Positions 1-64,000 of a stretch of DNA of 64,000 nucleotides are shown piece after piece (the first letter of the stretch is position 1; each line of letters starts with the position of its first letter). Origin of the DNA: Shimia sp. Alg240-R146 (GTDB taxonomy: Bacteria > Pseudomonadota > Alphaproteobacteria > Rhodobacterales > Rhodobacteraceae); assembly GCF_947331465.1 (NCBI RefSeq), contig NZ_CAMZOK010000001.1, positions 682,001 to 746,000 on the forward strand, in the 5' to 3' direction. The position numbers and the translations under genes are program-made. The notes below the pieces were generated by a model that was not told where the DNA came from, did no database searches, and saw only the letters and a list, made by a program, of their open reading frames with translations.

Positions 1-548
1 GCTCGCTCACTCAAAATGCGGTAGACGCTGGACTTCCCGATGCCCAACTTCTCAGCAATCACCAGTGCCTTCATGCCACCTGCAGCCAACTCTCTGACCT
101 CCTCAGCCTTGGCCTGTGCCGTCGCCTTGCGGCCCTTGTACTTGCCCTCGGCCTTAGCCTTCGCAATCCCCTCGCGCTGCCTCTCAAGCATGACCTCTCG
201 CTCAAACTGAGCAATGCTGCCGAACATGTTCAGCGTCAGACGTCCCGCTGGGGTGCTGGTATCAACGCCCATATCAAGGATGCGAAGGGACACGCCCTTG
301 GTCTCCATCTGCTCTACGATCTTCATCAGGTCAGCCATAGAGCGAGCCAGACGGTCCAGCTTGGTCACCACCAGCACGTCACCCTCACGGACATACTCAA
401 GGGCCGCTTGTAGCTGCTCACGACGTGCCACAGAGGAGACCTGCTCCTTGAATACCTTCTCAGCCCCCGCACCGATCAAGTCACGCTCCTGAGCTTCAAA
501 GCCTGCAATCTGGTCTACTGTCGATGTGCGAGCATATCCGACGATCAT
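1..548 (-). CDS. Serine recombinase (resolvase/invertase family), 3' end cut by window edge
   Basis: The visible 182 residues begin MIVGYARTSTVDQ, the N-terminus of the resolvase/invertase serine recombinase family, with the nucleophilic serine expected at Ser9. The catalytic domain continues with the arginine-rich KLDRLARS motif, and a helical stretch (FEREVMLERQREGI) leads into a C-terminal helix-turn-helix (GIGKSSVYRIL). The family cuts and rejoins DNA at short res or inversion sites through a covalent phosphoserine bond. The gene runs off the left edge after the HTH, so only the last few residues are probably missing. It sits at the left end of an AT-rich accessory stretch, which suggests a resolution or inversion role for a mobile element. 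Family call is firm; the exact reaction is not known. Confidence 0.9.
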   Translation of the reverse strand, partial: MIVGYARTSTVDQIAGFEAQERDLIGAGAEKVFKEQVSSVARREQLQAALEYVREGDVLVVTKLDRLARSMADLMKIVEQMETKGVSLRILDMGVDTSTPAGRLTLNMFGSIAQFEREVMLERQREGIAKAKAEGKYKGRKATAQAKAEEVRELAAGGMKALVIAEKLGIGKSSVYRILSER

Positions 549-1320
549 GGGTCAATCCTTCCATCTAGAGTCATAGACATAATGGGAAAGGCTTCCCAGA
601 ATGTGAATCCCATTCATGTGGGACGGATTGACTCACCCTTCAGCTTTCCCAATGGAGCAAGGTTCAAAGAGACGCCCCATCCCAGTTGGATAAAGCGATG
701 TCGGGCAATTCTCTAAAGATTGTGAAAGACAACTTTTGCGAGAGGGTGGCCAACAACTTGCGGAGCCCCCCCCTTCAGCGAAACCCATGGGCAACTTGAT
801 GGGTAACTTGCAGGGGCTACGGGGGGGACTCGCTCGACATCCTATTTGATGTTAGAGCCTCAAATTTTTATGCCAAAAACATTCAACCTTTCCTGTCCAT
901 TACAGGATAGGGCGCTCACAAAGGAAACAAAACAATTCGGAAACAACCGTTCAGGAATCGGGTTACATTGACGTTGTTCTCGTGTTGTCTTCCTATGAAC
1001 GAAGGCTCGCATTTTTTCTTTCTGTGTTTTGGGAGTAGGGTTGGTATGTTGCGGTCATTTGACTTTTTGGCTTTGCGATCCAATTGAAGTTCGGACCATT
1101 ACCTTTAGCGGTTCCTGAAACGAAGCGTCTGTATGGTCGGCTGATGGTCCGAATCCGCCCTTTCGGTCGAGACCGCAACACAGCGGATGCCTTCGGATTC
1201 ACTGATACTCGTGGCAAGAGAGCTAGGCTGGTGAGAGCAGTCCAGAAAGCTAGATCTTTTTTGCTGTCATCGGGTGTGCGAGCAACTATAAGGAGAGTGA
1301 TCAAGTGGTTTGGGAATAAC
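549..1320. other. Intergenic region between recombinase and KAP NTPase
   Basis: No convincing gene is seen in these 770 bases. The first 110 bases carry inverted repeats that could be recombinase sites (listed separately). Around 755-832 there are three AACTTG words (755, 793, 805) lying between a run of eight C (773-780) and a run of seven G (822-828), which could pair. A reading frame open from 1084 joins the NTPase frame, but its first 79 codons look non-coding in character and a better start exists at 1321. Confidence 0.5.
551..650. other. Candidate recombination (res-like) site upstream of the serine recombinase
   Basis: Two nested inverted repeats lie immediately upstream of the recombinase start: GTCAATCC (551-558) with GGATTGAC (625-632), and GGGAAAG (584-590) with CTTTCCC (644-650). 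Resolvases usually bind paired imperfect inverted sites next to their own gene, so position and symmetry fit. The arms are short and the sites do not match a consensus I know, so this is an inference. Confidence 0.3.
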
Positions 1321-4300
1321 ATGAGCAAAAAAGTCATCCGTCAAATTATTCTGGACGAGCCGTCAAGTAAGGACTTGTTTCACGGCGGAGGCCATGAGCG
1401 AACGGCTTACTCCCTATCAAAAGCGATTGTTAAGTTTGACAAAGGTGACAGTGCGATTGGGTTGGACGGTTCATGGGGAAGCGGCAAATCCAGCGTAGTC
1501 GAGATGGCGGCGCGAAAACTCGCTGAGAGAAACAGCAGTGGGAAGAAAGCCTACCATTTCTTCACGTTCGACATTTGGAAATCGCAAGGTTCGGGCTTCC
1601 GACGCTCATTTTTGGAACACTTCGTCACATGGGCAAAATATACGTTCCCGAAAAAACGATCTGAGTTGGAAGACGTAGAGAGGCAAATTCACGGAAAGAC
1701 GAGGGAAATCCAAACCAACAATCAGCCGATTTTGGATTGGTATGGCATTGGCGTTCTGGTCTTTTTACCTTTCCTTCCACTGTACTATTTTTGGGCAAAG
1801 AAGGTTTTTGACGACATGAGCCAGTCGGGAAACATGATGGGTTTCCTTTGTTCTGCGCCATTCCTAATTCTCCTCATTTTTATGGTTGGCACACTTGTAC
1901 TGGCATTTGTGAAGTATCGTCGCGGGGAAGGTGGTGGTAAAAACGCCGATTTCAAAGCTGTAATCTCACGCCTTTTGCTGATCAGCTCTCGACAACACCA
2001 AGACCACAAGGTTGTTCAAAGAGTTCGCGAAGTCGATCCAAATGACTATGAGTTTCACACAACCCTTAGAGAAGTTTTGGGCATCGTACAGTCTGATCAA
2101 GATCGGGTTGTTGTTGTGCTGGATAATATCGACAGACTTCCTAAAGACGAAATCAAAGACTACTGGGCACTGGTCCGTTCGATTTTTTCGAGAACCCATG
2201 GTGAGAAGAGTTCAGGGAAGCAACGCAAACACAAAGAAATAACCGCAATTGTCCCCTTTGCTCGGAAACAAATTGAAGCGGGAGTTAACGAAAGCGAAAG
2301 TAATGGCGATGGGTTCTCGACGTCGCACAGTCTCAGCAGCCTTGCTTCTCGGGAGTTGTTTTCAAAAACCTTTGACGAGGTGTTGGTTGTGGCACCGCCC
2401 GTCTTATCGAATGCAAGAGAGTTCTTCGCAGCGAAACTTGAAGAAGCGCTGCCAAGGCAGGTTTCGGCCGATGTTAGGTTTCGAACATATCGAATTTTTT
2501 GCGAACTCTTGAACGTTGAAGGCGGCACGACCACGCCGCGACAAATTGTTTCTTTCGTCAATGATCTGAGCGGACTTTACGAACTACATGATGGCAAATT
2601 CGAATTGCCAACAGTGGCAACTTTTCTGGCACATCAAGACCTTTTGTCAGAAAAACCATCAGTCTTGAATTCCGACAAAGGTTTGAATGAGAAAATCGTC
2701 GAACTGGCCGGTGACGAAAAGCTGGTTCAAAACTTGGCTGCGATGGTCTTCAACGTTGAAGTGGAACTGGCTTTTCAGATTTTGTTGGACGACGAGATTG
2801 CCAAAGCGATGATCGCTGAGGACGCTAGTCTACTAGTCAATTTGTCTGACGCGCCTGGTTTCGATTTGCGTGTTGACGATGTGCTTCAGGATAATGTCGA
2901 AGAATGGATGAGTACAGGTGAGTTTGGGAAGTCGGTGGGCAACATCTCAACGCTGCTCAAGACTTACAGTGGCGATGCAAAGAGCCACATAGTAAACTCC
3001 ATTTTGGAGGCGTTTTGCCACGTAGAAACTATTCTGATTACGGACGATGAACATAAACCGTTTTTACCTATTTTCGAAATCGCTGATGAACAGCAAATAT
3101 CAGGTGTTACGACGCATTTCATTGATGCAGTTTTTGCGGGTATTCATCAGCAAAAAAGCCACCGATACCTTGATGGCCAAAGTCTTTCTTCCGTACTTCG
3201 CCAGCTAAACGAAGCGCTTTCCCCATTAGCTGCGGGGAGAGAACTGCAGATCGCTCTAGGACGTCAAAGCCCGCCGAGTACGCCGGAGTTCATGTTCGGG
3301 CTAAGTTCAGAGATCAAAAAGGCTGGTTTTGAACTTTCAGATTTCGGTTCTGTTAGAATCGTCACACCAGACGACAGCGACTATTTTGAGACAGAGTTCA
3401 CTAAATATCCGGCTCTAGCGATCCCAGCATTAACTCAATTTGAGGAAAACGGATTGCTCGACGATAATCAGTGGTTGAGCATTGCAAATTCATGCCTGTC
3501 ATCGCTTCAAGAAGATGAGGTAGAGCCCGAGAACGTCGCAAATCTAATCGAAATCGTCGCTATGACTTGGCGAAAAATCGACGAAGATCGTCGAGATGAA
3601 ATTGAACTCGACGATGCGCTCACCGAAGGCCTATTTTTTCACAATTTGGGGGAGGGTGAAACATCCTCTAGCAAAGTCGCACAGGCGAACTTGTTGTTTT
3701 TGTTGCAAAAAAAGATTGGGCAAGAGATTTCTATACCCACGACATTTCAAGAAGATGGAACACACTCTACTGACACTTCAGATGCATTCGAAACCTTCAA
3801 TGCTACACTCAAGGGTGAGGTTGAAATCGGGGACGGCCAATCAAGGCGCATTGCAGATATGGCGATTGCTTCCGAGCAAGCTAGCCTCTGGATAAATTTT
3901 GGGAAGAAGCACCGCGAACATAGAGCCGTTTCTCAGGTCGTCTTCCAACTGTTCAGCGGAGAAGGCTTGCCAGCCATTGGGTTAAAGTCGTTACTTACCA
4001 ATTTTGCCTACCTCCATGAGCTTCTTGCTGAAGCAGGTATGACCGACGCTCTTAGAAAATTTGCGGCGCAGCTAGAAAATGAGAATTTGGAAGAGCTTAC
4101 ATTGCAAGAACTGCCCACCGGCTTTCTTAGAGCCACAAACGCCGTGGGAGATGGCCTTTGGGAAGACTTGCACGGTCATGTCGACCGGCTGCTGAAGACT
4201 ATTGCGTCGGATGAATGGTCGGAGCACATCGCCAAAATGGACCACAACGCACTTATTCTCATTGAGAAGTTGGATTCGTCTGGATGCGAATTGGACGGTG

Positions 4301-4827
4301 GTAAGTTCAGAAAGCCGTATGTAAGGGTTGTGAAAGATTTGCTCGCGGGGCGTTTGACCATCAGAGCCAGTACAGGGTCGCTTGATACTCTTTTGTCCGC
4401 TATTGATGAGCGGTACCATGGAGACATCTGGAGAACTTTGCGTGAAGAGGTGACGCACGTTACTGCTGAGTCCCTCGAAGTTGGTATGGAGTCGTTTCCG
4501 CAGTTGATCGCCAACGTTGCGCATCGCGGCGACAGAATTATGAAGGCGGAAAAGGACAACGTCATTCGTCAACTCCTGATTCCAGCTCTTGAAGGCCGGA
4601 ATTCAGCCGCACTGCAAATCTTTATTGGAATGGGTTATGCGAAACTAAAGGACTTTCAGAATGCAGCCGAAACCAGCACAACCAAAATGCTGGAAGGGGC
4701 GTGGCAAAGCTTCTCCAATGCTGAGGAAGATCGCGATCTAATTCGTTCTGTTTCGGAAGCGATCTACGGTGTGAGAAAGACCAAATCTGTCTTCGACCCA
4801 AGTTTTTGGTTCCCTACCAAAAAATAA
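1321..4827 (+). CDS. KAP-family P-loop NTPase with two membrane segments
   Basis: A 1168-residue protein. Walker A is GSWGSGKSS at residues 50-58 and Walker B is VVVVLDNIDRL at about 263-273. Between them lie two hydrophobic segments (about 141-160 and 172-198). A membrane hairpin inserted between the Walker motifs is the hallmark of the KAP family (Kidins220/ARMS and PifA); PifA of plasmid F blocks phage T7. The remaining 850 or so residues are acidic, mostly helical and not recognised; they may sense a trigger or act as effector. The ATG at 1321 was chosen because the P-loop domain starts right after it; AAGGAG lies 25 bases upstream, so the in-frame GTG at 1297 or an upstream start cannot be excluded. 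It follows a recombinase and precedes a zinc-ribbon gene in an AT-rich island. A defence role is inferred from family and context only. Confidence 0.8.
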   Translation: MSKKVIRQIILDEPSSKDLFHGGGHERTAYSLSKAIVKFDKGDSAIGLDGSWGSGKSSVVEMAARKLAERNSSGKKAYHFFTFDIWKSQGSGFRRSFLEHFVTWAKYTFPKKRSELEDVERQIHGKTREIQTNNQPILDWYGIGVLVFLPFLPLYYFWAKKVFDDMSQSGNMMGFLCSAPFLILLIFMVGTLVLAFVKYRRGEGGGKNADFKAVISRLLLISSRQHQDHKVVQRVREVDPNDYEFHTTLREVLGIVQSDQDRVVVVLDNIDRLPKDEIKDYWALVRSIFSRTHGEKSSGKQRKHKEITAIVPFARKQIEAGVNESESNGDGFSTSHSLSSLASRELFSKTFDEVLVVAPPVLSNAREFFAAKLEEALPRQVSADVRFRTYRIFCELLNVEGGTTTPRQIVSFVNDLSGLYELHDGKFELPTVATFLAHQDLLSEKPSVLNSDKGLNEKIVELAGDEKLVQNLAAMVFNVEVELAFQILLDDEIAKAMIAEDASLLVNLSDAPGFDLRVDDVLQDNVEEWMSTGEFGKSVGNISTLLKTYSGDAKSHIVNSILEAFCHVETILITDDEHKPFLPIFEIADEQQISGVTTHFIDAVFAGIHQQKSHRYLDGQSLSSVLRQLNEALSPLAAGRELQIALGRQSPPSTPEFMFGLSSEIKKAGFELSDFGSVRIVTPDDSDYFETEFTKYPALAIPALTQFEENGLLDDNQWLSIANSCLSSLQEDEVEPENVANLIEIVAMTWRKIDEDRRDEIELDDALTEGLFFHNLGEGETSSSKVAQANLLFLLQKKIGQEISIPTTFQEDGTHSTDTSDAFETFNATLKGEVEIGDGQSRRIADMAIASEQASLWINFGKKHREHRAVSQVVFQLFSGEGLPAIGLKSLLTNFAYLHELLAEAGMTDALRKFAAQLENENLEELTLQELPTGFLRATNAVGDGLWEDLHGHVDRLLKTIASDEWSEHIAKMDHNALILIEKLDSSGCELDGGKFRKPYVRVVKDLLAGRLTIRASTGSLDTLLSAIDERYHGDIWRTLREEVTHVTAESLEVGMESFPQLIANVAHRGDRIMKAEKDNVIRQLLIPALEGRNSAALQIFIGMGYAKLKDFQNAAETSTTKMLEGAWQSFSNAEEDRDLIRSVSEAIYGVRKTKSVFDPSFWFPTKK

Positions 4828-5227
4828 ATTGGAATTGGGGATGTTAACTGTCCACTCGGCTTTCTGCTGCTTGAGTGTTCGCCGACTTATTGGTTTGTTC
4901 AAAGACATAACGGTTACTTGCTCTTACTTTCGCTATGAAATCTCAAACACTGCACGCCATTTTCCACTTTATTGCCGTCCGAGGGCGTCTACGACAAATC
5001 AGGTAATCCGCACATCTTGCTTCAAACACTCCCGCGATATTTCGCGAGCATAACCACCTTCCTTGACAACCTACCATCGATGGCGGATTGTCCAAAGTAG
5101 GCCCTTACGCGGGCCTGTGTGCCCGCCATGCGAAGCGATGCAGCGTTCATTCTTCAAACAATCACCTTGCAATATGCAGGGTCTGATTAGCAGCGGGCAC
5201 CTAGTCGGATTCAGATGGAAATGAATC
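4828..5227. other. Intergenic region between KAP NTPase and zinc-ribbon gene
   Basis: Four hundred bases without a convincing gene. It contains a six-base-pair hairpin (AGGCCC 5099-5104, GGGCCT 5111-5116), the palindrome CCATCGATGG (5074-5083) and a TTGACA word at 5063-5068 that could be a -35 box for the next gene, although no good -10 box is seen at the right distance. The spacing suggests that the two flanking genes are transcribed separately. Confidence 0.35.
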
Positions 5228-6385
5228 ATGGCATCGAACCAAAAAATCAGAGACATCAAAAGACTCGCCAAGCGTTTTGCAAAGGCTCAACGCATCTCGC
5301 AACAAGAGGCACTCGACTTCTTCGCAACCGAATTTGGGTTCCGACGTTGGAACGGGTTGCAGATTGAATCCAAAAGAGGTTGGGCTGCGAAAGGAGAGGA
5401 GTTGGCAAGGCTGGAAAGCATGGTCGATGAGGCAAATCCGTTTGGCAACGAATGCGAAGGCAATTTCGGAGCGCTATTCGATACCTCGGACGCCGTTAAA
5501 ACGGGGATACTTCAAGACCAGCACTACGAGTTGACCGTTTCCGCCGACGATATCCACATGGATGGCGAAGGCTGGCGCATCATTGTTCCGGAAGCACCGA
5601 ACGCGTCCCCAATTGTTGAAATAGACCAAGGGTACTCAAAGACTAGCCCTGTCCGCAATTCTGAATTTTTGCGCGAGGCTGTCAAAATCGCTTGCAGGGA
5701 GAGCGAGAGCATTCACGCAAGAATAGCGTCTGATTGGCCTCGAAGATCGACCAAGCCGGACGCGAAAGGAGTGGTGCGCCATCCTTTGTTCCACAGCAAG
5801 GAAGGGGTTCGAAAAGACGGTGATACATGGTTTTGCTTGCACTGCAATGGCAAGATTAGCGGAATCCAAATTGCAAAAAATCTTTGGCATTGTCCTGCTT
5901 GCGGAGCATCTCCGATCGACATTTTTAGCGAGCCATTTTGGCTGGATGAGAGTGATGCGCCGCCGCAATTGATTGAGGGGCCAGCACAGGGTGGCCGCGG
6001 TGAACCAATTGTAAAAATAGTGGATAGAACAATGAAACTTGAACTCGATGAAGAGAAGGTAACCGCCCTCATAAGAAGCGCCTTGATGGACGATGCAAAT
6101 AACTTCGCCGAGCGCCTCGGGGCGCAACTGGCTAGGGTGAGTGTGGATGAGGAAAATGACGTTTGGATCACATTTGAAACGCACTACTGGCCTGAAGAAA
6201 AACAACCAGTCCAAGCAATGGCCGTTGCAGAAGCGCTGGGCCTAAGTCTTGACTGCGATATGGTTTTCAATGACCCGCTCTTCGCTTGGCCCGGAATAGC
6301 GGAATTTAGTTCGAACACTTTGGAGTATACGAAGTCTATGATGGCGGCATATGAAGAGCATGCAGATCGCCGGAAGGCAAAGTAG
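5228..6385 (+). CDS. Unrecognised protein with N-terminal helical domain and central zinc ribbon
   Basis: A 385-residue soluble protein. Residues 1-45 are basic and helical and end in GFRRWNGL; from memory this resembles a small N-terminal domain (EAL...GFxxWNxL) found on some glyoxalase-related and plasmid-borne proteins. A zinc ribbon follows with paired cysteines at 203/206 and 222/225 (CLHC and CPAC). The C-terminal third is acidic and unrecognised, with a conserved-looking FETHYWPEE stretch. No enzyme motif or membrane segment is seen. It lies 400 bases after the KAP NTPase on the same strand, so a functional link is possible but not shown. Base composition matches the AT-rich island. 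The reading frame is long and clean, so the gene itself is likely real. Confidence 0.65.
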   Translation: MASNQKIRDIKRLAKRFAKAQRISQQEALDFFATEFGFRRWNGLQIESKRGWAAKGEELARLESMVDEANPFGNECEGNFGALFDTSDAVKTGILQDQHYELTVSADDIHMDGEGWRIIVPEAPNASPIVEIDQGYSKTSPVRNSEFLREAVKIACRESESIHARIASDWPRRSTKPDAKGVVRHPLFHSKEGVRKDGDTWFCLHCNGKISGIQIAKNLWHCPACGASPIDIFSEPFWLDESDAPPQLIEGPAQGGRGEPIVKIVDRTMKLELDEEKVTALIRSALMDDANNFAERLGAQLARVSVDEENDVWITFETHYWPEEKQPVQAMAVAEALGLSLDCDMVFNDPLFAWPGIAEFSSNTLEYTKSMMAAYEEHADRRKAK

Positions 6386-6901
6386 ACCTGAAAGTTATTT
6401 GGGGGGCAAGGCTATGCAATGACCTCCCATTTCAATCTGTGTTTCCCAGTGTTCGTTATATAGTCAGTCTTTTGACGGGCGATGCTGGCAGCGCGGCGAA
6501 TGCGCGCCATTTTTTCGTGAAGAACGCGAGAATTCCGCTGGCTTGAGGGAGGGTGCCCGACCAAGAAAACAGGTTAATCAGGCGCAAAAAACTTCACAAA
6601 AGACGTGTGCCTGTTCGAGTGGTGTACCGGACACTACGCTCAAAGTACACCTCGCGCTTGGCCGTTTTTGTTTTTCAAAAACAATGGTTTGCGTCGTTTC
6701 TGGCGGCGTTTGACGACTCCTCCTGCCGGGGTCGCCACTCAATCTTCGTAAATATCTGTCTATCTTCAGCGCCTATGTGGACCGATAGGCGCTGCGTTAG
6801 TCATTCAGGGCTAGAGCCCGCCGGCGCCGGAAACCATCGTTCCGATGGAAACCAGGCCAATCATCCACTCACTCTCAAACGGGACCACTTACGTGGGCGG
6901 C
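6386..6901. other. Intergenic region at the probable right border of the island
   Basis: About 515 bases separate the accessory genes from the catabolic operon. An open frame crosses it (6553-7095) but has no start signal and its composition is non-coding. Features seen are a nine-base-pair inverted repeat (listed separately), an A/T hairpin GTTTTTG-CAAAAAC near 6665-6685, and a GTGTAC/GTACAC pair around 6622-6650. No tRNA or attachment-site duplication was recognised. Confidence 0.4.
6768..6793. repeat. Perfect 9-bp inverted repeat with 8-base loop
   Basis: AGCGCCTAT (6768-6776) is the exact reverse complement of ATAGGCGCT (6785-6793). It lies downstream of the leftward catabolic operon that ends at 6902. 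No T-run follows on either strand, so it is not a classical intrinsic terminator; it may be an mRNA 3' end stabiliser or a protein-binding site. Confidence 0.5.
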
Positions 6902-7774
6902 TCAGGAACCCTCGGCGGCCAATGTCACGTCAAATTCCACATGCAGGAACGGCTCTGTCACCTTGCCGGACAGCTCCATTCCTTCAGGGAAATCGGCCGC
7001 TGGTTTCTTGTGATAGGTCATCACAAGGTCATCGCGCACGCCAAACACTGTGTCCTGATCCAGATAGGGATCATCCTCAGGGAAAATCTCTGTGACCAAC
7101 GTGCGATATCCGGGGGCTTTGACGATGTAGTGCAGATGCGAGGGGCGCCATGGATGGCGACCGCAGGCACGCAGGATGTCGCCCACGGGACCGTCGGATG
7201 GCACGGTGTATTCCACTGGTTTGACGGTGGTAAATCCATACCGGCCGTCATCCCCCACAGTCATCAAACCATGAAACGAGAACGTGTCCTGTTCGTCGTC
7301 CTGGCTGGCATACATCCCATTGGGTGCGGTTTGCCAAATATCGAGTTCTGCCCCTGCAATTGGATTGCCTGCTTCGTCTTTGATCATGCCTTCGGCAAGC
7401 AAAACCGGCCCGCCATAATGGCGTTTCATATCACCTCCGATTGCCAAGGGCGGCGCGCCTGAAACGTGGAACGGCCCCAACACCGATGAACTGGTCGCGG
7501 TGGGACTGGAGTGCAGCATATCGACCAGAGACGACAGGCCGAGCACGTCAGAGGCCAGCACAAATTCATGGTGATCTTCAGTTTCAATGGCCGCACAGCC
7601 TTCGAGGAAAGCAATGCCGGTCCGCCATTCTTCATGGGTGAGGTTCGTTTCGCGGGCAAAGTCGTGCAGGTGGCGAACAAGCGCACCCATAACTTCGCGC
7701 ACGCGCGGATTGGTGTCTTCGGACAAGTAGCCCATAAAAACATCGGTGATGTTGTCTTTGGTAACGTTGCGCAT
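6902..7774 (-). CDS. Intradiol ring-cleavage dioxygenase (hydroxyquinol/catechol 1,2-dioxygenase type)
   Basis: A 290-residue enzyme of the non-haem Fe(III) intradiol dioxygenases, which open catecholic rings between the two hydroxyls to give muconate or maleylacetate. The N-terminal 100 residues form the helical dimerisation domain, followed by the beta-sandwich catalytic domain. The four iron ligands can be placed at Tyr155 (NGMYAS), Tyr189 (KPVEYTVP), His213 and His215 (RPSHLHY), with the family's normal spacing. Length and the N-terminal domain fit hydroxyquinol or catechol 1,2-dioxygenases better than the shorter protocatechuate enzymes. GGAG precedes the ATG. It is the last gene of a leftward operon with a TRAP transporter and a fumarylacetoacetase-family hydrolase. 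The true substrate cannot be read from the sequence. Confidence 0.85.
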   Translation of the reverse strand: MRNVTKDNITDVFMGYLSEDTNPRVREVMGALVRHLHDFARETNLTHEEWRTGIAFLEGCAAIETEDHHEFVLASDVLGLSSLVDMLHSSPTATSSSVLGPFHVSGAPPLAIGGDMKRHYGGPVLLAEGMIKDEAGNPIAGAELDIWQTAPNGMYASQDDEQDTFSFHGLMTVGDDGRYGFTTVKPVEYTVPSDGPVGDILRACGRHPWRPSHLHYIVKAPGYRTLVTEIFPEDDPYLDQDTVFGVRDDLVMTYHKKPAADFPEGMELSGKVTEPFLHVEFDVTLAAEGS

Positions 7775-7785
7775 GAGATGGCTCC

Positions 7786-9090
7786 TTAGGTGAGAGCGAG
7801 GCTGAGAATTGGGAAGGCGATCAGGATGAACAGGATGATCAGCATGACGAAAGCAAACGGCAGTGCGCCCATGAAGACGTCTTTGAGCGATATCCTGTCA
7901 TCGTTGATCGTGGATTTGATCACAAAGCAGGAAATCCCGAGCGGCGGTGTAAGCAGGCCGATCTCAGCGCCAACCACTGTGATGATGCCAAACCAGATGA
8001 GCGACATATCCAGCGCTTCGGCAAGCGGCAGGAACAATGGCACGACAATCAGGATGATCGACGCCGTGTCCAACAACGTTCCGAGAAACAACATCAGCAC
8101 GACATAAAGCAACATGATGGTCCAGAACGATGATGTGTTGCCCGCCAACAGATCCTGGAGCTGATTGGGCAGTCCGGCAAGGCCTAGCATCCGGCTATAG
8201 ATGGACGCCGCGGTGATCAGGAACAGGATGGCCGCCGTGATGTGGCCGGTTTCCAAAAGCGCGTCCCAGAATGCGCGGCGCGACATGGATTTGCGCACAA
8301 CCGCGATCAACAGGGCGACCATGGCGCCGGTCGCGCCGGCCTCAACCGCGGTCAGCCAGCCGGTGTAGATGCCACCAAGAACAATGGTGATGAGACCCAA
8401 TGTCGGCAAGGTTTTGGAGGCGATTTCGCGGCCAGACATCCATTCGGTGTCCGCAACAACGCGTCCGCCCACAAACCCTGGCGTAAAACGACCCATGAAC
8501 CAGATTGCACCGACGTAAGCGACAGCAAGCAGGATGCCGGGAATAACGCCAGCGAGAAACATATCGCCCACTGATTGTTCGGCCACAAAGGAGTAGATGA
8601 TCAACATCGCCGACGGCGGAATGATCATCCCCAGAACGGAGGACCCGGCCACAACACCGACGGCGAAACGAGGATTGTAATCCTGCGCCATCATCTGCGG
8701 CACCGACACTTTGGTGAACACAGAGGCCGAGGCGATGGATGATCCGGTGACGGCGGCAAACACCGCGTTTGCCCCGACCGTGGCCATGCCAATGCCACCT
8801 TTGACTTTGCGAAACCGCATGGTCATGACTTCGTAGATGTCTTTGCCTAGCCCCGCCTTCGAGACTATGAGCCCCATAAAGGTGAACAACGGAATGGTGG
8901 CAAAGCTGTATTCCATAGCGCTGTCGCCGACTGCAATTTTCAGCAGGTTCAGGGACAGAGTGAAGTTGTCGCGCATAATCCAGATGGACAGGAACGACAC
9001 GACGCCCAAGGCCACCGGAATGTAGACGCCGGAGTAGATAAGAAAGACGATAGCAATGACCGAGATCAGGCCAATTTCGATCGGGGTCAT
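7786..9090 (-). CDS. TRAP transporter large permease (DctM family)
   Basis: A 434-residue, very hydrophobic protein with about 12 membrane segments, the usual size for the large subunit of tripartite ATP-independent periplasmic transporters. It carries the solute across the inner membrane using an ion gradient and works with the binding protein (9673-10746) and small permease (9087-9638). Recognisable family features include the conserved AAVTGSSIASASVFTKV and IIPPSAMLIIYSF stretches. Its start overlaps the stop of the small permease by four bases, so the two are translationally coupled. Substrate is unknown; an aromatic acid or malonate would fit the neighbours. Confidence 0.9.
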   Translation of the reverse strand: MTPIEIGLISVIAIVFLIYSGVYIPVALGVVSFLSIWIMRDNFTLSLNLLKIAVGDSAMEYSFATIPLFTFMGLIVSKAGLGKDIYEVMTMRFRKVKGGIGMATVGANAVFAAVTGSSIASASVFTKVSVPQMMAQDYNPRFAVGVVAGSSVLGMIIPPSAMLIIYSFVAEQSVGDMFLAGVIPGILLAVAYVGAIWFMGRFTPGFVGGRVVADTEWMSGREIASKTLPTLGLITIVLGGIYTGWLTAVEAGATGAMVALLIAVVRKSMSRRAFWDALLETGHITAAILFLITAASIYSRMLGLAGLPNQLQDLLAGNTSSFWTIMLLYVVLMLFLGTLLDTASIILIVVPLFLPLAEALDMSLIWFGIITVVGAEIGLLTPPLGISCFVIKSTINDDRISLKDVFMGALPFAFVMLIILFILIAFPILSLALT

Positions 9091-9638
9091 TTGGACGCCT
9101 CATCATGTTCAGGGGCTCGGATCATCTCGGGGCGATCTTGCGCGCTGATGACCTTGAATACGAAGATCAGGCAAGACAGCGCTGTGCCGCTTGCTATGAC
9201 CAATTTGACCGGCCACCAAGGCAGGGTGAACAAGCCGGGCACACCGAAGTAATCCTGTGTGTCCCACATGTGCAGGAATTCGGGGAATGTGACGTATGCA
9301 ATCAAACCCATGAAGATAGCAGAGACCGCGTTGATGATGCGGCGCATGCTTCTAGCCACACCTGGACGGCGGGCGTGGATGACCCCAAGAAACCCGTCCG
9401 ATCGGGTAAGCCGGTCCACCCGCACAACATCGGGCAACTGCAAAAACACAATCATCACTACAGAGAATTGCACAATCTCGTAGGTGCCACGCAGCGGTGC
9501 GTCAAACAGGCCACGAGCGATGACATCGACGTTTAGAATGACCACCAACGCCAGCACGACAAGCGTGCCTAAAGCGTTGGTGGCAATGGCAAATGAGTTG
9601 GCGACCCGGGACAGTCCAGAGGCGGCTGACTTTAGCAT
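9087..9638 (-). CDS. TRAP transporter small permease (DctQ family)
   Basis: A 183-residue membrane protein with four predicted membrane segments, the normal DctQ architecture; it anchors and supports the large permease. The open frame extends upstream to 9755 but that part lies inside the binding-protein gene, which stops at 9673. The ATG at 9638 (protein starting MLKSAASGLSRV) is therefore taken as the start. It sits 34 bases after the binding protein and overlaps the large permease by four bases. Confidence 0.85.
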   Translation of the reverse strand: MLKSAASGLSRVANSFAIATNALGTLVVLALVVILNVDVIARGLFDAPLRGTYEIVQFSVVMIVFLQLPDVVRVDRLTRSDGFLGVIHARRPGVARSMRRIINAVSAIFMGLIAYVTFPEFLHMWDTQDYFGVPGLFTLPWWPVKLVIASGTALSCLIFVFKVISAQDRPEMIRAPEHDEASK

Positions 9639-9672
9639 TTTTCGGGCCTTTCCTAGGTCGCCAAAACAGAGA

Positions 9673-10746
9673 TTATTTCTTGGTCCAGTCGCGAACGCCG
9701 GTGTGTCCGGCATCGGCGAGTTTGCCAAGATAAGCCGCAAGCATTGCTGTGCCATCTTCGCCTTTGCCGTTCAGCGTTTCGGCCCATTCCTGTGCCACGT
9801 TTGGCATGGCATTGGCCCAAGCTGCACGATCTTCGGCAGACAGTTCGACAATTGTGCCACCAGCAGCGACATAGGCGTCACGCGATGCGGCTGCGCGATC
9901 CATGGCAATACCCGCAACGTGGTCACGGTACTGGATGGCAACATCTTGCAGGACCTCTTTTACGCCATCAGGCAGTTTGGCCCAATAATCCGCATTCACG
10001 GTCACTGTCTTGGAGTTCACAGCACCAAGGTCTGCGCGCAGCATGTAAGGCGCCACTTCGGCAATTTTGAATGTTTTGGCGGCTTCAGGCCAAAGCATTG
10101 CGCAATCTACCAGACCGGTTTGCACCATGTTGTAGAAATCGGTCAGACCGCCACGTACACCAGCAGCATCTTTGATGCCTTCCAAGTAGCGCAGGTTCAG
10201 GCCCGCACCGGCGATCTTGCGGCCTTCGAGATCAGAAACCGAGGAGACTTCTTCGGAGCAGAACACCTGATAGGTGTCCAGCACGACGCCGGTCGCCAGA
10301 TAGACTTGGTTCTGGGCTGCAAATTCGTTCTGCATCGCAGGGAACTCACGTGCGATTTCGTCCACGGCCTGAGCCACAGCACGGGCATCTGTGGCAACGA
10401 ATGGCGTTGAGCCGGAAATGCCTTGGCTTGGCAATTTCGAGGAATGGAAGATCGTGGTGACAATGCCGATGTCGCCAAGGCCCAACTGGACGCCTTCAAG
10501 CACGCCTTTGGGCTTTACGATCGACCCGCCATAGTTTTCCTGCCAGTTCATTTTGTATGCGCCGGCTTCGCCAAGCTGGCGGTCCACTTCGGGAATGAAG
10601 AAATTCGAGAATTCCTTTACCCACAAGGCCCGGTCCGGATAGCCATCGATCACGACAGCAGACACGCTTTCTTGCGCGACGGCCGGTACAGCCATAACAG
10701 CAGCCACAGCGGCGCCGATCAGGTTGATTTTGGTGCGTTTCATCAT
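9673..10746 (-). CDS. TRAP transporter periplasmic substrate-binding protein (DctP family)
   Basis: A 357-residue secreted protein that delivers the solute to the membrane subunits encoded next in the operon. It starts with a signal peptide (MMKRTKINLIGAAVAAVMAV, cleavage expected after VAQ). The start is set by a strong GGGAGGA site just upstream of the ATGATG at 10746; an in-frame upstream extension to 10809 would run into the OsmC gene. The C-terminal half has the usual DctP helices. No carboxylate-ligand signature was read with confidence, so the substrate is open: malonate would fit the malonyl-CoA genes nearby, an aromatic acid would fit the dioxygenase. Confidence 0.88.
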   Translation of the reverse strand: MMKRTKINLIGAAVAAVMAVPAVAQESVSAVVIDGYPDRALWVKEFSNFFIPEVDRQLGEAGAYKMNWQENYGGSIVKPKGVLEGVQLGLGDIGIVTTIFHSSKLPSQGISGSTPFVATDARAVAQAVDEIAREFPAMQNEFAAQNQVYLATGVVLDTYQVFCSEEVSSVSDLEGRKIAGAGLNLRYLEGIKDAAGVRGGLTDFYNMVQTGLVDCAMLWPEAAKTFKIAEVAPYMLRADLGAVNSKTVTVNADYWAKLPDGVKEVLQDVAIQYRDHVAGIAMDRAAASRDAYVAAGGTIVELSAEDRAAWANAMPNVAQEWAETLNGKGEDGTAMLAAYLGKLADAGHTGVRDWTKK

Positions 10747-10784
10747 TTTTTCCTCCCAGAAAGTCAGGCCTTTCAGCCTCTTGA

Positions 10785-11249
10785 TTAAACTTCGCCGGTT
10801 TTGACCCAATTCACAGTCAGGTCCGTTCCGGCCGCTTCGAACAATTTAGCAATCGCACAGTACTTTGCCGTTTCCGCGCCCACCTCTGCCAGTTCCTCCA
10901 AACTGGCAGAGGTGGTGCAATTCACCGTGAGTGTGATTTCGGGAAACGGCAGGTCGATCTCTTCTTCCATCAACACGCCGCGGCGGTCGAATTTGCAGTC
11001 CGCATCAATTGTGACTGTGCCCAGATCGACGCCCAGACGTTTGGCGTTCTTGTGGCCAATGACATTGGTGCAGGCGATCAGCGCGGTCAGCGCGGTTTCA
11101 GTCGGGGTCGCGCCCAGATTTGTGCCGCCACGTTCGGCAGGCTCATCAACTGTGACGTTCAGATCGCGGATTGGAATTTCCGTGCGCGCGGGTGTCGGAC
11201 ACTGAGCAGTGGTTTTGTAGGTCACTACAGTCTTCATTCGAATGGCCAC
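10785..11249 (-). CDS. OsmC/Ohr-family protein
   Basis: A 154-residue protein with the OsmC fold. The two reactive cysteines of the family can be placed at Cys60 (ALIACTNV) and Cys131 (AKYCAIAK). OsmC and Ohr proteins reduce organic hydroperoxides with a thiol pair. The predicted start is GTG at 11249, preceded by a GAGGGG site; an ATG at 11237 would shorten it by four residues. It lies between the nitroreductase and the TRAP binding protein in one leftward operon, so it may protect against oxidised intermediates of the pathway. Confidence 0.85.
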   Translation of the reverse strand: MAIRMKTVVTYKTTAQCPTPARTEIPIRDLNVTVDEPAERGGTNLGATPTETALTALIACTNVIGHKNAKRLGVDLGTVTIDADCKFDRRGVLMEEEIDLPFPEITLTVNCTTSASLEELAEVGAETAKYCAIAKLFEAAGTDLTVNWVKTGEV

Positions 11250-11261
11250 GGTGGTCCCCCC

Positions 11262-11927
11262 TCAGGCGTATGTGCAGACTTGGTCAAAGGCGAATCGCGG
11301 CAATTTTTGAAACAACGCTGTTTCATCCGCGTAGCCAATGTTGCAAAGAAAGTTGGATTTCAGAGTTGTGCCTGCGAAGAATTCTTCGTCGACGATCTTG
11401 TTGGAAAAGCCCGACATGGCACCGACATCCAACCCGACCGCGCGAGCGGCGATCATGAAGTAGGCACCTTGCAGCGTGGCATTTCGGTCGGCCGTGTCCT
11501 CTACATAATCCGGCTTGCCATCAAACAGGTGGCGGCGGTCCTCATGTGGGAACAGAAACGGCAGTTCTTTCCAGAAATCCATGTCTTGCGCAATGATGGC
11601 AGTGACTGGCGCGCCCATCATCTTGGGCACGTTTTGTGGTTTTAGCGACTTGGCGAGTCGCGCTTTGCCCTCAGGCGTTTTCACAAACACAAACCGCGCC
11701 GGCAATGTGTTCATGCTGGTCGCGCCGTTGATGGTGATGTCGTAGATCTCTTCGAGCAAACCATCCGGAATGGGTTTGTCCGTCCAAGCGTAATGCGAGC
11801 GCGCCTGACGCAAAATCAGATCGATCGCATCGCCGGACAGTCGTCCGATACGACCACGCAGGTCGCGATGCTCTTGCTGAGCTTGGGCGCGCAACGCGTC
11901 CAGTTTTGCACCTGTTGGGGCATTCAT
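11262..11927 (-). CDS. Nitroreductase-family flavoprotein, RutE-like (malonic semialdehyde reductase type)
   Basis: A 221-residue FMN-dependent nitroreductase-fold protein. Several stretches match the RutE/HadB subgroup as I remember it: SHYAWTDKPIP near residue 45, an LPFLFPHEDRR motif, the glycine-rich MSGFSNKIVDEEFF segment, and a KSNFLCNIGYADE end. RutE reduces malonic semialdehyde to 3-hydroxypropionate in pyrimidine breakdown; no other rut genes are nearby. The neighbouring malonate genes make a three-carbon semialdehyde substrate plausible. Its ATG overlaps the stop of the upstream hydrolase gene by four bases. The family call is firm, the substrate is an inference. Confidence 0.75.
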   Translation of the reverse strand: MNAPTGAKLDALRAQAQQEHRDLRGRIGRLSGDAIDLILRQARSHYAWTDKPIPDGLLEEIYDITINGATSMNTLPARFVFVKTPEGKARLAKSLKPQNVPKMMGAPVTAIIAQDMDFWKELPFLFPHEDRRHLFDGKPDYVEDTADRNATLQGAYFMIAARAVGLDVGAMSGFSNKIVDEEFFAGTTLKSNFLCNIGYADETALFQKLPRFAFDQVCTYA

Positions 11928-12802
11928 TCTGCAGCAGCCTTTTCATCGATGATGGGGCTTGCACAAATGCCAATGCCTTCGATTTCAATCTCGACGGTCT
12001 CACCTGGTTTGAGCCAGCGTGGGTTGGGCTTTTTCGCATGTCCAACGCCAGGAGGGGTCCCCAGGGCAATCAAATCGCCGGGCTCAAGTGTGGTGTATTC
12101 CGAAATTGTCGCAATCACTTTGCGCGCATCCCAAATCATATTGGCGGTGTTGGAGCTTTGCAAAATCTCGGAGCCAACGCGGCTCTCGATCTTGAGACCG
12201 GCCGCGCCTTCGGGAACTTCATCAGGTGTGACTGTGAACGGGCCAATGGCGCCGGTGTCGTCAAAGTTCTTCCCCGGTGTCCATTGATGGGTTTTGCGCT
12301 GGTAGTTGCGCACCGATCCGTCGTTGAACACTGTGTAGCCAAAGACGTGATCAAGCGCGTCGGCTTCGGAGATGTGTCGCCCACCTTTACCGACGATCAG
12401 CATCAGTTCGGCTTCATAATCGAGTTGTTCGGAACAAGACGGGCGCACCATCGGCTTACCTGCAGCCATGATCGAATTTTTGCCGCGCATGAACAGAGCG
12501 GGATATTCTGGAATATCGTAGCCGCCCTCTTTGATGTGGTCAGTATAGTTCAGCCCCATGCAGATAATCGTACCAGGCGCCGCGACGGGCAAAGCCGGCG
12601 TGATCGAATCAACGGCGACCTTAGGCGCGGCTGCGATTTTCTCTGAAAGTGAGTCGGCAAGGCCCGGCTGTGAGATCACACCCATCAGGTCCGCACCCAC
12701 AGAACTGTCCAAAGCCGTTAAATTAACGGCATTCTCTCCGTCTACAGCAAAAACAGAAGTGCCTTCTGTCGTCTCGCCCACCAGGTATTTCATTGTCGTC
12801 AT
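11924..12802 (-). CDS. Fumarylacetoacetate hydrolase (FAH) family enzyme
   Basis: A 292-residue enzyme of the FAH family, which cleaves or hydrates beta-diketo and oxo-acid products of aromatic degradation with a divalent metal. Metal-ligand positions are visible in LDYEAELMLIVGK (two glutamates) and in GYTVFNDGSVRNYQ (aspartate). LGTPPGVGHAKKP and the C-terminal PGETVEIEIEGIG stretch are standard for 2-hydroxyhepta-2,4-diene-dioate isomerase or acylpyruvase-like members. It is the first gene of the leftward operon; the first ATG is at 12802 and a second in-frame ATG lies three codons on. The palindrome at 12835-12850 sits 32 bases upstream. Confidence 0.85.
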   Translation of the reverse strand: MTTMKYLVGETTEGTSVFAVDGENAVNLTALDSSVGADLMGVISQPGLADSLSEKIAAAPKVAVDSITPALPVAAPGTIICMGLNYTDHIKEGGYDIPEYPALFMRGKNSIMAAGKPMVRPSCSEQLDYEAELMLIVGKGGRHISEADALDHVFGYTVFNDGSVRNYQRKTHQWTPGKNFDDTGAIGPFTVTPDEVPEGAAGLKIESRVGSEILQSSNTANMIWDARKVIATISEYTTLEPGDLIALGTPPGVGHAKKPNPRWLKPGETVEIEIEGIGICASPIIDEKAAAE

Positions 12803-12834
12803 CCTCGTCTGTTCTCTTGATTTCTGACGACTAT

Positions 12835-12850
12835 TTTGTCATATGTCAAA
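12835..12850. promoter_or_regulatory. Candidate GntR operator in the divergent promoter region
   Basis: TTTGTCATATGTCAAA is an inverted repeat with seven of eight positions paired around a central CATATG. It lies in the 75-base gap between the divergent hydrolase operon and the YCII/GntR genes. The layout is typical for a FadR-type regulator controlling itself and its neighbour. A second exact palindrome, AATATCGATATT, follows at 12852-12863. Confidence 0.55.
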
Positions 12851-12877
12851 TAATATCGATATTTTTGGAGAGGCAAA

Positions 12878-13264
12878 ATGGTTGCTTGGGCGGACTACAA
12901 ATCAGAAGCAAAGAGCCGGGGCGCTTTGGCATTGGAGCTGTTCGTTGCGCACAGTACTCCGGCAAAATCACCGGAAGATGTGAAGGCATCGCTTGCAAAC
13001 CACCTTGCTTATCAAGCGGATCTGGAACGTGCGGGACAACTGGCCTTTGCAGGCCCGATGTCGGATGAAACCGGAGAGCATATGCAGGGGGTCGGCCTGA
13101 TCATCTATCGCGCCGACAGTTTGGAGGCCGCGCGGCAGTTGGCCGAAAATGACCCTATGCACAAAAGTGGCGCGCGCAGTTTCGTGCTGCGTCGCTGGCT
13201 GATAAACGAAGGCTCTCTTAACTTGTCGGTCGGGCTCTCGACCGGCGGGAGCACACTAAGTTAA
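12878..13264 (+). CDS. YCII-related domain protein
   Basis: A 128-residue protein with the YciI-like ferredoxin fold of about 90 residues: an early His pair region (SLANHLAYQADLERAG), the GPMSDE turn, and a C-terminal DPMHKSGARSFVLRRW strand. Members are small enzymes or accessory proteins, some acting as dehydrochlorinases or muconolactone-isomerase-like enzymes. GGAGAGG precedes the ATG. It is the first rightward gene opposite the intradiol operon, which fits a role in the same aromatic pathway. The last 25 residues are not part of the domain. Confidence 0.8.
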   Translation: MVAWADYKSEAKSRGALALELFVAHSTPAKSPEDVKASLANHLAYQADLERAGQLAFAGPMSDETGEHMQGVGLIIYRADSLEAARQLAENDPMHKSGARSFVLRRWLINEGSLNLSVGLSTGGSTLS

Positions 13265-13308
13265 AGGGTCTTGCACGCGATAAGCAGCAATTCGGGGACA
13301 ATGCGATT

Positions 13309-13974
13309 ATGAACGTTATGCCTGACAGAGACAGCAAAGAAACCTCAGCCACTCACGGGGCGTATCTGAAGCTGCGCGAGCTGATACTCACGGGTGAGTT
13401 GCCGCCGGGCGACAAGCTTAAGATCGAGCAGCTGCGCAAGCTTTTGGAGACCGGAGCGAGCCCTGTTCGTGAAGCGCTCAGTCTGCTGACATCTGACATG
13501 TTGGTGGAACGGATTGATCAGCGTGGCTTTCGCGCAGCACCTGTCGGCAAAGCCAACTTCGAAGAGATCCTGATGTTGCGCTGCACGCTTGAAGAAACGG
13601 CCTTGCGCGCATCAATCCGCAATGCCGATGCCGAATGGGAAGACCGCTTGGTGCTGCGCCATCACCACATGCAGCGCGCAGGCCTGCGCAAGGCGCCGGA
13701 TTTTGAAGACGCGCACAAGGCCTTTCACATGGCGCTTTTGGACAATGCTCATCTGCCAATGCTCGAGCGCTACTGTTCGCAGCTTTATGACCTCAACATC
13801 CGCTACCGCTATCTGGCTGCGGGTGGCCCAAGCTATAAGAAACGTGACATCGCCGCTGAGCACCAGAATATTTTAGATGCGGCGCTCAATCGCGATGCGG
13901 ATGCCGCAACGGCCCACCTCATCGACCATTACCGCAGCACCGGTGAATACCTCAGCAGTCAAATGGACGGCTAA
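13309..13974 (+). CDS. GntR-family regulator with FCD domain (FadR subfamily), MatR-like by context
   Basis: A 221-residue transcription factor. Residues 18-82 form the winged helix (LRELILTGELPPGDKLK, then TGASPVREALSLL as the recognition helix region), and the rest is the helical FCD effector-binding domain with His residues in DAHKAFHMALL and AEHQNIL that usually bind a metal. It ends one base before the malonyl-CoA decarboxylase start, so it is co-transcribed with matA and matB homologues. In rhizobia the same order is matR-matA-matB, and MatR responds to malonate. It probably binds the palindrome at 12835-12850. Confidence 0.85.
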   Translation: MNVMPDRDSKETSATHGAYLKLRELILTGELPPGDKLKIEQLRKLLETGASPVREALSLLTSDMLVERIDQRGFRAAPVGKANFEEILMLRCTLEETALRASIRNADAEWEDRLVLRHHHMQRAGLRKAPDFEDAHKAFHMALLDNAHLPMLERYCSQLYDLNIRYRYLAAGGPSYKKRDIAAEHQNILDAALNRDADAATAHLIDHYRSTGEYLSSQMDG

Positions 13975-13975
13975 C

Positions 13976-15274
13976 ATGCAACGAAACTGGTTTTTAGGCG
14001 ATCTACTGTCACAATTGTTCGACCGCCGCGGTCAGATGCACGGCAAAGACGACGCCCGCTCCATTACCGAACTTTGTGAGGCACTGCTGTCCGCCGAGGG
14101 CGAAGTGTCCGGATTTCAATTGGCGTCCACCGTTTTGGATCGCTACCGCGCCCTAAGCGAAGACGACAAAGTCGCGTTTTTCAAATACCTGAACGACGCA
14201 TTGGACATCGACGCCAATCAGGTTTCCGATCTTGCGTCTCAATACGCCAAAGAACACAACATCGATGCGTTCAAGGCGTTGAGCGCCGCTGCAGAGCCGC
14301 GCCGGCAGGAATTGTTGCGTCGCCTGAACCAACCAACCGGCGCAACCCAAGATTTGGTCGCGATGCGTGTGGATCTCTTGCGTATTCTAAAAACGCATCC
14401 CGATCTGCGGCGCACGGATCTTGATTTTGTGCATTTGCTGCGCAGTTGGTTTAACCGCGGCTTTCTGGTGTTGAAGCAAATCAGTTGGGACACACCCGCC
14501 CGAATTCTGGACAAGGTTGTGGCCTATGAAGCGGTCCACCAAATCAGCGACTTGGAAGATTTGCGTCGCAGGCTTTATCCGCCGGACCGCAGATGCTTTG
14601 CCTTCTTTCATCCCTCAATGCCGGATGAGCCGCTTATTTTTGTCGAAGTTGCCCTCACCGCCACCGTCCCCGGTTCGATCGATGAAGTGTTGTCCGAACA
14701 GCGCGACCCGCTTGACGCAGATCGGGCGGAAGTGGCCGTGTTCTATTCGATTTCGAACTGCCAAAAGGGACTTGCAGGGATCAGCTTTGGCAATTTCCTG
14801 ATCAAGCAGGTGGTCAGCGAACTGGCGTTGGATCTTTCAGGTATCCAGACCTATGTGACCTTGTCGCCCATCCCCGGTTTGAACCGTTGGCTGGAAACCC
14901 AAAGGGATGACGAGGCCCACGGGCATATTGCAGAGGCCATCCTTGCAGGGACGGCCCGACCGGAAGATCAGCGCGCAATGACGGCGCGGTATCTGCTGAC
15001 AGCCAAACGCAAAGACGGGGTGCCAATCGACCCTGTTGCCCGGTTTCATCTTGGAAACGGCGCCGAAGTACACGACATCCACGCGGGCGCCGACACCTCT
15101 GCCAACGGCATGGCGCAATCAAGCGGCGCGATGGTCAACTACCTTTACGATTTGAAAGTCACTGAACAAAACCACGAAGAATTCGCAACACACGCCACCA
15201 TTGCCGCATCCCGTTCCGTGCAATCTCTGGCCAGTGCCGCGTTCGTCTCAAAAACCAAGGAAGCAACCGCATGA
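13976..15274 (+). CDS. matA: Malonyl-CoA decarboxylase
   Basis: A 432-residue enzyme that decarboxylates malonyl-CoA to acetyl-CoA. The N-terminal part is the helical oligomerisation domain; the C-terminal half is the GNAT-like catalytic domain, with FYSISNCQKGLAGISFGN, TLSPIPGLNRWL and the final SAGMVNY-type segment (SSGAMVNYLYDL) preceded by the catalytic HDIHAGAD region. The ATG at 13976 follows the GntR stop immediately; longer in-frame starts lie inside the regulator gene. The stop overlaps the synthetase start by four bases, which couples the two. The pair feeds malonate into acetyl-CoA. Length is typical of bacterial members. Confidence 0.92.
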   Translation: MQRNWFLGDLLSQLFDRRGQMHGKDDARSITELCEALLSAEGEVSGFQLASTVLDRYRALSEDDKVAFFKYLNDALDIDANQVSDLASQYAKEHNIDAFKALSAAAEPRRQELLRRLNQPTGATQDLVAMRVDLLRILKTHPDLRRTDLDFVHLLRSWFNRGFLVLKQISWDTPARILDKVVAYEAVHQISDLEDLRRRLYPPDRRCFAFFHPSMPDEPLIFVEVALTATVPGSIDEVLSEQRDPLDADRAEVAVFYSISNCQKGLAGISFGNFLIKQVVSELALDLSGIQTYVTLSPIPGLNRWLETQRDDEAHGHIAEAILAGTARPEDQRAMTARYLLTAKRKDGVPIDPVARFHLGNGAEVHDIHAGADTSANGMAQSSGAMVNYLYDLKVTEQNHEEFATHATIAASRSVQSLASAAFVSKTKEATA

Positions 15275-16770
15275 CCAACACCCTATATGATGCATTGTTC
15301 GCACCACATGTTGGAAACCTCGCGCCGTTTCTTCACTGCGATGACGGCACAACGCTGAGCTATGACGCGTTTCTCAAACGGGCCGCGCAATTGGCCCACA
15401 CCTTGTCTGATGCTGGCGTTCGATCCGGTGACCGCATCCTTGTGCAGGCGCCAAAACTCAGCGACACAATTGCGCTTTATGCGGCCGCCGTGCAGGCAGG
15501 CGCGGTCTACCTGCCATTGAATACGGCCTATACGCAGGCCGAATTGGAATACTTCATTGAAGACGCGGACCCCAGTTTGATTGTGTGCGATAGCAAAGAC
15601 GAAGCGACCGTCGGCGCACTGGCAAAATCGCGCGGCACGCCTGTTTTGACTTTGGGCGGCGATGTCGGCAGCCTGAGCCGCACAGCTGATGACAAGCCGA
15701 CCAGCTTTACAGCCGTTGAACGGGGACCGGATGATCTGGCGGCCTTGCTTTATACGTCGGGCACAACAGGCCGCTCCAAAGGTGCAATGCTCAGCCATAA
15801 GAACCTTCTGTCCAATGCCGTTTCGCTGACAGAATTGTGGGAGATCACCAGCAACGATCGGCTTGTTCACGCTTTGCCCATTTTTCACACGCACGGATTG
15901 TTCGTTGCAATGAACACCTCGCTGCTGGCAGGGGCAGAAGTGCGGCTGTGCGCGGCCTTTGATATCGACACCATCTTGGGCGAAGTTGCTCACTCTACAC
16001 TCCTGATGGGCGTGCCGACGTTTTACACCCGACTTTTGGCCGATGCGCGATTCACAAAAGACTGCGTTCAGAACATGCGCCTCTTTGTGTCTGGCTCCGC
16101 GCCCCTATTGGCCGAAACCCATCGTGATTTTGAAGAGCGCACGGGTCATCGCATCCTTGAGCGCTACGGCATGACCGAGACCAACATGATCACCTCCAAC
16201 CCTCTGAATGGCGCGCGCATTGCCGGCACCGTTGGCTATCCGCTGGCTGGCACAGAGGTGAAGATTACGGATCCGGACACGGGCGCGACCCAGCCGTTTG
16301 GAGAGATCGGCATGATTGAAGTGCGCGGGGATAATGTTTTCCAAGGCTATTGGAACATGCCGGAAAAGACCGCCGAAGAACTGCGGGCGAGTGGGTTTTT
16401 CCTGACCGGCGATCTGGGTGTACAAAGCGAGGATGGGCGGATTTCGATCGTCGGTCGCTCCAAAGACCTGATCATTTCAGGTGGCTACAACATCTACCCC
16501 AAAGAGATCGAGGATGTTCTCAACGACATGCCGGAAGTCAACGAAAGCGCAGTTTTTGGCGTCCCGAACCCGGACTTTGGCGAGAGCGTTATTGCCGCGA
16601 TCGTTGCGGAGCAAGGTGGAACGCTCACGATTGAAGCCATGAAAGACCGCGTGCAAACACAATTGGCCCGATTCAAGCACCCGCGCGAATACCTGCTGCT
16701 CGAGGCGTTGCCCCGAAACACGATGGGCAAAGTGCAAAAGAACGTTTTGAGAGAGACTTACGGGTCCTAG
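15271..16770 (+). CDS. matB: Malonyl-CoA synthetase (acyl-CoA ligase family)
   Basis: A 499-residue AMP-forming ligase that joins malonate and CoA. Family motifs are visible: LLYTSGTTGRSKGAMLSH (P-loop, about residue 160), RYGMTETNM, the TGDLG hinge-side aspartate, and GGYNIYPKEIEDVL. The C-terminal lysine for adenylation lies in RNTMGKVQKN. The malonate specificity is inferred from adjacency and four-base overlap with malonyl-CoA decarboxylase and from the overall resemblance to MatB. Together the two enzymes convert malonate to acetyl-CoA. Confidence 0.9.
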   Translation: MTNTLYDALFAPHVGNLAPFLHCDDGTTLSYDAFLKRAAQLAHTLSDAGVRSGDRILVQAPKLSDTIALYAAAVQAGAVYLPLNTAYTQAELEYFIEDADPSLIVCDSKDEATVGALAKSRGTPVLTLGGDVGSLSRTADDKPTSFTAVERGPDDLAALLYTSGTTGRSKGAMLSHKNLLSNAVSLTELWEITSNDRLVHALPIFHTHGLFVAMNTSLLAGAEVRLCAAFDIDTILGEVAHSTLLMGVPTFYTRLLADARFTKDCVQNMRLFVSGSAPLLAETHRDFEERTGHRILERYGMTETNMITSNPLNGARIAGTVGYPLAGTEVKITDPDTGATQPFGEIGMIEVRGDNVFQGYWNMPEKTAEELRASGFFLTGDLGVQSEDGRISIVGRSKDLIISGGYNIYPKEIEDVLNDMPEVNESAVFGVPNPDFGESVIAAIVAEQGGTLTIEAMKDRVQTQLARFKHPREYLLLEALPRNTMGKVQKNVLRETYGS

Positions 16771-17172
16771 CCCGCCCATTCCTGAATTTGCGCCTCATTG
16801 GCAATCGGCAAGCCCAGTGCCACCTCGAGCGAAGTGGCTCGGGAAAGGCAAGGTTCGCGTTGTTTTCGGAGAGTATGCGGCTTGTTGTCACAGATTTTTT
16901 TGCCGCTCCGGACTTAGGGCCCGGATTGCGATAAAAATTCAGCGCTTCAACCTTCGATCACGCCTGTCTGGGTGGATGTTTCATGTGCCATTACGCGTCT
17001 GAGGCCAAGCATTCTCTCGACAGAAAACGCTCAAATATCCTGCGACTATAACTACATGCAATGCTTCCGTTGTTCTGCTAGGATGCTGCCTGAGTATTGT
17101 ATTGATTTTGGTTTTTGATTGGTTATTAGTTCGCTCAAGTGAGCTATGTTCCAGGTGTTTAGGGTGACTGTA
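16771..17172. other. Intergenic region before the heptose operon
   Basis: About 400 bases with no convincing gene. The last 100 bases are AT-rich and likely hold the promoter of the following operon. A short imperfect stem (GCCAC/GTGGC near 16818-16837) might end the malonate transcript, but no T-run follows. Confidence 0.35.
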
Positions 17173-17790
17173 ATGTCTATTGATCCTCGTTTTCGAAACA
17201 TCGTTTTTGGCGGCTCTTCCCCGCAAGATTACTTAAAAGACTACGCCGAATCGCTGAGCAACGGATTACGCTCGGTGGACGGTGACGCGCTCGCATCTGC
17301 AATCGCCGCGATCCAGACATGCGCCGAAAATGGCGGGACCCTTTATTTGGCTGGCAACGGCGGGTCTGCTGCAATTTGTGATCATTTGGTGTGCGACTTT
17401 GTCAAAGGCACCTACCACGAAGATCACCCGACGGTCCTGGCGGTTTCGATGACGGAAAACGTCGCGCTTTACACCGCTGTCGCGAACGATTTTGGCTTTG
17501 AAGGTGTGTTCGCTTTTCAGGTGAAGGCCCGTATGAAGCCGCAGGATGTGCTGCTGGCGGTGTCCTCTTCGGGGACCTCCAAGAACATTGTGCAAGCGAT
17601 AGCTGCTGCCAAGGAAATCGGCGCGACGACGATTGGTCTGTCCGGGTTCAGCGGCGGTGGTCTCAAAACCGACAGTGACATTTCATTGCATGTCCCATTT
17701 GACAACTATGGCGTTGTTGAAGACGCGCACTCTGCGTTGCTGCATGTGATGGTGCAGCAAATTTCCAACGCCCGGGACGGGCGAGACTAA
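17173..17790 (+). CDS. gmhA: Sedoheptulose 7-phosphate isomerase (SIS domain)
   Basis: A 205-residue single SIS-domain protein that converts sedoheptulose 7-phosphate to glycero-manno-heptose 7-phosphate, the entry step of heptose nucleotide synthesis. Recognisable segments are LYLAGNGGSAAICDHLVCDF, LLAVSSSGTSKNIVQA and VVEDAHSALLHVM, the last including the catalytic Glu and His region. The start was set at ATG 17173 (MSIDPRF); an in-frame ATG at 17146 would add nine residues and neither has a strong ribosome site. It opens an operon with a fused guanylyltransferase-phosphatase and a heptose kinase, which places it in the GDP-heptose branch. Confidence 0.9.
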   Translation: MSIDPRFRNIVFGGSSPQDYLKDYAESLSNGLRSVDGDALASAIAAIQTCAENGGTLYLAGNGGSAAICDHLVCDFVKGTYHEDHPTVLAVSMTENVALYTAVANDFGFEGVFAFQVKARMKPQDVLLAVSSSGTSKNIVQAIAAAKEIGATTIGLSGFSGGGLKTDSDISLHVPFDNYGVVEDAHSALLHVMVQQISNARDGRD

Positions 17791-17814
17791 ATCGGGGCTT
17801 GGGGGCCACGGTCA

Positions 17815-19152
17815 ATGCACACAATTGAGAAACATTCTATCGCCGTAGCTCTTTTGCTCGGCGGCAAAGGCACGCGTCTTGGTCTGGACGGAATTCCTAA
17901 GCCGATGGTTGAAGTGCTTGGCACGCCGCTGCTGGAACACCACGTGGTGCAATTGCGCGATCAGGGGTTCACCAATCTCGTTTTCCTGACGGGTTATCAA
18001 AGCAACGTCATCGAGGCCCATTTTGGCGATGGGTCCAAATGGGGCGTGCAGATCAGCTATAGCGTCGAAGAAGAGCCTTTGGGCACGGCACGGGCAACGT
18101 GTGCTGCGCTTCCGATGTTGGGCAATGAATTTGTGCTGCTTTATGGTGATGTGGTTTGCGATGTGGATATCGCGCGTTTTGTAGAGCAGTCGCGTGAAAA
18201 TGGCGGTCACGGCACGCTTGTTGTGCATCCCAATGATCACCCCCATGACAGTGATTTGGTGGTCACTGACCCTGACAGCCCACGCATTGCTGCTTTCCTT
18301 AACAAACCGCATGCCGAAGATCTGCGCACACGCAATCTCGTTAATGCAGGGCTGTATTATCTGAAACCGGACGTCTTTGAGGCCATCCCTGAAGGCGAAG
18401 AGCTGTTTGACTGGGGCCGCGACGTGTTTCCCAAGGCAGTCGCGGATGGCTACGAACTTTATGCTTACCGGTCAGCGGAATACATGAAGGACATTGGCAC
18501 GCCTGCGCGCCTGCAAAAGGCGCAGCGCCACATCCTAAGCGGCAGCGTGGCGGCGCGGTCCATGCGTAATCCGCAGCGGGCCGTGTTTCTGGATCGTGAC
18601 GGTGTGATCAACCGTGAAATCAACGGCGTTCACAAGCCGGATGATATGCAGGTTCTGCCCGCGGTTGGCAGCACGATTGCCAGCATCAACCAATCGCCCT
18701 TTTTGACGATTGGCATCACCAATCAACCGGACCTCGCCAAAGGGTTCTTCGGATTTGAAGACCTTGACGCTGTACACGCCGAGATGGACCGCCAATTGGT
18801 CGAGGATCATGCGTTTTTGGATGATTTGCTGTTTTGCCCACATCATCCTGAGACCGGATTTGACGGAGAAGTGGCCGCGCTCAAGCGGGTTTGCACTTGC
18901 CGCAAGCCGGCGCCGGGAATGCTGCTAAAAGCGGCGCAGCGCTACAATATTGATCTTTCTCGGTCTTATATGGTCGGTGATCGGCTGAGCGACCTTGTGG
19001 CGGCGGAGGCTGCGGGTGCAATACCAGTGCTTGTGCACCGAAATGGCGAGAAGGATTTACCGAAGGATGCGCGCGATGCGCATCCTGCCAAGTATGTGGC
19101 AATTGACCTCGCTTCGGCGTGGGAGTGGATTAAAGAGGATATGAGTGAATGA
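17815..19152 (+). CDS. Fused heptose 1-phosphate guanylyltransferase and heptose bisphosphate phosphatase
   Basis: A 445-residue two-domain fusion. Residues 1 to about 235 are a sugar nucleotidyltransferase with LLGGKGTRLGLDGIPKPM, the signature of HddC-type enzymes. From about residue 255 the HAD phosphatase domain starts with AVFLDRDGVINRE and includes the TNQPDLAKG, zinc-binding CPHHPETGF...CTCRKPAPGML and MVGDRLSDL motifs of GmhB. These two activities are normally separate proteins (HddC and GmhB) in the GDP-glycero-manno-heptose pathway. The gene lies between the isomerase and kinase genes and overlaps the kinase by four bases, so the fusion supplies the two missing steps. The nucleotide (GDP rather than ADP) is inferred from the HddC and HddA resemblance. 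Confidence 0.85.
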   Translation: MHTIEKHSIAVALLLGGKGTRLGLDGIPKPMVEVLGTPLLEHHVVQLRDQGFTNLVFLTGYQSNVIEAHFGDGSKWGVQISYSVEEEPLGTARATCAALPMLGNEFVLLYGDVVCDVDIARFVEQSRENGGHGTLVVHPNDHPHDSDLVVTDPDSPRIAAFLNKPHAEDLRTRNLVNAGLYYLKPDVFEAIPEGEELFDWGRDVFPKAVADGYELYAYRSAEYMKDIGTPARLQKAQRHILSGSVAARSMRNPQRAVFLDRDGVINREINGVHKPDDMQVLPAVGSTIASINQSPFLTIGITNQPDLAKGFFGFEDLDAVHAEMDRQLVEDHAFLDDLLFCPHHPETGFDGEVAALKRVCTCRKPAPGMLLKAAQRYNIDLSRSYMVGDRLSDLVAAEAAGAIPVLVHRNGEKDLPKDARDAHPAKYVAIDLASAWEWIKEDMSE

Positions 19153-20141
19153 TTGTTGTACGCACGCCATTTCGGATCAGCTTTGTCGGCGGCGGGACCG
19201 ATCTTCCCTATTTCTTTGAGAAATTCGGCGGGTGCGTTTTGTCGATGGCCTTCAAGAAATACTCCTATCTGTCCCTCCACAAGGGCTTCCACGACCGCCA
19301 ATCCGACATCAAGTATTCCCGCACCGAGACGGTGAAATCGATCGACGAGATCCAGCACCCGATCATCCGCGAGGTGTTTGGCATGTATGATATCAACGGT
19401 GTGGATTTCGCCAGCGCCGCCGATATCCCGGCGGGCACCGGCTTGGCCTCCTCGTCTGCGTTTACCTGCGGATTGCTGCGCTTGTGCGACACCTATACCG
19501 GTCGTACCCGCTCGCAGCTCGACATTGCCGAAGCCGCCTGTGACGTGGAAATCAATCGGCTGGGCGAACCCATTGGCAAGCAGGACCAATATGGGTGCGC
19601 GCTTCCGGGTTTGAAAAAGATCGAATTTGCCACCGATGGCAAGGTCACAGCTTCGCCGGTTCTGTTGGACGACAAAGCCGGATCGCGGTTACAGGACAGC
19701 CTGTTGATGGTCTATTGCGGCGGCAGCCGGTCAGCGTCCAAAATGCTGACTGAGCAGCAAAAACACGTCACAAGCTCTGAGCAGTTGAATGCGAACTTGC
19801 AGGAAATGGCGCAGCAAGCGCGCGATCTGACCGAATGCATTGCAACCGACCCGGATGTGCTGGGTGATTACCTGCGTGATGGTTGGGAGCGTAAAAAGCG
19901 CCTGTCTCCGCACGTGTCCAACCCCGAAATTGATGCGCTTTATGACCGGGCCTTGGCGGCCGGTGCGCGGGGCGGCAAATTGCTGGGCGCTGGCGGTGCG
20001 GGCTTCCTTTTGCTACACGCACCCGGTAACCGGGATGCGGTGCGCGACGCTCTCGCCGGTGAAAAAGTTGATACAGTACAGATGGATATGGCCGGTACTA
20101 CGGTGATTTATAACGATCAGGACACTTTGGACGCAGCATGA
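19149..20141 (+). CDS. hddA: Heptose 7-phosphate kinase (GHMP family), HddA-like
   Basis: A 330-residue GHMP kinase. The N-terminus reads RTPFRISFVGGGTDLPYFF, a strong signature of the HddA and related sugar kinases; the ATP-binding PAGTGLASSSAF motif is near residue 95, and the C-terminal GGKLLGAGGAGFLLL is the third GHMP motif. HddA phosphorylates the anomeric carbon of heptose 7-phosphate to give the 1,7-bisphosphate, which the phosphatase domain of the preceding protein then trims. Four-base overlaps on both sides show tight translational coupling. Confidence 0.9.
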   Translation: MIVVRTPFRISFVGGGTDLPYFFEKFGGCVLSMAFKKYSYLSLHKGFHDRQSDIKYSRTETVKSIDEIQHPIIREVFGMYDINGVDFASAADIPAGTGLASSSAFTCGLLRLCDTYTGRTRSQLDIAEAACDVEINRLGEPIGKQDQYGCALPGLKKIEFATDGKVTASPVLLDDKAGSRLQDSLLMVYCGGSRSASKMLTEQQKHVTSSEQLNANLQEMAQQARDLTECIATDPDVLGDYLRDGWERKKRLSPHVSNPEIDALYDRALAAGARGGKLLGAGGAGFLLLHAPGNRDAVRDALAGEKVDTVQMDMAGTTVIYNDQDTLDAA

Positions 20142-20914
20142 GTTCACAAATAGTCATCTTGGGGTATCACCGCAGCGGCACCTCGGCTTTGTCTCAGAAC
20201 TGTCAGGCGGCAGGCCTGTTTCTTGGTGATACGTTGTTGGGCGCCAAGCCTTCCAACCCCTTTGGCCACTTTGAGGACAAGAACTTTTTCCAAGTCAACG
20301 AGGCCATTCTCCAGACAAACCTTGCGCGGTGGGACATGCCCCATGACTTGGTGCCGGTGATCCGCCCCGAGATACGGCAAGTCGCGATGGAATTGGTGTC
20401 GCGCCGCAACGCACAGTATGATCTGTGGGGCTTCAAAGACCCCCGCACCTGTATCTTGCTGGACTTCTGGCACTCACTGCTGCCGGACCCAAAATATCTG
20501 GTGTGTTTGCGCCACTATACCACCTGTGTGGATTCCATCGTGCGACGCCACGTGTTGGATATCTATTCCCGCCAGCAACTGGGCCTTGACCAAAGCGTTG
20601 AGCAGTATTCGCTGGACTATAATGGTGTCTGCGCCAACTGGTGCGTCTACATGGCCAATCTTCTGACCTTTCTGGAAACCCGCGATGCCGACAGAATGGT
20701 GGTGCGGATCGACAAAATGCCCAAGGAAATCTCGATCATTGGGGAAATGAACGACGCGTTCGGGGTCGGTCTGGACCCAATTCCGCTCAGCCAGACTTTC
20801 AGGCCCGAGGTCTTTCAGGGCAAAGAAATTGACGATCTGCCGCTTGATCCGGCCGTAAAAGAAACCGCCGATAAATTGTGGGCCCGTCTGGACACCCACA
20901 TTTCGCTGCAATAA
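20138..20914 (+). CDS. Sulfotransferase-like protein
   Basis: A 258-residue soluble protein. The 5'-phosphosulfate loop of PAPS-dependent sulfotransferases is visible as GYHRSGTSAL at residues 9-18, and WGFKDPRTCILLDFW near residue 95 matches the GFKDPR motif of bacterial sulfotransferase-family proteins. Such enzymes move sulfate from PAPS to sugars or lipids. It overlaps the heptose kinase gene by four bases. The location suggests a role in sulfating the heptose-containing glycan; a nucleotide-binding protein without transferase activity cannot be ruled out. Confidence 0.75.
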   Translation: MSSQIVILGYHRSGTSALSQNCQAAGLFLGDTLLGAKPSNPFGHFEDKNFFQVNEAILQTNLARWDMPHDLVPVIRPEIRQVAMELVSRRNAQYDLWGFKDPRTCILLDFWHSLLPDPKYLVCLRHYTTCVDSIVRRHVLDIYSRQQLGLDQSVEQYSLDYNGVCANWCVYMANLLTFLETRDADRMVVRIDKMPKEISIIGEMNDAFGVGLDPIPLSQTFRPEVFQGKEIDDLPLDPAVKETADKLWARLDTHISLQ

Positions 20915-20931
20915 CCGACAAAGGTCCTGTG

Positions 20932-21696
20932 ATGACAAAACCCGAAGACGCCGATCCAAAGCCGGGCAAAATGGTCCAGGCAGAAGTTGTCACCCTTCCG
21001 GTGTTTCCAGCAGTGGACCCGGTAAGCCGCCTTCAAGCGGTTGCCCTTGCAGGTAAGTTGCCGGTCAAACTCCAGTTCAAAGAAGTGAACAAGACGGGCA
21101 CACGAGACAACAAGCCCTTTGAATTGCCATTGGCCGATTTGATCGAAGGGCTCAAAATCAAGATGTTCAACGAGAGCATTCCGGATCAATCGGTATACGA
21201 CCTTTTGTTTGAAGACCGCCTACAGGAGCATCTGTCAAAACAACTTCTCAGCGGTGCCAAACTTGAGGAGTTGACCCAGGCGCTCAAAGTCAAAGCCTTT
21301 GAAGATGGCCTCGAAGATCAGACGACATTCGATTTGCTGTTTGATGAACAGGCCCAAAAAGGTTTGGCGGGAAAAAACCTCGGGCCAAGCGAACTTGAAG
21401 AGCTTATCGAAGCTATCAAGATCAAGATGTTTGACGATGGTGTTGCGGATCAGGACGTCTTTGACACGTTGTTTGAGGACAGATTGCAGCCGCATCTGTC
21501 AAACAAGTATTTTCAGGACATGAAATTTGATGACGTTCTCGAGATGCTCAAAATTAAAATGTTTGACGAGAAAGTTGGCGATGAAGAGGTGTTCACCCGC
21601 CTGTTCGAAGGCCGGCTCTCGACAAGCTGGGCGGGCAAGAAATTAACGTCGGCAAAGTCGATTGCGCGTGCCGTGGCCCGCAAGAACCGCAACTAG
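20932..21696 (+). CDS. Unrecognised protein built of four 44-residue repeats
   Basis: A 254-residue protein with no signal peptide or membrane segment. After a 69-residue N-terminal part, four repeats of exactly 44 residues follow, starting at residues 70, 114, 158 and 202. Each has the pattern LIExLKIKMFDDxVxDQxVFDxLFEDRLQxHLS. The repeats are rich in charged residues, look helical and carry a repeated FEDRL-type motif. Function is unknown; repeat proteins of this kind are usually scaffolds or binding modules. It sits inside the glycan operon, 17 bases after a sulfotransferase gene. ATG at 20932 was chosen over the in-frame GTG at 20929 and the upstream start, which lies in the previous gene. 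Confidence 0.75.
   Translation: MTKPEDADPKPGKMVQAEVVTLPVFPAVDPVSRLQAVALAGKLPVKLQFKEVNKTGTRDNKPFELPLADLIEGLKIKMFNESIPDQSVYDLLFEDRLQEHLSKQLLSGAKLEELTQALKVKAFEDGLEDQTTFDLLFDEQAQKGLAGKNLGPSELEELIEAIKIKMFDDGVADQDVFDTLFEDRLQPHLSNKYFQDMKFDDVLEMLKIKMFDEKVGDEEVFTRLFEGRLSTSWAGKKLTSAKSIARAVARKNRN
21139..21660 (+). repeat. Four tandem 132-bp coding repeats
   Basis: The units begin at 21139, 21271, 21403 and 21535; the last is slightly degenerate. The protein pattern is kept more strictly than the DNA, so the duplication is old and selected at protein level. Units 1, 3 and 4 share the KIKMF core; unit 2 has KVKAF. Confidence 0.8.
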
Positions 21697-21708
21697 ACGG
21701 AGCGCCTT

Positions 21709-22521
21709 ATGTCCTGTGTGTTCATCGGTCCAGATGCAGTTGTCCGCAAGCTGACCCAACCCAACGTCAGCCCGGTTGATTGGAAGGACCCCGCCTCGTT
21801 CCAAAAATCGTTGCGGTTTGCGACCCGATTGGTTGTGGCTGGGCTGCGCGGCTTGTCGGATCGTGATTTTCTGGCGATCAACCAGCTCCCGACGGTCTTT
21901 GTTCTGACCTCCGGTGTCGATCTGACACACCTGATTATGCACATTCAGCACGGTCGCCTGTGCCTGACGCCGTGGGATCGGATTGTCTGTCTGGGTGACG
22001 TGGATCCGCATTTTTTTCGCGCCCCGTGGATCGGGTTCTTTAACGGTGGGCTGACGCTCGAACCGTCGTTGTTTGCGGCACTGAAAGAAACCCCATGGGG
22101 ATCGCTGCCGGCACCTGCGGGCTTTGACAAGATTGCCAAACCGACGCTGATAAAATTTGCGATCAAGATGCGCGCCGTCAACACCTTTCCGTTTTCACCT
22201 GTGGTGGCAGGGTCCAAGAGCGCACTCGGTCTGATCGATTGTTGTTTTGATGTGACGGATGCAGTGGTTTCAGGCGCCGAGATGATGCCGCCCGATGCCC
22301 TGATTGCCGCCCCCGAAGAGATTGAAGCCACGCTAAGTGCCCATCCGCAGGCCACGCTTTTGGTGTGTCCGGCCATCGTGAATGGTGACATCCCGATGGA
22401 GCTGATCCATCGTCGCGTGGCTTTGGCGGCTCGCCGGCCTGTGAACCTTTTGAATGTGAATGCCATCGGCACCCTTCCGGATCAGTCTGTACTGGCCGGG
22501 CTGACCTATGAGCTTGGATGA
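21709..22521 (+). CDS. Unknown protein of the glycan operon
   Basis: A 270-residue protein not recognised. It has no signal peptide and no clear membrane helix. Residues 40-110 contain two hydrophobic strand-like stretches (TVFVLTSGVDL, IVCLGDVDPHFF) that could be part of a Rossmann-like fold, and the C-terminal third has LLVCPAIVNGDIPMEL. The gene begins 12 bases after the repeat protein and its stop overlaps the next gene by four bases, so it belongs to the same transcript. A glycan-processing or regulatory role is only a guess from context. Confidence 0.6.
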   Translation: MSCVFIGPDAVVRKLTQPNVSPVDWKDPASFQKSLRFATRLVVAGLRGLSDRDFLAINQLPTVFVLTSGVDLTHLIMHIQHGRLCLTPWDRIVCLGDVDPHFFRAPWIGFFNGGLTLEPSLFAALKETPWGSLPAPAGFDKIAKPTLIKFAIKMRAVNTFPFSPVVAGSKSALGLIDCCFDVTDAVVSGAEMMPPDALIAAPEEIEATLSAHPQATLLVCPAIVNGDIPMELIHRRVALAARRPVNLLNVNAIGTLPDQSVLAGLTYELG

Positions 22522-23612
22522 CCGTTATGAAGTGCTTTATCGTTTGCAATATGTTTCCGGCGCTGGTGTCAAATGTGGTGCGCGCGCCGGGATTGCGTGC
22601 AGAGCAACTTGCTTTTCAGGCGCGGCCACATTTTGATCAGGTTCAATATCTTATGCTGCGGTCACGCTACGACCTGTTGTGTCGTGGACCGCAAGTCACA
22701 AGCAACCTGACGGCGCATCGCGATTTTCTGGTGATTGATGATGCTCGGGTGAAGGATTTCCTCAACCGGCAGCCGCCTTCGGTTTTTGTGTTCAGTCAGC
22801 CAGAGATGGCCGGCATGCTGTCCCCGGCGATCAAACGCCACACCGTTGTTTATGATATCCTCGCGCCAAAAGAGCTGGAGCTGCGCAGCGGCAAGGCCGA
22901 CGCCACCCAGATTGCCACCGCCAAGCGCCGCCATCAGACGTTCCTGAAATTTGCAGACAGGGTTCTGGTGAACGGTGAAAAAAACCGGTTGTTGTTTGAA
23001 AGTGATCTGGCTGACCAAAAAGATGTGGTGACAAACGCTTTCTGCCCGCTGACACCGCCCTCTGATAGCCCCGAGCCGCCAAAGCGCGACCATATCCTGT
23101 TTTTCTCCAGCGCGCAGAAATGGACACAAAACACTCCGTTTCTGGATGCTATGGCAGAGCTGATGGAAACCAAAAGTGATGTCAAAGCGGTGCTGATGTC
23201 TCCGCTCAAACACCACGAAGATCCGGAAAGCCTGGCGATTTCGCAACTGATCCAGATACCCAATGTGCGGCGGATCAAATCCTTGTCCTATCCGGCTCAT
23301 GTGTCGCTTTTGGAGCGCTGCGCCGGGGTCATGGATTGGTCGATCGTTAATGATGAAAGGGTCAATTCGACGTCGACCCGCCTAATACAGGCGGTTGGCA
23401 GCGGCGCAGCGATTTTTGGCAACGCCGGCACGGGCCTTGATGCGTTTTGGGGGGGGTATCCGGGGGCCACGTCACAGGATGCGCCGAACGCGGCAAAGCT
23501 GGAGGCCTTTATCGACGACGCGCTAGCGGGTACATTTGCCCCTGATCTGGAGCGCGCTGGCAATTGGAATCGCCAACTTCTTGAGAACCCATCTGTGTTT
23601 GGAGGTCTGTAG
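22518..23612 (+). CDS. Glycosyltransferase-like protein (GT-B fold, tentative)
   Basis: A 364-residue protein. The N-terminus (KCFIVCNMFPALVSNVVRAPGLRAEQLAF) resembles the acceptor domain of GT-B glycosyltransferases, and the middle has the strand-turn HILFFSSAQKW and the VLMSPLKHHEDPE segment expected for a donor domain. The usual EX7E motif is not obvious, so the nucleotide-sugar-binding half may be atypical. It overlaps the preceding gene by four bases and is followed two bases later by another glycosyltransferase-like gene, which supports a shared role in glycan assembly. Confidence 0.55.
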   Translation: MTVMKCFIVCNMFPALVSNVVRAPGLRAEQLAFQARPHFDQVQYLMLRSRYDLLCRGPQVTSNLTAHRDFLVIDDARVKDFLNRQPPSVFVFSQPEMAGMLSPAIKRHTVVYDILAPKELELRSGKADATQIATAKRRHQTFLKFADRVLVNGEKNRLLFESDLADQKDVVTNAFCPLTPPSDSPEPPKRDHILFFSSAQKWTQNTPFLDAMAELMETKSDVKAVLMSPLKHHEDPESLAISQLIQIPNVRRIKSLSYPAHVSLLERCAGVMDWSIVNDERVNSTSTRLIQAVGSGAAIFGNAGTGLDAFWGGYPGATSQDAPNAAKLEAFIDDALAGTFAPDLERAGNWNRQLLENPSVFGGL

Positions 23613-23614
23613 TA

Positions 23615-24622
23615 ATGATGAGAATGGTATTTTTTGTGCCCACGGATAAACCCGTTGGAGGCATTGCAAAAGTGTTGGACTATGCGGTGCATGCCGCACG
23701 GCAAAATCTGGAAGTTGTGTTTTGCTGCAATGACTTTCACTTTGAAAACTTATCCAGTGCGCTGTTTAAAAAGCCCTACTTCCAGCAATATGGCGGCACT
23801 ATCCGGATTTGCGACAGCGCGACGTTGGACCCTAAAGACACCGACATTTTGTTCTTCACTCTGCCTTCCAGTCACGAACGCCTAAGCACGCTGTATGCCG
23901 CTGCCGGGTGTCGCAATATGCCGTATATCCACTTGCTGCAAAACGTGCGCCTGTCCAACACCGCGTTTGACAACGGCTATTCCTATCGCCTGTTGCCCAA
24001 ACCTTTGCACCGGATTTGCATCACGCAGGAAGTGGTCAACTCCGTAGCGCCCTTTGTCGATCACCCTGACGACATGGAGCTGATCCCGCACGGATTTGAT
24101 TTTGCGGCCTTCGATTCTGCGCCTCAACAAGACGACCCGATCATGATCAATTTTAACACGTTCAAAGGCGACTTGGGCCGCGAAATTGTTCGTCCCTTCA
24201 ACCAAGATCCGCGTGTGGAAAAGGTTCGGGTGTCGTCGACCGGCATCAGCTGGAAAAAACTGCAAAACAACTACAAGAAGTCCAGCCTGTTCCTAGGAAC
24301 ACCGTTGCCGGAAGAAGGTCTGTATCTTCCGGGACTTGAAGCAATGGCCGCTGGTCAGCTCGTCATAACACCAGACGCTTTCGGCAACCGGTTCTACTGC
24401 GATTTTTCAGAGAACTGCGCGTTGGTCCCCTGGGGGGACGTCGACGCGTATCGAACGCAAATCGAGTGGGCGATCGAAAATTGGACCGGCGCGGCCTTTG
24501 AGATGCGCAAAAAGGCCCATGCAAAGGCTGCAGGGCTGGGGCTTGAAACAGAATGCAGCCGTTTCGCAGACAGCCTCAAGGCGCGCTATGCCGATAGAGG
24601 TATGGCTCTTGAATGCGCATGA
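23615..24622 (+). CDS. Glycosyltransferase family 4-like protein
   Basis: A 335-residue protein with GT-B features. The N-terminus VFFVPTDKPVGGIAKVLDYA contains the glycine-rich acceptor loop, and PEEGLYLPGLEAMAAGQLVI near residue 230 carries the two glutamates of the EX7E donor-binding motif seen in GT4 enzymes. MELIPHGFDF matches the strand that ends in the nucleotide-sugar-binding loop. It would add a sugar, possibly heptose from GDP-heptose, to a glycan. It is the eighth gene in the tightly packed operon. Confidence 0.7.
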   Translation: MMRMVFFVPTDKPVGGIAKVLDYAVHAARQNLEVVFCCNDFHFENLSSALFKKPYFQQYGGTIRICDSATLDPKDTDILFFTLPSSHERLSTLYAAAGCRNMPYIHLLQNVRLSNTAFDNGYSYRLLPKPLHRICITQEVVNSVAPFVDHPDDMELIPHGFDFAAFDSAPQQDDPIMINFNTFKGDLGREIVRPFNQDPRVEKVRVSSTGISWKKLQNNYKKSSLFLGTPLPEEGLYLPGLEAMAAGQLVITPDAFGNRFYCDFSENCALVPWGDVDAYRTQIEWAIENWTGAAFEMRKKAHAKAAGLGLETECSRFADSLKARYADRGMALECA

Positions 24623-24677
24623 TGTCACCTTATAAGGGTCTGGTAAATCTCGATTTCTGCACTACAGTGAGCCCACC

Positions 24678-25607
24678 ATGGCACCCAAAAGACATCTCTT
24701 TTTGCATTGCGGCTATCCGCGCACAGGTACGACGAGCTTTCAAAGCATTCTCGACCTGAACCGCAATGGGCTTGCGAGCAACGGCTACTGCGTGCCGCCC
24801 ACGGTAGGGAACCGGCACCGCCATCTACAGGCCGGTGTGCAACTCTCGTTGACCGCCAATGTGCAGAAGCTGATCCAACTGCCCGAAGGCTGTGAGCCCG
24901 AAGCACATTTGGACAATTGGCTGACCGGCATTGTGGCTGATGCGCCGGATTTTGAGCGCTTCATCATGTCCGAAGAGACACTCGCGAAGGGCGACTTCGG
25001 CAAGATTGCAGGGTTTGAAGCCCAACTCAGAAAGCACTTTGACGAAATAACCATCCTGATCTGTTTCCGCCCGCACGGCTCCTACCTGCGCAGCGACTTT
25101 TCCAATCGGGTTCGCGCCGGATATTTTTCCAAAGCATTCAGAGCCTATGCCACCGCTCAAACCGAGCAACCGTTCATGTCTTATTGTGACGTTTTGTCGA
25201 GGTTCATGGAGGTCTTTGGCGCCGATAACGTCAAGGCGGTCGCCTACAACCCCAAAGGCGACGATAGCTCTCACAGTCAGCTTTTCGCGGCGATGGGTCT
25301 CGATTTAACCCGACTGAGGCAACCGCCAAGCGCGCTCAACAGGTCGCTTAGCCCGCAAACTATCGATCTCAAGCGCCGTATGAACCGCCGGTTGGAGATC
25401 AGCTTGAAGGAAATGGGTCTGCAAGCGCCGGGCGTTTTCCATGATGCGTTGATGGCCAACATCGAGGATGCGATGCGGCACACGCGCCAGATCGGGACAG
25501 ATGTCGACGAACAACCGTTTGATGTGCCTTCCCGCCTTAACGTTCAGTGGGATGCCGATTGGGACCGCCTGACCGGCCCCGAGTTCTCGACGCAGTTCAA
25601 GATTTAG
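24678..25607 (+). CDS. Sulfotransferase-like protein, second copy
   Basis: A 309-residue protein with HCGYPRTGTTSFQ at residues 10-22, the PAPS 5'-phosphate loop. Sequence outside the loop differs from the first sulfotransferase at 20138, so the two are not recent duplicates. The segment ITILICFRPHGSYLRSDF near residue 125 corresponds to the second PAPS-contact strand. It begins 55 bases after the glycosyltransferase gene and appears to close the operon. Two sulfotransferase-like proteins in one glycan locus point to a sulfated product. Confidence 0.7.
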   Translation: MAPKRHLFLHCGYPRTGTTSFQSILDLNRNGLASNGYCVPPTVGNRHRHLQAGVQLSLTANVQKLIQLPEGCEPEAHLDNWLTGIVADAPDFERFIMSEETLAKGDFGKIAGFEAQLRKHFDEITILICFRPHGSYLRSDFSNRVRAGYFSKAFRAYATAQTEQPFMSYCDVLSRFMEVFGADNVKAVAYNPKGDDSSHSQLFAAMGLDLTRLRQPPSALNRSLSPQTIDLKRRMNRRLEISLKEMGLQAPGVFHDALMANIEDAMRHTRQIGTDVDEQPFDVPSRLNVQWDADWDRLTGPEFSTQFKI

Positions 25608-25836
25608 AAAACTGACGATCCGCGCCATTTCCTTAAACGGCGTCGGGTAGGATCCGGACTTCAGGGTTTGGTTTTGTGGGTGCGCATGCACCTTTTGGCC
25701 GGCGCCCCGGTTGCAGTTGGCAAGGCTGCGCGGGATATTGTACTTTTGGGATGATATTCGTGAAACCGCACGAGGCTACCCCGGACAGAACGGCCTTTGG
25801 CGCCGTTGATCTTGAAGCACCATTGGAGACCCCAGC
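25608..25836. other. Intergenic region after the glycan operon
   Basis: About 230 bases in which I see no gene and no strong terminator. It probably contains the promoter of the flavin transferase gene. Confidence 0.3.
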
Positions 25837-26724
25837 ATGAGTCTTTTGAACCGCCGTCGTTTCCTTGCGATCTCCGCTTGTGCTGTTTCAAGCGTCGCAG
25901 GCCCGTCAAGTGCAGCCCCGGCAGAATGGCGCGGCATCGCGCTTGGCGCGCAATCCAGCCTCAAGATTTCCGGACTGTCACAAGCCGAGGCCGAAGGGGT
26001 TTTTGCCGAGATCAAAGCGGAGCTGGATCGGCTGGAGAAGATATTCTCGCTATATCACGACAGTGAGCTGACTCGTCTCAACCGCGAGGGCACGCTAGCT
26101 GCGCCTGCGCCAGAGTTGCTGGAGGTTCTCGGTCTGGCGGATCAACTGCATCGCGCCAGCGACGGGGCGTTTGATCCAACGGTACAGGTGCTTTGGAATG
26201 CCCATGCCACAGGAGGCGATCTGACCAAGGCAGCGGCGTTGGTGCGCTGGTCAGATGTCAGCTTTGACACCCAAGCCGTGACGTTTGCGCGGCCCGGAAT
26301 GGCATTGACGCTCAATGGCATTGCTCAAGGCGCGATTACCGATTGCATCGCGGCGCTTCTGGTCGCGCGTGGCCTGCGCAACGTGTTGATCGATATGGGG
26401 GAAATTGTAGCCCTTGGCGAACGTGAAACAGGCGCACCATGGCGTGTCGGCGTGATCACACCGGACGGTACTTTGGTGCGTAAACTGACGCTCAAAGACC
26501 GCGCTTTGGCCACCTCGGCACCCGACGGATTCCGCCTGCCCGATGGAGCGTCCCACATTCTGAACCCTCAAGGCGGCGCGCCGGTGCAGGCATTGGCCAG
26601 CATCGCGGCACCTTCCGCGGCACTGGCGGATGGCCTATCCACCGCGGCCTGCCTTATGACTCCTGAAAAGACCGAAAAGATGGTCGAACAATTCGCGGGG
26701 GCCGAGGTTGTCTCGACCATTTGA
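25837..26724 (+). CDS. ApbE-like FAD:protein FMN transferase with twin-arginine signal
   Basis: A 295-residue exported protein. The N-terminus NRRRFLAISACAVSS is a twin-arginine (Tat) signal followed by an alanine-rich cleavage region. The ApbE fold is shown by DGAFDPTVQVLW (about residue 109), GMALTLNGIAQGAITD, and the metal-site strands VLIDMGEIVALG and ALADGLSTAACLM. ApbE attaches FMN covalently to a threonine of target proteins such as NqrB, NqrC and RnfG. No target gene (FMN_bind domain) lies beside it here. The GxIAQG and DGLSTA motifs are intact enough to expect activity. Confidence 0.85.
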   Translation: MSLLNRRRFLAISACAVSSVAGPSSAAPAEWRGIALGAQSSLKISGLSQAEAEGVFAEIKAELDRLEKIFSLYHDSELTRLNREGTLAAPAPELLEVLGLADQLHRASDGAFDPTVQVLWNAHATGGDLTKAAALVRWSDVSFDTQAVTFARPGMALTLNGIAQGAITDCIAALLVARGLRNVLIDMGEIVALGERETGAPWRVGVITPDGTLVRKLTLKDRALATSAPDGFRLPDGASHILNPQGGAPVQALASIAAPSAALADGLSTAACLMTPEKTEKMVEQFAGAEVVSTI

Positions 26725-26769
26725 CACGTGAACGCGCTGCGCGGGGTGCGTGGCCCGACTGAACGATGA

Positions 26770-27678
26770 TTATTGAATGGCACGTCGCTCGCTCTGGCGC
26801 CGATGGTGCCAGATCAGGATGCCTGACAGGGTGATCAGGCCCGCGCCCATCGCCGTTGGCAGGTCGGGCGCATCGCCAAATACAACCGCGCTCATGATCG
26901 CCATATAGATCAGATAGCTGTAGGAAAACGGCATCAGAAAATGTGCTTCGGCCATTTTATGTGCCCGGATCAGCATCTCGTGCCCCGCCCAGGCAAAGGT
27001 ACCGATGGCCCCCATCAGCAGCCACTCACGTGGTGTGTCGGGTGTGGTCCAGACCGCCATCGCCAGCGGGGCCAATACGACCGTGCCAACCAACCCCAAC
27101 GCCAATTGCATAATTGCGGGCGACACATCCGCCGCCAGCTTGCGCGTCAGAATCGAATAAAACGCCATCCCCAAGGCGGGGATCAACATCATAGCCGCAG
27201 CCCATTCCATCTGCGCATCAAACGGGCGGATCACCACCAGAACGCCTGCAAAACCGATACCGACAAAGCCCCATTGTCGCGCACCGATGTGTTCGCCTAG
27301 CAAGGGGCCAGACAGCAGGCAGACAAATATCGGGGCTGAAAACATGATCGCCGAGGTCACGGTCAGGGACAGGAAGCGCAGCGCGAAAAAATTAACCATT
27401 GTCGCCCCGACAAGGATCATCGCGCGCAAAAACAGCACTCCCCAGATCCGGCGTGGCAGGCGCAGCGATGCCCGCTCGCCTCGGGCCACGGTCACACAGG
27501 TGATCGCGCATTGCACCGCATAACGCATAAAGGCCAATTGCAAAGCGCCAAAACCTGCGGCCAACAGCCACTTTGTCGAGGTGTCTGTCAGAGTAAACAA
27601 GGCATTGGCCGCCAGCATTAAGCCCACGGCGAAGGTGGCCACACTCGGGCCACCCGCGCCTTGGGGCGTGTTAGCCAT
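26770..27678 (-). CDS. EamA-family (DMT superfamily) transporter
   Basis: A 302-residue membrane protein with ten predicted helices in two EamA repeats, typical of drug/metabolite transporters and amino-acid or purine exporters. The open frame extends to 27762, but the first 28 residues lie inside the neighbouring dehydrogenase gene; the ATG at 27678 (MANTPQGAGG) overlaps the dehydrogenase stop by eight bases and is preferred. It is the last gene of the sugar-acid operon, so it may move a pathway intermediate, though the family is too broad to name a substrate. Confidence 0.8.
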   Translation of the reverse strand: MANTPQGAGGPSVATFAVGLMLAANALFTLTDTSTKWLLAAGFGALQLAFMRYAVQCAITCVTVARGERASLRLPRRIWGVLFLRAMILVGATMVNFFALRFLSLTVTSAIMFSAPIFVCLLSGPLLGEHIGARQWGFVGIGFAGVLVVIRPFDAQMEWAAAMMLIPALGMAFYSILTRKLAADVSPAIMQLALGLVGTVVLAPLAMAVWTTPDTPREWLLMGAIGTFAWAGHEMLIRAHKMAEAHFLMPFSYSYLIYMAIMSAVVFGDAPDLPTAMGAGLITLSGILIWHHRRQSERRAIQ

Positions 27679-28561
27679 TTTTGAATTGCGCCACGTAGTG
27701 TTCCAGCACTTCGGGCACAAGATTTTCGCCCATGCCCGCATCCACCGCGCCTTGCAGCGCATCCAACGTGTTGCCGCCCATCAGCGTCTCAAGGCCCGCG
27801 TCTTTGGTCATCTGCACATAGTAGCCCACGTCTTTGGTCGCGTTCTTGATCGAGAACTGCATCTTGGAGGCATCGCCCTTAAGCGCATAACCGGCGATGA
27901 AATCCATCATCATCGAATGCAGCGGGCCAGAGGACACAACGTTGTAAAGGTCCTGACGTTCGATGCCCATTTTATCGGCCATCGCAAAGCCTTCGGTCAG
28001 GCCGTTGACCATGCATTGCGCAAAGAAGTTGTTGATCAGTTTGGTGGCATGGCCCGCGCCAAGTGGCCCAAGGTGGAAAACGTTCTCTCCCAGATCGTCG
28101 AGCACCGGTTTGACCTTATCAAACGCGGCCTTGTCGCCTGCGCCCATGATGTTGAGCAGTCCGTCAATCGCCTGTTGTGGCGTACGGCCCAGCGGTGCGT
28201 CCAGATAGGCGCTGCCGGCAGCGGCAGTTTCCGCGCCAAGCGCTTGGGTGGAAGCGGGCAGGGAGGTGCCAAAGTCGATAACCGTGCCGCCCGGTTTCAG
28301 GCCCGCCAGGATGCCATCCGGCCCGCGCATCAGGCTTTCGACTTGCGCGCTGGTGGCCACGCACAGCATGACAATGTCGCTGGCTTCCGCAACTTCGCGG
28401 GCGTTGGAGACCTCGGTTGCACCTGCGGCGACGACCTCGTCCACCAGAGGGCGCGACCGGTTCGCGGTTACGGTGACGTTGTAGCCAGTGTTGAGTAGGC
28501 GTTTCACCATTGCGCTGCCCATTAGGCCAATGCCGATATATCCGATGTTGGGTTTGCTCAT
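27671..28561 (-). CDS. NAD(P)-dependent beta-hydroxyacid dehydrogenase (GarR/HIBADH type)
   Basis: A 296-residue member of the 3-hydroxyisobutyrate and 2-hydroxy-3-oxopropionate dehydrogenase family. It has the Rossmann motif GYIGIGLMGSAMVKRLL, the substrate-binding DAPLGRTPQQA segment (the usual SGG is changed to GRT), and the catalytic lysine in GAGHATKLINNFF. In sugar-acid pathways such enzymes reduce tartronate semialdehyde to glycerate. The position next to a UxaA-family dehydratase supports that type of role. The altered substrate loop means the exact substrate is uncertain. Confidence 0.82.
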   Translation of the reverse strand: MSKPNIGYIGIGLMGSAMVKRLLNTGYNVTVTANRSRPLVDEVVAAGATEVSNAREVAEASDIVMLCVATSAQVESLMRGPDGILAGLKPGGTVIDFGTSLPASTQALGAETAAAGSAYLDAPLGRTPQQAIDGLLNIMGAGDKAAFDKVKPVLDDLGENVFHLGPLGAGHATKLINNFFAQCMVNGLTEGFAMADKMGIERQDLYNVVSSGPLHSMMMDFIAGYALKGDASKMQFSIKNATKDVGYYVQMTKDAGLETLMGGNTLDALQGAVDAGMGENLVPEVLEHYVAQFKNG

Positions 28562-28632
28562 GTCTCGGTTCCTTTTCTTCTGGTGCGGTCGGGGCGGCTT
28601 GCCGCGACCTGAATGGGAGTGTCTGTCGCGGC

Positions 28633-30135
28633 TTACATCACCGCGCCGATTTGCCAGGGGACGAATTCATAATCGCCTAGTCCCTGCGCCTCGGATTTGC
28701 TTTCGGTGCCGCTGGCGACGGCGAGGATCATCTCGTAAATCTCACGTCCTTTGTCCGTCAGACTGGTGTCTCCTGTCAGGATTGTGCCCGCGTCCACGTC
28801 CATGTCTTCGGACATCTTGCTGGCGAGTTCGCTGTTGGTCGCGATCTTGATCGTCGGAGCAGGTTTGGAGCCGAAGGCGGACCCACGTCCGGTTGTGAAG
28901 CACACGATATTGCATCCGCTGGCGATCTGCCCTGTGACAGACGCCGGATCATAGCCTGGACTGTCCATAAACATCAGCCCCGCCTCGCGGATGGGTTCGG
29001 CGTATTTCAGCACACCATTGAGCGGCGAGGTGCCCGCTTTGGCCACGGCGCCCAAAGATTTCTCCAAAATGGTCGTCAGCCCGCCCGCCTTGTTGCCCGG
29101 CGATGGGTTGTTGTTGATCGAGCCGCGGTTTCGCTCGGTGTAGTCCTCCCACCAGTGGATAAGGCCGATCAGCTTTTCACCGGTGGCTTGGTCTTTCGCC
29201 CGCTCAGTCAACAAATGCTCGGCGCCATAAACCTCTGGCGTTTCCGCCAAGACCGTCGTGCCGCCTTGAGCGACCAGCAGATCGCTGGCGTGCCCCAAGG
29301 CAGGGTTCGCCGTGATGCCCGACCACGCGTCCGAGCCGCCACATTGCAGCGCCACTTTCAACTCCGAGGCCGGACAAGGTTCGCGTCGCGCCTCGTTGGC
29401 CAGCGGCAACATTGCGCGCACCTTGGCTATTCCGGCCTCCACCGTTTTGCGCAGCCCAGCCACGTTCTGGATGTTCATCGTCTGAAACAGCGGGCCGTGT
29501 TTCAGCCCGTAAGCCTCCAACAACCAGTCAATCTGGTTCATCTCGCAGCCCAACCCCACCATCAGCACACCGCCATGGTTGGGGTGGCGCGCATAGCCCC
29601 ACATTACGCGTTGCAGGGCTTCAAATCCGTCGCCAGAGTCGGCCATGCCGCACCCTGTGCCATGCACATAGGCCACGACGCCGTCCACGTTGGGGTAGGC
29701 CGCCATTTCCTCGGGCCCAAACGCCGCCGCGATCATCCGCGCGGCCGTGGCTGAACAGTTCACCGAGGTGACGACCGCGATATAGTTGCGCGTTCCTACG
29801 CTGCCATTTTCGCGGCGATAGCCCATAAAGCGGTCGATGTTCGATGCCGACGCTGGCGGGTGAAGGTTGGTTGAAAAGCGATAGTCGCCCGCAACCCCGC
29901 GAAAGGCCACGTTGTCGGTGTGAACATGTGCACCCACCTCAATCGCCTCGGTCGCGTAGCCGATCGTTTGGCCGTATTTGCGCACCGCCGCGCCATTGGC
30001 TGTGGCTACCACGCAGACCTTGTGCCCGCGCGGGATCGCCGCAGAGACCGTCACGCCATCCACCACCGCGCCGACTTCCAGACGGGTGGTGGCGACGGCG
30101 ACGGTATCGCTGTCAGCGAATTTCACAAGCGACAT
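28633..30135 (-). CDS. UxaA-family dehydratase (altronate/galactarate dehydratase family)
   Basis: A 500-residue enzyme combining an N-terminal SAF domain (about residues 1-90, normally the separate UxaA1) and the large UxaA2 domain. Members dehydrate altronate, galactarate or sulfolactate with an iron centre. Characteristic stretches are YRRENGSVGTRNYIAV, HGTGCGMADSGDGFEAL, LGCEMNQID, LQCGGSDAWSGITANPALG and CFTTGRGSAFGSKPAPTIKI. It sits 12 bases after the TRAP large permease and 70 bases before the GarR-type reductase, which fits breakdown of an imported aldonic or aldaric acid. The substrate cannot be fixed from sequence alone. Confidence 0.85.
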   Translation of the reverse strand: MSLVKFADSDTVAVATTRLEVGAVVDGVTVSAAIPRGHKVCVVATANGAAVRKYGQTIGYATEAIEVGAHVHTDNVAFRGVAGDYRFSTNLHPPASASNIDRFMGYRRENGSVGTRNYIAVVTSVNCSATAARMIAAAFGPEEMAAYPNVDGVVAYVHGTGCGMADSGDGFEALQRVMWGYARHPNHGGVLMVGLGCEMNQIDWLLEAYGLKHGPLFQTMNIQNVAGLRKTVEAGIAKVRAMLPLANEARREPCPASELKVALQCGGSDAWSGITANPALGHASDLLVAQGGTTVLAETPEVYGAEHLLTERAKDQATGEKLIGLIHWWEDYTERNRGSINNNPSPGNKAGGLTTILEKSLGAVAKAGTSPLNGVLKYAEPIREAGLMFMDSPGYDPASVTGQIASGCNIVCFTTGRGSAFGSKPAPTIKIATNSELASKMSEDMDVDAGTILTGDTSLTDKGREIYEMILAVASGTESKSEAQGLGDYEFVPWQIGAVM

Positions 30136-30147
30136 GTCGGACCTTTC

Positions 30148-31776
30148 TCAGAGCAAGACAGTGACGATATTGGGCCAGATCAACAGCACTGCCAAGGCCG
30201 TCATCTGAATTCCGATGAATGGCAAGAAGCCTTTGAAAATATCGGTCAAAGAGATATGCGCCGGGGCCACGGATTTCAGATAGAACGCCGCCGGTCCAAA
30301 GGGGGGCGACAGGAAGCTGACTTGCATGTTCATACAGAACAGGACCCCGAACCAAATCGAAACGTGATGCGGTGCCAGCTGGCCGATAAACCCGATTTCC
30401 TCAATCGGCAGTCGTTTCACAATCGGCAGGAAGACCGGAATGATCAGCAAAACAATGCCCACCCAATCCATAAACGCGCCCATAAACAGCAGGATCACCA
30501 TCATCGTCAGCAGGACCAGCATCGTCGGCATCTCGCTGCCCACAATCAGGTTGGCGATATAGTTCGGCCCACCCGCAAGCGTATACGCCCCCGCCAGTGC
30601 CGCCGCACCAACCGTGACCCAGATGATCGTACCGGTTGAGCGCAACGTGCGCATCAGGCTGTCCCAGATCAGCGCCACCGACGCTTCGCCGCGCGCCACT
30701 GCGATGATGAACACGGCCAATGCGCCCATGCCAGCGGCCTCGGTGATGCCGGTGATGCCGCCATAGATCGAGCCAAGCACAACGCCGATCACGGTGAACG
30801 GCGGCACAAGGCCTTTGCCATGCTCCCAGCCGGCTTTGGTGCGTTCGCGGCCAAAGACAAGGAACGCCATCACCGCCGCGCCGGCCACAAAGATCGCCAA
30901 AGGCATCAGGTGATACCCCATGCCAAGTGTGATCGGATCGGCAATAAGATCAGGATCTGCGTTGATGCCAGTCAAGGTGAAATAGAGTGCCCGGAGAAAC
31001 AGGAGCGAGCCAAAGCCCATGCCCATAACACACAGAAACGCGCCAAACATGCCGAGTTTCTGCACGCCCGTCGGATCACCCGGTTGTGGGTCCGGCAGCG
31101 GTGCGTCCTCGGGGCGGATCTGCGTACGGATCACGATGTACAGAATGATGAAACTCGCCAGCATGAACCCCGGCACAAAGGCACCGGTAAACAGCGCCTT
31201 GATCGAGGTTTCTGTAATCAGACCATAGATGATCAGAACAATCGACGGCGGGATCATTGTGCCCAAAGACCCTGATGCACAGATCGTACCAATTGCGAGG
31301 TTCTGGTTATAGCCAAGCCGCAGCATCTGGGGCAGGGCGATTAGGCCCAGCAGAACCACTTCGCCACCAATGATGCCCGACATCGCCGCCATGATCACCG
31401 CCATCAGCGAGGTCACAATCGCCACGCCACCGCGCACACGGCTGAGCCAGAAATCAAGTGAGGTGTACATCTGTTTGGCGATGCCAGAGCGCTCCAGCAA
31501 AGCCGCCATAAAGATAAACAGCGGCACGGATATCAGCACGTATTCCGTCAACAGATCGAATATCTTCTGCGTTAGAATATATAGCGCACCGGTGCCCGGT
31601 CGGCTGGTCAACATGCCCTCGCCAAAGGTCCACGGCTGCAACAAAAGCGTGGGTTCAAATTTCATCACCAGCACAACAAGTGCCAGCACAGCAGAGGCAA
31701 AGCCAAGCGGCATGCCAATGGCCAAAAGGATGATCAGGCCAAAGACCAGAACAAGTGAAATTGTGCCAATATCCAT
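30148..31776 (-). CDS. TRAP transporter large permease, extended type
   Basis: A 542-residue DctM homologue, about 110 residues longer than the typical 430. The extra length is a central insertion (about residues 215-330) with at least two additional hydrophobic helices. Extended DctM subunits like this usually pair with longer small permeases and TakP-like binding proteins, which is the case here. The conserved TITEAAGMGALA-type region appears as GITGITEAAGMGAL. Its start overlaps the stop of the small permease by one base. It should import the sugar acid or oxoacid used by the operon. Confidence 0.88.
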   Translation of the reverse strand: MDIGTISLVLVFGLIILLAIGMPLGFASAVLALVVLVMKFEPTLLLQPWTFGEGMLTSRPGTGALYILTQKIFDLLTEYVLISVPLFIFMAALLERSGIAKQMYTSLDFWLSRVRGGVAIVTSLMAVIMAAMSGIIGGEVVLLGLIALPQMLRLGYNQNLAIGTICASGSLGTMIPPSIVLIIYGLITETSIKALFTGAFVPGFMLASFIILYIVIRTQIRPEDAPLPDPQPGDPTGVQKLGMFGAFLCVMGMGFGSLLFLRALYFTLTGINADPDLIADPITLGMGYHLMPLAIFVAGAAVMAFLVFGRERTKAGWEHGKGLVPPFTVIGVVLGSIYGGITGITEAAGMGALAVFIIAVARGEASVALIWDSLMRTLRSTGTIIWVTVGAAALAGAYTLAGGPNYIANLIVGSEMPTMLVLLTMMVILLFMGAFMDWVGIVLLIIPVFLPIVKRLPIEEIGFIGQLAPHHVSIWFGVLFCMNMQVSFLSPPFGPAAFYLKSVAPAHISLTDIFKGFLPFIGIQMTALAVLLIWPNIVTVLL

Positions 31777-32648
31777 TAGTCTGATCCAACGCTTTTCTTG
31801 AGAATTTCCAGCTCTTCCTGGTCAATGTCGTCCGCGGCCGTGTGCACCTCGGGTTCCAAATTCCAGTCCGAGATCACGTTGATCACCGCCTGCACTGCGA
31901 TCAGCGCCACGATGATCAAAATCATCGGCTGCACGGTTGCGGGAATGGGGGGATCAAAGGCTGTGCCGAACATCTCCCACTTGTAGAATTTGGTGATGAA
32001 GACCTGTTTGTAGCTTCCAAAGATCAGGAAGCCTGCGAAGACCACAATCAACGCAGCCCCCATCACGTCGAAACACCGCTGCGCCCAACGAGGCACAACG
32101 TCATAGAGCAGAAAAATACGGATGTGACAGCGTTGCTGCATCGCATAAAGGCCTGAGAACAGGAACACATATCCCGCAAACCAAAGTGTCAGCTCGTTGG
32201 CCCACAGCGTGGGCGCCTCAATGGCGTAACGCAGGAACACTTCATAGAGCATTACCAGCGTCATCGAGATGATCAGGATCATCGTGATGCGTCCGACAAA
32301 CAGCGCGGTGCGGTCAATCGGGCGCCAGTTCTGAAACTCCATGGGTGCGACGCGTATAGTGCGCGTGCCAATGACAAAGATGATGGGCAGCAAAATCAAC
32401 GCCAGCCAGTCCAGAATGTCGGCATACCCGCCAAACAGACCGGGCATATCCGGCGTGACGTCCTTGCGATAATGCAGCTGGCTCATTTGCTCCACGAGGC
32501 TGTCGCTCGCGGGTGGGATGAAACTCAGGATGTAGGCGGGTGTGTGCCACACCGCCCAACCCGCACAGACGAGGAACGCAAATGGCACAAGCCATTCAAT
32601 CAGCGCCCCCGTTGATACGATCGGTGATCTCTCTGTTGTGTCGGTCAC
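31776..32648 (-). CDS. TRAP transporter small permease, extended type
   Basis: A 290-residue DctQ homologue, longer than the usual 160-200. The first 100 residues add one or two hydrophobic segments before the four-helix core, which is recognisable by LWANELTLWFAGYVFLFSG. A long cytoplasmic acidic tail (EPEVHTAADDIDQEE) ends the protein. It lies 15 bases after the enolase-superfamily gene and overlaps the large permease by one base. Confidence 0.85.
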   Translation of the reverse strand: MTDTTERSPIVSTGALIEWLVPFAFLVCAGWAVWHTPAYILSFIPPASDSLVEQMSQLHYRKDVTPDMPGLFGGYADILDWLALILLPIIFVIGTRTIRVAPMEFQNWRPIDRTALFVGRITMILIISMTLVMLYEVFLRYAIEAPTLWANELTLWFAGYVFLFSGLYAMQQRCHIRIFLLYDVVPRWAQRCFDVMGAALIVVFAGFLIFGSYKQVFITKFYKWEMFGTAFDPPIPATVQPMILIIVALIAVQAVINVISDWNLEPEVHTAADDIDQEELEILKKSVGSD

Positions 32649-32663
32649 GACGCCCTCCCCGCG

Positions 32664-33830
32664 CTATGCCACCTTATGGTGTTCTATGAACGCTCGGTCC
32701 GGTGTGACACCGATCCCTGCGCCCGTCGGGATTTTGACCCGACCGTTGTTGTTTTTGACCTGCGCCTGAATATTGAGCGGCTCTTGCAACAGGTTGTCAC
32801 GGAATTTGTTGTCCGTGGTGTCAAATTCCAGCATGGGCTCCCAAGGGTGCAATCCTCCCGGCAACGGCGGCATCGCGGCCAGCAACTGCAAGTTGGTCGC
32901 CACCGCTATGGCGCTGCCCCACACATGGTTTATGACTGGCGTGAAATGGGCGTGACACAGCGCCAAAACCCGCAAATATTCGCTGATCCCGCCCAAGGCG
33001 CAGACCTCGGGCTGGGCTATATCGAGCGCGCGCGCTTCCAAAAGGCTGCGCCAGCCCCAGCGGTTGAACTCCGCCTCGCCGCCAGAAATGTTGACCTTTA
33101 GCTGCGCGCGCAATTCGCGATAGCCGTCCAGATCTTCGGGGGCGATAGGCTCTTCAAACCAATAGGCGTCCAACTCTTCCAGCCCACGGCCCACATAAAG
33201 CGCGTCGCTGGTGGTGTAACAGTGATTTGCGTCGGCCATGAATTTGAACGTCGGGCCAACGCCTTCGCGGACTGCTGCCGCCAGCGCGACATCTTCTTTC
33301 GGACCGAGCCCGACTTTCATCTTTGTCGCGACAAAGCCGGCATCGCGGATCGCGGCGGCCTCGTCGATAAATCTTGCCCGCAGGCTGTCGAAACTCTCAG
33401 GCCGCAGCATCATGCCGTATCCGTAAACCGGCACATCTTCGCGGTGACGTCCGCCGATCATCTGCGAAATCGGCAGGTCCGCAATCTTGCCCGCGATGTC
33501 CCACAGCGCAATATCGACGCCGGACAACGACTGCATCGGCATACCCTTTTGGCCGTGGTCGCGCAGCAGATTGTAAACTTTGTGCCAGATCACATCGCGA
33601 TCCAGCGGGTCCATCCCAAGCACCATTGGCTGGATCACCGTTTCCACAATCGCCTTATTGGCCAGCGCCACGTTGCCCGGACCAAAGCATTCGCCCCAAC
33701 CGGTCACGCCCTCATCGGTGGTGACTTCGACCAGATGCGCGCTGCGTTTGTCGTAGTATTGCTGCGAATATCCGAGCACTTCCGGCATGTCGTATTGCAG
33801 GACGTGGCTGGTGATTTTGGTGATTTTCAT
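32664..33830 (-). CDS. Enolase-superfamily enzyme, D-galactarolactone cycloisomerase-like
   Basis: A 388-residue mandelate racemase/muconate lactonising enzyme family member. The catalytic ATKMKVG (KxK) motif is near residue 165, metal ligands are in FMADANHCY, YWFEEPIAPED and GGEAEF, and a histidine acid/base appears in VINHVWGSAI. The segments [30 protein letters not shown] and FDTTDNKFRDNLLQEPL match, from memory, Gci of Agrobacterium, which opens D-galactarolactone in the hexuronate oxidation pathway. The gene lies between the TRAP binding protein and its permeases. Other acid-sugar dehydratases of the family are the main alternative. Confidence 0.8.
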   Translation of the reverse strand: MKITKITSHVLQYDMPEVLGYSQQYYDKRSAHLVEVTTDEGVTGWGECFGPGNVALANKAIVETVIQPMVLGMDPLDRDVIWHKVYNLLRDHGQKGMPMQSLSGVDIALWDIAGKIADLPISQMIGGRHREDVPVYGYGMMLRPESFDSLRARFIDEAAAIRDAGFVATKMKVGLGPKEDVALAAAVREGVGPTFKFMADANHCYTTSDALYVGRGLEELDAYWFEEPIAPEDLDGYRELRAQLKVNISGGEAEFNRWGWRSLLEARALDIAQPEVCALGGISEYLRVLALCHAHFTPVINHVWGSAIAVATNLQLLAAMPPLPGGLHPWEPMLEFDTTDNKFRDNLLQEPLNIQAQVKNNNGRVKIPTGAGIGVTPDRAFIEHHKVA

Positions 33831-33915
33831 GGGATTATCAGTGCATTACCGCAGGAAACCTGCTGAGTGTTGTCGGCCGCGAGGGGAAGCAGCCGACAAC
33901 GGGGAGGCAGCGCGA

Positions 33916-34932
33916 TCAGTCCGCAGACATTGCGCCCATGCCGACCAGGAAGTCGATGTGGCTCTGCAACAGCGCCTTGGCTTCCGGTGTGGTGGCGAAC
34001 TCCTGCCAGCCTGCTTTCACAGCAGCGCGGAACTTGCCGAGTTCCTCAGGGGACCACTCATAAAGGTTGACGCCTTTGTCACGCAGCACTTTGGCGTTTT
34101 GGGCGTTCTTGACCTCGTTTATGGTTGCATTGTGCAGCGCGAGGCTGTCCATCGCCACTTCCATGATCTTCTTGTGCGATGCTGGCATTGCGTCCCACAC
34201 GTCCTTGCGGCACGCGAGGTGGTCAGCAGGCATCGAGTGGAAGCCCGGATAGTTGGTGTGCTCGGCGATGTCATAGAGACCCAGACCGATGTTGTTGGTC
34301 AGGTTGGCCGCATCTGCACCGTCAATGATACCGGTTTCAAGCGCGGTAAAGATCTCGTTGAAATCCATCACGATGGGCGAGGCGCCAAGGTTTTTGAACA
34401 CCAATGTTGCCATGCCGGGGGGCGAGCGGAATTTCCAGTCTTTGAAGTCTTCTACGCCACGGATCGGACGTGTGGACGCCAGTGATTCAGGACCAGGGAT
34501 CCACCAACCAACAAATTCCATGTTGTGCGCGTTGTAGAGATCATTCACCGCCGCGCGGCCGTTGCCGTGCAGCAACCAAGCCATCTGCTGGTAGGGGTTG
34601 GAATAACCACCCATCAAATCGCCGGTGAACTGGAACGCAGGGTTTTTACCGGTCTGGTATGCACCGCCAGTCATGTCGCAATCCAGAATGCCGGTTGCGG
34701 CCGCGTCAAATGTCTCAGCCGATTTTACGACCGAGGATGAGTAGAACATCTCGATTGCGATGTCTCCACCGGACATTTCCATCACGTCGTTGACATATTT
34801 CTCCGCCAGTTGGCCCGACAGGGTTTCCGGCGAGAAGTGTGTTTGAATACGCAAAGTTGTGGTCTGAGCAGACAGCGCAGATGCGCCGACGGTCAGCGCG
34901 GTTGCCACCGCGAACAGTTTATTGGCCTTCAT
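33916..34932 (-). CDS. TRAP transporter substrate-binding protein, TakP-like
   Basis: A 338-residue exported binding protein with a signal peptide (MKANKLFAVATALTVGASAL, cleavage likely after SAQ). The start at 34932 is fixed by a GGGAGGAAAAG ribosome site; the frame extends 13 codons further without one. The middle segment GWWIPGPESLASTRPI and KFRSPPGMATLVFKNLG resembles TakP-type proteins that bind 2-oxoacids and related compounds through a metal and the conserved arginine in FRSPPG. It is the first gene of the leftward sugar-acid operon and has a GntR operator 60 bases upstream. Confidence 0.87.
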   Translation of the reverse strand: MKANKLFAVATALTVGASALSAQTTTLRIQTHFSPETLSGQLAEKYVNDVMEMSGGDIAIEMFYSSSVVKSAETFDAAATGILDCDMTGGAYQTGKNPAFQFTGDLMGGYSNPYQQMAWLLHGNGRAAVNDLYNAHNMEFVGWWIPGPESLASTRPIRGVEDFKDWKFRSPPGMATLVFKNLGASPIVMDFNEIFTALETGIIDGADAANLTNNIGLGLYDIAEHTNYPGFHSMPADHLACRKDVWDAMPASHKKIMEVAMDSLALHNATINEVKNAQNAKVLRDKGVNLYEWSPEELGKFRAAVKAGWQEFATTPEAKALLQSHIDFLVGMGAMSAD

Positions 34933-34991
34933 AGATCTTTTCCTCCCTAGATCTGTCGTGTCGAGTCCCAACGGTTTGCCGTTGATGTATT

Positions 34992-35002
34992 TGGTATGAC
35001 CA
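34992..35002. promoter_or_regulatory. GntR (FadR-type) operator upstream of the TRAP operon
   Basis: TGGTATGACCA is a perfect match to the TGGTNNNACCA operator consensus of FadR/PdhR-type regulators, extended to TTTGGTATGACCAAA (34990-35004). It lies 60 bases upstream of the TRAP binding-protein start and on the far side of the GntR gene at 35124. Confidence 0.75.
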
Positions 35003-35086
35003 AACTAGGTGCCGTTCGGTAATGTGGCAACAAAATAGTTGAAATATCGAAATTTTCGAGATTTTATTCGACTCTCAAAATATTTT

Positions 35087-35097
35087 TGGTGTGACCA
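35087..35097. promoter_or_regulatory. GntR (FadR-type) operator next to the regulator gene
   Basis: TGGTGTGACCA again fits TGGTNNNACCA. It is 26 bases before the GntR start and 95 bases centre-to-centre from the first operator, about nine helical turns, which would let one regulator control both divergent promoters and its own expression. Confidence 0.75.
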
Positions 35098-35123
35098 TAT
35101 TGGCTGAGGGTGGGCCGTAGACG

Positions 35124-35819
35124 ATGATGAGTATCTACGACGCGATGCGCGACCGGTTGGTGAATGGACATTTCAAACCAGAACAACGACTTAAGGCAAC
35201 TGACCTTGGGGTTGAGTTCGGATGTTCCGCCAGCGCTATGCGCGAAACCCTGTTTCGCCTGTCCACTGTGGGTTTGGTCGATTTTCAGGAACAGCGTGGT
35301 TTTCGTTTGCCCGCCAGCTCTCTGAAGTTGCAACAGGAACTCACGCAGATGCGCATTTTGCTGGAATGTGAAGGTGTCTGTTTGTCGATTCGCTTTGGCG
35401 ATTTGGGATGGGAGGCGCGTCTGACCGCAGCCCACCACAAGCTGCGCCACATCGAATCGCGGGTCAAAGTTGACACCACAGATCGCGATACCCTGATCCT
35501 ATGGACGCAGGCGGAGTTGGAGTTCCACCAGACCCTGCTCGAGGCTTGCGGCTCTACGCTGCTGATGACGATGCACGAAATGGTCTATCAACAGTTTCGC
35601 CAACAGTTGATCACCAATGATCGCATGTTCCGCTTCGTGCCAGAAAACATCGATCAGCATCAGGACATCATCGACGCGGCCCTCGGACGCGACGAAGAGC
35701 TGGTCTGCAAGCGACTGATCACCCACCTGTCCCGCAGCCTTGTGGATGCAGAAGCCGCGCCTTTGAACGTCAGCCAAGCCGCCCGCCGTCAGCCGGGTGT
35801 GAAATCTTCTTCCAGATAA
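35124..35819 (+). CDS. GntR-family regulator with FCD domain
   Basis: A 231-residue FadR-subfamily transcription factor. The winged helix is at about residues 5-65 (IYDAMRDRLVNGHFKPEQRL, recognition region CSASAMRETLFRLS), followed by the FCD effector domain. It is divergent from the sugar-acid TRAP operon and has two TGGTNNNACCA operators upstream, so it very likely represses that operon until a sugar-acid effector binds. ATG at 35124 and 35127 are both possible starts. The 3' end overlaps the convergent DenD gene by 31 bases. Confidence 0.87.
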   Translation: MMSIYDAMRDRLVNGHFKPEQRLKATDLGVEFGCSASAMRETLFRLSTVGLVDFQEQRGFRLPASSLKLQQELTQMRILLECEGVCLSIRFGDLGWEARLTAAHHKLRHIESRVKVDTTDRDTLILWTQAELEFHQTLLEACGSTLLMTMHEMVYQQFRQQLITNDRMFRFVPENIDQHQDIIDAALGRDEELVCKRLITHLSRSLVDAEAAPLNVSQAARRQPGVKSSSR

Positions 35820-36754
35820 ACCGCGACAATCTCGTCAAAATCGCGCTCGGCCTCAAACCCCAAATTGGGGGCTCGTTTGGGCGCAAAATCACGCGGCCAG
35901 CCTGCGACGATGGCGGCTATATCTGCGTCCGGCTTAACATCAATCAAATCAACGGCGGATTGACCGGCAACACTGCGCAGCGCTTCAATTTGTTCCTCGA
36001 CCGTGGCGCTCAAACCCGGCATGTTCAACGCCCGGCGGCCTGACAGTTTGGCGCTGTCCAACGTCGCGGCGTGGGTCAGAAACCCCGCCGCAGAGCGGGG
36101 CGATGCGTGCCAGTGCCGCACAGTTGTCGGTACCGGAAGCACGGCACGCTGGCCATTCAACGGCTCGCGAATGATGCCTGAGAAAAAGCTGGAGGCGGCA
36201 AGGTTCGCCGCACCTGGCCGCACACAGATTGTCGGCAGTCGAATCGAGATCCCGTCGACAAACCCTTTGCGACTGAAATCGGAGATCAGCGTCTCACAAA
36301 TCAACTTTTGCGCGCCATAGCTGGTCTGCGGCGCACACAGAAAGTCGTCGTCAATTTTGTCGGGGAAAGGCCCGCCAAACACGGCAATCGACGAGGTAAA
36401 CACCAAACGCGGACAATAACCGTCCTGCGCATTTAAGGCTCGGATCGCTTCCAGCATTTCCCACACGGGCGCCATGTTTTGCGCGTACCCCTTATCAAAA
36501 TCGGTCTCGGCTTCGCCAGACACAATCGAGGCGAGATGAAAGATCACGTCCGGCTTTTGCCCGATCAATCCGCGCAACGCAGCAGTGTCAGTCAGCGTTG
36601 CCTCAACATACGTCACACCCGCAGCGGGATTGGCTGGTGCGACGATATCGCAGACGGTTATTGTCTGATGCGCCGCAAGAGGCGTGCCTTGCAGTCGCGC
36701 AATCAGTTTGCGCCCAACCATGCCAGCGCCGCCAAAGATCAGAATACTTGTCAT
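35789..36754 (-). CDS. denD: NAD-dependent epimerase/dehydratase-family dehydrogenase, DenD-like
   Basis: A 321-residue extended SDR. The NAD site is FGGAGMVGRKLIARL, the catalytic serine lies in FTSSIAVFGG and the tyrosine/lysine pair in TSYGAQKLI. DLASIVSGEAE-type text (FHLASIVSGEAETDF) and SIRLPTICVRPG match D-erythronate dehydrogenase (DenD), which starts four-carbon acid sugar breakdown. It is the last gene before the convergent GntR gene and overlaps the dehydrogenase upstream by four bases. Related uronate dehydrogenases are the alternative. Confidence 0.78.
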   Translation of the reverse strand: MTSILIFGGAGMVGRKLIARLQGTPLAAHQTITVCDIVAPANPAAGVTYVEATLTDTAALRGLIGQKPDVIFHLASIVSGEAETDFDKGYAQNMAPVWEMLEAIRALNAQDGYCPRLVFTSSIAVFGGPFPDKIDDDFLCAPQTSYGAQKLICETLISDFSRKGFVDGISIRLPTICVRPGAANLAASSFFSGIIREPLNGQRAVLPVPTTVRHWHASPRSAAGFLTHAATLDSAKLSGRRALNMPGLSATVEEQIEALRSVAGQSAVDLIDVKPDADIAAIVAGWPRDFAPKRAPNLGFEAERDFDEIVAVYLEEDFTPG

Positions 36755-37629
36755 GAGCTTATCCCATTCAGGTCGCGCAGTTCTTCGTAGAGGCCCGAAT
36801 GGTCGCGCTCGCCGCCATCTAAATCATCGACATAACGCTGAAACCGCGCCCGCACCTGTTCCGTCATCGGCAGATGTAGCGACACTGACGCCGCTTCTTC
36901 CAGTGCATTGTTGAGGTCTTTCACCTGCAGCCGCGACAGACCGCCGGGATCAAAATCACGGTTTGTCATGCGTGCGCCGTGTTGTTGCAAGATCGTGCTG
37001 TCGGCAAATCCGCCCTTGAGCGCATCCCGCACCGCCGCCGGATCGGCACCGCCTTCTTCAAGCAGCAACATCGCCTCTGCCACCGCGCCGATGGTGGTGG
37101 CAACGATTGCCTGATTTGCCAACTTGGCCAGCTGTCCGGCCCCAACGGGCCCAACCCGCACAGGCCGCCCCATCAGGCCCAACACCGGCGCGACACGGGC
37201 AAAGGTCTCCGGCGTGCCGCCAGCCATAATGGCCAGCGTCGCCTGCTCCGCGCCTTTGGTGCCGCCTGACACCGGCGCATCGACAAAGCCGACACCTTGC
37301 GCGGCCAGGTCCTCTGCGACGGCACGGGCATCCGCCGGCTTGGTGCTCGACATATCGATCCAAACAGCGTCGGTCCGCAGCGCGGCCCGACAGGCGTTGA
37401 CCAAGGTCTGCGTAATGGCGCCATCCGCAACCATACTGATCACCACCCCGGCGTCCGCGACAGCTTCGGGCGCTGAGTTGGCCACTGTGATGCCCTGATT
37501 TTCCAGTCCGACGCATTTGTCGGCGCTGCGGTTCCAGACCGTCAGCGGCACGTCGCCGCGCATCAGATTGAGCGCCATAGGTCGACCCATGAGACCCACG
37601 CCAAGCAAGGCTGTTTTGGGCTGTGACAT
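36751..37629 (-). CDS. NAD(P)-dependent beta-hydroxyacid dehydrogenase, LtnD-like
   Basis: A 292-residue member of the hydroxyisobutyrate dehydrogenase family. Motifs are LLGVGLMGRPMALNL, the substrate loop DAPVSGGTKGAEQATL, and the catalytic lysine in GQLAKLANQAIV. The start at 37629 follows a GGGAGGAAAATTGCG ribosome site; the frame runs 71 codons further upstream without support. The four-base overlap with a DenD-like gene fits a four-carbon acid sugar route (L-threonate or D-erythronate dehydrogenases act in such pathways). Tartronate semialdehyde reductase is also possible. Confidence 0.82.
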   Translation of the reverse strand: MSQPKTALLGVGLMGRPMALNLMRGDVPLTVWNRSADKCVGLENQGITVANSAPEAVADAGVVISMVADGAITQTLVNACRAALRTDAVWIDMSSTKPADARAVAEDLAAQGVGFVDAPVSGGTKGAEQATLAIMAGGTPETFARVAPVLGLMGRPVRVGPVGAGQLAKLANQAIVATTIGAVAEAMLLLEEGGADPAAVRDALKGGFADSTILQQHGARMTNRDFDPGGLSRLQVKDLNNALEEAASVSLHLPMTEQVRARFQRYVDDLDGGERDHSGLYEELRDLNGISS

Positions 37630-37818
37630 CGCAATTTTCCTCCCGCCAAAAATTGGCTCTGTTGCCAATACTGACAGCATGCGCTTGACTGTCGCAAGAT
37701 TTCTCGGTGATTTAAGCGCCAATGTTAGCGCGTAAACTGTGCGGCGCTGCGACCAAAACCGCACTGTCGCGATGCCGACGCAATACCGACATGATACCGA
37801 CGGGTCAGGGAGGACCTC

Positions 37819-39615
37819 ATGGCTAAGATCACCAAAGACCAACTGCGTTCGCGCAAATGGTTCAACGACCCTGAAGATCAGGAAATGACTGCGCTTTATC
37901 TGGAGCGGTACCTAAACTACGGGTTGACCCGCGAAGAGCTGCAAAGTGGCAAGCCGATCATTGGCATTGCCCAGACCGGTAGCGACCTAAGTCCCTGTAA
38001 TCGCCACCATATCGAGCTTACGAAGCGCGTGCGGGACGGGGTGATTGCAGCCGGTGGCACTGTGATTGAAATCCCGGTGCACCCTATTCAGGAAACCGGA
38101 AAACGCCCCACGGCAATGCTGGATCGCAACCTCGCTTACCTGTCTTTGGTTGAGACGCTTTTTGGCTATCCCATTGATGGCGTTGTTCTAAATATCGGCT
38201 GTGACAAGACAACTCCAGCTCTGCTGATGGCCGCCGCAACCGTCAACATTCCAGCGATTGCCTTGTCGGTTGGCCCCATGCTGAACGGTTGGTTCCGTGG
38301 CGAACGCACAGGTTCCGGCACCATCGTCTGGAAAGCCCGCGAGCTGCATGCTGCTGGCGAAATCGACGACGAAGGTTTCATGGACGTGGTTGCTTCCAGC
38401 GCTCCTTCTGTGGGGTATTGCAATACCATGGGCACAGCGACCACGATGAACTCTCTGGCCGAAGCTTTGGGGATGCAGTTGCCAGGTTCTGCGGCGATTC
38501 CGGCACCTTATCGTGAGCGCGGGCAGATTTCTTATGAGACCGGCAAGCGCATCGTGGACATGGTTTGGGATGATCTGCGTCCCTCTGACATTATGACCCG
38601 CGAGGCCTTTGAAAACGCAATTGCAATCAACTCCGCGATTGGCGGCTCAACCAATGCGCCGATCCATTTGAACGCCATTGCCCGGCATCTGGATGTGCCG
38701 CTGGACAACAATGATTGGCAGAATATTGGCCATAAAGTACCGCTTTTGGTGAACTTGCAGCCAGCAGGTGAATACCTTGGCGAGGACTATCACCGTGCTG
38801 GCGGGGTGCCTGCTGTGGTGTCGGAGCTGATGAAGGCAGGGCTATTGCCACATCCCGATGCGATCACGGCAAATGGCCAAAGCATGGGCGCAAACTGCGG
38901 TGGGCGTGAAGTGATCAATCCGGATGTGATTAAGTCGGCCGATGCGCCGATCGTCGCCGAAGCAGGGTTTATCAATCTCACCGGCAACTTGTTTGACAGT
39001 GCAATAATGAAGACTTCGGTGATCTCGAATGAGTTCCGGGCCAAATATCTGTCGAACCCCGACGACCCGGAGGCGTTTGAAGGCCGTGCGGTGGTGTTTG
39101 ACGGGCCCGAGGATTTTTATGCGCGCATCGATGATCCTGCTGAAAATATTGACGAAAATTGCGTTCTCTTCATGCGTGGAGCGGGGCCGAAAGGCTATCC
39201 CGGGGGGGCCGAGGTAGTGAATATGCGCGCGCCGTCCTATTTGTTGAAACAGGGCATTAACGAGTTGCCTTGTGTCGGGGACGGTCGGCAATCGGGAACG
39301 TCCGGGTCGCCTTCGATCCTGAATGCATCACCTGAGGCCGCAGACGGCGGCGGTCTGGCGCTTTTGCAGACTGGTGATCGGGTTCGGTTTGACTTGGGCA
39401 AATGCACAGCAGACATGCTGGTGGATTTTGAAGAGTTGCAAAAACGCGCCTCGGATTTGGTGGCGCGTGGCGGGTATGCAGTGCCTGAAAGCCAGTCGCC
39501 GTGGCAGCAATACTTCCGCGAGATGGTGCAGCCGTTCGACAAAGGCATGACCCTGCGGGACGCGCCGAATTATCGTGACATTGCCCGCAAACACACGCCA
39601 AGGAATAATCATTAA
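37819..39615 (+). CDS. IlvD/Edd-family sugar-acid dehydratase
   Basis: A 598-residue dehydratase with an iron-sulfur cluster. Cluster cysteines can be placed at Cys60 ([10 protein letters not shown]), Cys128 ([10 protein letters not shown]) and Cys201 ([11 protein letters not shown]); the carbamylated or metal-binding Lys130 follows. The N-terminus [15 protein letters not shown] and the [13 protein letters not shown] segment are typical of the sugar-acid branch (L-arabinonate, D-xylonate or D-fuconate dehydratases) rather than amino-acid IlvD. The product would be a 2-keto-3-deoxy sugar acid. A dehydrogenase gene follows directly with no spacer. Confidence 0.88.
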
Positions 39616-40572
39616 ATGACTGATTTACTTGTTCTTTGTTCTGTAACGGACGACATGCGCGCGCGGTTGGATGCCGGTTTCACATATCAGCTTGCCAAGG
39701 ATTTGGACGATGTCGATGCGTGGCTCGAAACCCAAGGCGCTGAGGTGAAATACTTGCTGACGGATGGTCATATCGGCGTGCCGCAAAACGTGCTGACCGG
39801 GTTGCCAAACCTCAAAGCGATCAGTTCTTATGGCGTAGGATATGACAGCATCGATACGTCGATCACCAACGCACGGGGGCTTCCGGTCTCGCATACACCT
39901 AGCGTGTTGGACGACGAAGTCGCGACGACCGCTTTGTTGTTGTATCTCAGTGTGATGCGAAATTTTCCGGCCGAGATTGCGCAGGCCAGATCGGGGGCTT
40001 GGGAGGCGGAAGGCGGACTTGGTCTGTCGAGGTCTGCCGACAATCGCAAGATTGGTATCCTAGGTCTTGGGCGTATCGGCAAGGCGTTGGCCCGCAAGCT
40101 GGAACCATTTGGAACGGACATTTGTTACACTGGGCGCAGCAAACAGGATGTGCCCTACACATATTTTGCGGACCTGAGCGAAATGGCATCTGAGGTGGAT
40201 GCTCTAATCTGTATCGCACCGGGCGGTGCTGCGACGCATCATCTGGTCAATGCCGCCGTACTGCGTGCATTGGGGCCGCAAGGTGTGTTGGTCAACGTCG
40301 GACGGGGGTCAGTTGTTGATGAGTCCGCATTGATGGCGGCATTGGCAGCCGGAGACGTTGGTGGCGCCGGTTTGGACGTGTTTGAAAATGAACCGCATAT
40401 TCCGCAGGGCTTGCGCGATGCCCCAAATGTGGTGGTGACGCCGCATATTGGGAGCGCCACGGTCGAAACGCGCCGTGCCATGGGCGACTTGTCGATTGAT
40501 AATCTGCTGGAGATGAAGGCAAAGGGGCGAATGATCACCCCCGTGCCGGAATGTGCGCATTTGTTTGAATGA
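39616..40572 (+). CDS. D-isomer-specific 2-hydroxyacid dehydrogenase (hydroxypyruvate/glyoxylate reductase type)
   Basis: A 318-residue NAD(P)H-dependent enzyme. The nucleotide site GILGLGRIGKALARKL is near residue 150, the catalytic arginine in LVNVGRGSVVDESAL, the glutamate in VFENEPHIP and the histidine in VVTPHIGSATVETRR. Members reduce glyoxylate, hydroxypyruvate or related 2-oxoacids. The ATG directly follows the dehydratase stop, so the two are co-translated and probably act in one route. Confidence 0.85.
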   Translation: MTDLLVLCSVTDDMRARLDAGFTYQLAKDLDDVDAWLETQGAEVKYLLTDGHIGVPQNVLTGLPNLKAISSYGVGYDSIDTSITNARGLPVSHTPSVLDDEVATTALLLYLSVMRNFPAEIAQARSGAWEAEGGLGLSRSADNRKIGILGLGRIGKALARKLEPFGTDICYTGRSKQDVPYTYFADLSEMASEVDALICIAPGGAATHHLVNAAVLRALGPQGVLVNVGRGSVVDESALMAALAAGDVGGAGLDVFENEPHIPQGLRDAPNVVVTPHIGSATVETRRAMGDLSIDNLLEMKAKGRMITPVPECAHLFE

Positions 40573-40591
40573 TGGGGCGTTAGCGCCCCAT
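40572..40591. terminator. Shared hairpin between convergent genes
   Basis: ATGGGGCG (40572-40579) and CGCCCCAT (40584-40591) form a perfect eight-pair stem with a TTAG loop. The stem overlaps the last base of the rightward dehydrogenase stop and codes for the last residues and stop of the leftward SDR gene. No T-run follows on either strand, so it may limit transcription from both sides only with help from Rho. Confidence 0.45.
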
Positions 40592-41350
40592 CCACCCACC
40601 ATCTACAACAAGAATTTCACCGTTCACATAGCTGCTCGCGCCAGAGGCTAGGAAGACTACCGGACCGGCAAAATCCTCCGGTGTGCCCCAGCGGCCTTGC
40701 GGGATACGCTCCAGAATGGCCTTGGAGCGTGCAGCGTCGTCCTGGAGCGCTTGGGTGTTGTCGGTGGCAATATAGCCTGGCGCAATGGCGTTGACGTTCA
40801 CGCCTTTGCCTGCCCATTCGTTGGCCAACGCCTTGGTCAGTTGGCCGATACCACCTTTGGATGCCGCATACCCCGGCACTGTAATGCCGCCTTGGAACGT
40901 CAACAGTGAGGCGGTGAAGATGATTTTGCCGGAACCGCGCGCAACCATGCCTTTTCCGATTTCGCGGCTGAGGACAAATTGCGCCGAAAGGTTCACTTCT
41001 ACCACCTCGTCCCACCACTCATCGGGGTGCTCGGCAGCCGGTTTGCGTTTGATGGTGCCGGCATTGTTTACGAGGATGTCGGGCGCGACCCCGTCCGCTT
41101 CAAGTTGGGCCACAAAGGTATGCAGCGCAGCGCGATCTGAAAAGTCACATTGATAGGCGCGGAAGCTCCGGCCCATCGCGGTGACCGCCTTTTCAACCGC
41201 AGATCCGCTGGTTTCGAGTGAAGCGCTGACGCCAATGATGTCGGCACCCGCAGAGGCAAGGGCTTCGGCCATACCGCGACCAATGCCCCGCTTGCAGCCG
41301 GTGACAAGGGCGGTTTTTCCGGAAAGGTCAAAGCTTGAAAGGATAGTCAT
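40580..41350 (-). CDS. Short-chain dehydrogenase/reductase (gluconate 5-dehydrogenase / KduD type)
   Basis: A 256-residue classical SDR with ALVTGCKRGIGRGMA (NAD site), the NNAG motif in DILVNNAGTIKR, and the catalytic YAASK in VPGYAASKGGIG. The IPQGRWGTPEDFAG and SYVNGEILVVDGGW segments are typical of the KduD and 2-deoxy-gluconate/gluconate dehydrogenase branch, which oxidises or reduces keto sugar acids. It overlaps the alcohol dehydrogenase gene by four bases and lies in an operon with an enolase-superfamily dehydratase. Confidence 0.86.
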   Translation of the reverse strand: MTILSSFDLSGKTALVTGCKRGIGRGMAEALASAGADIIGVSASLETSGSAVEKAVTAMGRSFRAYQCDFSDRAALHTFVAQLEADGVAPDILVNNAGTIKRKPAAEHPDEWWDEVVEVNLSAQFVLSREIGKGMVARGSGKIIFTASLLTFQGGITVPGYAASKGGIGQLTKALANEWAGKGVNVNAIAPGYIATDNTQALQDDAARSKAILERIPQGRWGTPEDFAGPVVFLASGASSYVNGEILVVDGGWMGR

Positions 41351-42384
41351 GCGTCTTCTCCGACTTGGATGAGGCTTTTCATTGCGGTGGGGCTTTTGTC
41401 TAGTGATTCAAAGGCCTTTTGGATATCGTCCAATGGGCTGACGTCGGTGATCACACGTTCGGAATCGATCGCGCCAGAGATCACCAGTTTGATGGCTTTT
41501 TCATAATCTTCGGGCTCGTAAACCCTTGCGCCGATCAGTTTTAACTCGCGCCAGAAAAACTGGAATAGGTCGATCTGCGGTTTTTGCGCGTGGATCGCGA
41601 CCATGACAATGCGCGCGCGGGTGGCGGCGCAGGCGGTCATGGCGTCCACGCCGGGCTGCGTGCCGGAAACCTCAAAAACCACATCGGCGCCCTTGTCGCC
41701 GGTGCGGGCGTTAATGGCGGTGGGCAAGTCGGTTTCTGCCGGGTTGATCGTGTCAAATCCCATAGCCTCGGCGATGGCGAGGCGGTGCGTGTTCACTTCG
41801 GAAATCACCACGTTCCCGCCTGCATCCCGCGCAACCATCGCGCAAAGAATGCCGATGGGGCCGCCACCGATGACGAGCACGTCCTCACCTTGCGTCAGAC
41901 CCGACAGGCGGACATCGTGGCAGGCTACGGCGACCGGTTCTATCAATGCGGCATGGTCCATGCGTATGTCGTCAGGCAGAACATGCAATGTGTGGGCCGG
42001 CACGTTCCACACCTCCTGCATCGCGCCGTTGGTATCAAGGCCGAGGAATTTCAGGTTGTGGCAGATGTGGATGTGGCCAGCGTTGCAAGCCGGACAATCG
42101 CCACAATGATCCAGCGGGCGCACAACAACCTTTTGACCCGGAGATACGTTTGTGACGCCGTCGCCGACAGCCTCGACGGAGCCGGACATTTCATGCCCGA
42201 TGATCCGCTCAAAGCCGACGCGGGCATCCATATTGCCGTGATAAACGTGCATGTCGGTGCCGCAGATGCCGCAAAAAGCGATGCGCACGGCGACCTCGCC
42301 CGCGCCCGGCGCGACTGCGACGATGGGCTCTACGGTAAAGGTTTTGTCGCCCCGATAGTGGGCAGCTTTGATATGCGTGTTCAT
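41347..42384 (-). CDS. Zinc-dependent alcohol dehydrogenase (medium-chain; sugar-acid or polyol type)
   Basis: A 345-residue MDR enzyme. Catalytic zinc ligands are in FCGICGTDMHVYHG and RIIGHEMSG, the structural zinc site is CGDCPACNAGHIHIC with four cysteines, and the NAD site is VIGGGPIGILCAM. Closest in feel to L-idonate 5-dehydrogenase, L-galactonate dehydrogenase and threonine dehydrogenase types. It follows the mandelate-racemase-family gene by 12 bases and is coupled to the SDR gene, so it should oxidise a sugar-acid hydroxyl in that pathway. Confidence 0.85.
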   Translation of the reverse strand: MNTHIKAAHYRGDKTFTVEPIVAVAPGAGEVAVRIAFCGICGTDMHVYHGNMDARVGFERIIGHEMSGSVEAVGDGVTNVSPGQKVVVRPLDHCGDCPACNAGHIHICHNLKFLGLDTNGAMQEVWNVPAHTLHVLPDDIRMDHAALIEPVAVACHDVRLSGLTQGEDVLVIGGGPIGILCAMVARDAGGNVVISEVNTHRLAIAEAMGFDTINPAETDLPTAINARTGDKGADVVFEVSGTQPGVDAMTACAATRARIVMVAIHAQKPQIDLFQFFWRELKLIGARVYEPEDYEKAIKLVISGAIDSERVITDVSPLDDIQKAFESLDKSPTAMKSLIQVGEDA

Positions 42385-42396
42385 GGTGTGACCCTT

Positions 42397-43488
42397 TCAG
42401 GCGTTGTGAGTGTCGCGCAGTTTGTCCCAATCAAACGTTACCCCGGTGCCGGGGGTGTTGGGCGCAACTGCAAGATGGTTTTCGACCACCAGCGGACGTG
42501 TGGTGTATTGATCGATCGGGAAGCTGTGAACCTCAAGCCAGCCCGGGTTGGGGCGAGCGGAGACGAGGCTGACGTGCAGTTCCTGCATGCCGTGGCTGCA
42601 AATCGGAATGTTGTGGCCAATGGACTGTTCGGCGACCTGTAGCCAGCCGGTGATACCGCCACAATTGGAGGCATCAGGCTGAATAAAGCTGAGCGCCGCA
42701 TCGCGGAAGGCATATTCAAATTCATGCAATGTGTGCAGGTTTTCTCCCATAGCAAGCGGCATGCCAGTGGTGCGGGCGATTTCGCCAAAGCCGTGATAGT
42801 CGTCCGGAATAGTTGGTTCCTCAAACCACAAGAGATCAAAGGGTTCGAAAGCGTGGCAAGCCTCGATGGCTTGTGGAACCGACATTGCATAATTGGCGTC
42901 GACCATAAACGCGCGATCAGGACCAAGCACATCGCGGATGGCGGCGATACGGGCGACATCGTCGGCAAGCTTGGGCTGCCCAATTTTGATTTTCACGGCG
43001 TTAAACCCAGACGCCAGATATCCTTTGGTCTGGTTGATCAGTTTTTCTAACGGGAAGTTCAGGTCAATACCGCCGCAATATGCCTTGCAACGGTCGGACG
43101 CGCCGCCGGCCATTTTCCACAATGGTTGGTCGGCCTTTTTACACCGGATGTCCCAGAGCGCGATATCAACTGCGGAAATCGCAAAAGAGGCCACGCCACC
43201 ACGGGCGACATAGTGCATATGCCATTGCATAGCGTCATAGAGTACTTCGACGTCAGTGGCATCACGCCCCATAAGGAAAGGGGCCAGATCGTGATGGATC
43301 ATAGCCGCGATCGAACGTCCACCGCGCCCGCCAGTATACGTATAGCCAGTGCCTTCGGCGCCGTCGCTAAGGCGTAGCGTGACAGTGATCAACTCAAAAT
43401 GGGTATGGTCGCCGTGTTTTGCGTCAGTAAGCACTTCTGCCAGCGGCACATTGAAGCGCTGCACGTCGACATCCTTGATTGTCGTCAT
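42397..43488 (-). CDS. Mandelate racemase/muconate lactonising family enzyme (sugar-acid dehydratase type)
   Basis: A 363-residue enolase-superfamily enzyme. The catalytic KIKIG pair is near residue 165 (NAVKIKIGQ), metal ligands appear in [21 protein letters not shown] and AMGENLHT, and the general acid/base histidine in [10 protein letters not shown]. This order is the MR subgroup, which includes galactarate, talarate, tartrate and related dehydratases. It is distinct from the cycloisomerase-like enzyme at 32664. First gene of the leftward three-gene operon, with a GntR operator 67 bases upstream. Confidence 0.83.
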
Positions 43489-43555
43489 TGTGACTGTCCC
43501 TCATACACTTGGCTTCGCGTTGGATCTGTAGGGGATTCGCGCAAAGCTTGATGTT

Positions 43556-43566
43556 TGGTATGACAA
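43556..43566. promoter_or_regulatory. Candidate GntR operator upstream of the enolase-family operon
   Basis: TGGTATGACAA differs by one base from TGGTNNNACCA; the extended form TTTGGTATGACAAAA covers 43554-43568. It is 67 bases from the leftward gene start. Its central GTATGAC is the same as in the operator at 34992. Confidence 0.6.
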
Positions 43567-43628
43567 AAAATATCCATCACGTCGAGAGTTCGGGAAAAAC
43601 TTGGCGTTTACTTGGCTTTTGGTTGAGT

Positions 43629-43639
43629 TTTTGTCATAC
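43629..43639. promoter_or_regulatory. Candidate GntR operator upstream of the second sugar-acid regulator
   Basis: TTGTCATACAA is a symmetric TTGTNNNACAA site, 42 bases before the regulator start and 73 bases (seven helical turns) centre-to-centre from the previous site. It is the reverse-complement form of the TTGTATGACAA motif. Confidence 0.6.
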
Positions 43640-43681
43640 AAAAGTCACGACGCGCGGTGGTCGCGTCAGGAGGCACGTGGA

Positions 43682-44398
43682 ATGCAAAACCTTTCCGAAG
43701 CTACACAAAAGAAACGCGCCGCAGATCGATTGATCCGCACGTTTGAACAGCAAATACTTGATGGAACACTCAAAGATGGCGACCCTTTGCCACCGGAACG
43801 CGAGATCGTTCAGGAATATGGGGTGAGCCGTACGGTTGTTCGGGAAGCCGTGGTGGCCTTGTCCAACAAGGGGCTGGTCGAGGCCAAACCGCGGTTTCGA
43901 CCAGTGGTTCGTAAGCCTGGTTATGACACTGCCATTGAAACCGTTGGGTCCGTTGTTGAAAGCCTGATCCGACAGTCCGGCGGTGTCCGCAATCTGTTTG
44001 ACTTGCGGATAATGATGGAGGTCGCATTGGTCCGCGAAGCTGCGCTGAGCGCAAATAGGGACCAGATTTCCCAAATGAAAGAAGCGCTTGCGGCCAACGA
44101 AGCTGCGATTGACGACTCGGAGTTGTTTTACGAAACCGACGTAGATTTTCATGGGGTACTTTATCAGATTCCCGACAACGCTGTGCTGCCGTCTATCCAC
44201 AAAGCTTATACCGGTTGGCTGTCGCATCATTGGCGTCAGATGCCACGGTTGCCGGACCGAAACCGCATAAACTTTGAGTCTCATAGCCGCATTTTCGAAG
44301 CGATTTTGCATCGCGATTCAGATGAAGCGGAACGGGCGTTGCGCAAGCATATGGCCGATGCCTGGCGGCAAGTGCGGGCAACGTTTGGCGAAATATAA
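43682..44398 (+). CDS. GntR-family regulator with FCD domain, second sugar-acid regulator
   Basis: A 238-residue FadR-subfamily regulator. The winged helix spans about residues 10-75 with PPEREIVQEYGVSRTVVREA as the recognition region, followed by the FCD domain with metal-type histidines in VDFHGVLYQ and ESHSRIFEAI. The ATG at 43682 has an excellent AGGAGG site; the frame extends 27 codons upstream over the operator at 43629. It is divergent from the enolase-family/ADH/SDR operon and co-directional with the Gfo/Idh gene that starts 14 bases later. Confidence 0.87.
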   Translation: MQNLSEATQKKRAADRLIRTFEQQILDGTLKDGDPLPPEREIVQEYGVSRTVVREAVVALSNKGLVEAKPRFRPVVRKPGYDTAIETVGSVVESLIRQSGGVRNLFDLRIMMEVALVREAALSANRDQISQMKEALAANEAAIDDSELFYETDVDFHGVLYQIPDNAVLPSIHKAYTGWLSHHWRQMPRLPDRNRINFESHSRIFEAILHRDSDEAERALRKHMADAWRQVRATFGEI

Positions 44399-44412
44399 CG
44401 AGGGGTGCTGAC

Positions 44413-45435
44413 ATGCGGATTGCGGTATTCGGTGCCGGCCTTATTGGACGGAAACACGCGGAGCTGGTGGCAAGGCGCGGTCACCTTGTCGCGCTTGTCG
44501 ATCCGGATCCTGCTGCGGATGCGTTGGCGCAGCAATTGGGCTGCGCATATTTTTCATCTCCTGAAGAATGCTTGGACGCAGTGCATTTGGATGGCGTTAT
44601 CATTGCAACGCCAAATCAGTTGCATGTGAAACACGCACGCTTGTGCATGTCATATCGACTGCCAATGTTAATCGAGAAACCAATATCAGGGCAGGCCTCT
44701 GATGCTCGGGCCTTGGTAGCGGAGACAGAGGCGGCGGGCATTCCCATTTTGGTAGGGCATCACCGGCGCCACAATCCCATGGCCCAGCGTGCAGCACGCG
44801 CGGTTCAGGACGGAGATCTGGGGAAAATTGTCGCCGTAACCGGCCACTTCCTGCTTTATAAGCCTGACGATTATTTTGACGTCGCTTGGCGGCGGCGGCC
44901 GGGCGCGGGTCCGATTTTCATCAATCTAATCCATGATGTCGATTTGATGCGGTTTTTTGTCGGAGAAGTCGCCGAAGTTATGGCGATGCAATCGTCGGAG
45001 GCGCGTGGCTTTGAAGTTGAGGACACTGCCAGCCTGTTGTTTCGGTTCGAAAACGGGGCGCTGGGCAGCTTTGTGCTTTCTGATGCTGCGGTGTCGCCGT
45101 GGTCTTGGGAATTTACCGCCGGCGAGAACCCAGCCTATCCCAATGTGTCTGCGAGCGCCTATCAGATTGCTGGTACGCATGGGGCGCTGTCGGTGCCAGA
45201 TTTGCAGTTGTGGCGTCACCCGCAAAAACGCAGTTGGTGGGAGCCCATCGAGAACCGCGCACTTTCAGTTGCAAAAGGTGATCCATTTGAGCGGCAGTTT
45301 TCTCATTTCCTGAAAGTCTGTGACGGCGCCACACCTCTGGTTTCGGCACGGGAGGGGCTGCGTAGTTTGGAGGTTGTCGAAGCCGCCAAACAGGCGGCGG
45401 CAACAGGTGCATTGGTGAGATTGGATCATTCCTAG
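44413..45435 (+). CDS. Gfo/Idh/MocA-family oxidoreductase
   Basis: A 340-residue NAD(P)-dependent sugar dehydrogenase-like enzyme. The N-terminal Rossmann motif is AVFGAGLIGRKHAELV, the EKPIS motif with the catalytic lysine is near residue 93, and INLIHDVDLMRFF carries the histidine of the active site. The family oxidises or reduces sugars, inositols and related compounds. It follows the GntR gene by 14 bases, so it is probably under the same control as the sugar-acid genes. Confidence 0.86.
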   Translation: MRIAVFGAGLIGRKHAELVARRGHLVALVDPDPAADALAQQLGCAYFSSPEECLDAVHLDGVIIATPNQLHVKHARLCMSYRLPMLIEKPISGQASDARALVAETEAAGIPILVGHHRRHNPMAQRAARAVQDGDLGKIVAVTGHFLLYKPDDYFDVAWRRRPGAGPIFINLIHDVDLMRFFVGEVAEVMAMQSSEARGFEVEDTASLLFRFENGALGSFVLSDAAVSPWSWEFTAGENPAYPNVSASAYQIAGTHGALSVPDLQLWRHPQKRSWWEPIENRALSVAKGDPFERQFSHFLKVCDGATPLVSAREGLRSLEVVEAAKQAAATGALVRLDHS

Positions 45436-45531
45436 GCTTATCAATTCGAATTTTCGGAGCTTCCTGAACCTTTGATTAAGGGTTTTGCCGCAAATTAGGC
45501 GCAGTTTGTTTGGTAAATTCGAGGCCTTGGT

Positions 45532-46140
45532 TTGTTTAGGTTCGCCCATTTGTTTCTAAGCGCTCCGGCGTGGATTATCGCTGTTTTGTTCTCAAGCACG
45601 CCATTGTCTGCCGAAGTACGTGAGTTGCCGATTGCCGCAGACCGTTGCGCCATTTTCTATGCCTTGACGGGTCGGGTTGATGCCGGGTGCGCGATGCCAG
45701 ATCCGTTGGCACAGGGACCGCTACGCAGGCTACCGAATGGCTCTGAGTTCTCCAAAAAAGCTGCACCGCTGCGGGGGATCGCTGAGGAGCAGGGGTACTT
45801 TGTGAGATTCGCCTTTAACTCGGACAGTCTGACATCGGAGTATACCGCACATCTGGACCGCTTGGCGCAGGTCCTTGGCAGCAGTGCGCTGGATGGCAGT
45901 TGTTTCAAGTTGGTTGGACACACAGACACAGTTGGTGGATTGAGCTACAACTTGGCGCTGTCAGAACGACGCGCTTCGCAGGTGGCGGCCTATCTGGTGG
46001 CTAAGGGCGGAGTGCCGTTGGCGCGGCTTGGGACCGAAGCCCGAGGCGAGGCAGTAGGCCTGCCTGGCGTGCCCGGCGCGCATCCCTTGAACCGACGGGT
46101 GGAGATTTTGGCCAAACGCCAAACCAGCGACGGGTGCTGA
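45532..46140 (+). CDS. OmpA-like domain protein
   Basis: A 202-residue exported protein with a signal peptide and a C-terminal OmpA/MotB domain ([35 protein letters not shown], and NRRVEIL), which binds peptidoglycan. The start is a TTG at 45532 by the longest frame; a downstream start cannot be excluded. It overlaps the caspase-like gene by seven bases and is the first gene of the polysaccharide locus. Confidence 0.8.
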
Positions 46141-46877
46141 GATGTGGCATTCTTGGGGTGTGTTTGTTGTGGCTGAGTTTTGTAAATGTCGCGGCTGCGC
46201 AAAACAGCCACGTCGCCTTGGTTATCGGAAACGGTCACTATCGGGATCTGCCGAACCTACCAAATGCAACGAGAGATGCGCGTTTGATCGCGCATATGCT
46301 TAAGCGCCTTGGGTACAAGACCGTTTTGGTCACCGACACGACCCGTGAACAGATGTTAGGCGCGGTCGAGCAGGTACGGGTCTTTGCAAAGAATGCGTCG
46401 CAAGTAGTGATTTACTATTCCGGCCATGGTGTGGAAATCAACGGAGCCAGTCTGATTTTGATGCAAGACGCGCCCAAGAAAGGACTGCATCAATTGAGAC
46501 ATGCTGTTTCAGTATCGGAATTGATCAGCGTTTTTGCCGATCAACCGAGGCAAAAGATTGTTCTTTTGGACGCCTGTCGCGATAACCCGCTTTTGATTGG
46601 TGCCAATTTGTCCGGCCAAACGGATCAGCACATAATGGCAGGCACGTTCCTTGGTTTTGCCGCCCAACCAGGAGGTTCGGCTTTTGATGGCAAAGCCCGT
46701 ATCGGCCCTTTTGCCCGTGCCGTGGTTACCGAGTTGGCGCAACCAGTTCAGCCAATTGAGGATTTGATGCGCAACGTGCGTCTGCGCGTTGTGACGGAAA
46801 CCGGGGGCCAGCAAGTGCCGTGGAGCATGAATTCGCTGATGCGCCCGGCATACTTGAGCAGCCGGCCAGGACTATGA
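46134..46877 (+). CDS. Caspase-like (peptidase C14 family) exported protein
   Basis: A 247-residue protein with a signal peptide (cleavage after AAA, residue 22) and the bacterial caspase fold. [17 protein letters not shown] is the first strand and loop; the catalytic dyad can be placed at His98 (YYSGHGVE) and Cys148 ([10 protein letters not shown]). Members are metacaspase or orthocaspase-like cysteine peptidases; exported ones are common in alphaproteobacteria with unclear roles. The start is a GTG overlapping the OmpA-like stop. The last six bases overlap the convergent glycanase gene. Confidence 0.85.
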
Positions 46878-47621
46878 AGTGAAGTCGTAGTTGTCCGCCA
46901 TCGGGATGAAGCGAATGGCCCCGATGAAAGCGTTGGCCCTTGTCTCAACGCTGGGCGTTCCGGACCAAGCGTCTAAAGAGGGATCAGCAGCCCAAATGTT
47001 TGCGAAGAGAAAACTGGGCTCTGAGGGCAGGTCAGCTTCCTGCTGGGTAATTTCGAAAACCATCTGATCTTCGACGAACCATCGAATGCGATCAGGCAGC
47101 CATTCGAATGCATAGAGCCGTGGTTTGGTGGCCGCATCAAACCCCAAGTCAATGAAATGATTGGTGAGCACCCCATCCACAAACCAAGCCGCATGCAGGC
47201 GCGTGGTGTCCTTGCCCAGGAACTCGATGTCGATTTCGTCGTGGCGTGTGCCATAGTAGGCGCCGGTGTATGTGAAGAATCCGGTGATAACGCCGTCGCG
47301 CCGAGCCGGCTGCATAACCACTTCGTATCGGCCAAAATGAGTTGGCGTTTCTCTGCGTATTGAGGCGCCTTCAAACCGGTTTTTTCCCGTGGATTTTGGT
47401 GAAAGATACAGGTGAGCCCCATTGTTCAGGTGAATCTGATCTAGGGACCAATCCGTATCAAAATGCGGATGGGAAAATTCGTAATTCGCCACATGCCATC
47501 CGTCTGGATGTGAGGCCTTGAAGGTTTCGACAAATCCTTCTGCTGCCGTTGCCAAAGACGCATTTAAGACCACGATCAACCCTCCCAGAACGCTCAACAC
47601 CGACCAACGCCACATATCCAA
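46872..47621 (-). CDS. Glycoside hydrolase family 16 glycanase
   Basis: A 249-residue secreted enzyme with a signal peptide (cleavage about residue 27). The GH16 catalytic motif DEIDIEFLG gives nucleophile Glu129, Asp131 and acid/base Glu133. The family includes lichenases (beta-1,3-1,4-glucanases), laminarinases, ExoK-type succinoglycan depolymerases and agarases. Inside a polysaccharide synthesis locus it probably trims the product or sets its length. Leftward gene alone, convergent with the caspase-like gene. Confidence 0.88.
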   Translation of the reverse strand: MDMWRWSVLSVLGGLIVVLNASLATAAEGFVETFKASHPDGWHVANYEFSHPHFDTDWSLDQIHLNNGAHLYLSPKSTGKNRFEGASIRRETPTHFGRYEVVMQPARRDGVITGFFTYTGAYYGTRHDEIDIEFLGKDTTRLHAAWFVDGVLTNHFIDLGFDAATKPRLYAFEWLPDRIRWFVEDQMVFEITQQEADLPSEPSFLFANIWAADPSLDAWSGTPSVETRANAFIGAIRFIPMADNYDFTS

Positions 47622-47632
47622 GCCTTTCCCGA

Positions 47633-47661
47633 TTAAGGTTAATGAAAGTTAAGGTTAATGA
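47633..47661. repeat. Two 13-bp direct repeats upstream of the glycanase and lipoprotein genes
   Basis: TTAAGGTTAATGA occurs at 47633-47645 and 47649-47661, 16 bases apart start to start. A partial third copy (GGTTAATG) is at 47710-47717. The position in the divergent promoter region between the glycanase (start 47621) and the lipoprotein (start 47819) suggests binding of a regulator. Confidence 0.5.
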
Positions 47662-47707
47662 GCATCTGGTGCCCGCCCGCGCTCATTTGCAAGAGAGACA
47701 TTTCTTC

Positions 47708-47715
47708 ATGGTTAA
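47708..47715 (-). promoter_or_regulatory. CtrA half-site-like motif
   Basis: The minus strand reads TTAACCAT, the half-site recognised by the alphaproteobacterial cell-cycle and motility regulator CtrA. It lies about 104 bases before the lipoprotein start and 87 bases upstream of the glycanase. Single half-sites occur by chance, so evidence is weak. Confidence 0.35.
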
Positions 47716-47818
47716 TGGAGGCAATTGCCCGTCTACATTGGCTCGGCGGCTGACTGCTCTTAAGACTTAAGCAATCCCGATCGTGTAGAATTTCACCATA
47801 TTTGTTTGGGATTTTGTG

Positions 47819-49075
47819 ATGCGTATTGAGTTTTCCGGCTTGCGCAAGTCTTTAAGTGTATTGGCCATTTTATTGATGAGCAGCGGCTGCATAGGTCCGC
47901 ATGCCACGTTAGCGCCGTCCGTTGCGCAGCCCGACACTCGCCCAGCGCGTAATTTTACATCGTTTTCGCAGGCGCTTGGTTGCATGGACCAGCTTTTGGC
48001 GCAATCGGGCAAGGGGTCGGTTCTAATTTCGTCCTCTGGCTTTCCTGATGAAACAGACGATATCGACGTTGGTGCAGACGATATGTTGATTAACGCGATC
48101 AATCAGATGAATCGCAGCAAGCCACGGTATGTTTTCCTTGATCAGGCACGAATTTCGGGGTTCGGTCAGTTGGAAATTGTGACCACACGCAAAAAGGACG
48201 AGATCAAACCGCGACTTTATGTGCGTGGATCCATCAGCCAGGTCGATGATGAACCTTCCGACAACGCTCTGACTGTTGGGTATAACAGAGGTGGAGAAAC
48301 AGGCATCACTGACACCTACATTCGCGGCTCTCGCAGTCTCTCGGTGGTTTCGGTCGACATGCATTTGGTCGAGTTTCCCAGTCGACGGGTGTTGCCGGGG
48401 GCGTCCGTTGCCAATTCTATGGTGGTTACAAAACGGCGGTTCGAAGCGGGTGCATTCGGGATAATTCAGGCAGGCACTTTCGGTAGTCCCTTGCGGATTG
48501 AGCGGGTTGAAAGTCGCAGCCAAGCTGTACGCAATTTGATCGAAGTTGGTGCGATCGAACTGTTGGGGCGTCACGCCGGGGTTCCATTTTGGACCTGCTT
48601 GGATGCGCCGACAACCGATGCGAAAAATAACGAAGCGCATGAACGCCAAACCCGCAAAGGTTCAGAGGCCGCGCGTATCGCCGAAGCTCAGGATCATTTG
48701 ACCCGCCTTGGCATGCTTCGTGGAGGTGAGAACGGCGTGCTGGATGCGCAAACCCGGCGGGCTCTGAGTACCTTTCAAGGACAGCACAATCTGCTGCCTA
48801 ATGGCGTTGTCGATTTTGATACGCTGCAGGAACTGCGTCGTCTGGCGGGACTTAAAGTGCCAGCAGGGTCAAATATATCTTTGACGCCGCAGGTCAAAAA
48901 GCCTTCTCCTGTTGTCGTATCTGCCAAACCACCCAAGACCCGCCCGCTGCCAGCAGTCCAGCCCGAACCCACAATCGCGCCGTCCCGAGACCCGGAATGT
49001 ATTGAAGAAGGTGATTGCAAAGAAGTGTACAAGAACCTGTATCACTTTCTTAAAACACTGGAGAGTGGCGGGTAA
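47819..49075 (+). CDS. CsgG/HfaB-like lipoprotein with C-terminal peptidoglycan-binding domain
   Basis: A 418-residue lipoprotein (lipobox LMSSGC near residue 23). The first 260 residues resemble the CsgG/HfaB curli-type secretion lipoproteins: a conserved QALGCMDQLLAQSG segment, repeated strand pairs and the VEVGAIELLGRHAGVPFW end. A peptidoglycan-binding type 1 domain follows (EAQDHLTRLGMLRGGENGVLDAQTRRALSTFQ, about residues 285-340), then a Pro-rich tail. The start is ATG 47819; an in-frame GTG lies three bases upstream. It may form or support an outer-membrane channel for the locus product. Confidence 0.72.
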   Translation: MRIEFSGLRKSLSVLAILLMSSGCIGPHATLAPSVAQPDTRPARNFTSFSQALGCMDQLLAQSGKGSVLISSSGFPDETDDIDVGADDMLINAINQMNRSKPRYVFLDQARISGFGQLEIVTTRKKDEIKPRLYVRGSISQVDDEPSDNALTVGYNRGGETGITDTYIRGSRSLSVVSVDMHLVEFPSRRVLPGASVANSMVVTKRRFEAGAFGIIQAGTFGSPLRIERVESRSQAVRNLIEVGAIELLGRHAGVPFWTCLDAPTTDAKNNEAHERQTRKGSEAARIAEAQDHLTRLGMLRGGENGVLDAQTRRALSTFQGQHNLLPNGVVDFDTLQELRRLAGLKVPAGSNISLTPQVKKPSPVVVSAKPPKTRPLPAVQPEPTIAPSRDPECIEEGDCKEVYKNLYHFLKTLESGG

Positions 49076-49101
49076 AAAAAGGGCCCGCCTCGCGGCGGGC
49101 C
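49074..49101 (-). terminator. Intrinsic terminator of the leftward OmpA-like gene
   Basis: GGCCCGCC (49082-49089) and GGCGGGCC (49094-49101) form a perfect eight-pair stem with a TCGC loop. On the minus strand it is followed by TTTTTTT, so it terminates the OmpA-like transcript ending at 49142. On the plus strand no T-run follows, but the stem may also affect the lipoprotein transcript, whose stop is adjacent. Confidence 0.75.
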
Positions 49102-49141
49102 AGCGTGTCTGGCGAGAGAGACGACACGCATCCAAGCGCGT

Positions 49142-49669
49142 TTAGGGACAATCCCGCGCCAGAATTTCTACACGTCTGTTAAAGGGTGAGCGGCCCGACA
49201 TACCTGGCAGAGGGGTTCCTTCGCCATGAGCCGAAACTTCGCGAACGCGGGTCGCATCAGACAATCCGGCTCGAAGGGCAGAGGCGACGGCCTCCGCCCT
49301 TTTTTTTGAAAGGTCTTCGTTGCGATCTGAGGATCCGGTCGTGTCGGAATGCCCAATCAGATGCAAACAAGCGCGCGACATAACCGAGGTTTCCAGGACC
49401 TGCACCAAGGCGGCCAGTTGCAGTCGAGCGTCATCGTCCAAAACGGCGCCACCACGCGTGAAAAAGACGTGACTTTCGCGTGTTTCGTCGCTGATGGCTG
49501 TTGCTTGCAAGGCGGTCGGGGGCTCATCCGTGAGGGCACATTCCTCGCTTCTGACACCGTATTGCTCATATACGCGGGCGCAGAGTTCCTGTGGGGTCAT
49601 GGCATTCACACCGGTGGCGTGGAAAGCGCAGAGAACAAGCGGGAATCCCGCAAAAAAATACGTGTTCAT
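49142..49669 (-). CDS. OmpA-like domain protein, second copy
   Basis: A 175-residue exported protein with a signal peptide (cleavage after VNA, about residue 23) and an OmpA/MotB domain: ESHVFFTRGGAVLDDDARLQL, LIGHSDTTGSSDRNEDLSKKR and the C-terminal FNRRVEIL. It shares the domain with the protein at 45532 but differs clearly in sequence. It is a leftward single gene with a terminator and a TTAACCAT motif upstream. Confidence 0.8.
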   Translation of the reverse strand: MNTYFFAGFPLVLCAFHATGVNAMTPQELCARVYEQYGVRSEECALTDEPPTALQATAISDETRESHVFFTRGGAVLDDDARLQLAALVQVLETSVMSRACLHLIGHSDTTGSSDRNEDLSKKRAEAVASALRAGLSDATRVREVSAHGEGTPLPGMSGRSPFNRRVEILARDCP

Positions 49670-49687
49670 AAAAATCTCCTTGCCTCA

Positions 49688-49695
49688 ATGGTTAA
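49688..49695 (-). promoter_or_regulatory. CtrA half-site-like motif
   Basis: On the minus strand the sequence reads TTAACCAT, 19 bases upstream of the OmpA-like start. It is the second such motif in the locus. Confidence 0.35.
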
Positions 49696-49825
49696 GCCAA
49701 AGCCGCTAACGAAGCATGAACGCATAGAGAACAAAAGTGGAAAAAATGTAGTCGCGTTTACCGAATCTTTGGGGATTGCCGCAAATCTGGACCGAAGTTT
49801 TTGAGTTACAGATTTAGGTGATTTT

Positions 49826-50968
49826 ATGGGTAGTGACCCAGCAATTGTTCATCGGCATACGTGGATAGATGCGCTGCGTCTGTTTGCAGGTCTGTCGATG
49901 GTGGGGCTGCATTTGACGGCGGACCCAAACGGTCAACCCTTTGCAGACGCAACGGCTCAGGAGCGATTGGTCCCGATGCTGCTAAGGGCAATTTTGTACA
50001 CTGCCCGCACCGAGCTCTTTCTGATGATCTCCGTCCTATTGTTACTGATGTCGTTAGATCGGCGTTCGCGCAGTTATAGTGACGTGATGCATCAACAGGC
50101 CCGACGGCTGCTTGTGCCTTTTCTGTTTTGGACCGGCTTCTACGCGCTCTACGGCTTGATAAAGGCTCAGGCGTTTGGGTACTTTGCGAACGAGATTGCC
50201 CGGGTGACAGACCCTACTCGTTGGGTCGGATTTTTGGTGTTGGGTGATGTGAAGTATCACATGCACTTCGTGCCTACTTTGTTTGCACTTTTGCTGTTCT
50301 TTCCTTTGTTTCGCGTTGCGGAACGGCACCCGATTTTTGGCCTTTCTGTCATTGTGACACTTCTTGTTAAGCGTCATGTCGAAGGGGTCGTTTATTCAGA
50401 GCTCTGGGCAAGCGACGCTCTGCCTTTTGTGGTGCGACTGGTCAAGGTTACGACCTATGTTGGGTATGGTATGGCAGCGGGCGCCGTTCTTGGACTCTGG
50501 CGCGGTGTGTCGGCGCAAGATCGCGTCAGATGGGTGCCGACATTGGCGCTGTTCGCAAGTTTTCTGTTCGTTTTTAAGCTGATTTCCACGTGGCATGTGG
50601 TTCAATCCGGCGCTTGGGATTTCACCTATGAGCCACGGTATTGGGCGGATTTTTTGATGCCCGTGCTCTTGTTGCTGATGTGCATGTGCCTCGCCGAGCG
50701 GTCTTGGCCAATGTGGATTTCTCAGGTGTCCAAGTATTCCTTCGGCATCTATCTTTGTCATCCGATTTTCTTGGATGTGGCAGAGATCTTTCTGCGCACA
50801 TTTGCGGTGTCGCCAGCTGTGCAAGTGTTCGCAAAGCTCGCTTGGACGCTGCCTGCAACGTGCGGTTTTGTTTTCATTCTTTCCAGAATTCCTGCGCTCG
50901 CTTGGACGATAGGGCTCGGCCCTTTGCCGCGCCTTCGTCGCGTTCAAGACGCACAATTTTATTCATAA
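49826..50968 (+). CDS. Acyltransferase family 3 membrane protein
   Basis: A 380-residue membrane protein with about ten helices. The N-terminus HRHTWIDALRLFAGLSMVGLHL has the DxLR and downstream histidine typical of acyltransferase-3 proteins such as OafA and ExoZ, which acetylate or succinylate polysaccharides. YSFGIYLCHPIFLDV near residue 307 is another family marker. It begins the rightward run with the STAS-nucleotidyltransferase and the synthase, so it likely decorates the polysaccharide. Confidence 0.83.
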   Translation: MGSDPAIVHRHTWIDALRLFAGLSMVGLHLTADPNGQPFADATAQERLVPMLLRAILYTARTELFLMISVLLLLMSLDRRSRSYSDVMHQQARRLLVPFLFWTGFYALYGLIKAQAFGYFANEIARVTDPTRWVGFLVLGDVKYHMHFVPTLFALLLFFPLFRVAERHPIFGLSVIVTLLVKRHVEGVVYSELWASDALPFVVRLVKVTTYVGYGMAAGAVLGLWRGVSAQDRVRWVPTLALFASFLFVFKLISTWHVVQSGAWDFTYEPRYWADFLMPVLLLLMCMCLAERSWPMWISQVSKYSFGIYLCHPIFLDVAEIFLRTFAVSPAVQVFAKLAWTLPATCGFVFILSRIPALAWTIGLGPLPRLRRVQDAQFYS

Positions 50969-50981
50969 TAGGAGATAGAAT

Positions 50982-52478
50982 ATGCTCACAAATTGCGAAG
51001 ACATTGGACAGATTTCCATTCTAAAGATCGCAAGCAGTCGATTGACGGCGGCTGATCTTGGCCCTTTGAAAAGTGCGACGGACCGCATGTTGGACCGGGG
51101 ACGGAACACAATTTTGCTGGATCTTGGAGGTGTCCGTAGGGTTGCGCGTTCCGGGCTCGCAGCGCTGGTGGAGTTGCAAAGTGCCATGCCGCGCACCTCA
51201 AAGTTGGCGTTCTATGGCGCCCGGCCCCATGTGGCGGGGGAGATCATGCGATGCCCTCTGTCGTCTCTGCTTAGCTATCACGAAACACGTGAGGCCGCAT
51301 TGAACACACCGGAGGTTCTCCAGCAACGGCTCGCTGGCCTCAAGGCTGTTATCCTCTGTGCGGGCGCCGGTACCAGAATGCGTCCTTTGTCGCACGAGAC
51401 ACCTAAACCGATGTTGGACATCGCCGGAAAGCCGGTTCTGACGCGAGTTATGGATCATCTGGGTCGGTTCGGTATCCGGGATTTTATCCTCAACCCTGGC
51501 CATCACGCGCCATGCATCCATCATGCATTTGCGACAACGGCAAGACGCTCTGTTCAGTACGTGAATGAAGGTGGATACGTTGGCGGAACATGGCATCCCG
51601 CGCCGATGGGGTCAGCGTCTACTTTGGTGCGCCTGCAGACACGCCAAACCGCATTTGAAGATGATTTCGTGGTGCTTTGTGGAGACGCGATCACCGACAT
51701 TGACATGTGCGGGCTTGTTGATGCGCACCGCGCGTCCGGTGCAGAAGTGACAATCGCGGCCCAGCATGTCCCGCGTGAGGAAACCGGGAAGTATGGCGTC
51801 CTTGTTACGAATGCGACGGGCAAAGTGCTCGAGTTTTGCGAAAAGCCATCTCCTCGGGACGCGCGCTCCACTTTGGTCAGTACGGGCATCTATGTGTTCA
51901 GCCCTCGCGCCTTGAAAGGGTTGCCGGATCGGGCAGGTTTTGACATCGGCAACGATCTGTTGCCCCGAATATTGGCGCGAGGCGGTTCAATACAAACTTA
52001 TGACGCCCCATTTGTGTGGGCGGATCTTGGCAATGCCAAAGACTACTTTGACACCCTCGAACGGGTGATGAAGGGGGAAATTCCGGGCACGACTCCTGCG
52101 GGCGCGCTTGACCGAAACGGGGTTTGGGTGTCGCCGTCCGCCAAAATATCGCGTCGCGCGGTTGTGATTGGCCCTTGTTATGTTGGCCCCGGCGCTGAAA
52201 TCTGCGCGGGCGCGCACATCGAAGGACCGACAGTGGTCGGTGCTGGCGCCAAGATCAGCGGCCGAACGGTTCTCAAAAACGCGATTGTTCAGCCGGATAC
52301 GCTCGTAAGCTCGGGCACGTGGGTCTCGGATATGATTGTCGGTCAGGATTGGGCTTTGAACATTGACCAGAACACAGCACTTCCCCAGACTATTCAACCG
52401 CTGGAAGGCGTGTTTTCAACTGCGAAAATCGCGTTGCCGGACGAGGACATGCGTCTGACTCAAGGGCTCATGGGATGA
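50982..52478 (+). CDS. STAS domain fused to a sugar nucleotidyltransferase with left-handed beta-helix
   Basis: A 498-residue fusion. Residues 1 to about 105 are a STAS (anti-sigma-factor antagonist type) domain: ILLDLGGVRRVARSGLAALVEL matches the segment around the phosphorylatable serine of SpoIIAA, with Ser57 in the equivalent place. Residues 118-340 are a nucleotidyltransferase with VILCAGAGTRMRPLSHETPKPM, like mannose-1-phosphate guanylyltransferases and glucose-1-phosphate thymidylyltransferases. A C-terminal hexapeptide-repeat region (about 365-450) follows. The enzyme should make a nucleotide sugar for the polysaccharide; the STAS domain suggests its activity or location is controlled by a partner protein. 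Strong GGAG site at 50971. Confidence 0.82.
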   Translation: MLTNCEDIGQISILKIASSRLTAADLGPLKSATDRMLDRGRNTILLDLGGVRRVARSGLAALVELQSAMPRTSKLAFYGARPHVAGEIMRCPLSSLLSYHETREAALNTPEVLQQRLAGLKAVILCAGAGTRMRPLSHETPKPMLDIAGKPVLTRVMDHLGRFGIRDFILNPGHHAPCIHHAFATTARRSVQYVNEGGYVGGTWHPAPMGSASTLVRLQTRQTAFEDDFVVLCGDAITDIDMCGLVDAHRASGAEVTIAAQHVPREETGKYGVLVTNATGKVLEFCEKPSPRDARSTLVSTGIYVFSPRALKGLPDRAGFDIGNDLLPRILARGGSIQTYDAPFVWADLGNAKDYFDTLERVMKGEIPGTTPAGALDRNGVWVSPSAKISRRAVVIGPCYVGPGAEICAGAHIEGPTVVGAGAKISGRTVLKNAIVQPDTLVSSGTWVSDMIVGQDWALNIDQNTALPQTIQPLEGVFSTAKIALPDEDMRLTQGLMG

Positions 52479-53233
52479 GAGGCGCTGTCTGGGCACTAGC
52501 TGCGGTCGCCGCCCTCTTGACGGGCGGCGCTGTCGCGGCAGAGGACCGGTTTTGGATTCTGTGGGAACGCATTAACTTCATTGGCCAGCATTGTCCTGAC
52601 GGGGCCAGCTGTCTTGTGAAAAAGTCTTATACCAGCCGACCTCTGGAAACCGAGAACGAAGCCTTTATCTACCGACTTTTCGGTGTAAGCGGCGGAGGTT
52701 CCAACAGAGCGTTTGCGGTTGGTGAGCACCCCGATGCGCCCACCGTCTGTTCCGCCAATCAATCAAGCCTGACGTTGGGGTTTGATCCGGAGGCTCTTCC
52801 AAGGTCGGAAAAGGTAGAGGTGCTCCGTGGAGTGAAAGCCGTCCATGTGGATCTCACGGGCCTGCGTTCGCCCCCAGGGTTTTCCGATGGTTTCGGAGAA
52901 AGAGTGCATCAAAGGTTTGTCAGGATCCTGACAGGCGCAGGCATTCGCGTGGTGGACAAGGATGCGGTCGCACACCTTCCGGGTCAGCCGGTCATGAATC
53001 TCTACTTTTCGTTCACCGACCCCGATCATGATTGCGACTATGAATACTCGGTTTTTGCATCGCTCAGCCAGAATGTGCTTTTGGCTCGGGATCTAAGGAT
53101 AAAGATCCCAGCAGGTGTCTGGTCATTTTCAACTGGCAGTACCGAAAAGGACCATACCGGCACGGAGGAAGACGCGATTTTGCGCATTGCCGAGGCGTTT
53201 GTGCGTGATCACAGCAGGGTCAATAACCGTTGA
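52475..53233 (+). CDS. Unknown exported protein of the polysaccharide locus
   Basis: A 252-residue protein with a signal peptide (cleavage after AVA, about residue 22). It has an early cysteine pair (HCPDGASC), no membrane helix afterwards, and a C-terminal charged region (STEKDHTGTEEDAILRIAEAF). No family was recognised. Its ATG overlaps the stop of the nucleotidyltransferase gene by four bases and it precedes the synthase by 38 bases, so it belongs to the same transcript and is probably a periplasmic factor for polymer handling. Confidence 0.6.
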   Translation: MRGAVWALAAVAALLTGGAVAAEDRFWILWERINFIGQHCPDGASCLVKKSYTSRPLETENEAFIYRLFGVSGGGSNRAFAVGEHPDAPTVCSANQSSLTLGFDPEALPRSEKVEVLRGVKAVHVDLTGLRSPPGFSDGFGERVHQRFVRILTGAGIRVVDKDAVAHLPGQPVMNLYFSFTDPDHDCDYEYSVFASLSQNVLLARDLRIKIPAGVWSFSTGSTEKDHTGTEEDAILRIAEAFVRDHSRVNNR

Positions 53234-53271
53234 CTGCAGCCACATTTTTTTCCGAAATTGGAAGCCCGTAG

Positions 53272-55089
53272 ATGTCCGAGATTTACTTTCGACAGTTCGA
53301 AAATCGTACGCCGCCCGCAATGCCCGCAATGTCGCGGACACAGGAAGTCCGTTGGCATTTTTTGGCAGGAATGTCGGTTGCAATTGGACTGTGGTATCTG
53401 GTCTGGCGCTGGGGGACATCTTTGAACCCGGACGCATGGTGGTTTTCGGTCATTGTTGCGAGCGCCGAGACGTTATTTTTCCTTGGGACGCTGTTGTTTT
53501 TCTACGACATTTGGCGTGAACAGGACACGCCTCAACGACTGCCGCCTTCAACGCGTAACGAAGCGCAACTGGACGGAGAGCATGGGCCAATTGGGGTCGA
53601 TGTGTTTATCACAACATACGACGAAGAATGCGCCTTGGTCGCTCCTTCGATTGTTGCGGCCAACAACTTGATCGTGCCTGATAATATAGCCGTGCGTGTT
53701 TACCTTCTGGATGACGGCAATCGGACCGGGATGGCAAAAATCGCGAAGGAATTTGGTGTCACCTACTTAAGCCGTGACACAAACTTGGGGTTCAAGGCCG
53801 GCAATCTGCGCAACGCGCTTTTTCAGTCTCGCGGTGACTTTGTGGTTATTTGCGATGCAGATACCCGACTGTTTCCAACGTTTCTGCAGAACACGCTTGG
53901 TTATTTCCGTGATCCGAAAGCGGCCTGGGTGCAGACGCCCCATTGGTTTTACGACATCCCGGAAGGAGAACGCTGGGAGCACTGGGGTGCTCGGCATGGT
54001 GGCCGTTTCTTGGCCAAGTGCTCGTATTTTTTTCGGTTCGTTTCTGGAAAGCTCCGCGCCGGGGCCGATCCGTTTTTGTCAGACCCAAGGGTGTTTTTTG
54101 ACGTGATCCAACGCAGGCGCAATCGCCACGGCGCTTCGTTTTGCTGTGGTGCAGGTTCAATCCATAGGCGTGAGGCAGTGTTTGAGCAGGCGATGAAGCG
54201 CAAGGCGCGCGATACACGCGCCTTGGCTCAAAACTTTGGGGACTCATCGCCGTCTGCGGCGATGCCTTGTGTTCCACTCGAGCCCTATCGATTTCATGTG
54301 TCAGAAGACATTTATACGTCAATTCTGATGCATGCCGACCGCGAGTCGAACTGGATTTCGGTTTACCATCCAAATGTCGAAGCGCGTATGCTTTCGCCCT
54401 GGTCGATGAAGGCTTGGGCCTCGCAGAAACTTAAATACGCGGGCGGCACTTTTGACATTATGCTGCGCGACAATCCAATTTTCCAGCGCGGTATGCGTTG
54501 GCAAATCAAACTGCATTACGCAGCGACATTCGGATCATACCTTTCTGTGCTCTGGGCTCCGGTTTTGCTTTTGGCACCTGCCTTTGCCCTCGTTACTGGA
54601 TTGTCCCCCATCGCAGCCTTTACGCCTGCTTTTTTCGCTCATTTCCTGCCCGCCATTCTGGTTTCGGAATTGGCCATACTTGCCGCCTGCAAGGGGCATG
54701 ACATTGGTGCTGGAAGGGCACTTGGGATGGCATCGCTTCCGATAAATCTGCGCGCACTTTCCCTGGTTTTACGCGGAAAGAAACCACAGTTCCCTCCGAC
54801 CTCCAAGAAACCCGGCGAAAGCGAAGGGTGGCGCTATATCCGAGCACATCTTGTCCTGTTGGGAGTGTTGGCGTTTGCGGGGGTGTTTGGTTGCGTACAA
54901 GGCCTCTGGGGTGAGGCTGGGTACGGTACATCGATGCTGTGGGTCAACTTGTTCTGGCTGGCGTGGAATATGTCTTTGTTGGGACGATTGGCCCTAGCGG
55001 CTTTATGGCGGCCGGACATCGCCATTGCCGCCGCTCAAATTTCCAAAGGATCGGAGACGTCTGATGATTTCGACACCGCACCAGTTTAA
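53272..55089 (+). CDS. Cellulose-synthase-like glycosyltransferase family 2
   Basis: A 605-residue membrane glycosyltransferase. Two N-terminal helices (about 30-48 and 55-78) precede the GT2 domain: LLDDGN (Asp147/148), ICDADTR (Asp195/197), SFCCGAGSIHRR (matches the FFCGS motif of BcsA) and HVSEDIYTS (Glu345/Asp346). The QxxRW motif is replaced by QKLKYAGG (385-392). Several C-terminal helices follow. This architecture fits processive synthases of cellulose, curdlan or mixed-linkage beta-glucan type. The membrane fusion protein at 56473 and the GH16 enzyme at 46872 support a beta-glucan. No PilZ domain is present. Confidence 0.85.
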   Translation: MSEIYFRQFENRTPPAMPAMSRTQEVRWHFLAGMSVAIGLWYLVWRWGTSLNPDAWWFSVIVASAETLFFLGTLLFFYDIWREQDTPQRLPPSTRNEAQLDGEHGPIGVDVFITTYDEECALVAPSIVAANNLIVPDNIAVRVYLLDDGNRTGMAKIAKEFGVTYLSRDTNLGFKAGNLRNALFQSRGDFVVICDADTRLFPTFLQNTLGYFRDPKAAWVQTPHWFYDIPEGERWEHWGARHGGRFLAKCSYFFRFVSGKLRAGADPFLSDPRVFFDVIQRRRNRHGASFCCGAGSIHRREAVFEQAMKRKARDTRALAQNFGDSSPSAAMPCVPLEPYRFHVSEDIYTSILMHADRESNWISVYHPNVEARMLSPWSMKAWASQKLKYAGGTFDIMLRDNPIFQRGMRWQIKLHYAATFGSYLSVLWAPVLLLAPAFALVTGLSPIAAFTPAFFAHFLPAILVSELAILAACKGHDIGAGRALGMASLPINLRALSLVLRGKKPQFPPTSKKPGESEGWRYIRAHLVLLGVLAFAGVFGCVQGLWGEAGYGTSMLWVNLFWLAWNMSLLGRLALAALWRPDIAIAAAQISKGSETSDDFDTAPV

Positions 55090-56368
55090 GAACCGCGGCA
55101 GCTTGGTTTTTCTCGGAGGGTTGGCTTTGGCTGCCGGCCTCGCCCTTTATTCCGAAACTAATTTTTCGCTTGAAGGGGGCAGAAGATTTTTAGAACCGCT
55201 CCAACTCGCGGAGGTGCCCGCAAATGCGTCACAGGTTTTGTCAGAGGAAGACTTGGAAGACGCGGAGGTGGCTTGGCGATATTTCGAACAGAATTTTCGA
55301 CCCGAAACCGGCCTCGTGGATTCTGTTTCCGGCTTCCCGTCGACAACGCTTTGGGATCAGGGGAGTTATTTGCTCGCATTGCTATCGGCGCGTGGTCTCG
55401 ACATCATCAGTGAGGCCCGGTTTCAAAACAGGAGCTCTGCTTTGCTGGACGCGTTGGAGCAATTGGAGCTGTTCGAAGGTCGATTGCCCAACAAGGTGTA
55501 TCACACCGAAACTTTGGAAATGGTCACTTATGAAAACAGCCCGTCTGCGGAAGGCATCGGCTGGTCTGCGCTGGATTTGGCACGTTTATTGATGTCGCTC
55601 CGCGTTTTGGAGATGCGCCGCCCGGATGTAGGCCCCCGCATTCGGGCCCTGCTGGCGACATGGGATTTGAACGCAATGACCGGTCAAGGCCGACTATATG
55701 GCGCGACGCGTGAAGCCGGTGAGACAGTGTATTTGCAGGAGGGCCGGATAGGGTATGAGCAATATGGCGCGCGCGCAGCCGCGCTTTGGGGGTTGGACGT
55801 CCTGGAGGCTAGCAGCGCGCGGACAATTATGGATTGGACAAAAGTGTCCTCAGTTGAGGTCCCAGTCGACATCCGTCGCGCGCGCCAATTTGGCGCTATA
55901 ACACCAACGTTAAGTGAGCCTTACTTGTTGCAGGCATTTGAGCTAGGCTTGAACGCCGAAGGCAGGCTGTTGGCTAGTCGAATTTACAAGGCGCAGGAAG
56001 CGCGCTTCGACCGAACTGGCAAGATTACAATGGTGTCAGAGGATCACATCGATCAGGCACCACATTTTCTGTATAGCTCGGTTTTCAGCAATGGCGATCC
56101 TTGGGCGGTCGTGGCGGAAACAGGAGCGCGTTACGACGAGTTGCGCTCGGTGAGTCTGAAGGCTGCATTTGGGTGGGACGCACTATTAGGGACCGATTAT
56201 ACGCATCAGGCGCGCTCGTATCTGCAGGAGCTGAAACGCACCGACGGTTGGGCCACTGGACGATATGAAGCTGATGGCCGAGTAAACGAGATCGTGACTC
56301 TCAACACCAATGCGGTTGTACTCGAAGCGATGCATTTCATTGCAAAAGGTCCCCTCTCGCAAAATTGA
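55064..56368 (+). CDS. DUF3131-type protein (helical barrel), first copy
   Basis: A 434-residue protein with an N-terminal membrane segment (GSLVFLGGLALAAGLAL) and a periplasmic DUF3131 domain. Recognisable stretches are VAWRYFEQNFRPETGLVDSV, PSTTLWDQGSYLLALLSA and LPNKVYHTETLEMVTYEN. The fold is an alpha/alpha barrel related to glycoside hydrolases. The ATG at 55064 has a GGAGA site and overlaps the synthase stop by 26 bases; the frame extends 13 codons further to a TTG. It lies directly after the synthase, so it probably acts on the nascent polymer. Confidence 0.8.
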   Translation: MISTPHQFKNRGSLVFLGGLALAAGLALYSETNFSLEGGRRFLEPLQLAEVPANASQVLSEEDLEDAEVAWRYFEQNFRPETGLVDSVSGFPSTTLWDQGSYLLALLSARGLDIISEARFQNRSSALLDALEQLELFEGRLPNKVYHTETLEMVTYENSPSAEGIGWSALDLARLLMSLRVLEMRRPDVGPRIRALLATWDLNAMTGQGRLYGATREAGETVYLQEGRIGYEQYGARAAALWGLDVLEASSARTIMDWTKVSSVEVPVDIRRARQFGAITPTLSEPYLLQAFELGLNAEGRLLASRIYKAQEARFDRTGKITMVSEDHIDQAPHFLYSSVFSNGDPWAVVAETGARYDELRSVSLKAAFGWDALLGTDYTHQARSYLQELKRTDGWATGRYEADGRVNEIVTLNTNAVVLEAMHFIAKGPLSQN

Positions 56369-56472
56369 AACACACGACTGTCAGATCTATGCGCCCAAAG
56401 GCGCGTATACCTGACACTCGGCCGGCGCACGCCCGTGTCCAAGTGAGCGGCCTTTTGTGAATGAGAGCGCTG

Positions 56473-57693
56473 CTAAAAGTACGATCTTATGCGCTCAATC
56501 GAGGGACGTACCACAGAAATGAGAGTGGAGTCCGCAAGTTTTGCCGTGATTGTGGATCGCCCTAAACCGCCACGTAAATGTGAAACAACTTGTTGCATAT
56601 TGCCGGTCTTCAAGCTGTCCAAGCGGAGTTCCAGTCCAACCAGTGCCAGAGGTTCGCCGGCGTCCGACGTGAAGACCCTCTGAATGCCCGTTGCATGAGC
56701 TGCCAACGGAGGCTGCGTACTGGGTAGACCGGAAAATCGAACAAATACCCGTGCGCCTTGAGGCAACAATTCTGCCTGATTTATTGGCATGGTCATTGTT
56801 GCACTGTAATGCCCTGGCAGCTCAGTCTCCAGATGCACCAAAGTGGTGTCTGCAACAAATCCTTCGTGCAGTGGAAGATGCCTTACACGAGTAACCCTAC
56901 CAGGCTGTGGGGCTATCAGATGAGGCGTTTTGTAGTAGCTTTCAAAAAAGCTGATTTTTCGATTGAGGTCGCGAGCTTCGATTTCCAGACTGCGCACATC
57001 GGCTTGAACTTTTCTGTCTTGCGACAAGACTTCTTCCGCCATTTCCAAATCCAGCTCAGCCACTGCGGCATCCAGAGCCCCACGTTCGATCGCGGCGCGT
57101 AGCGATAAAACGCGGCGGAATGCAGGTGGGGTCAGTCGCAGTCTTTCAAGGGCCTCGCGATGTGTGATGGCAGCACGCGTTGATAGTTCCTGCCGGGTTT
57201 GCGTCAACCTTTCGCGTGCAAGAGCGTTCTCGCGGTGCCGCAGGCGACAGCGACGCAATGCTGCTTTGGCCTCTAAGTTGGCCCCGTTTTGCGAGTCGGT
57301 TTCTTCTACGGGAAGGCGCAACGTCATCGCGCTGCTCAACAGGCACTCCCGCTCTAGGGCGTTCACGGCCGCCACAGATCTTAGATGCGAAATTTGACCT
57401 TCCAATTGCTTCTGGTCAAAAAGTGCAACTCGCTGCCCCTGTTTTACATCTTCGCCTTCATGAACCAACACTGCTGCAAGCGGAATTTGGGCCGGAAGCA
57501 CAAGGGGCTGGCGCGAGAGTGTTGGGTCAAATTGGCCTTGGAACTGGCGCGTATCGGAAAAGGTAACCGCTTCGGAAAACAACACTCCGCTCACCGCCAA
57601 CAGGCCGGCTGTCGAAACGGCCCATCCGAGCCACAACACACCTTTGGCATTGGTTCGGCGCGGTGCGCGCGGATCAATGGACGGTCGTGTCAT
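56473..57693 (-). CDS. HlyD-family membrane fusion protein
   Basis: A 406-residue protein with one N-terminal membrane helix (VLWLGWAVSTAGLLAVSGVLF), a biotinyl-lipoyl-like segment (LVHEGEDVKQGQRVALFDQ), a long helical hairpin (about 95-240) and a second beta half (LIAPQPGRVTRVRHLPLHEG). This is the adaptor of type I or polysaccharide export systems. It overlaps the ABC-like gene by 20 bases, so the two are co-translated. In Sinorhizobium a fusion protein pairs with a GT2 synthase in mixed-linkage glucan production, which fits the locus. Confidence 0.85.
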   Translation of the reverse strand: MTRPSIDPRAPRRTNAKGVLWLGWAVSTAGLLAVSGVLFSEAVTFSDTRQFQGQFDPTLSRQPLVLPAQIPLAAVLVHEGEDVKQGQRVALFDQKQLEGQISHLRSVAAVNALERECLLSSAMTLRLPVEETDSQNGANLEAKAALRRCRLRHRENALARERLTQTRQELSTRAAITHREALERLRLTPPAFRRVLSLRAAIERGALDAAVAELDLEMAEEVLSQDRKVQADVRSLEIEARDLNRKISFFESYYKTPHLIAPQPGRVTRVRHLPLHEGFVADTTLVHLETELPGHYSATMTMPINQAELLPQGARVFVRFSGLPSTQPPLAAHATGIQRVFTSDAGEPLALVGLELRLDSLKTGNMQQVVSHLRGGLGRSTITAKLADSTLISVVRPSIERIRSYF

Positions 57694-59656
57694 CTTTGCT
57701 CGCCTTGCTTTGGGTCTGTTTTCGCGGATCGTAGGTTTTTACCGACACTTGAAGGGTGCCTGCTTCATCGTCGTTGGAGGCCTCAACTTCGAGCGCGTCC
57801 CGGATGATTTTGGCGAGAGGCGAGAGGCGTTCACCTTGAACAGAGGTCTTTGCGGCGGCGCGAGCTTTGGACATTGCACCGCTGGACAGAGACAGGCTCG
57901 GGTCCGTGAGCGTAAGGAGGCAGTGACCCGAGAAGTGTTTAAATCCAAAGGAAATTTTATCCAAATCCGCATCTCGTTTCGATGCCATCGTACATGCGAC
58001 GGATAGCATTTCGTTTGCAATCATGCAGATCGCGCGGCGGTTTGCTTCGTCGCCGTCCCGACGAAAGTGAGAGCTGAGCCAGGCATCCAGTGCCTCTTCG
58101 CTTTCCAGCTCTCTTTCGGTGACAAACTTGTTCCAACCCGTGGATTGGCGAGCGCGAATTTCGCTGCTTTCTGCGTATTCGATCAAGCGCCCGTTTTGCA
58201 TGACGAGGATCTTGTCGCACATGTCGAGAAGTTGCCGGCTGTCGGTAACAAAAATGCCGATTCCCCCGAGCTTTGTGTCTGCCAAAACACGATTGCCTAA
58301 AGCCCCAATAAGTTTCTCTGAGGCACCGTCTTCCGGACGGTCAAACAAATACAATCGAGGTCGAAGTGCCAGCGCCCGGGCAAAGGACATGGCTTTTTGT
58401 TCGCCAGCCGACAATTGGGTCACATCCTGAGTATGTGTGATGTGATCGACCGTATCGGTCGTGAAAACCAATGATTTTAAAATTCGTCGGGCCCTTTCCT
58501 GGCGGCTGGCATCGCCAAAACAGGTTAGATTGTCGTTGCCGCCGCCGGGCACCACCGATGGCTGCGGAGGAATGTGAACGGCTGAAAATTCTTGTTCACG
58601 CCCGCTGCGGTCCCAAAGGTTTGTACCATTGAGCACCACTCGACCGGTGATGTGCAGCGCAGCCAAGTCATGTGGGGCAAGGATGGCGCGCATCAATGTT
58701 GATTTTCCCGCGAAGCTGTCGCCGGTAATCCCAACAAGACTGCCTGGTTCGATGGAGAAGGACACGGAAGTTAGCAACGCTTTGCCATCGGAGGTGCGGG
58801 CGCTCAGCTGGCTTACGTAAAGACCTGTTTCAGGATCTTCTCCTGACTCAGAGTCTTCAGCTGGAAGGAGAGTTACAGATGATGCGCGCCCTTCCAATTC
58901 CGGATCAGATTTCGCTGTTTGGCGGGCAAATGCGGCAAATGAATCCACTGACCAATACGTCAACAACCCGATCGCCGCGATAGCGGACGGGGCCAGAACC
59001 CCACGCGCAACCAGCCAACTGGCGACCGCGCTGCCCCCGACAAGTGCGCCAAGACCTAGCGCTGTTTGAAACCCTTGCAATAAAGCGGCATCGCGTGGTT
59101 TTGCATTTGCCAATTCGAGCGCACGTTGATCGCGACCACCAAGGAAAGAGGGAGCCTCTTGGGAGATGAACTCCCACAATGGCTCTGGTCGAAACGTTTT
59201 GCCACCTATGTGGCAAGTCGACCACGCCAAAAGCGCACCAATAACAAAAGGTAGCGCCAAGTAGGGGTGCAAGAGTGCGAAAACCACTCCGGAGAAAACC
59301 CCTAGTAGAGCCTTTCCGGCCACTTGATTCCGGTTTCGAATGTAGCGAAAGCCAGCGAGGGCGCGTGCGTGGCCCACCTCAAAAATCAATATGCCTACGA
59401 TAGGCACAAGCGCGCCGGTCACCAGCAAAGCCGCGACGATTTCCTGTCCCTGCATGGCGACCAAATCAAAAAGAAAAACCGAGAAAATTGCCACCGCAAA
59501 CAGACAGACGCCGCCGCCAAGTGAAAACAATGTGGAAAGCAACAATGCCCAAAACGGCGTCGCCCGGTCGCGAAACCGCACGGGCGCCGGGTCAGAAGCA
59601 TTTAGTGATTCAAGGGAAACAGCCGGAATTCTCCGGTCGGGTGAACTATCTGACAT
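57674..59656 (-). CDS. ABC-type protein with degenerate catalytic motifs and C-terminal HATPase-like region
   Basis: A 660-residue protein. Residues 35-245 hold about five hydrophobic helices. The ABC domain has Walker A GDSFAGKST (312-320) and the signature LSAGEQKAM (415-423), but Walker B reads LYLFDRPED with Arg440 where the catalytic glutamate should be, and the H-loop is VTDSR, Asp472 instead of histidine. Residues 520-660 (for example IANEMLSVACTMAS near 546) are weakly like the N-box region of RsbW-type HATPases, with the key Asn replaced. The start at 59656 has a GAGG site. It overlaps the HlyD gene. It may be a regulatory or structural subunit rather than an active exporter. Confidence 0.7.
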   Translation of the reverse strand: MSDSSPDRRIPAVSLESLNASDPAPVRFRDRATPFWALLLSTLFSLGGGVCLFAVAIFSVFLFDLVAMQGQEIVAALLVTGALVPIVGILIFEVGHARALAGFRYIRNRNQVAGKALLGVFSGVVFALLHPYLALPFVIGALLAWSTCHIGGKTFRPEPLWEFISQEAPSFLGGRDQRALELANAKPRDAALLQGFQTALGLGALVGGSAVASWLVARGVLAPSAIAAIGLLTYWSVDSFAAFARQTAKSDPELEGRASSVTLLPAEDSESGEDPETGLYVSQLSARTSDGKALLTSVSFSIEPGSLVGITGDSFAGKSTLMRAILAPHDLAALHITGRVVLNGTNLWDRSGREQEFSAVHIPPQPSVVPGGGNDNLTCFGDASRQERARRILKSLVFTTDTVDHITHTQDVTQLSAGEQKAMSFARALALRPRLYLFDRPEDGASEKLIGALGNRVLADTKLGGIGIFVTDSRQLLDMCDKILVMQNGRLIEYAESSEIRARQSTGWNKFVTERELESEEALDAWLSSHFRRDGDEANRRAICMIANEMLSVACTMASKRDADLDKISFGFKHFSGHCLLTLTDPSLSLSSGAMSKARAAAKTSVQGERLSPLAKIIRDALEVEASNDDEAGTLQVSVKTYDPRKQTQSKASKDDTTVH

Positions 59657-59900
59657 AAACAAAAACCTCAAATGTGGGTCTGTTTTACGGCAGAGGAGTT
59701 AAGAAAGCTTTTCAGTCTTCCCCAACAGAGGCCCCGATCCTGAGGATGGCGGCCGTGATTCGAGTTGTTGGATAGCCCGATTCAATAGGGATATTTTTAT
59801 AGGTGTCTGTAAATAAAAGAATATAACCGATTTTCGTTGTTGGTTTCTCTTTGTTAACGCGTTTGCTGTTTTATGAATGCATTCCTTCTGGAGTGTTTTT

Positions 59901-61589
59901 ATGTTGCGTTTTTTTGGGTTTTCCAAAAGGTCTCCGCTCGCTGGCATCGTGACCTTTTTTGTTGCTGTTTTTGTGCTTGGCGGGGCGACCTACACTGTTG
60001 GCATTACCGCCCGACAGGTGTTTCTCGCCCAAGAAGAGGAAATTATTCCGGTTATTGCGGGCAGCGAACTTGATGACATCCCAGCGTTGATGCGAGGCAA
60101 TCTGGCCAGTGTTACGACCAGCGTAATCAAAGGCGAACAAAGAAGGCAAAAGCCCCCCCGCATGTGTGAGATGCCGCAAGACTATTTTGAGCGGCAGGAC
60201 TTTGCGCCTCATGCGGCGCAGGGATATGATCGTCACAATTCCTACGTCCGCAAATATCGTACTCGCCGTGGGTTTCTGAATGAACGAGAACTGCGTGCGG
60301 CCAAGGTTGCCTGGCATTATTTTGAGACTTTCACCCAAGAATCCACAGGTCTTGCAAATTCTGTCGGAAATTACCCCTCCACGACACTTTGGGATACCGC
60401 GTCCTATATGGCTGGATTGCTCGCGGCTTATGAATTGTGTTTGATTGAAAAGCCTGAATTTGACCGGCGGACAACGCAACTCCTGACGACAATAAAAACT
60501 CTTGAGCTGTTCCGAAAGGAGATGCCGAACAAAGTGTACCACACCAAGACGGGCGCCAAGGTGGACTACACAAACAAGCCCGGTGAGATTGGGTTTTCCG
60601 CGCTTGATATTGGCCGTTTCCTAGTGTGGCTGCGCATTTACAAAAACCGTTACCCTTATCTGGCTAACACAATTGATTCCGTGCTTTTGAAGTGGGATTT
60701 TAGAAACGCAGTGGATAGCGAAGGTCTACTTTTCGGCGCCTACGTCGATAAGGAAACGGGTGAAACCATTTACGCACAGGAAGGTCGGCTGGGGTATGAG
60801 GAATACGCCGCAAAGGGCTTTGCCTTGTGGGGTTTCCGACCTCGCCTCGCGCATCGTGCCGAGCCGTTTTTGACAGCGTCCATTTTTGGCGTTCAAGTCC
60901 CTTACGATGGCAGAGATCCGCGAGTGTTTCACTCGCAGAATTATGTGGTGACGGAATCCTATCTGCAGGACGGTCTCGAATTCGGGTTTGATTTGCCGCA
61001 GGATGACAGTTCACCGGAATGGGTGCACACAGATGGGTGGCGGGCGGAGTTCGCAGATAGGATCTACCAAGTTCAGGAAAACAGATGGCGCCAGACGGGA
61101 TTTCTCACTGCGCGCTCCGAACACAATGTCAAAGGTCCACCCTACTTCACCTACGACACAATTTTTTCTGACGGCTACCCTTGGAATACCGTCACACCGA
61201 GGGGCGACTATGTCCCCGACCATTCTGCGGTCGCCGCCAAGGCCGCTCTAGGGCTTTGGGCGCTTTGGGATACCGAGTATACGGACGTACTTTATGAGGC
61301 GGTCATTGAACTTTATGACCCGGAGAACGGAATGTACGAAGGGCTTTATGAGCGTGGTCAAGGTCGTGTGGCGATTTTCACGGCCAACAACAATGGCATC
61401 ATCCTTACGTCTCTGCTTCACAAGGTTCAGGGGCCAATCTTGACGCCTTACACCGGCGAGACCGAGGTCTGGTATACGGCCTACCGAGATCAGGACACAC
61501 GCGTCAATCGTAACTATCCTGATCCTCCGCAAAAGGAAGATTGGCTTCCGGCCCTGCGCCACTCTGTTCAAGAAAGGGCGGATTTCTAA
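59901..61589 (+). CDS. DUF3131-type protein, second copy
   Basis: A 562-residue protein with an N-terminal membrane helix (GIVTFFVAVFVLGGATYTV) and a DUF3131 domain: VAWHYFETFTQESTGLANSV, PSTTLWDTASYMAGLL and MPNKVYHTKTGAKVDYTN. It is clearly homologous to the protein at 55064 but longer (a larger linker before the domain). GGAG precedes the ATG at 59901; an ATG at 59877 is also in frame. Its stop shares bases with the next start (TAATG). Divergent from the ABC-like gene. Confidence 0.8.
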   Translation: MLRFFGFSKRSPLAGIVTFFVAVFVLGGATYTVGITARQVFLAQEEEIIPVIAGSELDDIPALMRGNLASVTTSVIKGEQRRQKPPRMCEMPQDYFERQDFAPHAAQGYDRHNSYVRKYRTRRGFLNERELRAAKVAWHYFETFTQESTGLANSVGNYPSTTLWDTASYMAGLLAAYELCLIEKPEFDRRTTQLLTTIKTLELFRKEMPNKVYHTKTGAKVDYTNKPGEIGFSALDIGRFLVWLRIYKNRYPYLANTIDSVLLKWDFRNAVDSEGLLFGAYVDKETGETIYAQEGRLGYEEYAAKGFALWGFRPRLAHRAEPFLTASIFGVQVPYDGRDPRVFHSQNYVVTESYLQDGLEFGFDLPQDDSSPEWVHTDGWRAEFADRIYQVQENRWRQTGFLTARSEHNVKGPPYFTYDTIFSDGYPWNTVTPRGDYVPDHSAVAAKAALGLWALWDTEYTDVLYEAVIELYDPENGMYEGLYERGQGRVAIFTANNNGIILTSLLHKVQGPILTPYTGETEVWYTAYRDQDTRVNRNYPDPPQKEDWLPALRHSVQERADF

Positions 61590-63082
61590 TGACATTTATT
61601 TCTAGACCAGTCGCGATTTTTCTTTGTCTTTTGCTGCCGGGAGCGCTGGGCGCGCAAACCAGTTTCGACGCAACAGAAAACCGAAGTTTCGCTTCTGAAA
61701 ACGCGATCCTCGACACCGCCATTCCATTCGCGATTGGCGCGCGCGAGGCTCAACAAGCATTGCGGGGCTCCTTTGGCTGGCCGAACTTTCAAGAAGGTCT
61801 CGTCGAAGGGGTGTATTTTCGATTTGATCCAGATGGTTACGCGCGGTTTGCGCCCACCCCGAGATTGGACGTAGACGTCTTTGAGGTCATTTGTCGCCCA
61901 AGAACGTATTCCTGCGCCGCCCGAAAAGAAGGTTTTGAGATGTTCCTCACCGATCGGGGACAAATCCAGTTGAAGCTTGAGAACGTGGCTTCCGGCGATA
62001 CGTTTCACGTTGTGGAAGGTGTGTCCGAGATACAAGTGCCGGTCCGAATTCTTCAGCCGTTGGATTTCCAGTTGGAAATGTTGCTTGCCTCAGGTGGCGA
62101 TCTATCGGCGCGGCGCGGCGGCAACGAGGTTTTGCAAGTGTCCCTAAAAGGCTTTGCGGCGGTGACCGCCTATCTACGGTGGATTTCAGCACGGCAGGAT
62201 TATGCGGTTTTGCCAAGAGGCTGGCCAGTGCCAAACGGCGCGACACCTGATATGGGCTCTACCGTCACACAATCGTCAACGTGGGCCTCTCCAATGCCGC
62301 AACCTCAGGCTCTTGCTCCTGCGGGTTCGCTGCAACATTTTCCGCAATTCACCCCTTCCTCCGATGAGGCAACTCAGTCCGAAACGGGTGCGTTGCGAGC
62401 AGAACTCGAAGAGCTAAAGCGACTGATGATACAAGGAAACCACCCAACTTCCGCGCGACAGACGCCGTCACCTGTCGTGGTACACACCACGACTCCAGCC
62501 GCGCCGCCAGCGCGCGATTTAGCCGTGCAAGAACTTCTCGCGACAATATCGGCCTTGCAATCTGATCTTGACGCGCTGAAAGCTCAGAGCCAGCCTGTGC
62601 CAATGGCAGATGAAGTGGCGATTGAACCGGTTGGTCAATCTACGGAGGCCGCGGCACCACTGCCGTTGAATGACACGGCAACAAATCTGCAATTCCTCAT
62701 GGATAGCCTTGGTTTGGACATGCAAACCGCCGTCGCGGTCATTCAAATGGCACCTCAAATCGCCACGTCCCCACCCACCCCCGAGTCGCCGGCCGCGGGC
62801 AATTCAATAGGTGTGCTAAAGTCTTCTGACGTCGGGTTCGGAACGCCTCAAAATGTTGGGTCGCTGCACGGATCCAAACCTCCAACGCAAGTGTTGTACC
62901 AGACCGACGTTGTAGACCAGATCTTGGCTGAGATCGAAGAGGAGATCGTCAGACCCAGGCACGACGCAAATGACCCTAACGGCGCGGTCGATCGTCCAAG
63001 CATCGAAGACTATCAACTGCTTTCGCGTTACTTTGTATCCGTCGCCTTGCCAGCTTTGACAGCAATGGCGCAGAACCCTTGA
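61589..63082 (+). CDS. Unknown exported protein with coiled-coil segments
   Basis: A 497-residue protein with a signal peptide (cleavage after GALGA, about residue 22). The first 200 residues are a beta-rich domain (FRFDPDGYARFAPTPRLDVD). Residues 200-340 are rich in Pro, Ala and Gln with two heptad-like segments (ALRAELEELKRLM, VQELLATISALQSDLDALKAQ). The C-terminal part ends in a short conserved-looking stretch (IEDYQLLSRYFVSVALPAL). No family recognised. It is translationally coupled to the DUF3131 protein, so a periplasmic role in polymer handling is inferred. Confidence 0.6.
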   Translation: MTFISRPVAIFLCLLLPGALGAQTSFDATENRSFASENAILDTAIPFAIGAREAQQALRGSFGWPNFQEGLVEGVYFRFDPDGYARFAPTPRLDVDVFEVICRPRTYSCAARKEGFEMFLTDRGQIQLKLENVASGDTFHVVEGVSEIQVPVRILQPLDFQLEMLLASGGDLSARRGGNEVLQVSLKGFAAVTAYLRWISARQDYAVLPRGWPVPNGATPDMGSTVTQSSTWASPMPQPQALAPAGSLQHFPQFTPSSDEATQSETGALRAELEELKRLMIQGNHPTSARQTPSPVVVHTTTPAAPPARDLAVQELLATISALQSDLDALKAQSQPVPMADEVAIEPVGQSTEAAAPLPLNDTATNLQFLMDSLGLDMQTAVAVIQMAPQIATSPPTPESPAAGNSIGVLKSSDVGFGTPQNVGSLHGSKPPTQVLYQTDVVDQILAEIEEEIVRPRHDANDPNGAVDRPSIEDYQLLSRYFVSVALPALTAMAQNP

Positions 63083-63217
63083 GGATTGTGGCCAAGTTTG
63101 TCGGTCGGGATTGCTGTGGCGCTTAGGTAGGCCATTGAAACCGGTAAATAAAAAGCCTTGCGCCGGCGGCTAGGGACTGGATACTTCAGGGATCAACGCA
63201 CCTCTTCCAAGGTCCTA

Positions 63218-64000
63218 ATGCAACAGCGACGCTCTTCTATGTGTTCTTTCGTTACAGCTATTGCTGTGACCATTGGAGTCTGGATTGGCGGTGCTGGCCG
63301 CGCGGACGTAAATGTGTTTGCTGCAGCCAGTTTGAAAACCGCATTGGAAGAGATCGCACTCCAATTTGAGCAATCGTATGAAACTGACGTGCGGTTGACC
63401 TTGGCTGGATCATCTGTCCTCGCCCGTCAAATTGCGTTCGGTGCTCCTGCAGATGTATACATCTCGGCCAACGTGGCCTGGATGGACTATCTTGTGGCCA
63501 AGGGGAGGATTGCAGAAGGCTCTGTTCGACCAGTTGCTGGAAATCAATTGGTTTTGGTCCGCCCTGTGCCCTCGTCCGGAGAGGGGCCTCCAACATTGGA
63601 AGGCGTTTTTGCGGGTGAGGCGGAAGGCCGAATTGCAATGGCATTGGTCGACGCTGTTCCAGCAGGGATTTACGGCAAAGCCGCCTTGCAGTCTCTAAAT
63701 TTTTGGGACCAAGCGTCGGACCGCGTCGTTCAAACAGACAATGTGAGAGCCGCCTTGGCGTTAGTGGCGCTTGGCGAAGTGTCATGGGGGATCGTCTATG
63801 CCAGCGATGCTATGGTGGAGAAACGTGCGGAGATTGTGCACTATTTTGCTGCCGAGACGCATCCGGAAATTGTCTATCCTGCGGCGGCAATCGCAACGTC
63901 GAAATCCTCCAAATCAATGAAATTCCTTGAGTTTTTGGGTGGAGATCAGGCCCGCAGAGTCCTTCTCGAAAATGGATTTGTTGTGCGGGACAAAAAGCCA
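63218..64000 (+). CDS. modA: Molybdate ABC transporter substrate-binding protein, 3' end cut by window edge
   Basis: The 261 residues visible start with a signal peptide and the ModA hallmark NVFAAASLKTALEEIA, followed by GSSVLARQIAFGAPADVYIS and DAVPAGIYGKAAL, which line the oxyanion pocket. ModA binds molybdate or tungstate in the periplasm. The frame is open to the last base. The ATG at 63218 was chosen; an in-frame ATG at 63239 is the alternative. It follows the polysaccharide locus by 135 bases and may be a separate unit. Confidence 0.88.
   Translation, partial: MQQRRSSMCSFVTAIAVTIGVWIGGAGRADVNVFAAASLKTALEEIALQFEQSYETDVRLTLAGSSVLARQIAFGAPADVYISANVAWMDYLVAKGRIAEGSVRPVAGNQLVLVRPVPSSGEGPPTLEGVFAGEAEGRIAMALVDAVPAGIYGKAALQSLNFWDQASDRVVQTDNVRAALALVALGEVSWGIVYASDAMVEKRAEIVHYFAAETHPEIVYPAAAIATSKSSKSMKFLEFLGGDQARRVLLENGFVVRDKKP

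Follow-up and report, generated by a model that had tools for sequence, protein, structure and literature searches.

A STAS-nucleotidyltransferase fusion and a degenerate ABC protein with an RsbW-like tail as a candidate docking pair in a DUF3131 polysaccharide locus

Can an ABC protein without its catalytic residues serve as one half of a regulator whose other half is a STAS domain? This question is raised by a 64,000-nucleotide stretch of DNA from Shimia sp. Alg240-R146, here called the window, which encodes both proteins within a polysaccharide cluster. The Acyl_transf_3 membrane acyltransferase gene (49826..50968, plus strand) lies directly upstream of the STAS fusion gene (50982-52478, plus strand). 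The fusion gene is followed on the same strand by a conserved hypothetical gene without Pfam match that has relatives in some loci (52475..53233), a gene for a cellulose-synthase-like family 2 glycosyltransferase (53272..55089; Pfam Glycos_transf_2, E 2e-15; NCBIfam CelA, E 3e-52, below cut-off) and the first of two genes for DUF3131 proteins (55025..56368; Pfam DUF3131, E 2e-127). Weak NCBIfam matches to HlyD-type models identify a HlyD-like periplasmic adaptor encoded on the minus strand (56473..57693), whose gene shares 20 bases with the 3' end of the ABC gene. Counting the window, 12 of 17 loci have a HlyD-like gene next to the ABC gene, one of these matches being partial. The divergent neighbour of the ABC gene encodes the second DUF3131 protein (59877..61589, plus strand; Pfam DUF3131, E 2e-117), which shows 73-88% identity in 13 of the 16 other ABC loci, more than the relatives of any other cluster gene compared. 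Behind it lies a hypothetical gene without Pfam match that has relatives in many loci (61541..63082, plus strand).

The ABC-like protein (57674..59671, minus strand) has 665 aa when read from a TTG start, with an in-frame ATG at 59656. Hydrophobic stretches in the hydropathy analysis and the alignment place its membrane part at residues about 39-239 (58955..59557, minus strand), and the motif table together with Pfam ABC_tran (residues 300-446, E 8e-16) defines the nucleotide-binding domain (58334..58774, minus strand). The best NCBIfam match, TIGR01842, is far below its cut-off. In the window protein, Walker A retains its Lys and Walker B its Asp; Arg (DRPE) stands in place of the catalytic Glu, and Asp in place of the H-loop His. 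These two losses, which the initial annotation had pointed out, extend to the whole group, as both residues are replaced in all 17 aligned degenerate sequences, window included, and the Walker A Lys is present in 17/17. According to the motif table, the canonical paralogues retain the Glu in 10/10 and the His in 8/10. The second Gly of the signature motif LSGGQ is found in just one of the 17 degenerate copies, the window protein itself (LSAGE), and in 10/10 canonical paralogues. At the reference column of cytoplasmic coupling loop 1, all 17 degenerate sequences have a gap; the column is filled in 9/10 canonical ones, and the remaining one is a short ORF. Aligned with the canonical paralogues, the window protein lacks the stretches that correspond to both of their cytoplasmic loops (coupling regions). 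These comparisons use 10 of the 11 canonical copies, since the G139 copy lies on a short contig and was left out; locus L068 was excluded from alignment A3. Because neither a catalytic Glu nor coupling loops are present, the window ABC protein most likely stopped transporting. Degenerate and canonical copies separate in a tree of the nucleotide-binding domain, whose root is arbitrary. Two Clostridia loci from a genome contig scan were considered as relatives of the whole ABC protein and rejected, as their match covers the nucleotide-binding domain only.

Beyond the nucleotide-binding domain, the protein carries a C-terminal tail of about 140 residues, in which we delimit a putative RsbW/SpoIIAB-like pseudo-kinase domain (residues 512-651; 57719..58138, minus strand) from hhalign comparisons and from single-sequence fold models with their PDB matches. 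The likeness to RsbW-type ATPases, described as faint in the initial annotation, emerges in profile-profile comparison with a score of 48.7 (hhalign 94.5%, 129 columns). Forty column shuffles scored at most 14.6, four stretches from elsewhere in these ABC proteins at most 15.4 against the same RsbW sets, and the tail profiles at most 15.7 against STAS or SpoIIE profiles. Since the match stands well above these controls, the similarity most likely reflects real homology that is visible only with profiles. It depends on the sequence sets compared: tail profile A1 reached a score of just 20.1 (3.2%) against host-family RsbW sequences, and the tails of the canonical paralogues alone gave 24.7% at best against the cluster RsbW set. 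Pfam detected no HATPase domain in the 21 distinct tail-bearing family members scanned, and searching Pfam and PDB with the tail sequence returned no convincing match. Likewise, no relatives of the tail were found in two scans of viral contigs or in a plasmid tblastn search.

The fold models of the tail, built from the window sequence alone, are of low confidence (pLDDT 49.5 and 55.7; pTM 0.41 and 0.43). RsbW, SpoIIAB and SiaB account for most of their top PDB matches, to which UsfX also belongs (VIA Z up to 9.0), and a different fold was not seen. The unrelated nucleotidase ISN1 appears at Z 7.3, equal to several anti-sigma rows; Foldseek gave no match to the models at E 0.001 or better, and one Foldseek run ranked two designed proteins at the top. 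The order of fold elements and the profile agree with the RsbW/SpoIIAB family. In HATPase_c_2 domains of the RsbW/SpoIIAB type, the N-box Asn serves Mg-ATP binding. As the initial annotation had noted, this residue is missing from the window tail, where Val takes its place, and it occurs in 0/27 aligned members.

The other candidate partner is indeed the fusion that had been reported for this locus. Residues 1-112 form a STAS domain (50982..51317, plus strand; Pfam STAS_2, residues 18-85, E 1e-7, with a score above the Pfam cut-off), and the same ORF continues into a sugar-1-phosphate nucleotidyltransferase with hexapeptide repeats (51342..52478, plus strand; Pfam NTP_transferase, E 4.6e-35). 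The catalytic signature GAGTR/PKP/GD of the nucleotidyltransferase is intact in the window fusion, and the phospho-Ser position of its STAS domain is Arg (ARSGL). In the phosphosite alignment, none of 17 fusions has the phospho-Ser, whereas all 24 standalone STAS rows have it; the fusions counted are all distinct and the standalone rows comprise 23 distinct sequences, with duplicates at L143 and L141 (fusions) and at L129 (standalone). Six of the 17 fusions have lost the nucleotidyltransferase signature yet kept the STAS part, which points to a docking role for the latter. A STAS tree with many long branches does not demonstrate descent of the fused STAS domain from the cluster STAS proteins.

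Of 265 host-family genomes, 15 carry the degenerate ABC protein, and precisely these 15 carry the STAS fusion, a count that omits four of 27 weaker STAS matches (frames >200 aa), and two further genomes bring the co-occurrence to 17/17. The two families thus do co-occur. The genes can lie close together, as in G001, where the ABC gene starts 94 bases after the end of the fusion gene, and co-occurrence persists when they are far apart, on contigs 4 and 5 in G197 and about 200 kb from each other in G611. Further cluster genes were found in the genomes with both proteins, and the co-occurrence could reflect inheritance of a whole pathway. One alternative holds that there is no direct link: a single polysaccharide pathway would be inherited, the STAS domain would bind another protein, and the tail would stabilise the ABC dimer or bind a partner of its own.

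The occurrence of the tail in a second ABC protein speaks for this alternative. The host genome also encodes a canonical PrtD-type paralogue that ends in the same tail and has RTX and HlyD genes as neighbours, and all 11 occurrences of the canonical tailed ABC protein are in genomes that also have the degenerate one. No STAS gene was found near the canonical secretion ABC gene in the flanks read, so the tail partner may be a protein other than the STAS fusion. The tail is absent from the 4 ordinary exporters compared; five exporter loci had been fetched, of which L162, having no annotation, was unused. Class-wide searches with two tail alignments, in which 9 to 13 first-look candidates were scored per genome and few host-family genomes were drawn, gave matches in 3/385 and 2/289 genomes, namely in the host genus only (2 genomes) plus one weak, short match.

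Against the absence of a link stand the related clusters, since in 11/11 inspected DUF3131 clusters without the ABC gene we found a separate STAS protein with the phospho-Ser, a HATPase_c_2 RsbW kinase and a SpoIIE phosphatase. For the ten plasmid clusters among them, absence of the ABC gene refers to the annotated plasmid stretches alone; these ten were opened out of 17 plasmid DUF3131 records, and the other 7 comprise four from species represented among the ten and three more from Pantoea. In genome G057, the genes for STAS, unfused nucleotidyltransferase and intact RsbW are consecutive and adjoin the same set of cluster genes. No separate kinase or SpoIIE gene was found near the ABC or fusion genes in the window and the related loci searched. 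Among candidates from these searches, the SpoIIE-profile matches in L068 and L165 are response regulators, namely receiver-domain transcription factors, and the RsbW-profile match in L068 is an ordinary sensor kinase. The Nostoc locus L158 gave two matches, one a receiver domain and one a real SpoIIE domain. The cluster type itself is seen in records from Rhodobacterales, Pantoea, Vibrio and Nostoc. Among the clusters, the intact switch is reciprocally replaced by the ABC tail and the STAS fusion. Because clusters without the ABC gene keep the switch, fusion and Ser loss track the ABC tail and not the pathway as such, and we regard common inheritance without any direct link as unlikely.

A partner switch of the RsbV/RsbW type normally operates by phosphorylation. 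Our preferred explanation, to which we assign a probability of roughly 0.55, is that such a switch was rebuilt as a phosphorylation-free docking pair, through which an ABC scaffold that does not transport is linked to a sugar-nucleotide enzyme. The STAS fusion and the RsbW-tailed ABC protein would each represent one half of what was once an RsbV/RsbW-type switch associated with a DUF3131 polysaccharide cluster. In the host lineage, the STAS half is fused to the sugar-nucleotide enzyme, and the kinase-like half, without its ATP-binding Asn, forms the C-terminal part of a type I secretion ABC protein. We infer that the STAS domain and the tail have most likely kept their mutual binding while phosphorylation was lost, and that the ABC protein and its HlyD-like partner would act as a membrane scaffold that tethers the sugar-nucleotide enzyme where the polysaccharide synthase sits. 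ATP binding at the kept Walker A site may set the grip. In a more elaborate and unlikely version, docking would be nucleotide-gated by ATP bound and left unhydrolysed in the dead ABC protein, and the canonical tailed ABC protein would compete for the STAS tag, tying RTX secretion to polysaccharide output. No description of such a STAS/ABC-tail pair was found in the literature searched.

Two further alternatives were considered. In MlaB-like control, the STAS domain would bind the ABC nucleotide-binding domain as MlaB binds MlaF, leaving the tail with another role. A STAS-ABC complex is known for MlaFB (PMC7367683), and the co-occurrence of ABC protein and STAS fusion fits such a contact, but the tail looks like the classical STAS partner. 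Moreover, the nucleotide-binding domain has lost its catalytic residues, and therefore control of hydrolysis makes little sense; we consider this arrangement improbable. A still-active phospho switch, in which the tail would phosphorylate the STAS domain and a distant phosphatase would reverse this as in RsbV/RsbW or SypA/SypE, draws on the RsbW profile and fold kinship of the tail, on the intact switches of related clusters and on RsbW-type and STAS genes elsewhere in the host genome, but is very improbable given that the phospho-Ser is missing from 17/17 fusions and kept in 24/24 standalone rows, the N-box Asn is missing from 27/27 tails, and SpoIIE was not found in the loci read. The initial proposal of a regulator made from old ABC parts is thus partly upheld, namely in its RsbW-like tail, its co-occurring partners and its intact relatives, whereas active phospho-switching by the window pair is not supported, given these residues and a neighbourhood in which neither phosphatase nor separate kinase was found.

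If the docking pair is real, a phosphorylation switch can be converted into a fixed or nucleotide-gated docking pair. Living genomes hold what appear to be the intermediates, from the intact three-gene switch through an unfused STAS protein beside the enzyme and the fused STAS domain to fusions with a decayed enzyme. The docking pair would also provide a testable regulatory logic for the little-studied DUF3131 type of polysaccharide cluster.

Compared with PrtD-type type I secretion ABC exporters, the window protein is without the catalytic Glu, the H-loop His and the coupling loops. The RsbW/SpoIIAB kinases and their RsbV/SpoIIAA STAS partners resemble the window pair in the tail profile, the order of fold elements, the STAS domain as second half and the intact set of related clusters. 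They differ in that the window pair has neither N-box Asn nor phospho-Ser, that no phosphatase was found in the locus, and that the fusion partners are an ABC protein for the tail and a nucleotidyltransferase for the STAS domain. Plasmid records of enterobacterial DUF3131 / cellulose-synthase-like / OpgC accessory clusters show the same kinds of synthase and DUF3131 genes together with an anti-sigma factor and its antagonist; unlike the window, these clusters have a separate switch with phospho-Ser and no ABC gene in the annotated stretches. A Klebsiella block of this type is named in PMC12974863. SypA/SypE of the Vibrio fischeri syp polysaccharide and Hmp of Nostoc punctiforme represent a phosphorylation-based STAS/kinase/phosphatase switch tied to polysaccharide (PMC8256260); compared with these, the window pair is without the phosphorylation residues and is fused to biosynthesis and export-type proteins. 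In MlaFB (PMC7367683), the STAS protein MlaB keeps Thr52 and binds the nucleotide-binding domain of a functional transporter. The window pair shares with MlaFB the pairing of a STAS protein with an ABC protein and differs from it in an ABC protein that is without catalytic residues and has an RsbW-like tail, and would be a second possible case of contact between STAS and ABC proteins.

The polysaccharide cluster in the window includes two OmpA-like genes, a family 16 glycoside hydrolase (46872-47621), a membrane acyltransferase, a cellulose-synthase-like glycosyltransferase, two DUF3131 genes, and an HlyD-like adaptor. Genes of the cluster have kin in plasmid records of Rhodobacterales, which suggests an origin in that order. 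The hydrolase resembles beta-glucanase and ExoK, which suggests that the polymer is of the beta-glucan type. A caspase-like peptidase gene (Peptidase_C14; 46134-46877) adjoins OmpA inside the cluster and has counterparts in three related loci (L029, L031, and L165). Two further cluster proteins had been proposed in the initial annotation to form an RsbW/STAS partner-switching pair made from old ABC parts: a fusion of a STAS domain, scoring above the Pfam cut-off, with a nucleotidyltransferase domain (50982-52478), and an ABC-like protein (57674-59671, minus strand) with a recognisable nucleotide-binding domain followed by about 150 further residues.

Searching with the C-terminal tail of the ABC-like protein as the query, we matched 11 of 198 genomes of the same bacterial family, own genome counted. 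Roles in function are established for the ABC motifs and for the N-box of the kinases. Alignment of 17 degenerate ABC sequences, window protein included, showed that the Walker A Lys and the Walker B Asp are retained throughout. The catalytic Glu and the H-loop His, already reported as lost from the window protein, are each absent from all 17 sequences, Glu being replaced by R in 12, by Q in 2, and otherwise by K, G, and M. The second signature Gly occurs once, in the window protein itself, and at the column where the cytoplasmic coupling stretch follows the second membrane helix, 17/17 have a gap. Judged from this alignment, the degeneracy is a family-wide trait and no accident.

The same tail is also found on a canonical type I secretion ABC of the own genome (contig 1, about 1,738,820-1,740,895; locus L039, 9820-11895), beside an RTX calcium-binding protein and an HlyD gene. 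Another locus, L033, likewise holds a canonical type I secretion ABC with an RsbW-like tail adjoined by an RTX calcium-binding protein and HlyD. Among ten aligned canonical paralogues, all have the catalytic Glu and nine the coupling stretch, the remaining one being a short ORF. In the four ordinary type I exporters used for comparison, 16-45 residues follow the nucleotide-binding domain. In a search of 295 genomes the canonical paralogue was present in 11, each of which also has the degenerate copy; no canonical paralogue was seen in 6 of the 17 genomes with the degenerate ABC.

The tail is akin to RsbW proteins, a likeness that had been described as faint and that Pfam does not register (no HATPase in 21 distinct family members). 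When set against the nine RsbW proteins encoded in related DUF3131 clusters, it scored 48.7 (probability 94.5%, 129 columns), far above the maximum of 14.6 in 40 shuffles. Two tail profiles scored 27-28 when compared with 14 HATPase_c_2 sequences from this bacterial family, with a maximum of 19.2 in 200 column shuffles each, and a third scored 20.1 (3.2% only). As controls, neither the comparison of the RsbW sets with four different parts of these ABC proteins nor that of the tail profiles with STAS and SpoIIE profiles gave a score above 15.7. With canonical-paralogue tails alone the probability was 24.7% for the cluster RsbW proteins and 87.6% for the pooled set. The N-box Asn, which had been noted as missing from the window protein, is absent from 27/27 members, canonical paralogues among them, so that the tail looks like a pseudo-kinase throughout.

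Two AlphaFold models of the tail, each built from the window sequence alone, were of low confidence (pLDDT 49.5 and 55.7, pTM 0.41 and 0.43). For the second model, ten of the eleven best VIA-align rows were RsbW, SpoIIAB, SiaB, UsfX, or other anti-sigma chains (Z 7.3 to 9.0; identities assigned by length and residue range), with LvrC at rank 8 and an unrelated nucleotidase next after the eleven (Z 7.3). The first model gave the same picture; Z values below 8 can mean a common arrangement, and only three chains reached 8 or more in each model's list. Foldseek placed SiaB and RsbW at the top for the first model (E 0.02 to 0.1) but two designed proteins for the second.

Co-occurrence of the two families, named in the initial annotation as a check, was observed. 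When 13 or 15 first-look candidates per genome were scored in 265 family genomes, the tail profile matched 15, with the degenerate ABC in each, and a STAS-fusion profile located the fusion in exactly those 15 (two cut by contig ends). In 27 other genomes STAS matches were weaker, none better than E 1e-16; for 23 of these genomes the frame was no longer than 161 aa. The Fisher p value is 9e-25, for genomes related to one another and profiles built from members of the set. Two added genomes brought joint presence to 17/17, and in the same search, whose genomes were picked from earlier matches, three more without the tail gave short STAS matches or none. The two genes occur together even where unlinked, on contigs 4 and 5 in the relative G197 and about 200 kb apart in G611.

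In related clusters a classical set replaces the pair. The relative G057 has the acyltransferase, the glycosyltransferase, both DUF3131 genes, and the nucleotidyltransferase; the tail match is absent. In place of the ABC this genome has a row of three genes, for a stand-alone STAS, the nucleotidyltransferase without a fusion partner, and an intact RsbW kinase (HATPase_c_2 E 1e-21), and at the flank of the cluster a receiver-SpoIIE phosphatase gene (L148, 8334-10313 and 17901-19244). The DUF3131 protein matched 17 plasmid records, and all ten stretches inspected encode a STAS protein, an HATPase_c_2 protein, and a SpoIIE domain by annotation, profiles, and Pfam, making 11/11 clusters with G057. 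No tail match was found in any plasmid record, with plasmid sequences alone searched. Loci that carry either the ABC or the fusion show no RsbW-type kinase and no SpoIIE in the flanks read, several of which lie on short contigs. Plasmid DUF3131/glycosyltransferase clusters with a SpoIIE/STAS/RsbW switch come from Rhodobacterales and enterobacteria (L149-L153, L155-L157) and often also carry OpgC, a globin, and a large response regulator.

Active-site residues are lost on the STAS side as well as in the tail and the ABC. The phospho-Ser, whose column we take to be set by its position in SpoIIAA, is present in 24/24 standalone STAS rows (23 distinct) versus 0/17 fusions. Of the 17 fusions, 10 (the window's among them) have a nucleotidyltransferase signature that looks intact, and six (G195, G160, G001, G197, G611, and G112; G160 partly read) have lost it; the G139 fusion is cut by a contig end. 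The STAS part is retained in all 17; fusions with a decayed enzyme signature lie at L032 (6720-8210), L106, L121, L125, L126, and L024. This decay fits a protein retained for docking.

The reading we prefer is that the pair docks without phosphorylation, on an ABC scaffold that does not transport. The STAS domain would bind the tail, binding would put the nucleotidyltransferase at the synthase, and ATP binding would presumably matter to the pair. The main weakness of this docking reading comes from the canonical secretion ABC: its motifs are intact, it bears the tail too, and the flanks read around it show no STAS gene. The tail's partner may therefore be something other than the STAS domain.

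A literature search for these architectures, with subscription papers mostly outside its reach, found nothing relevant. DUF3131 is mentioned in three papers, and to judge by these, DUF3131 clusters with such a switch are little studied. The STAS-ABC pair already known is MlaB-MlaF (PMC7367683), and SypA/SypE and Hmp are known partner switches tied to polysaccharide (PMC8256260).
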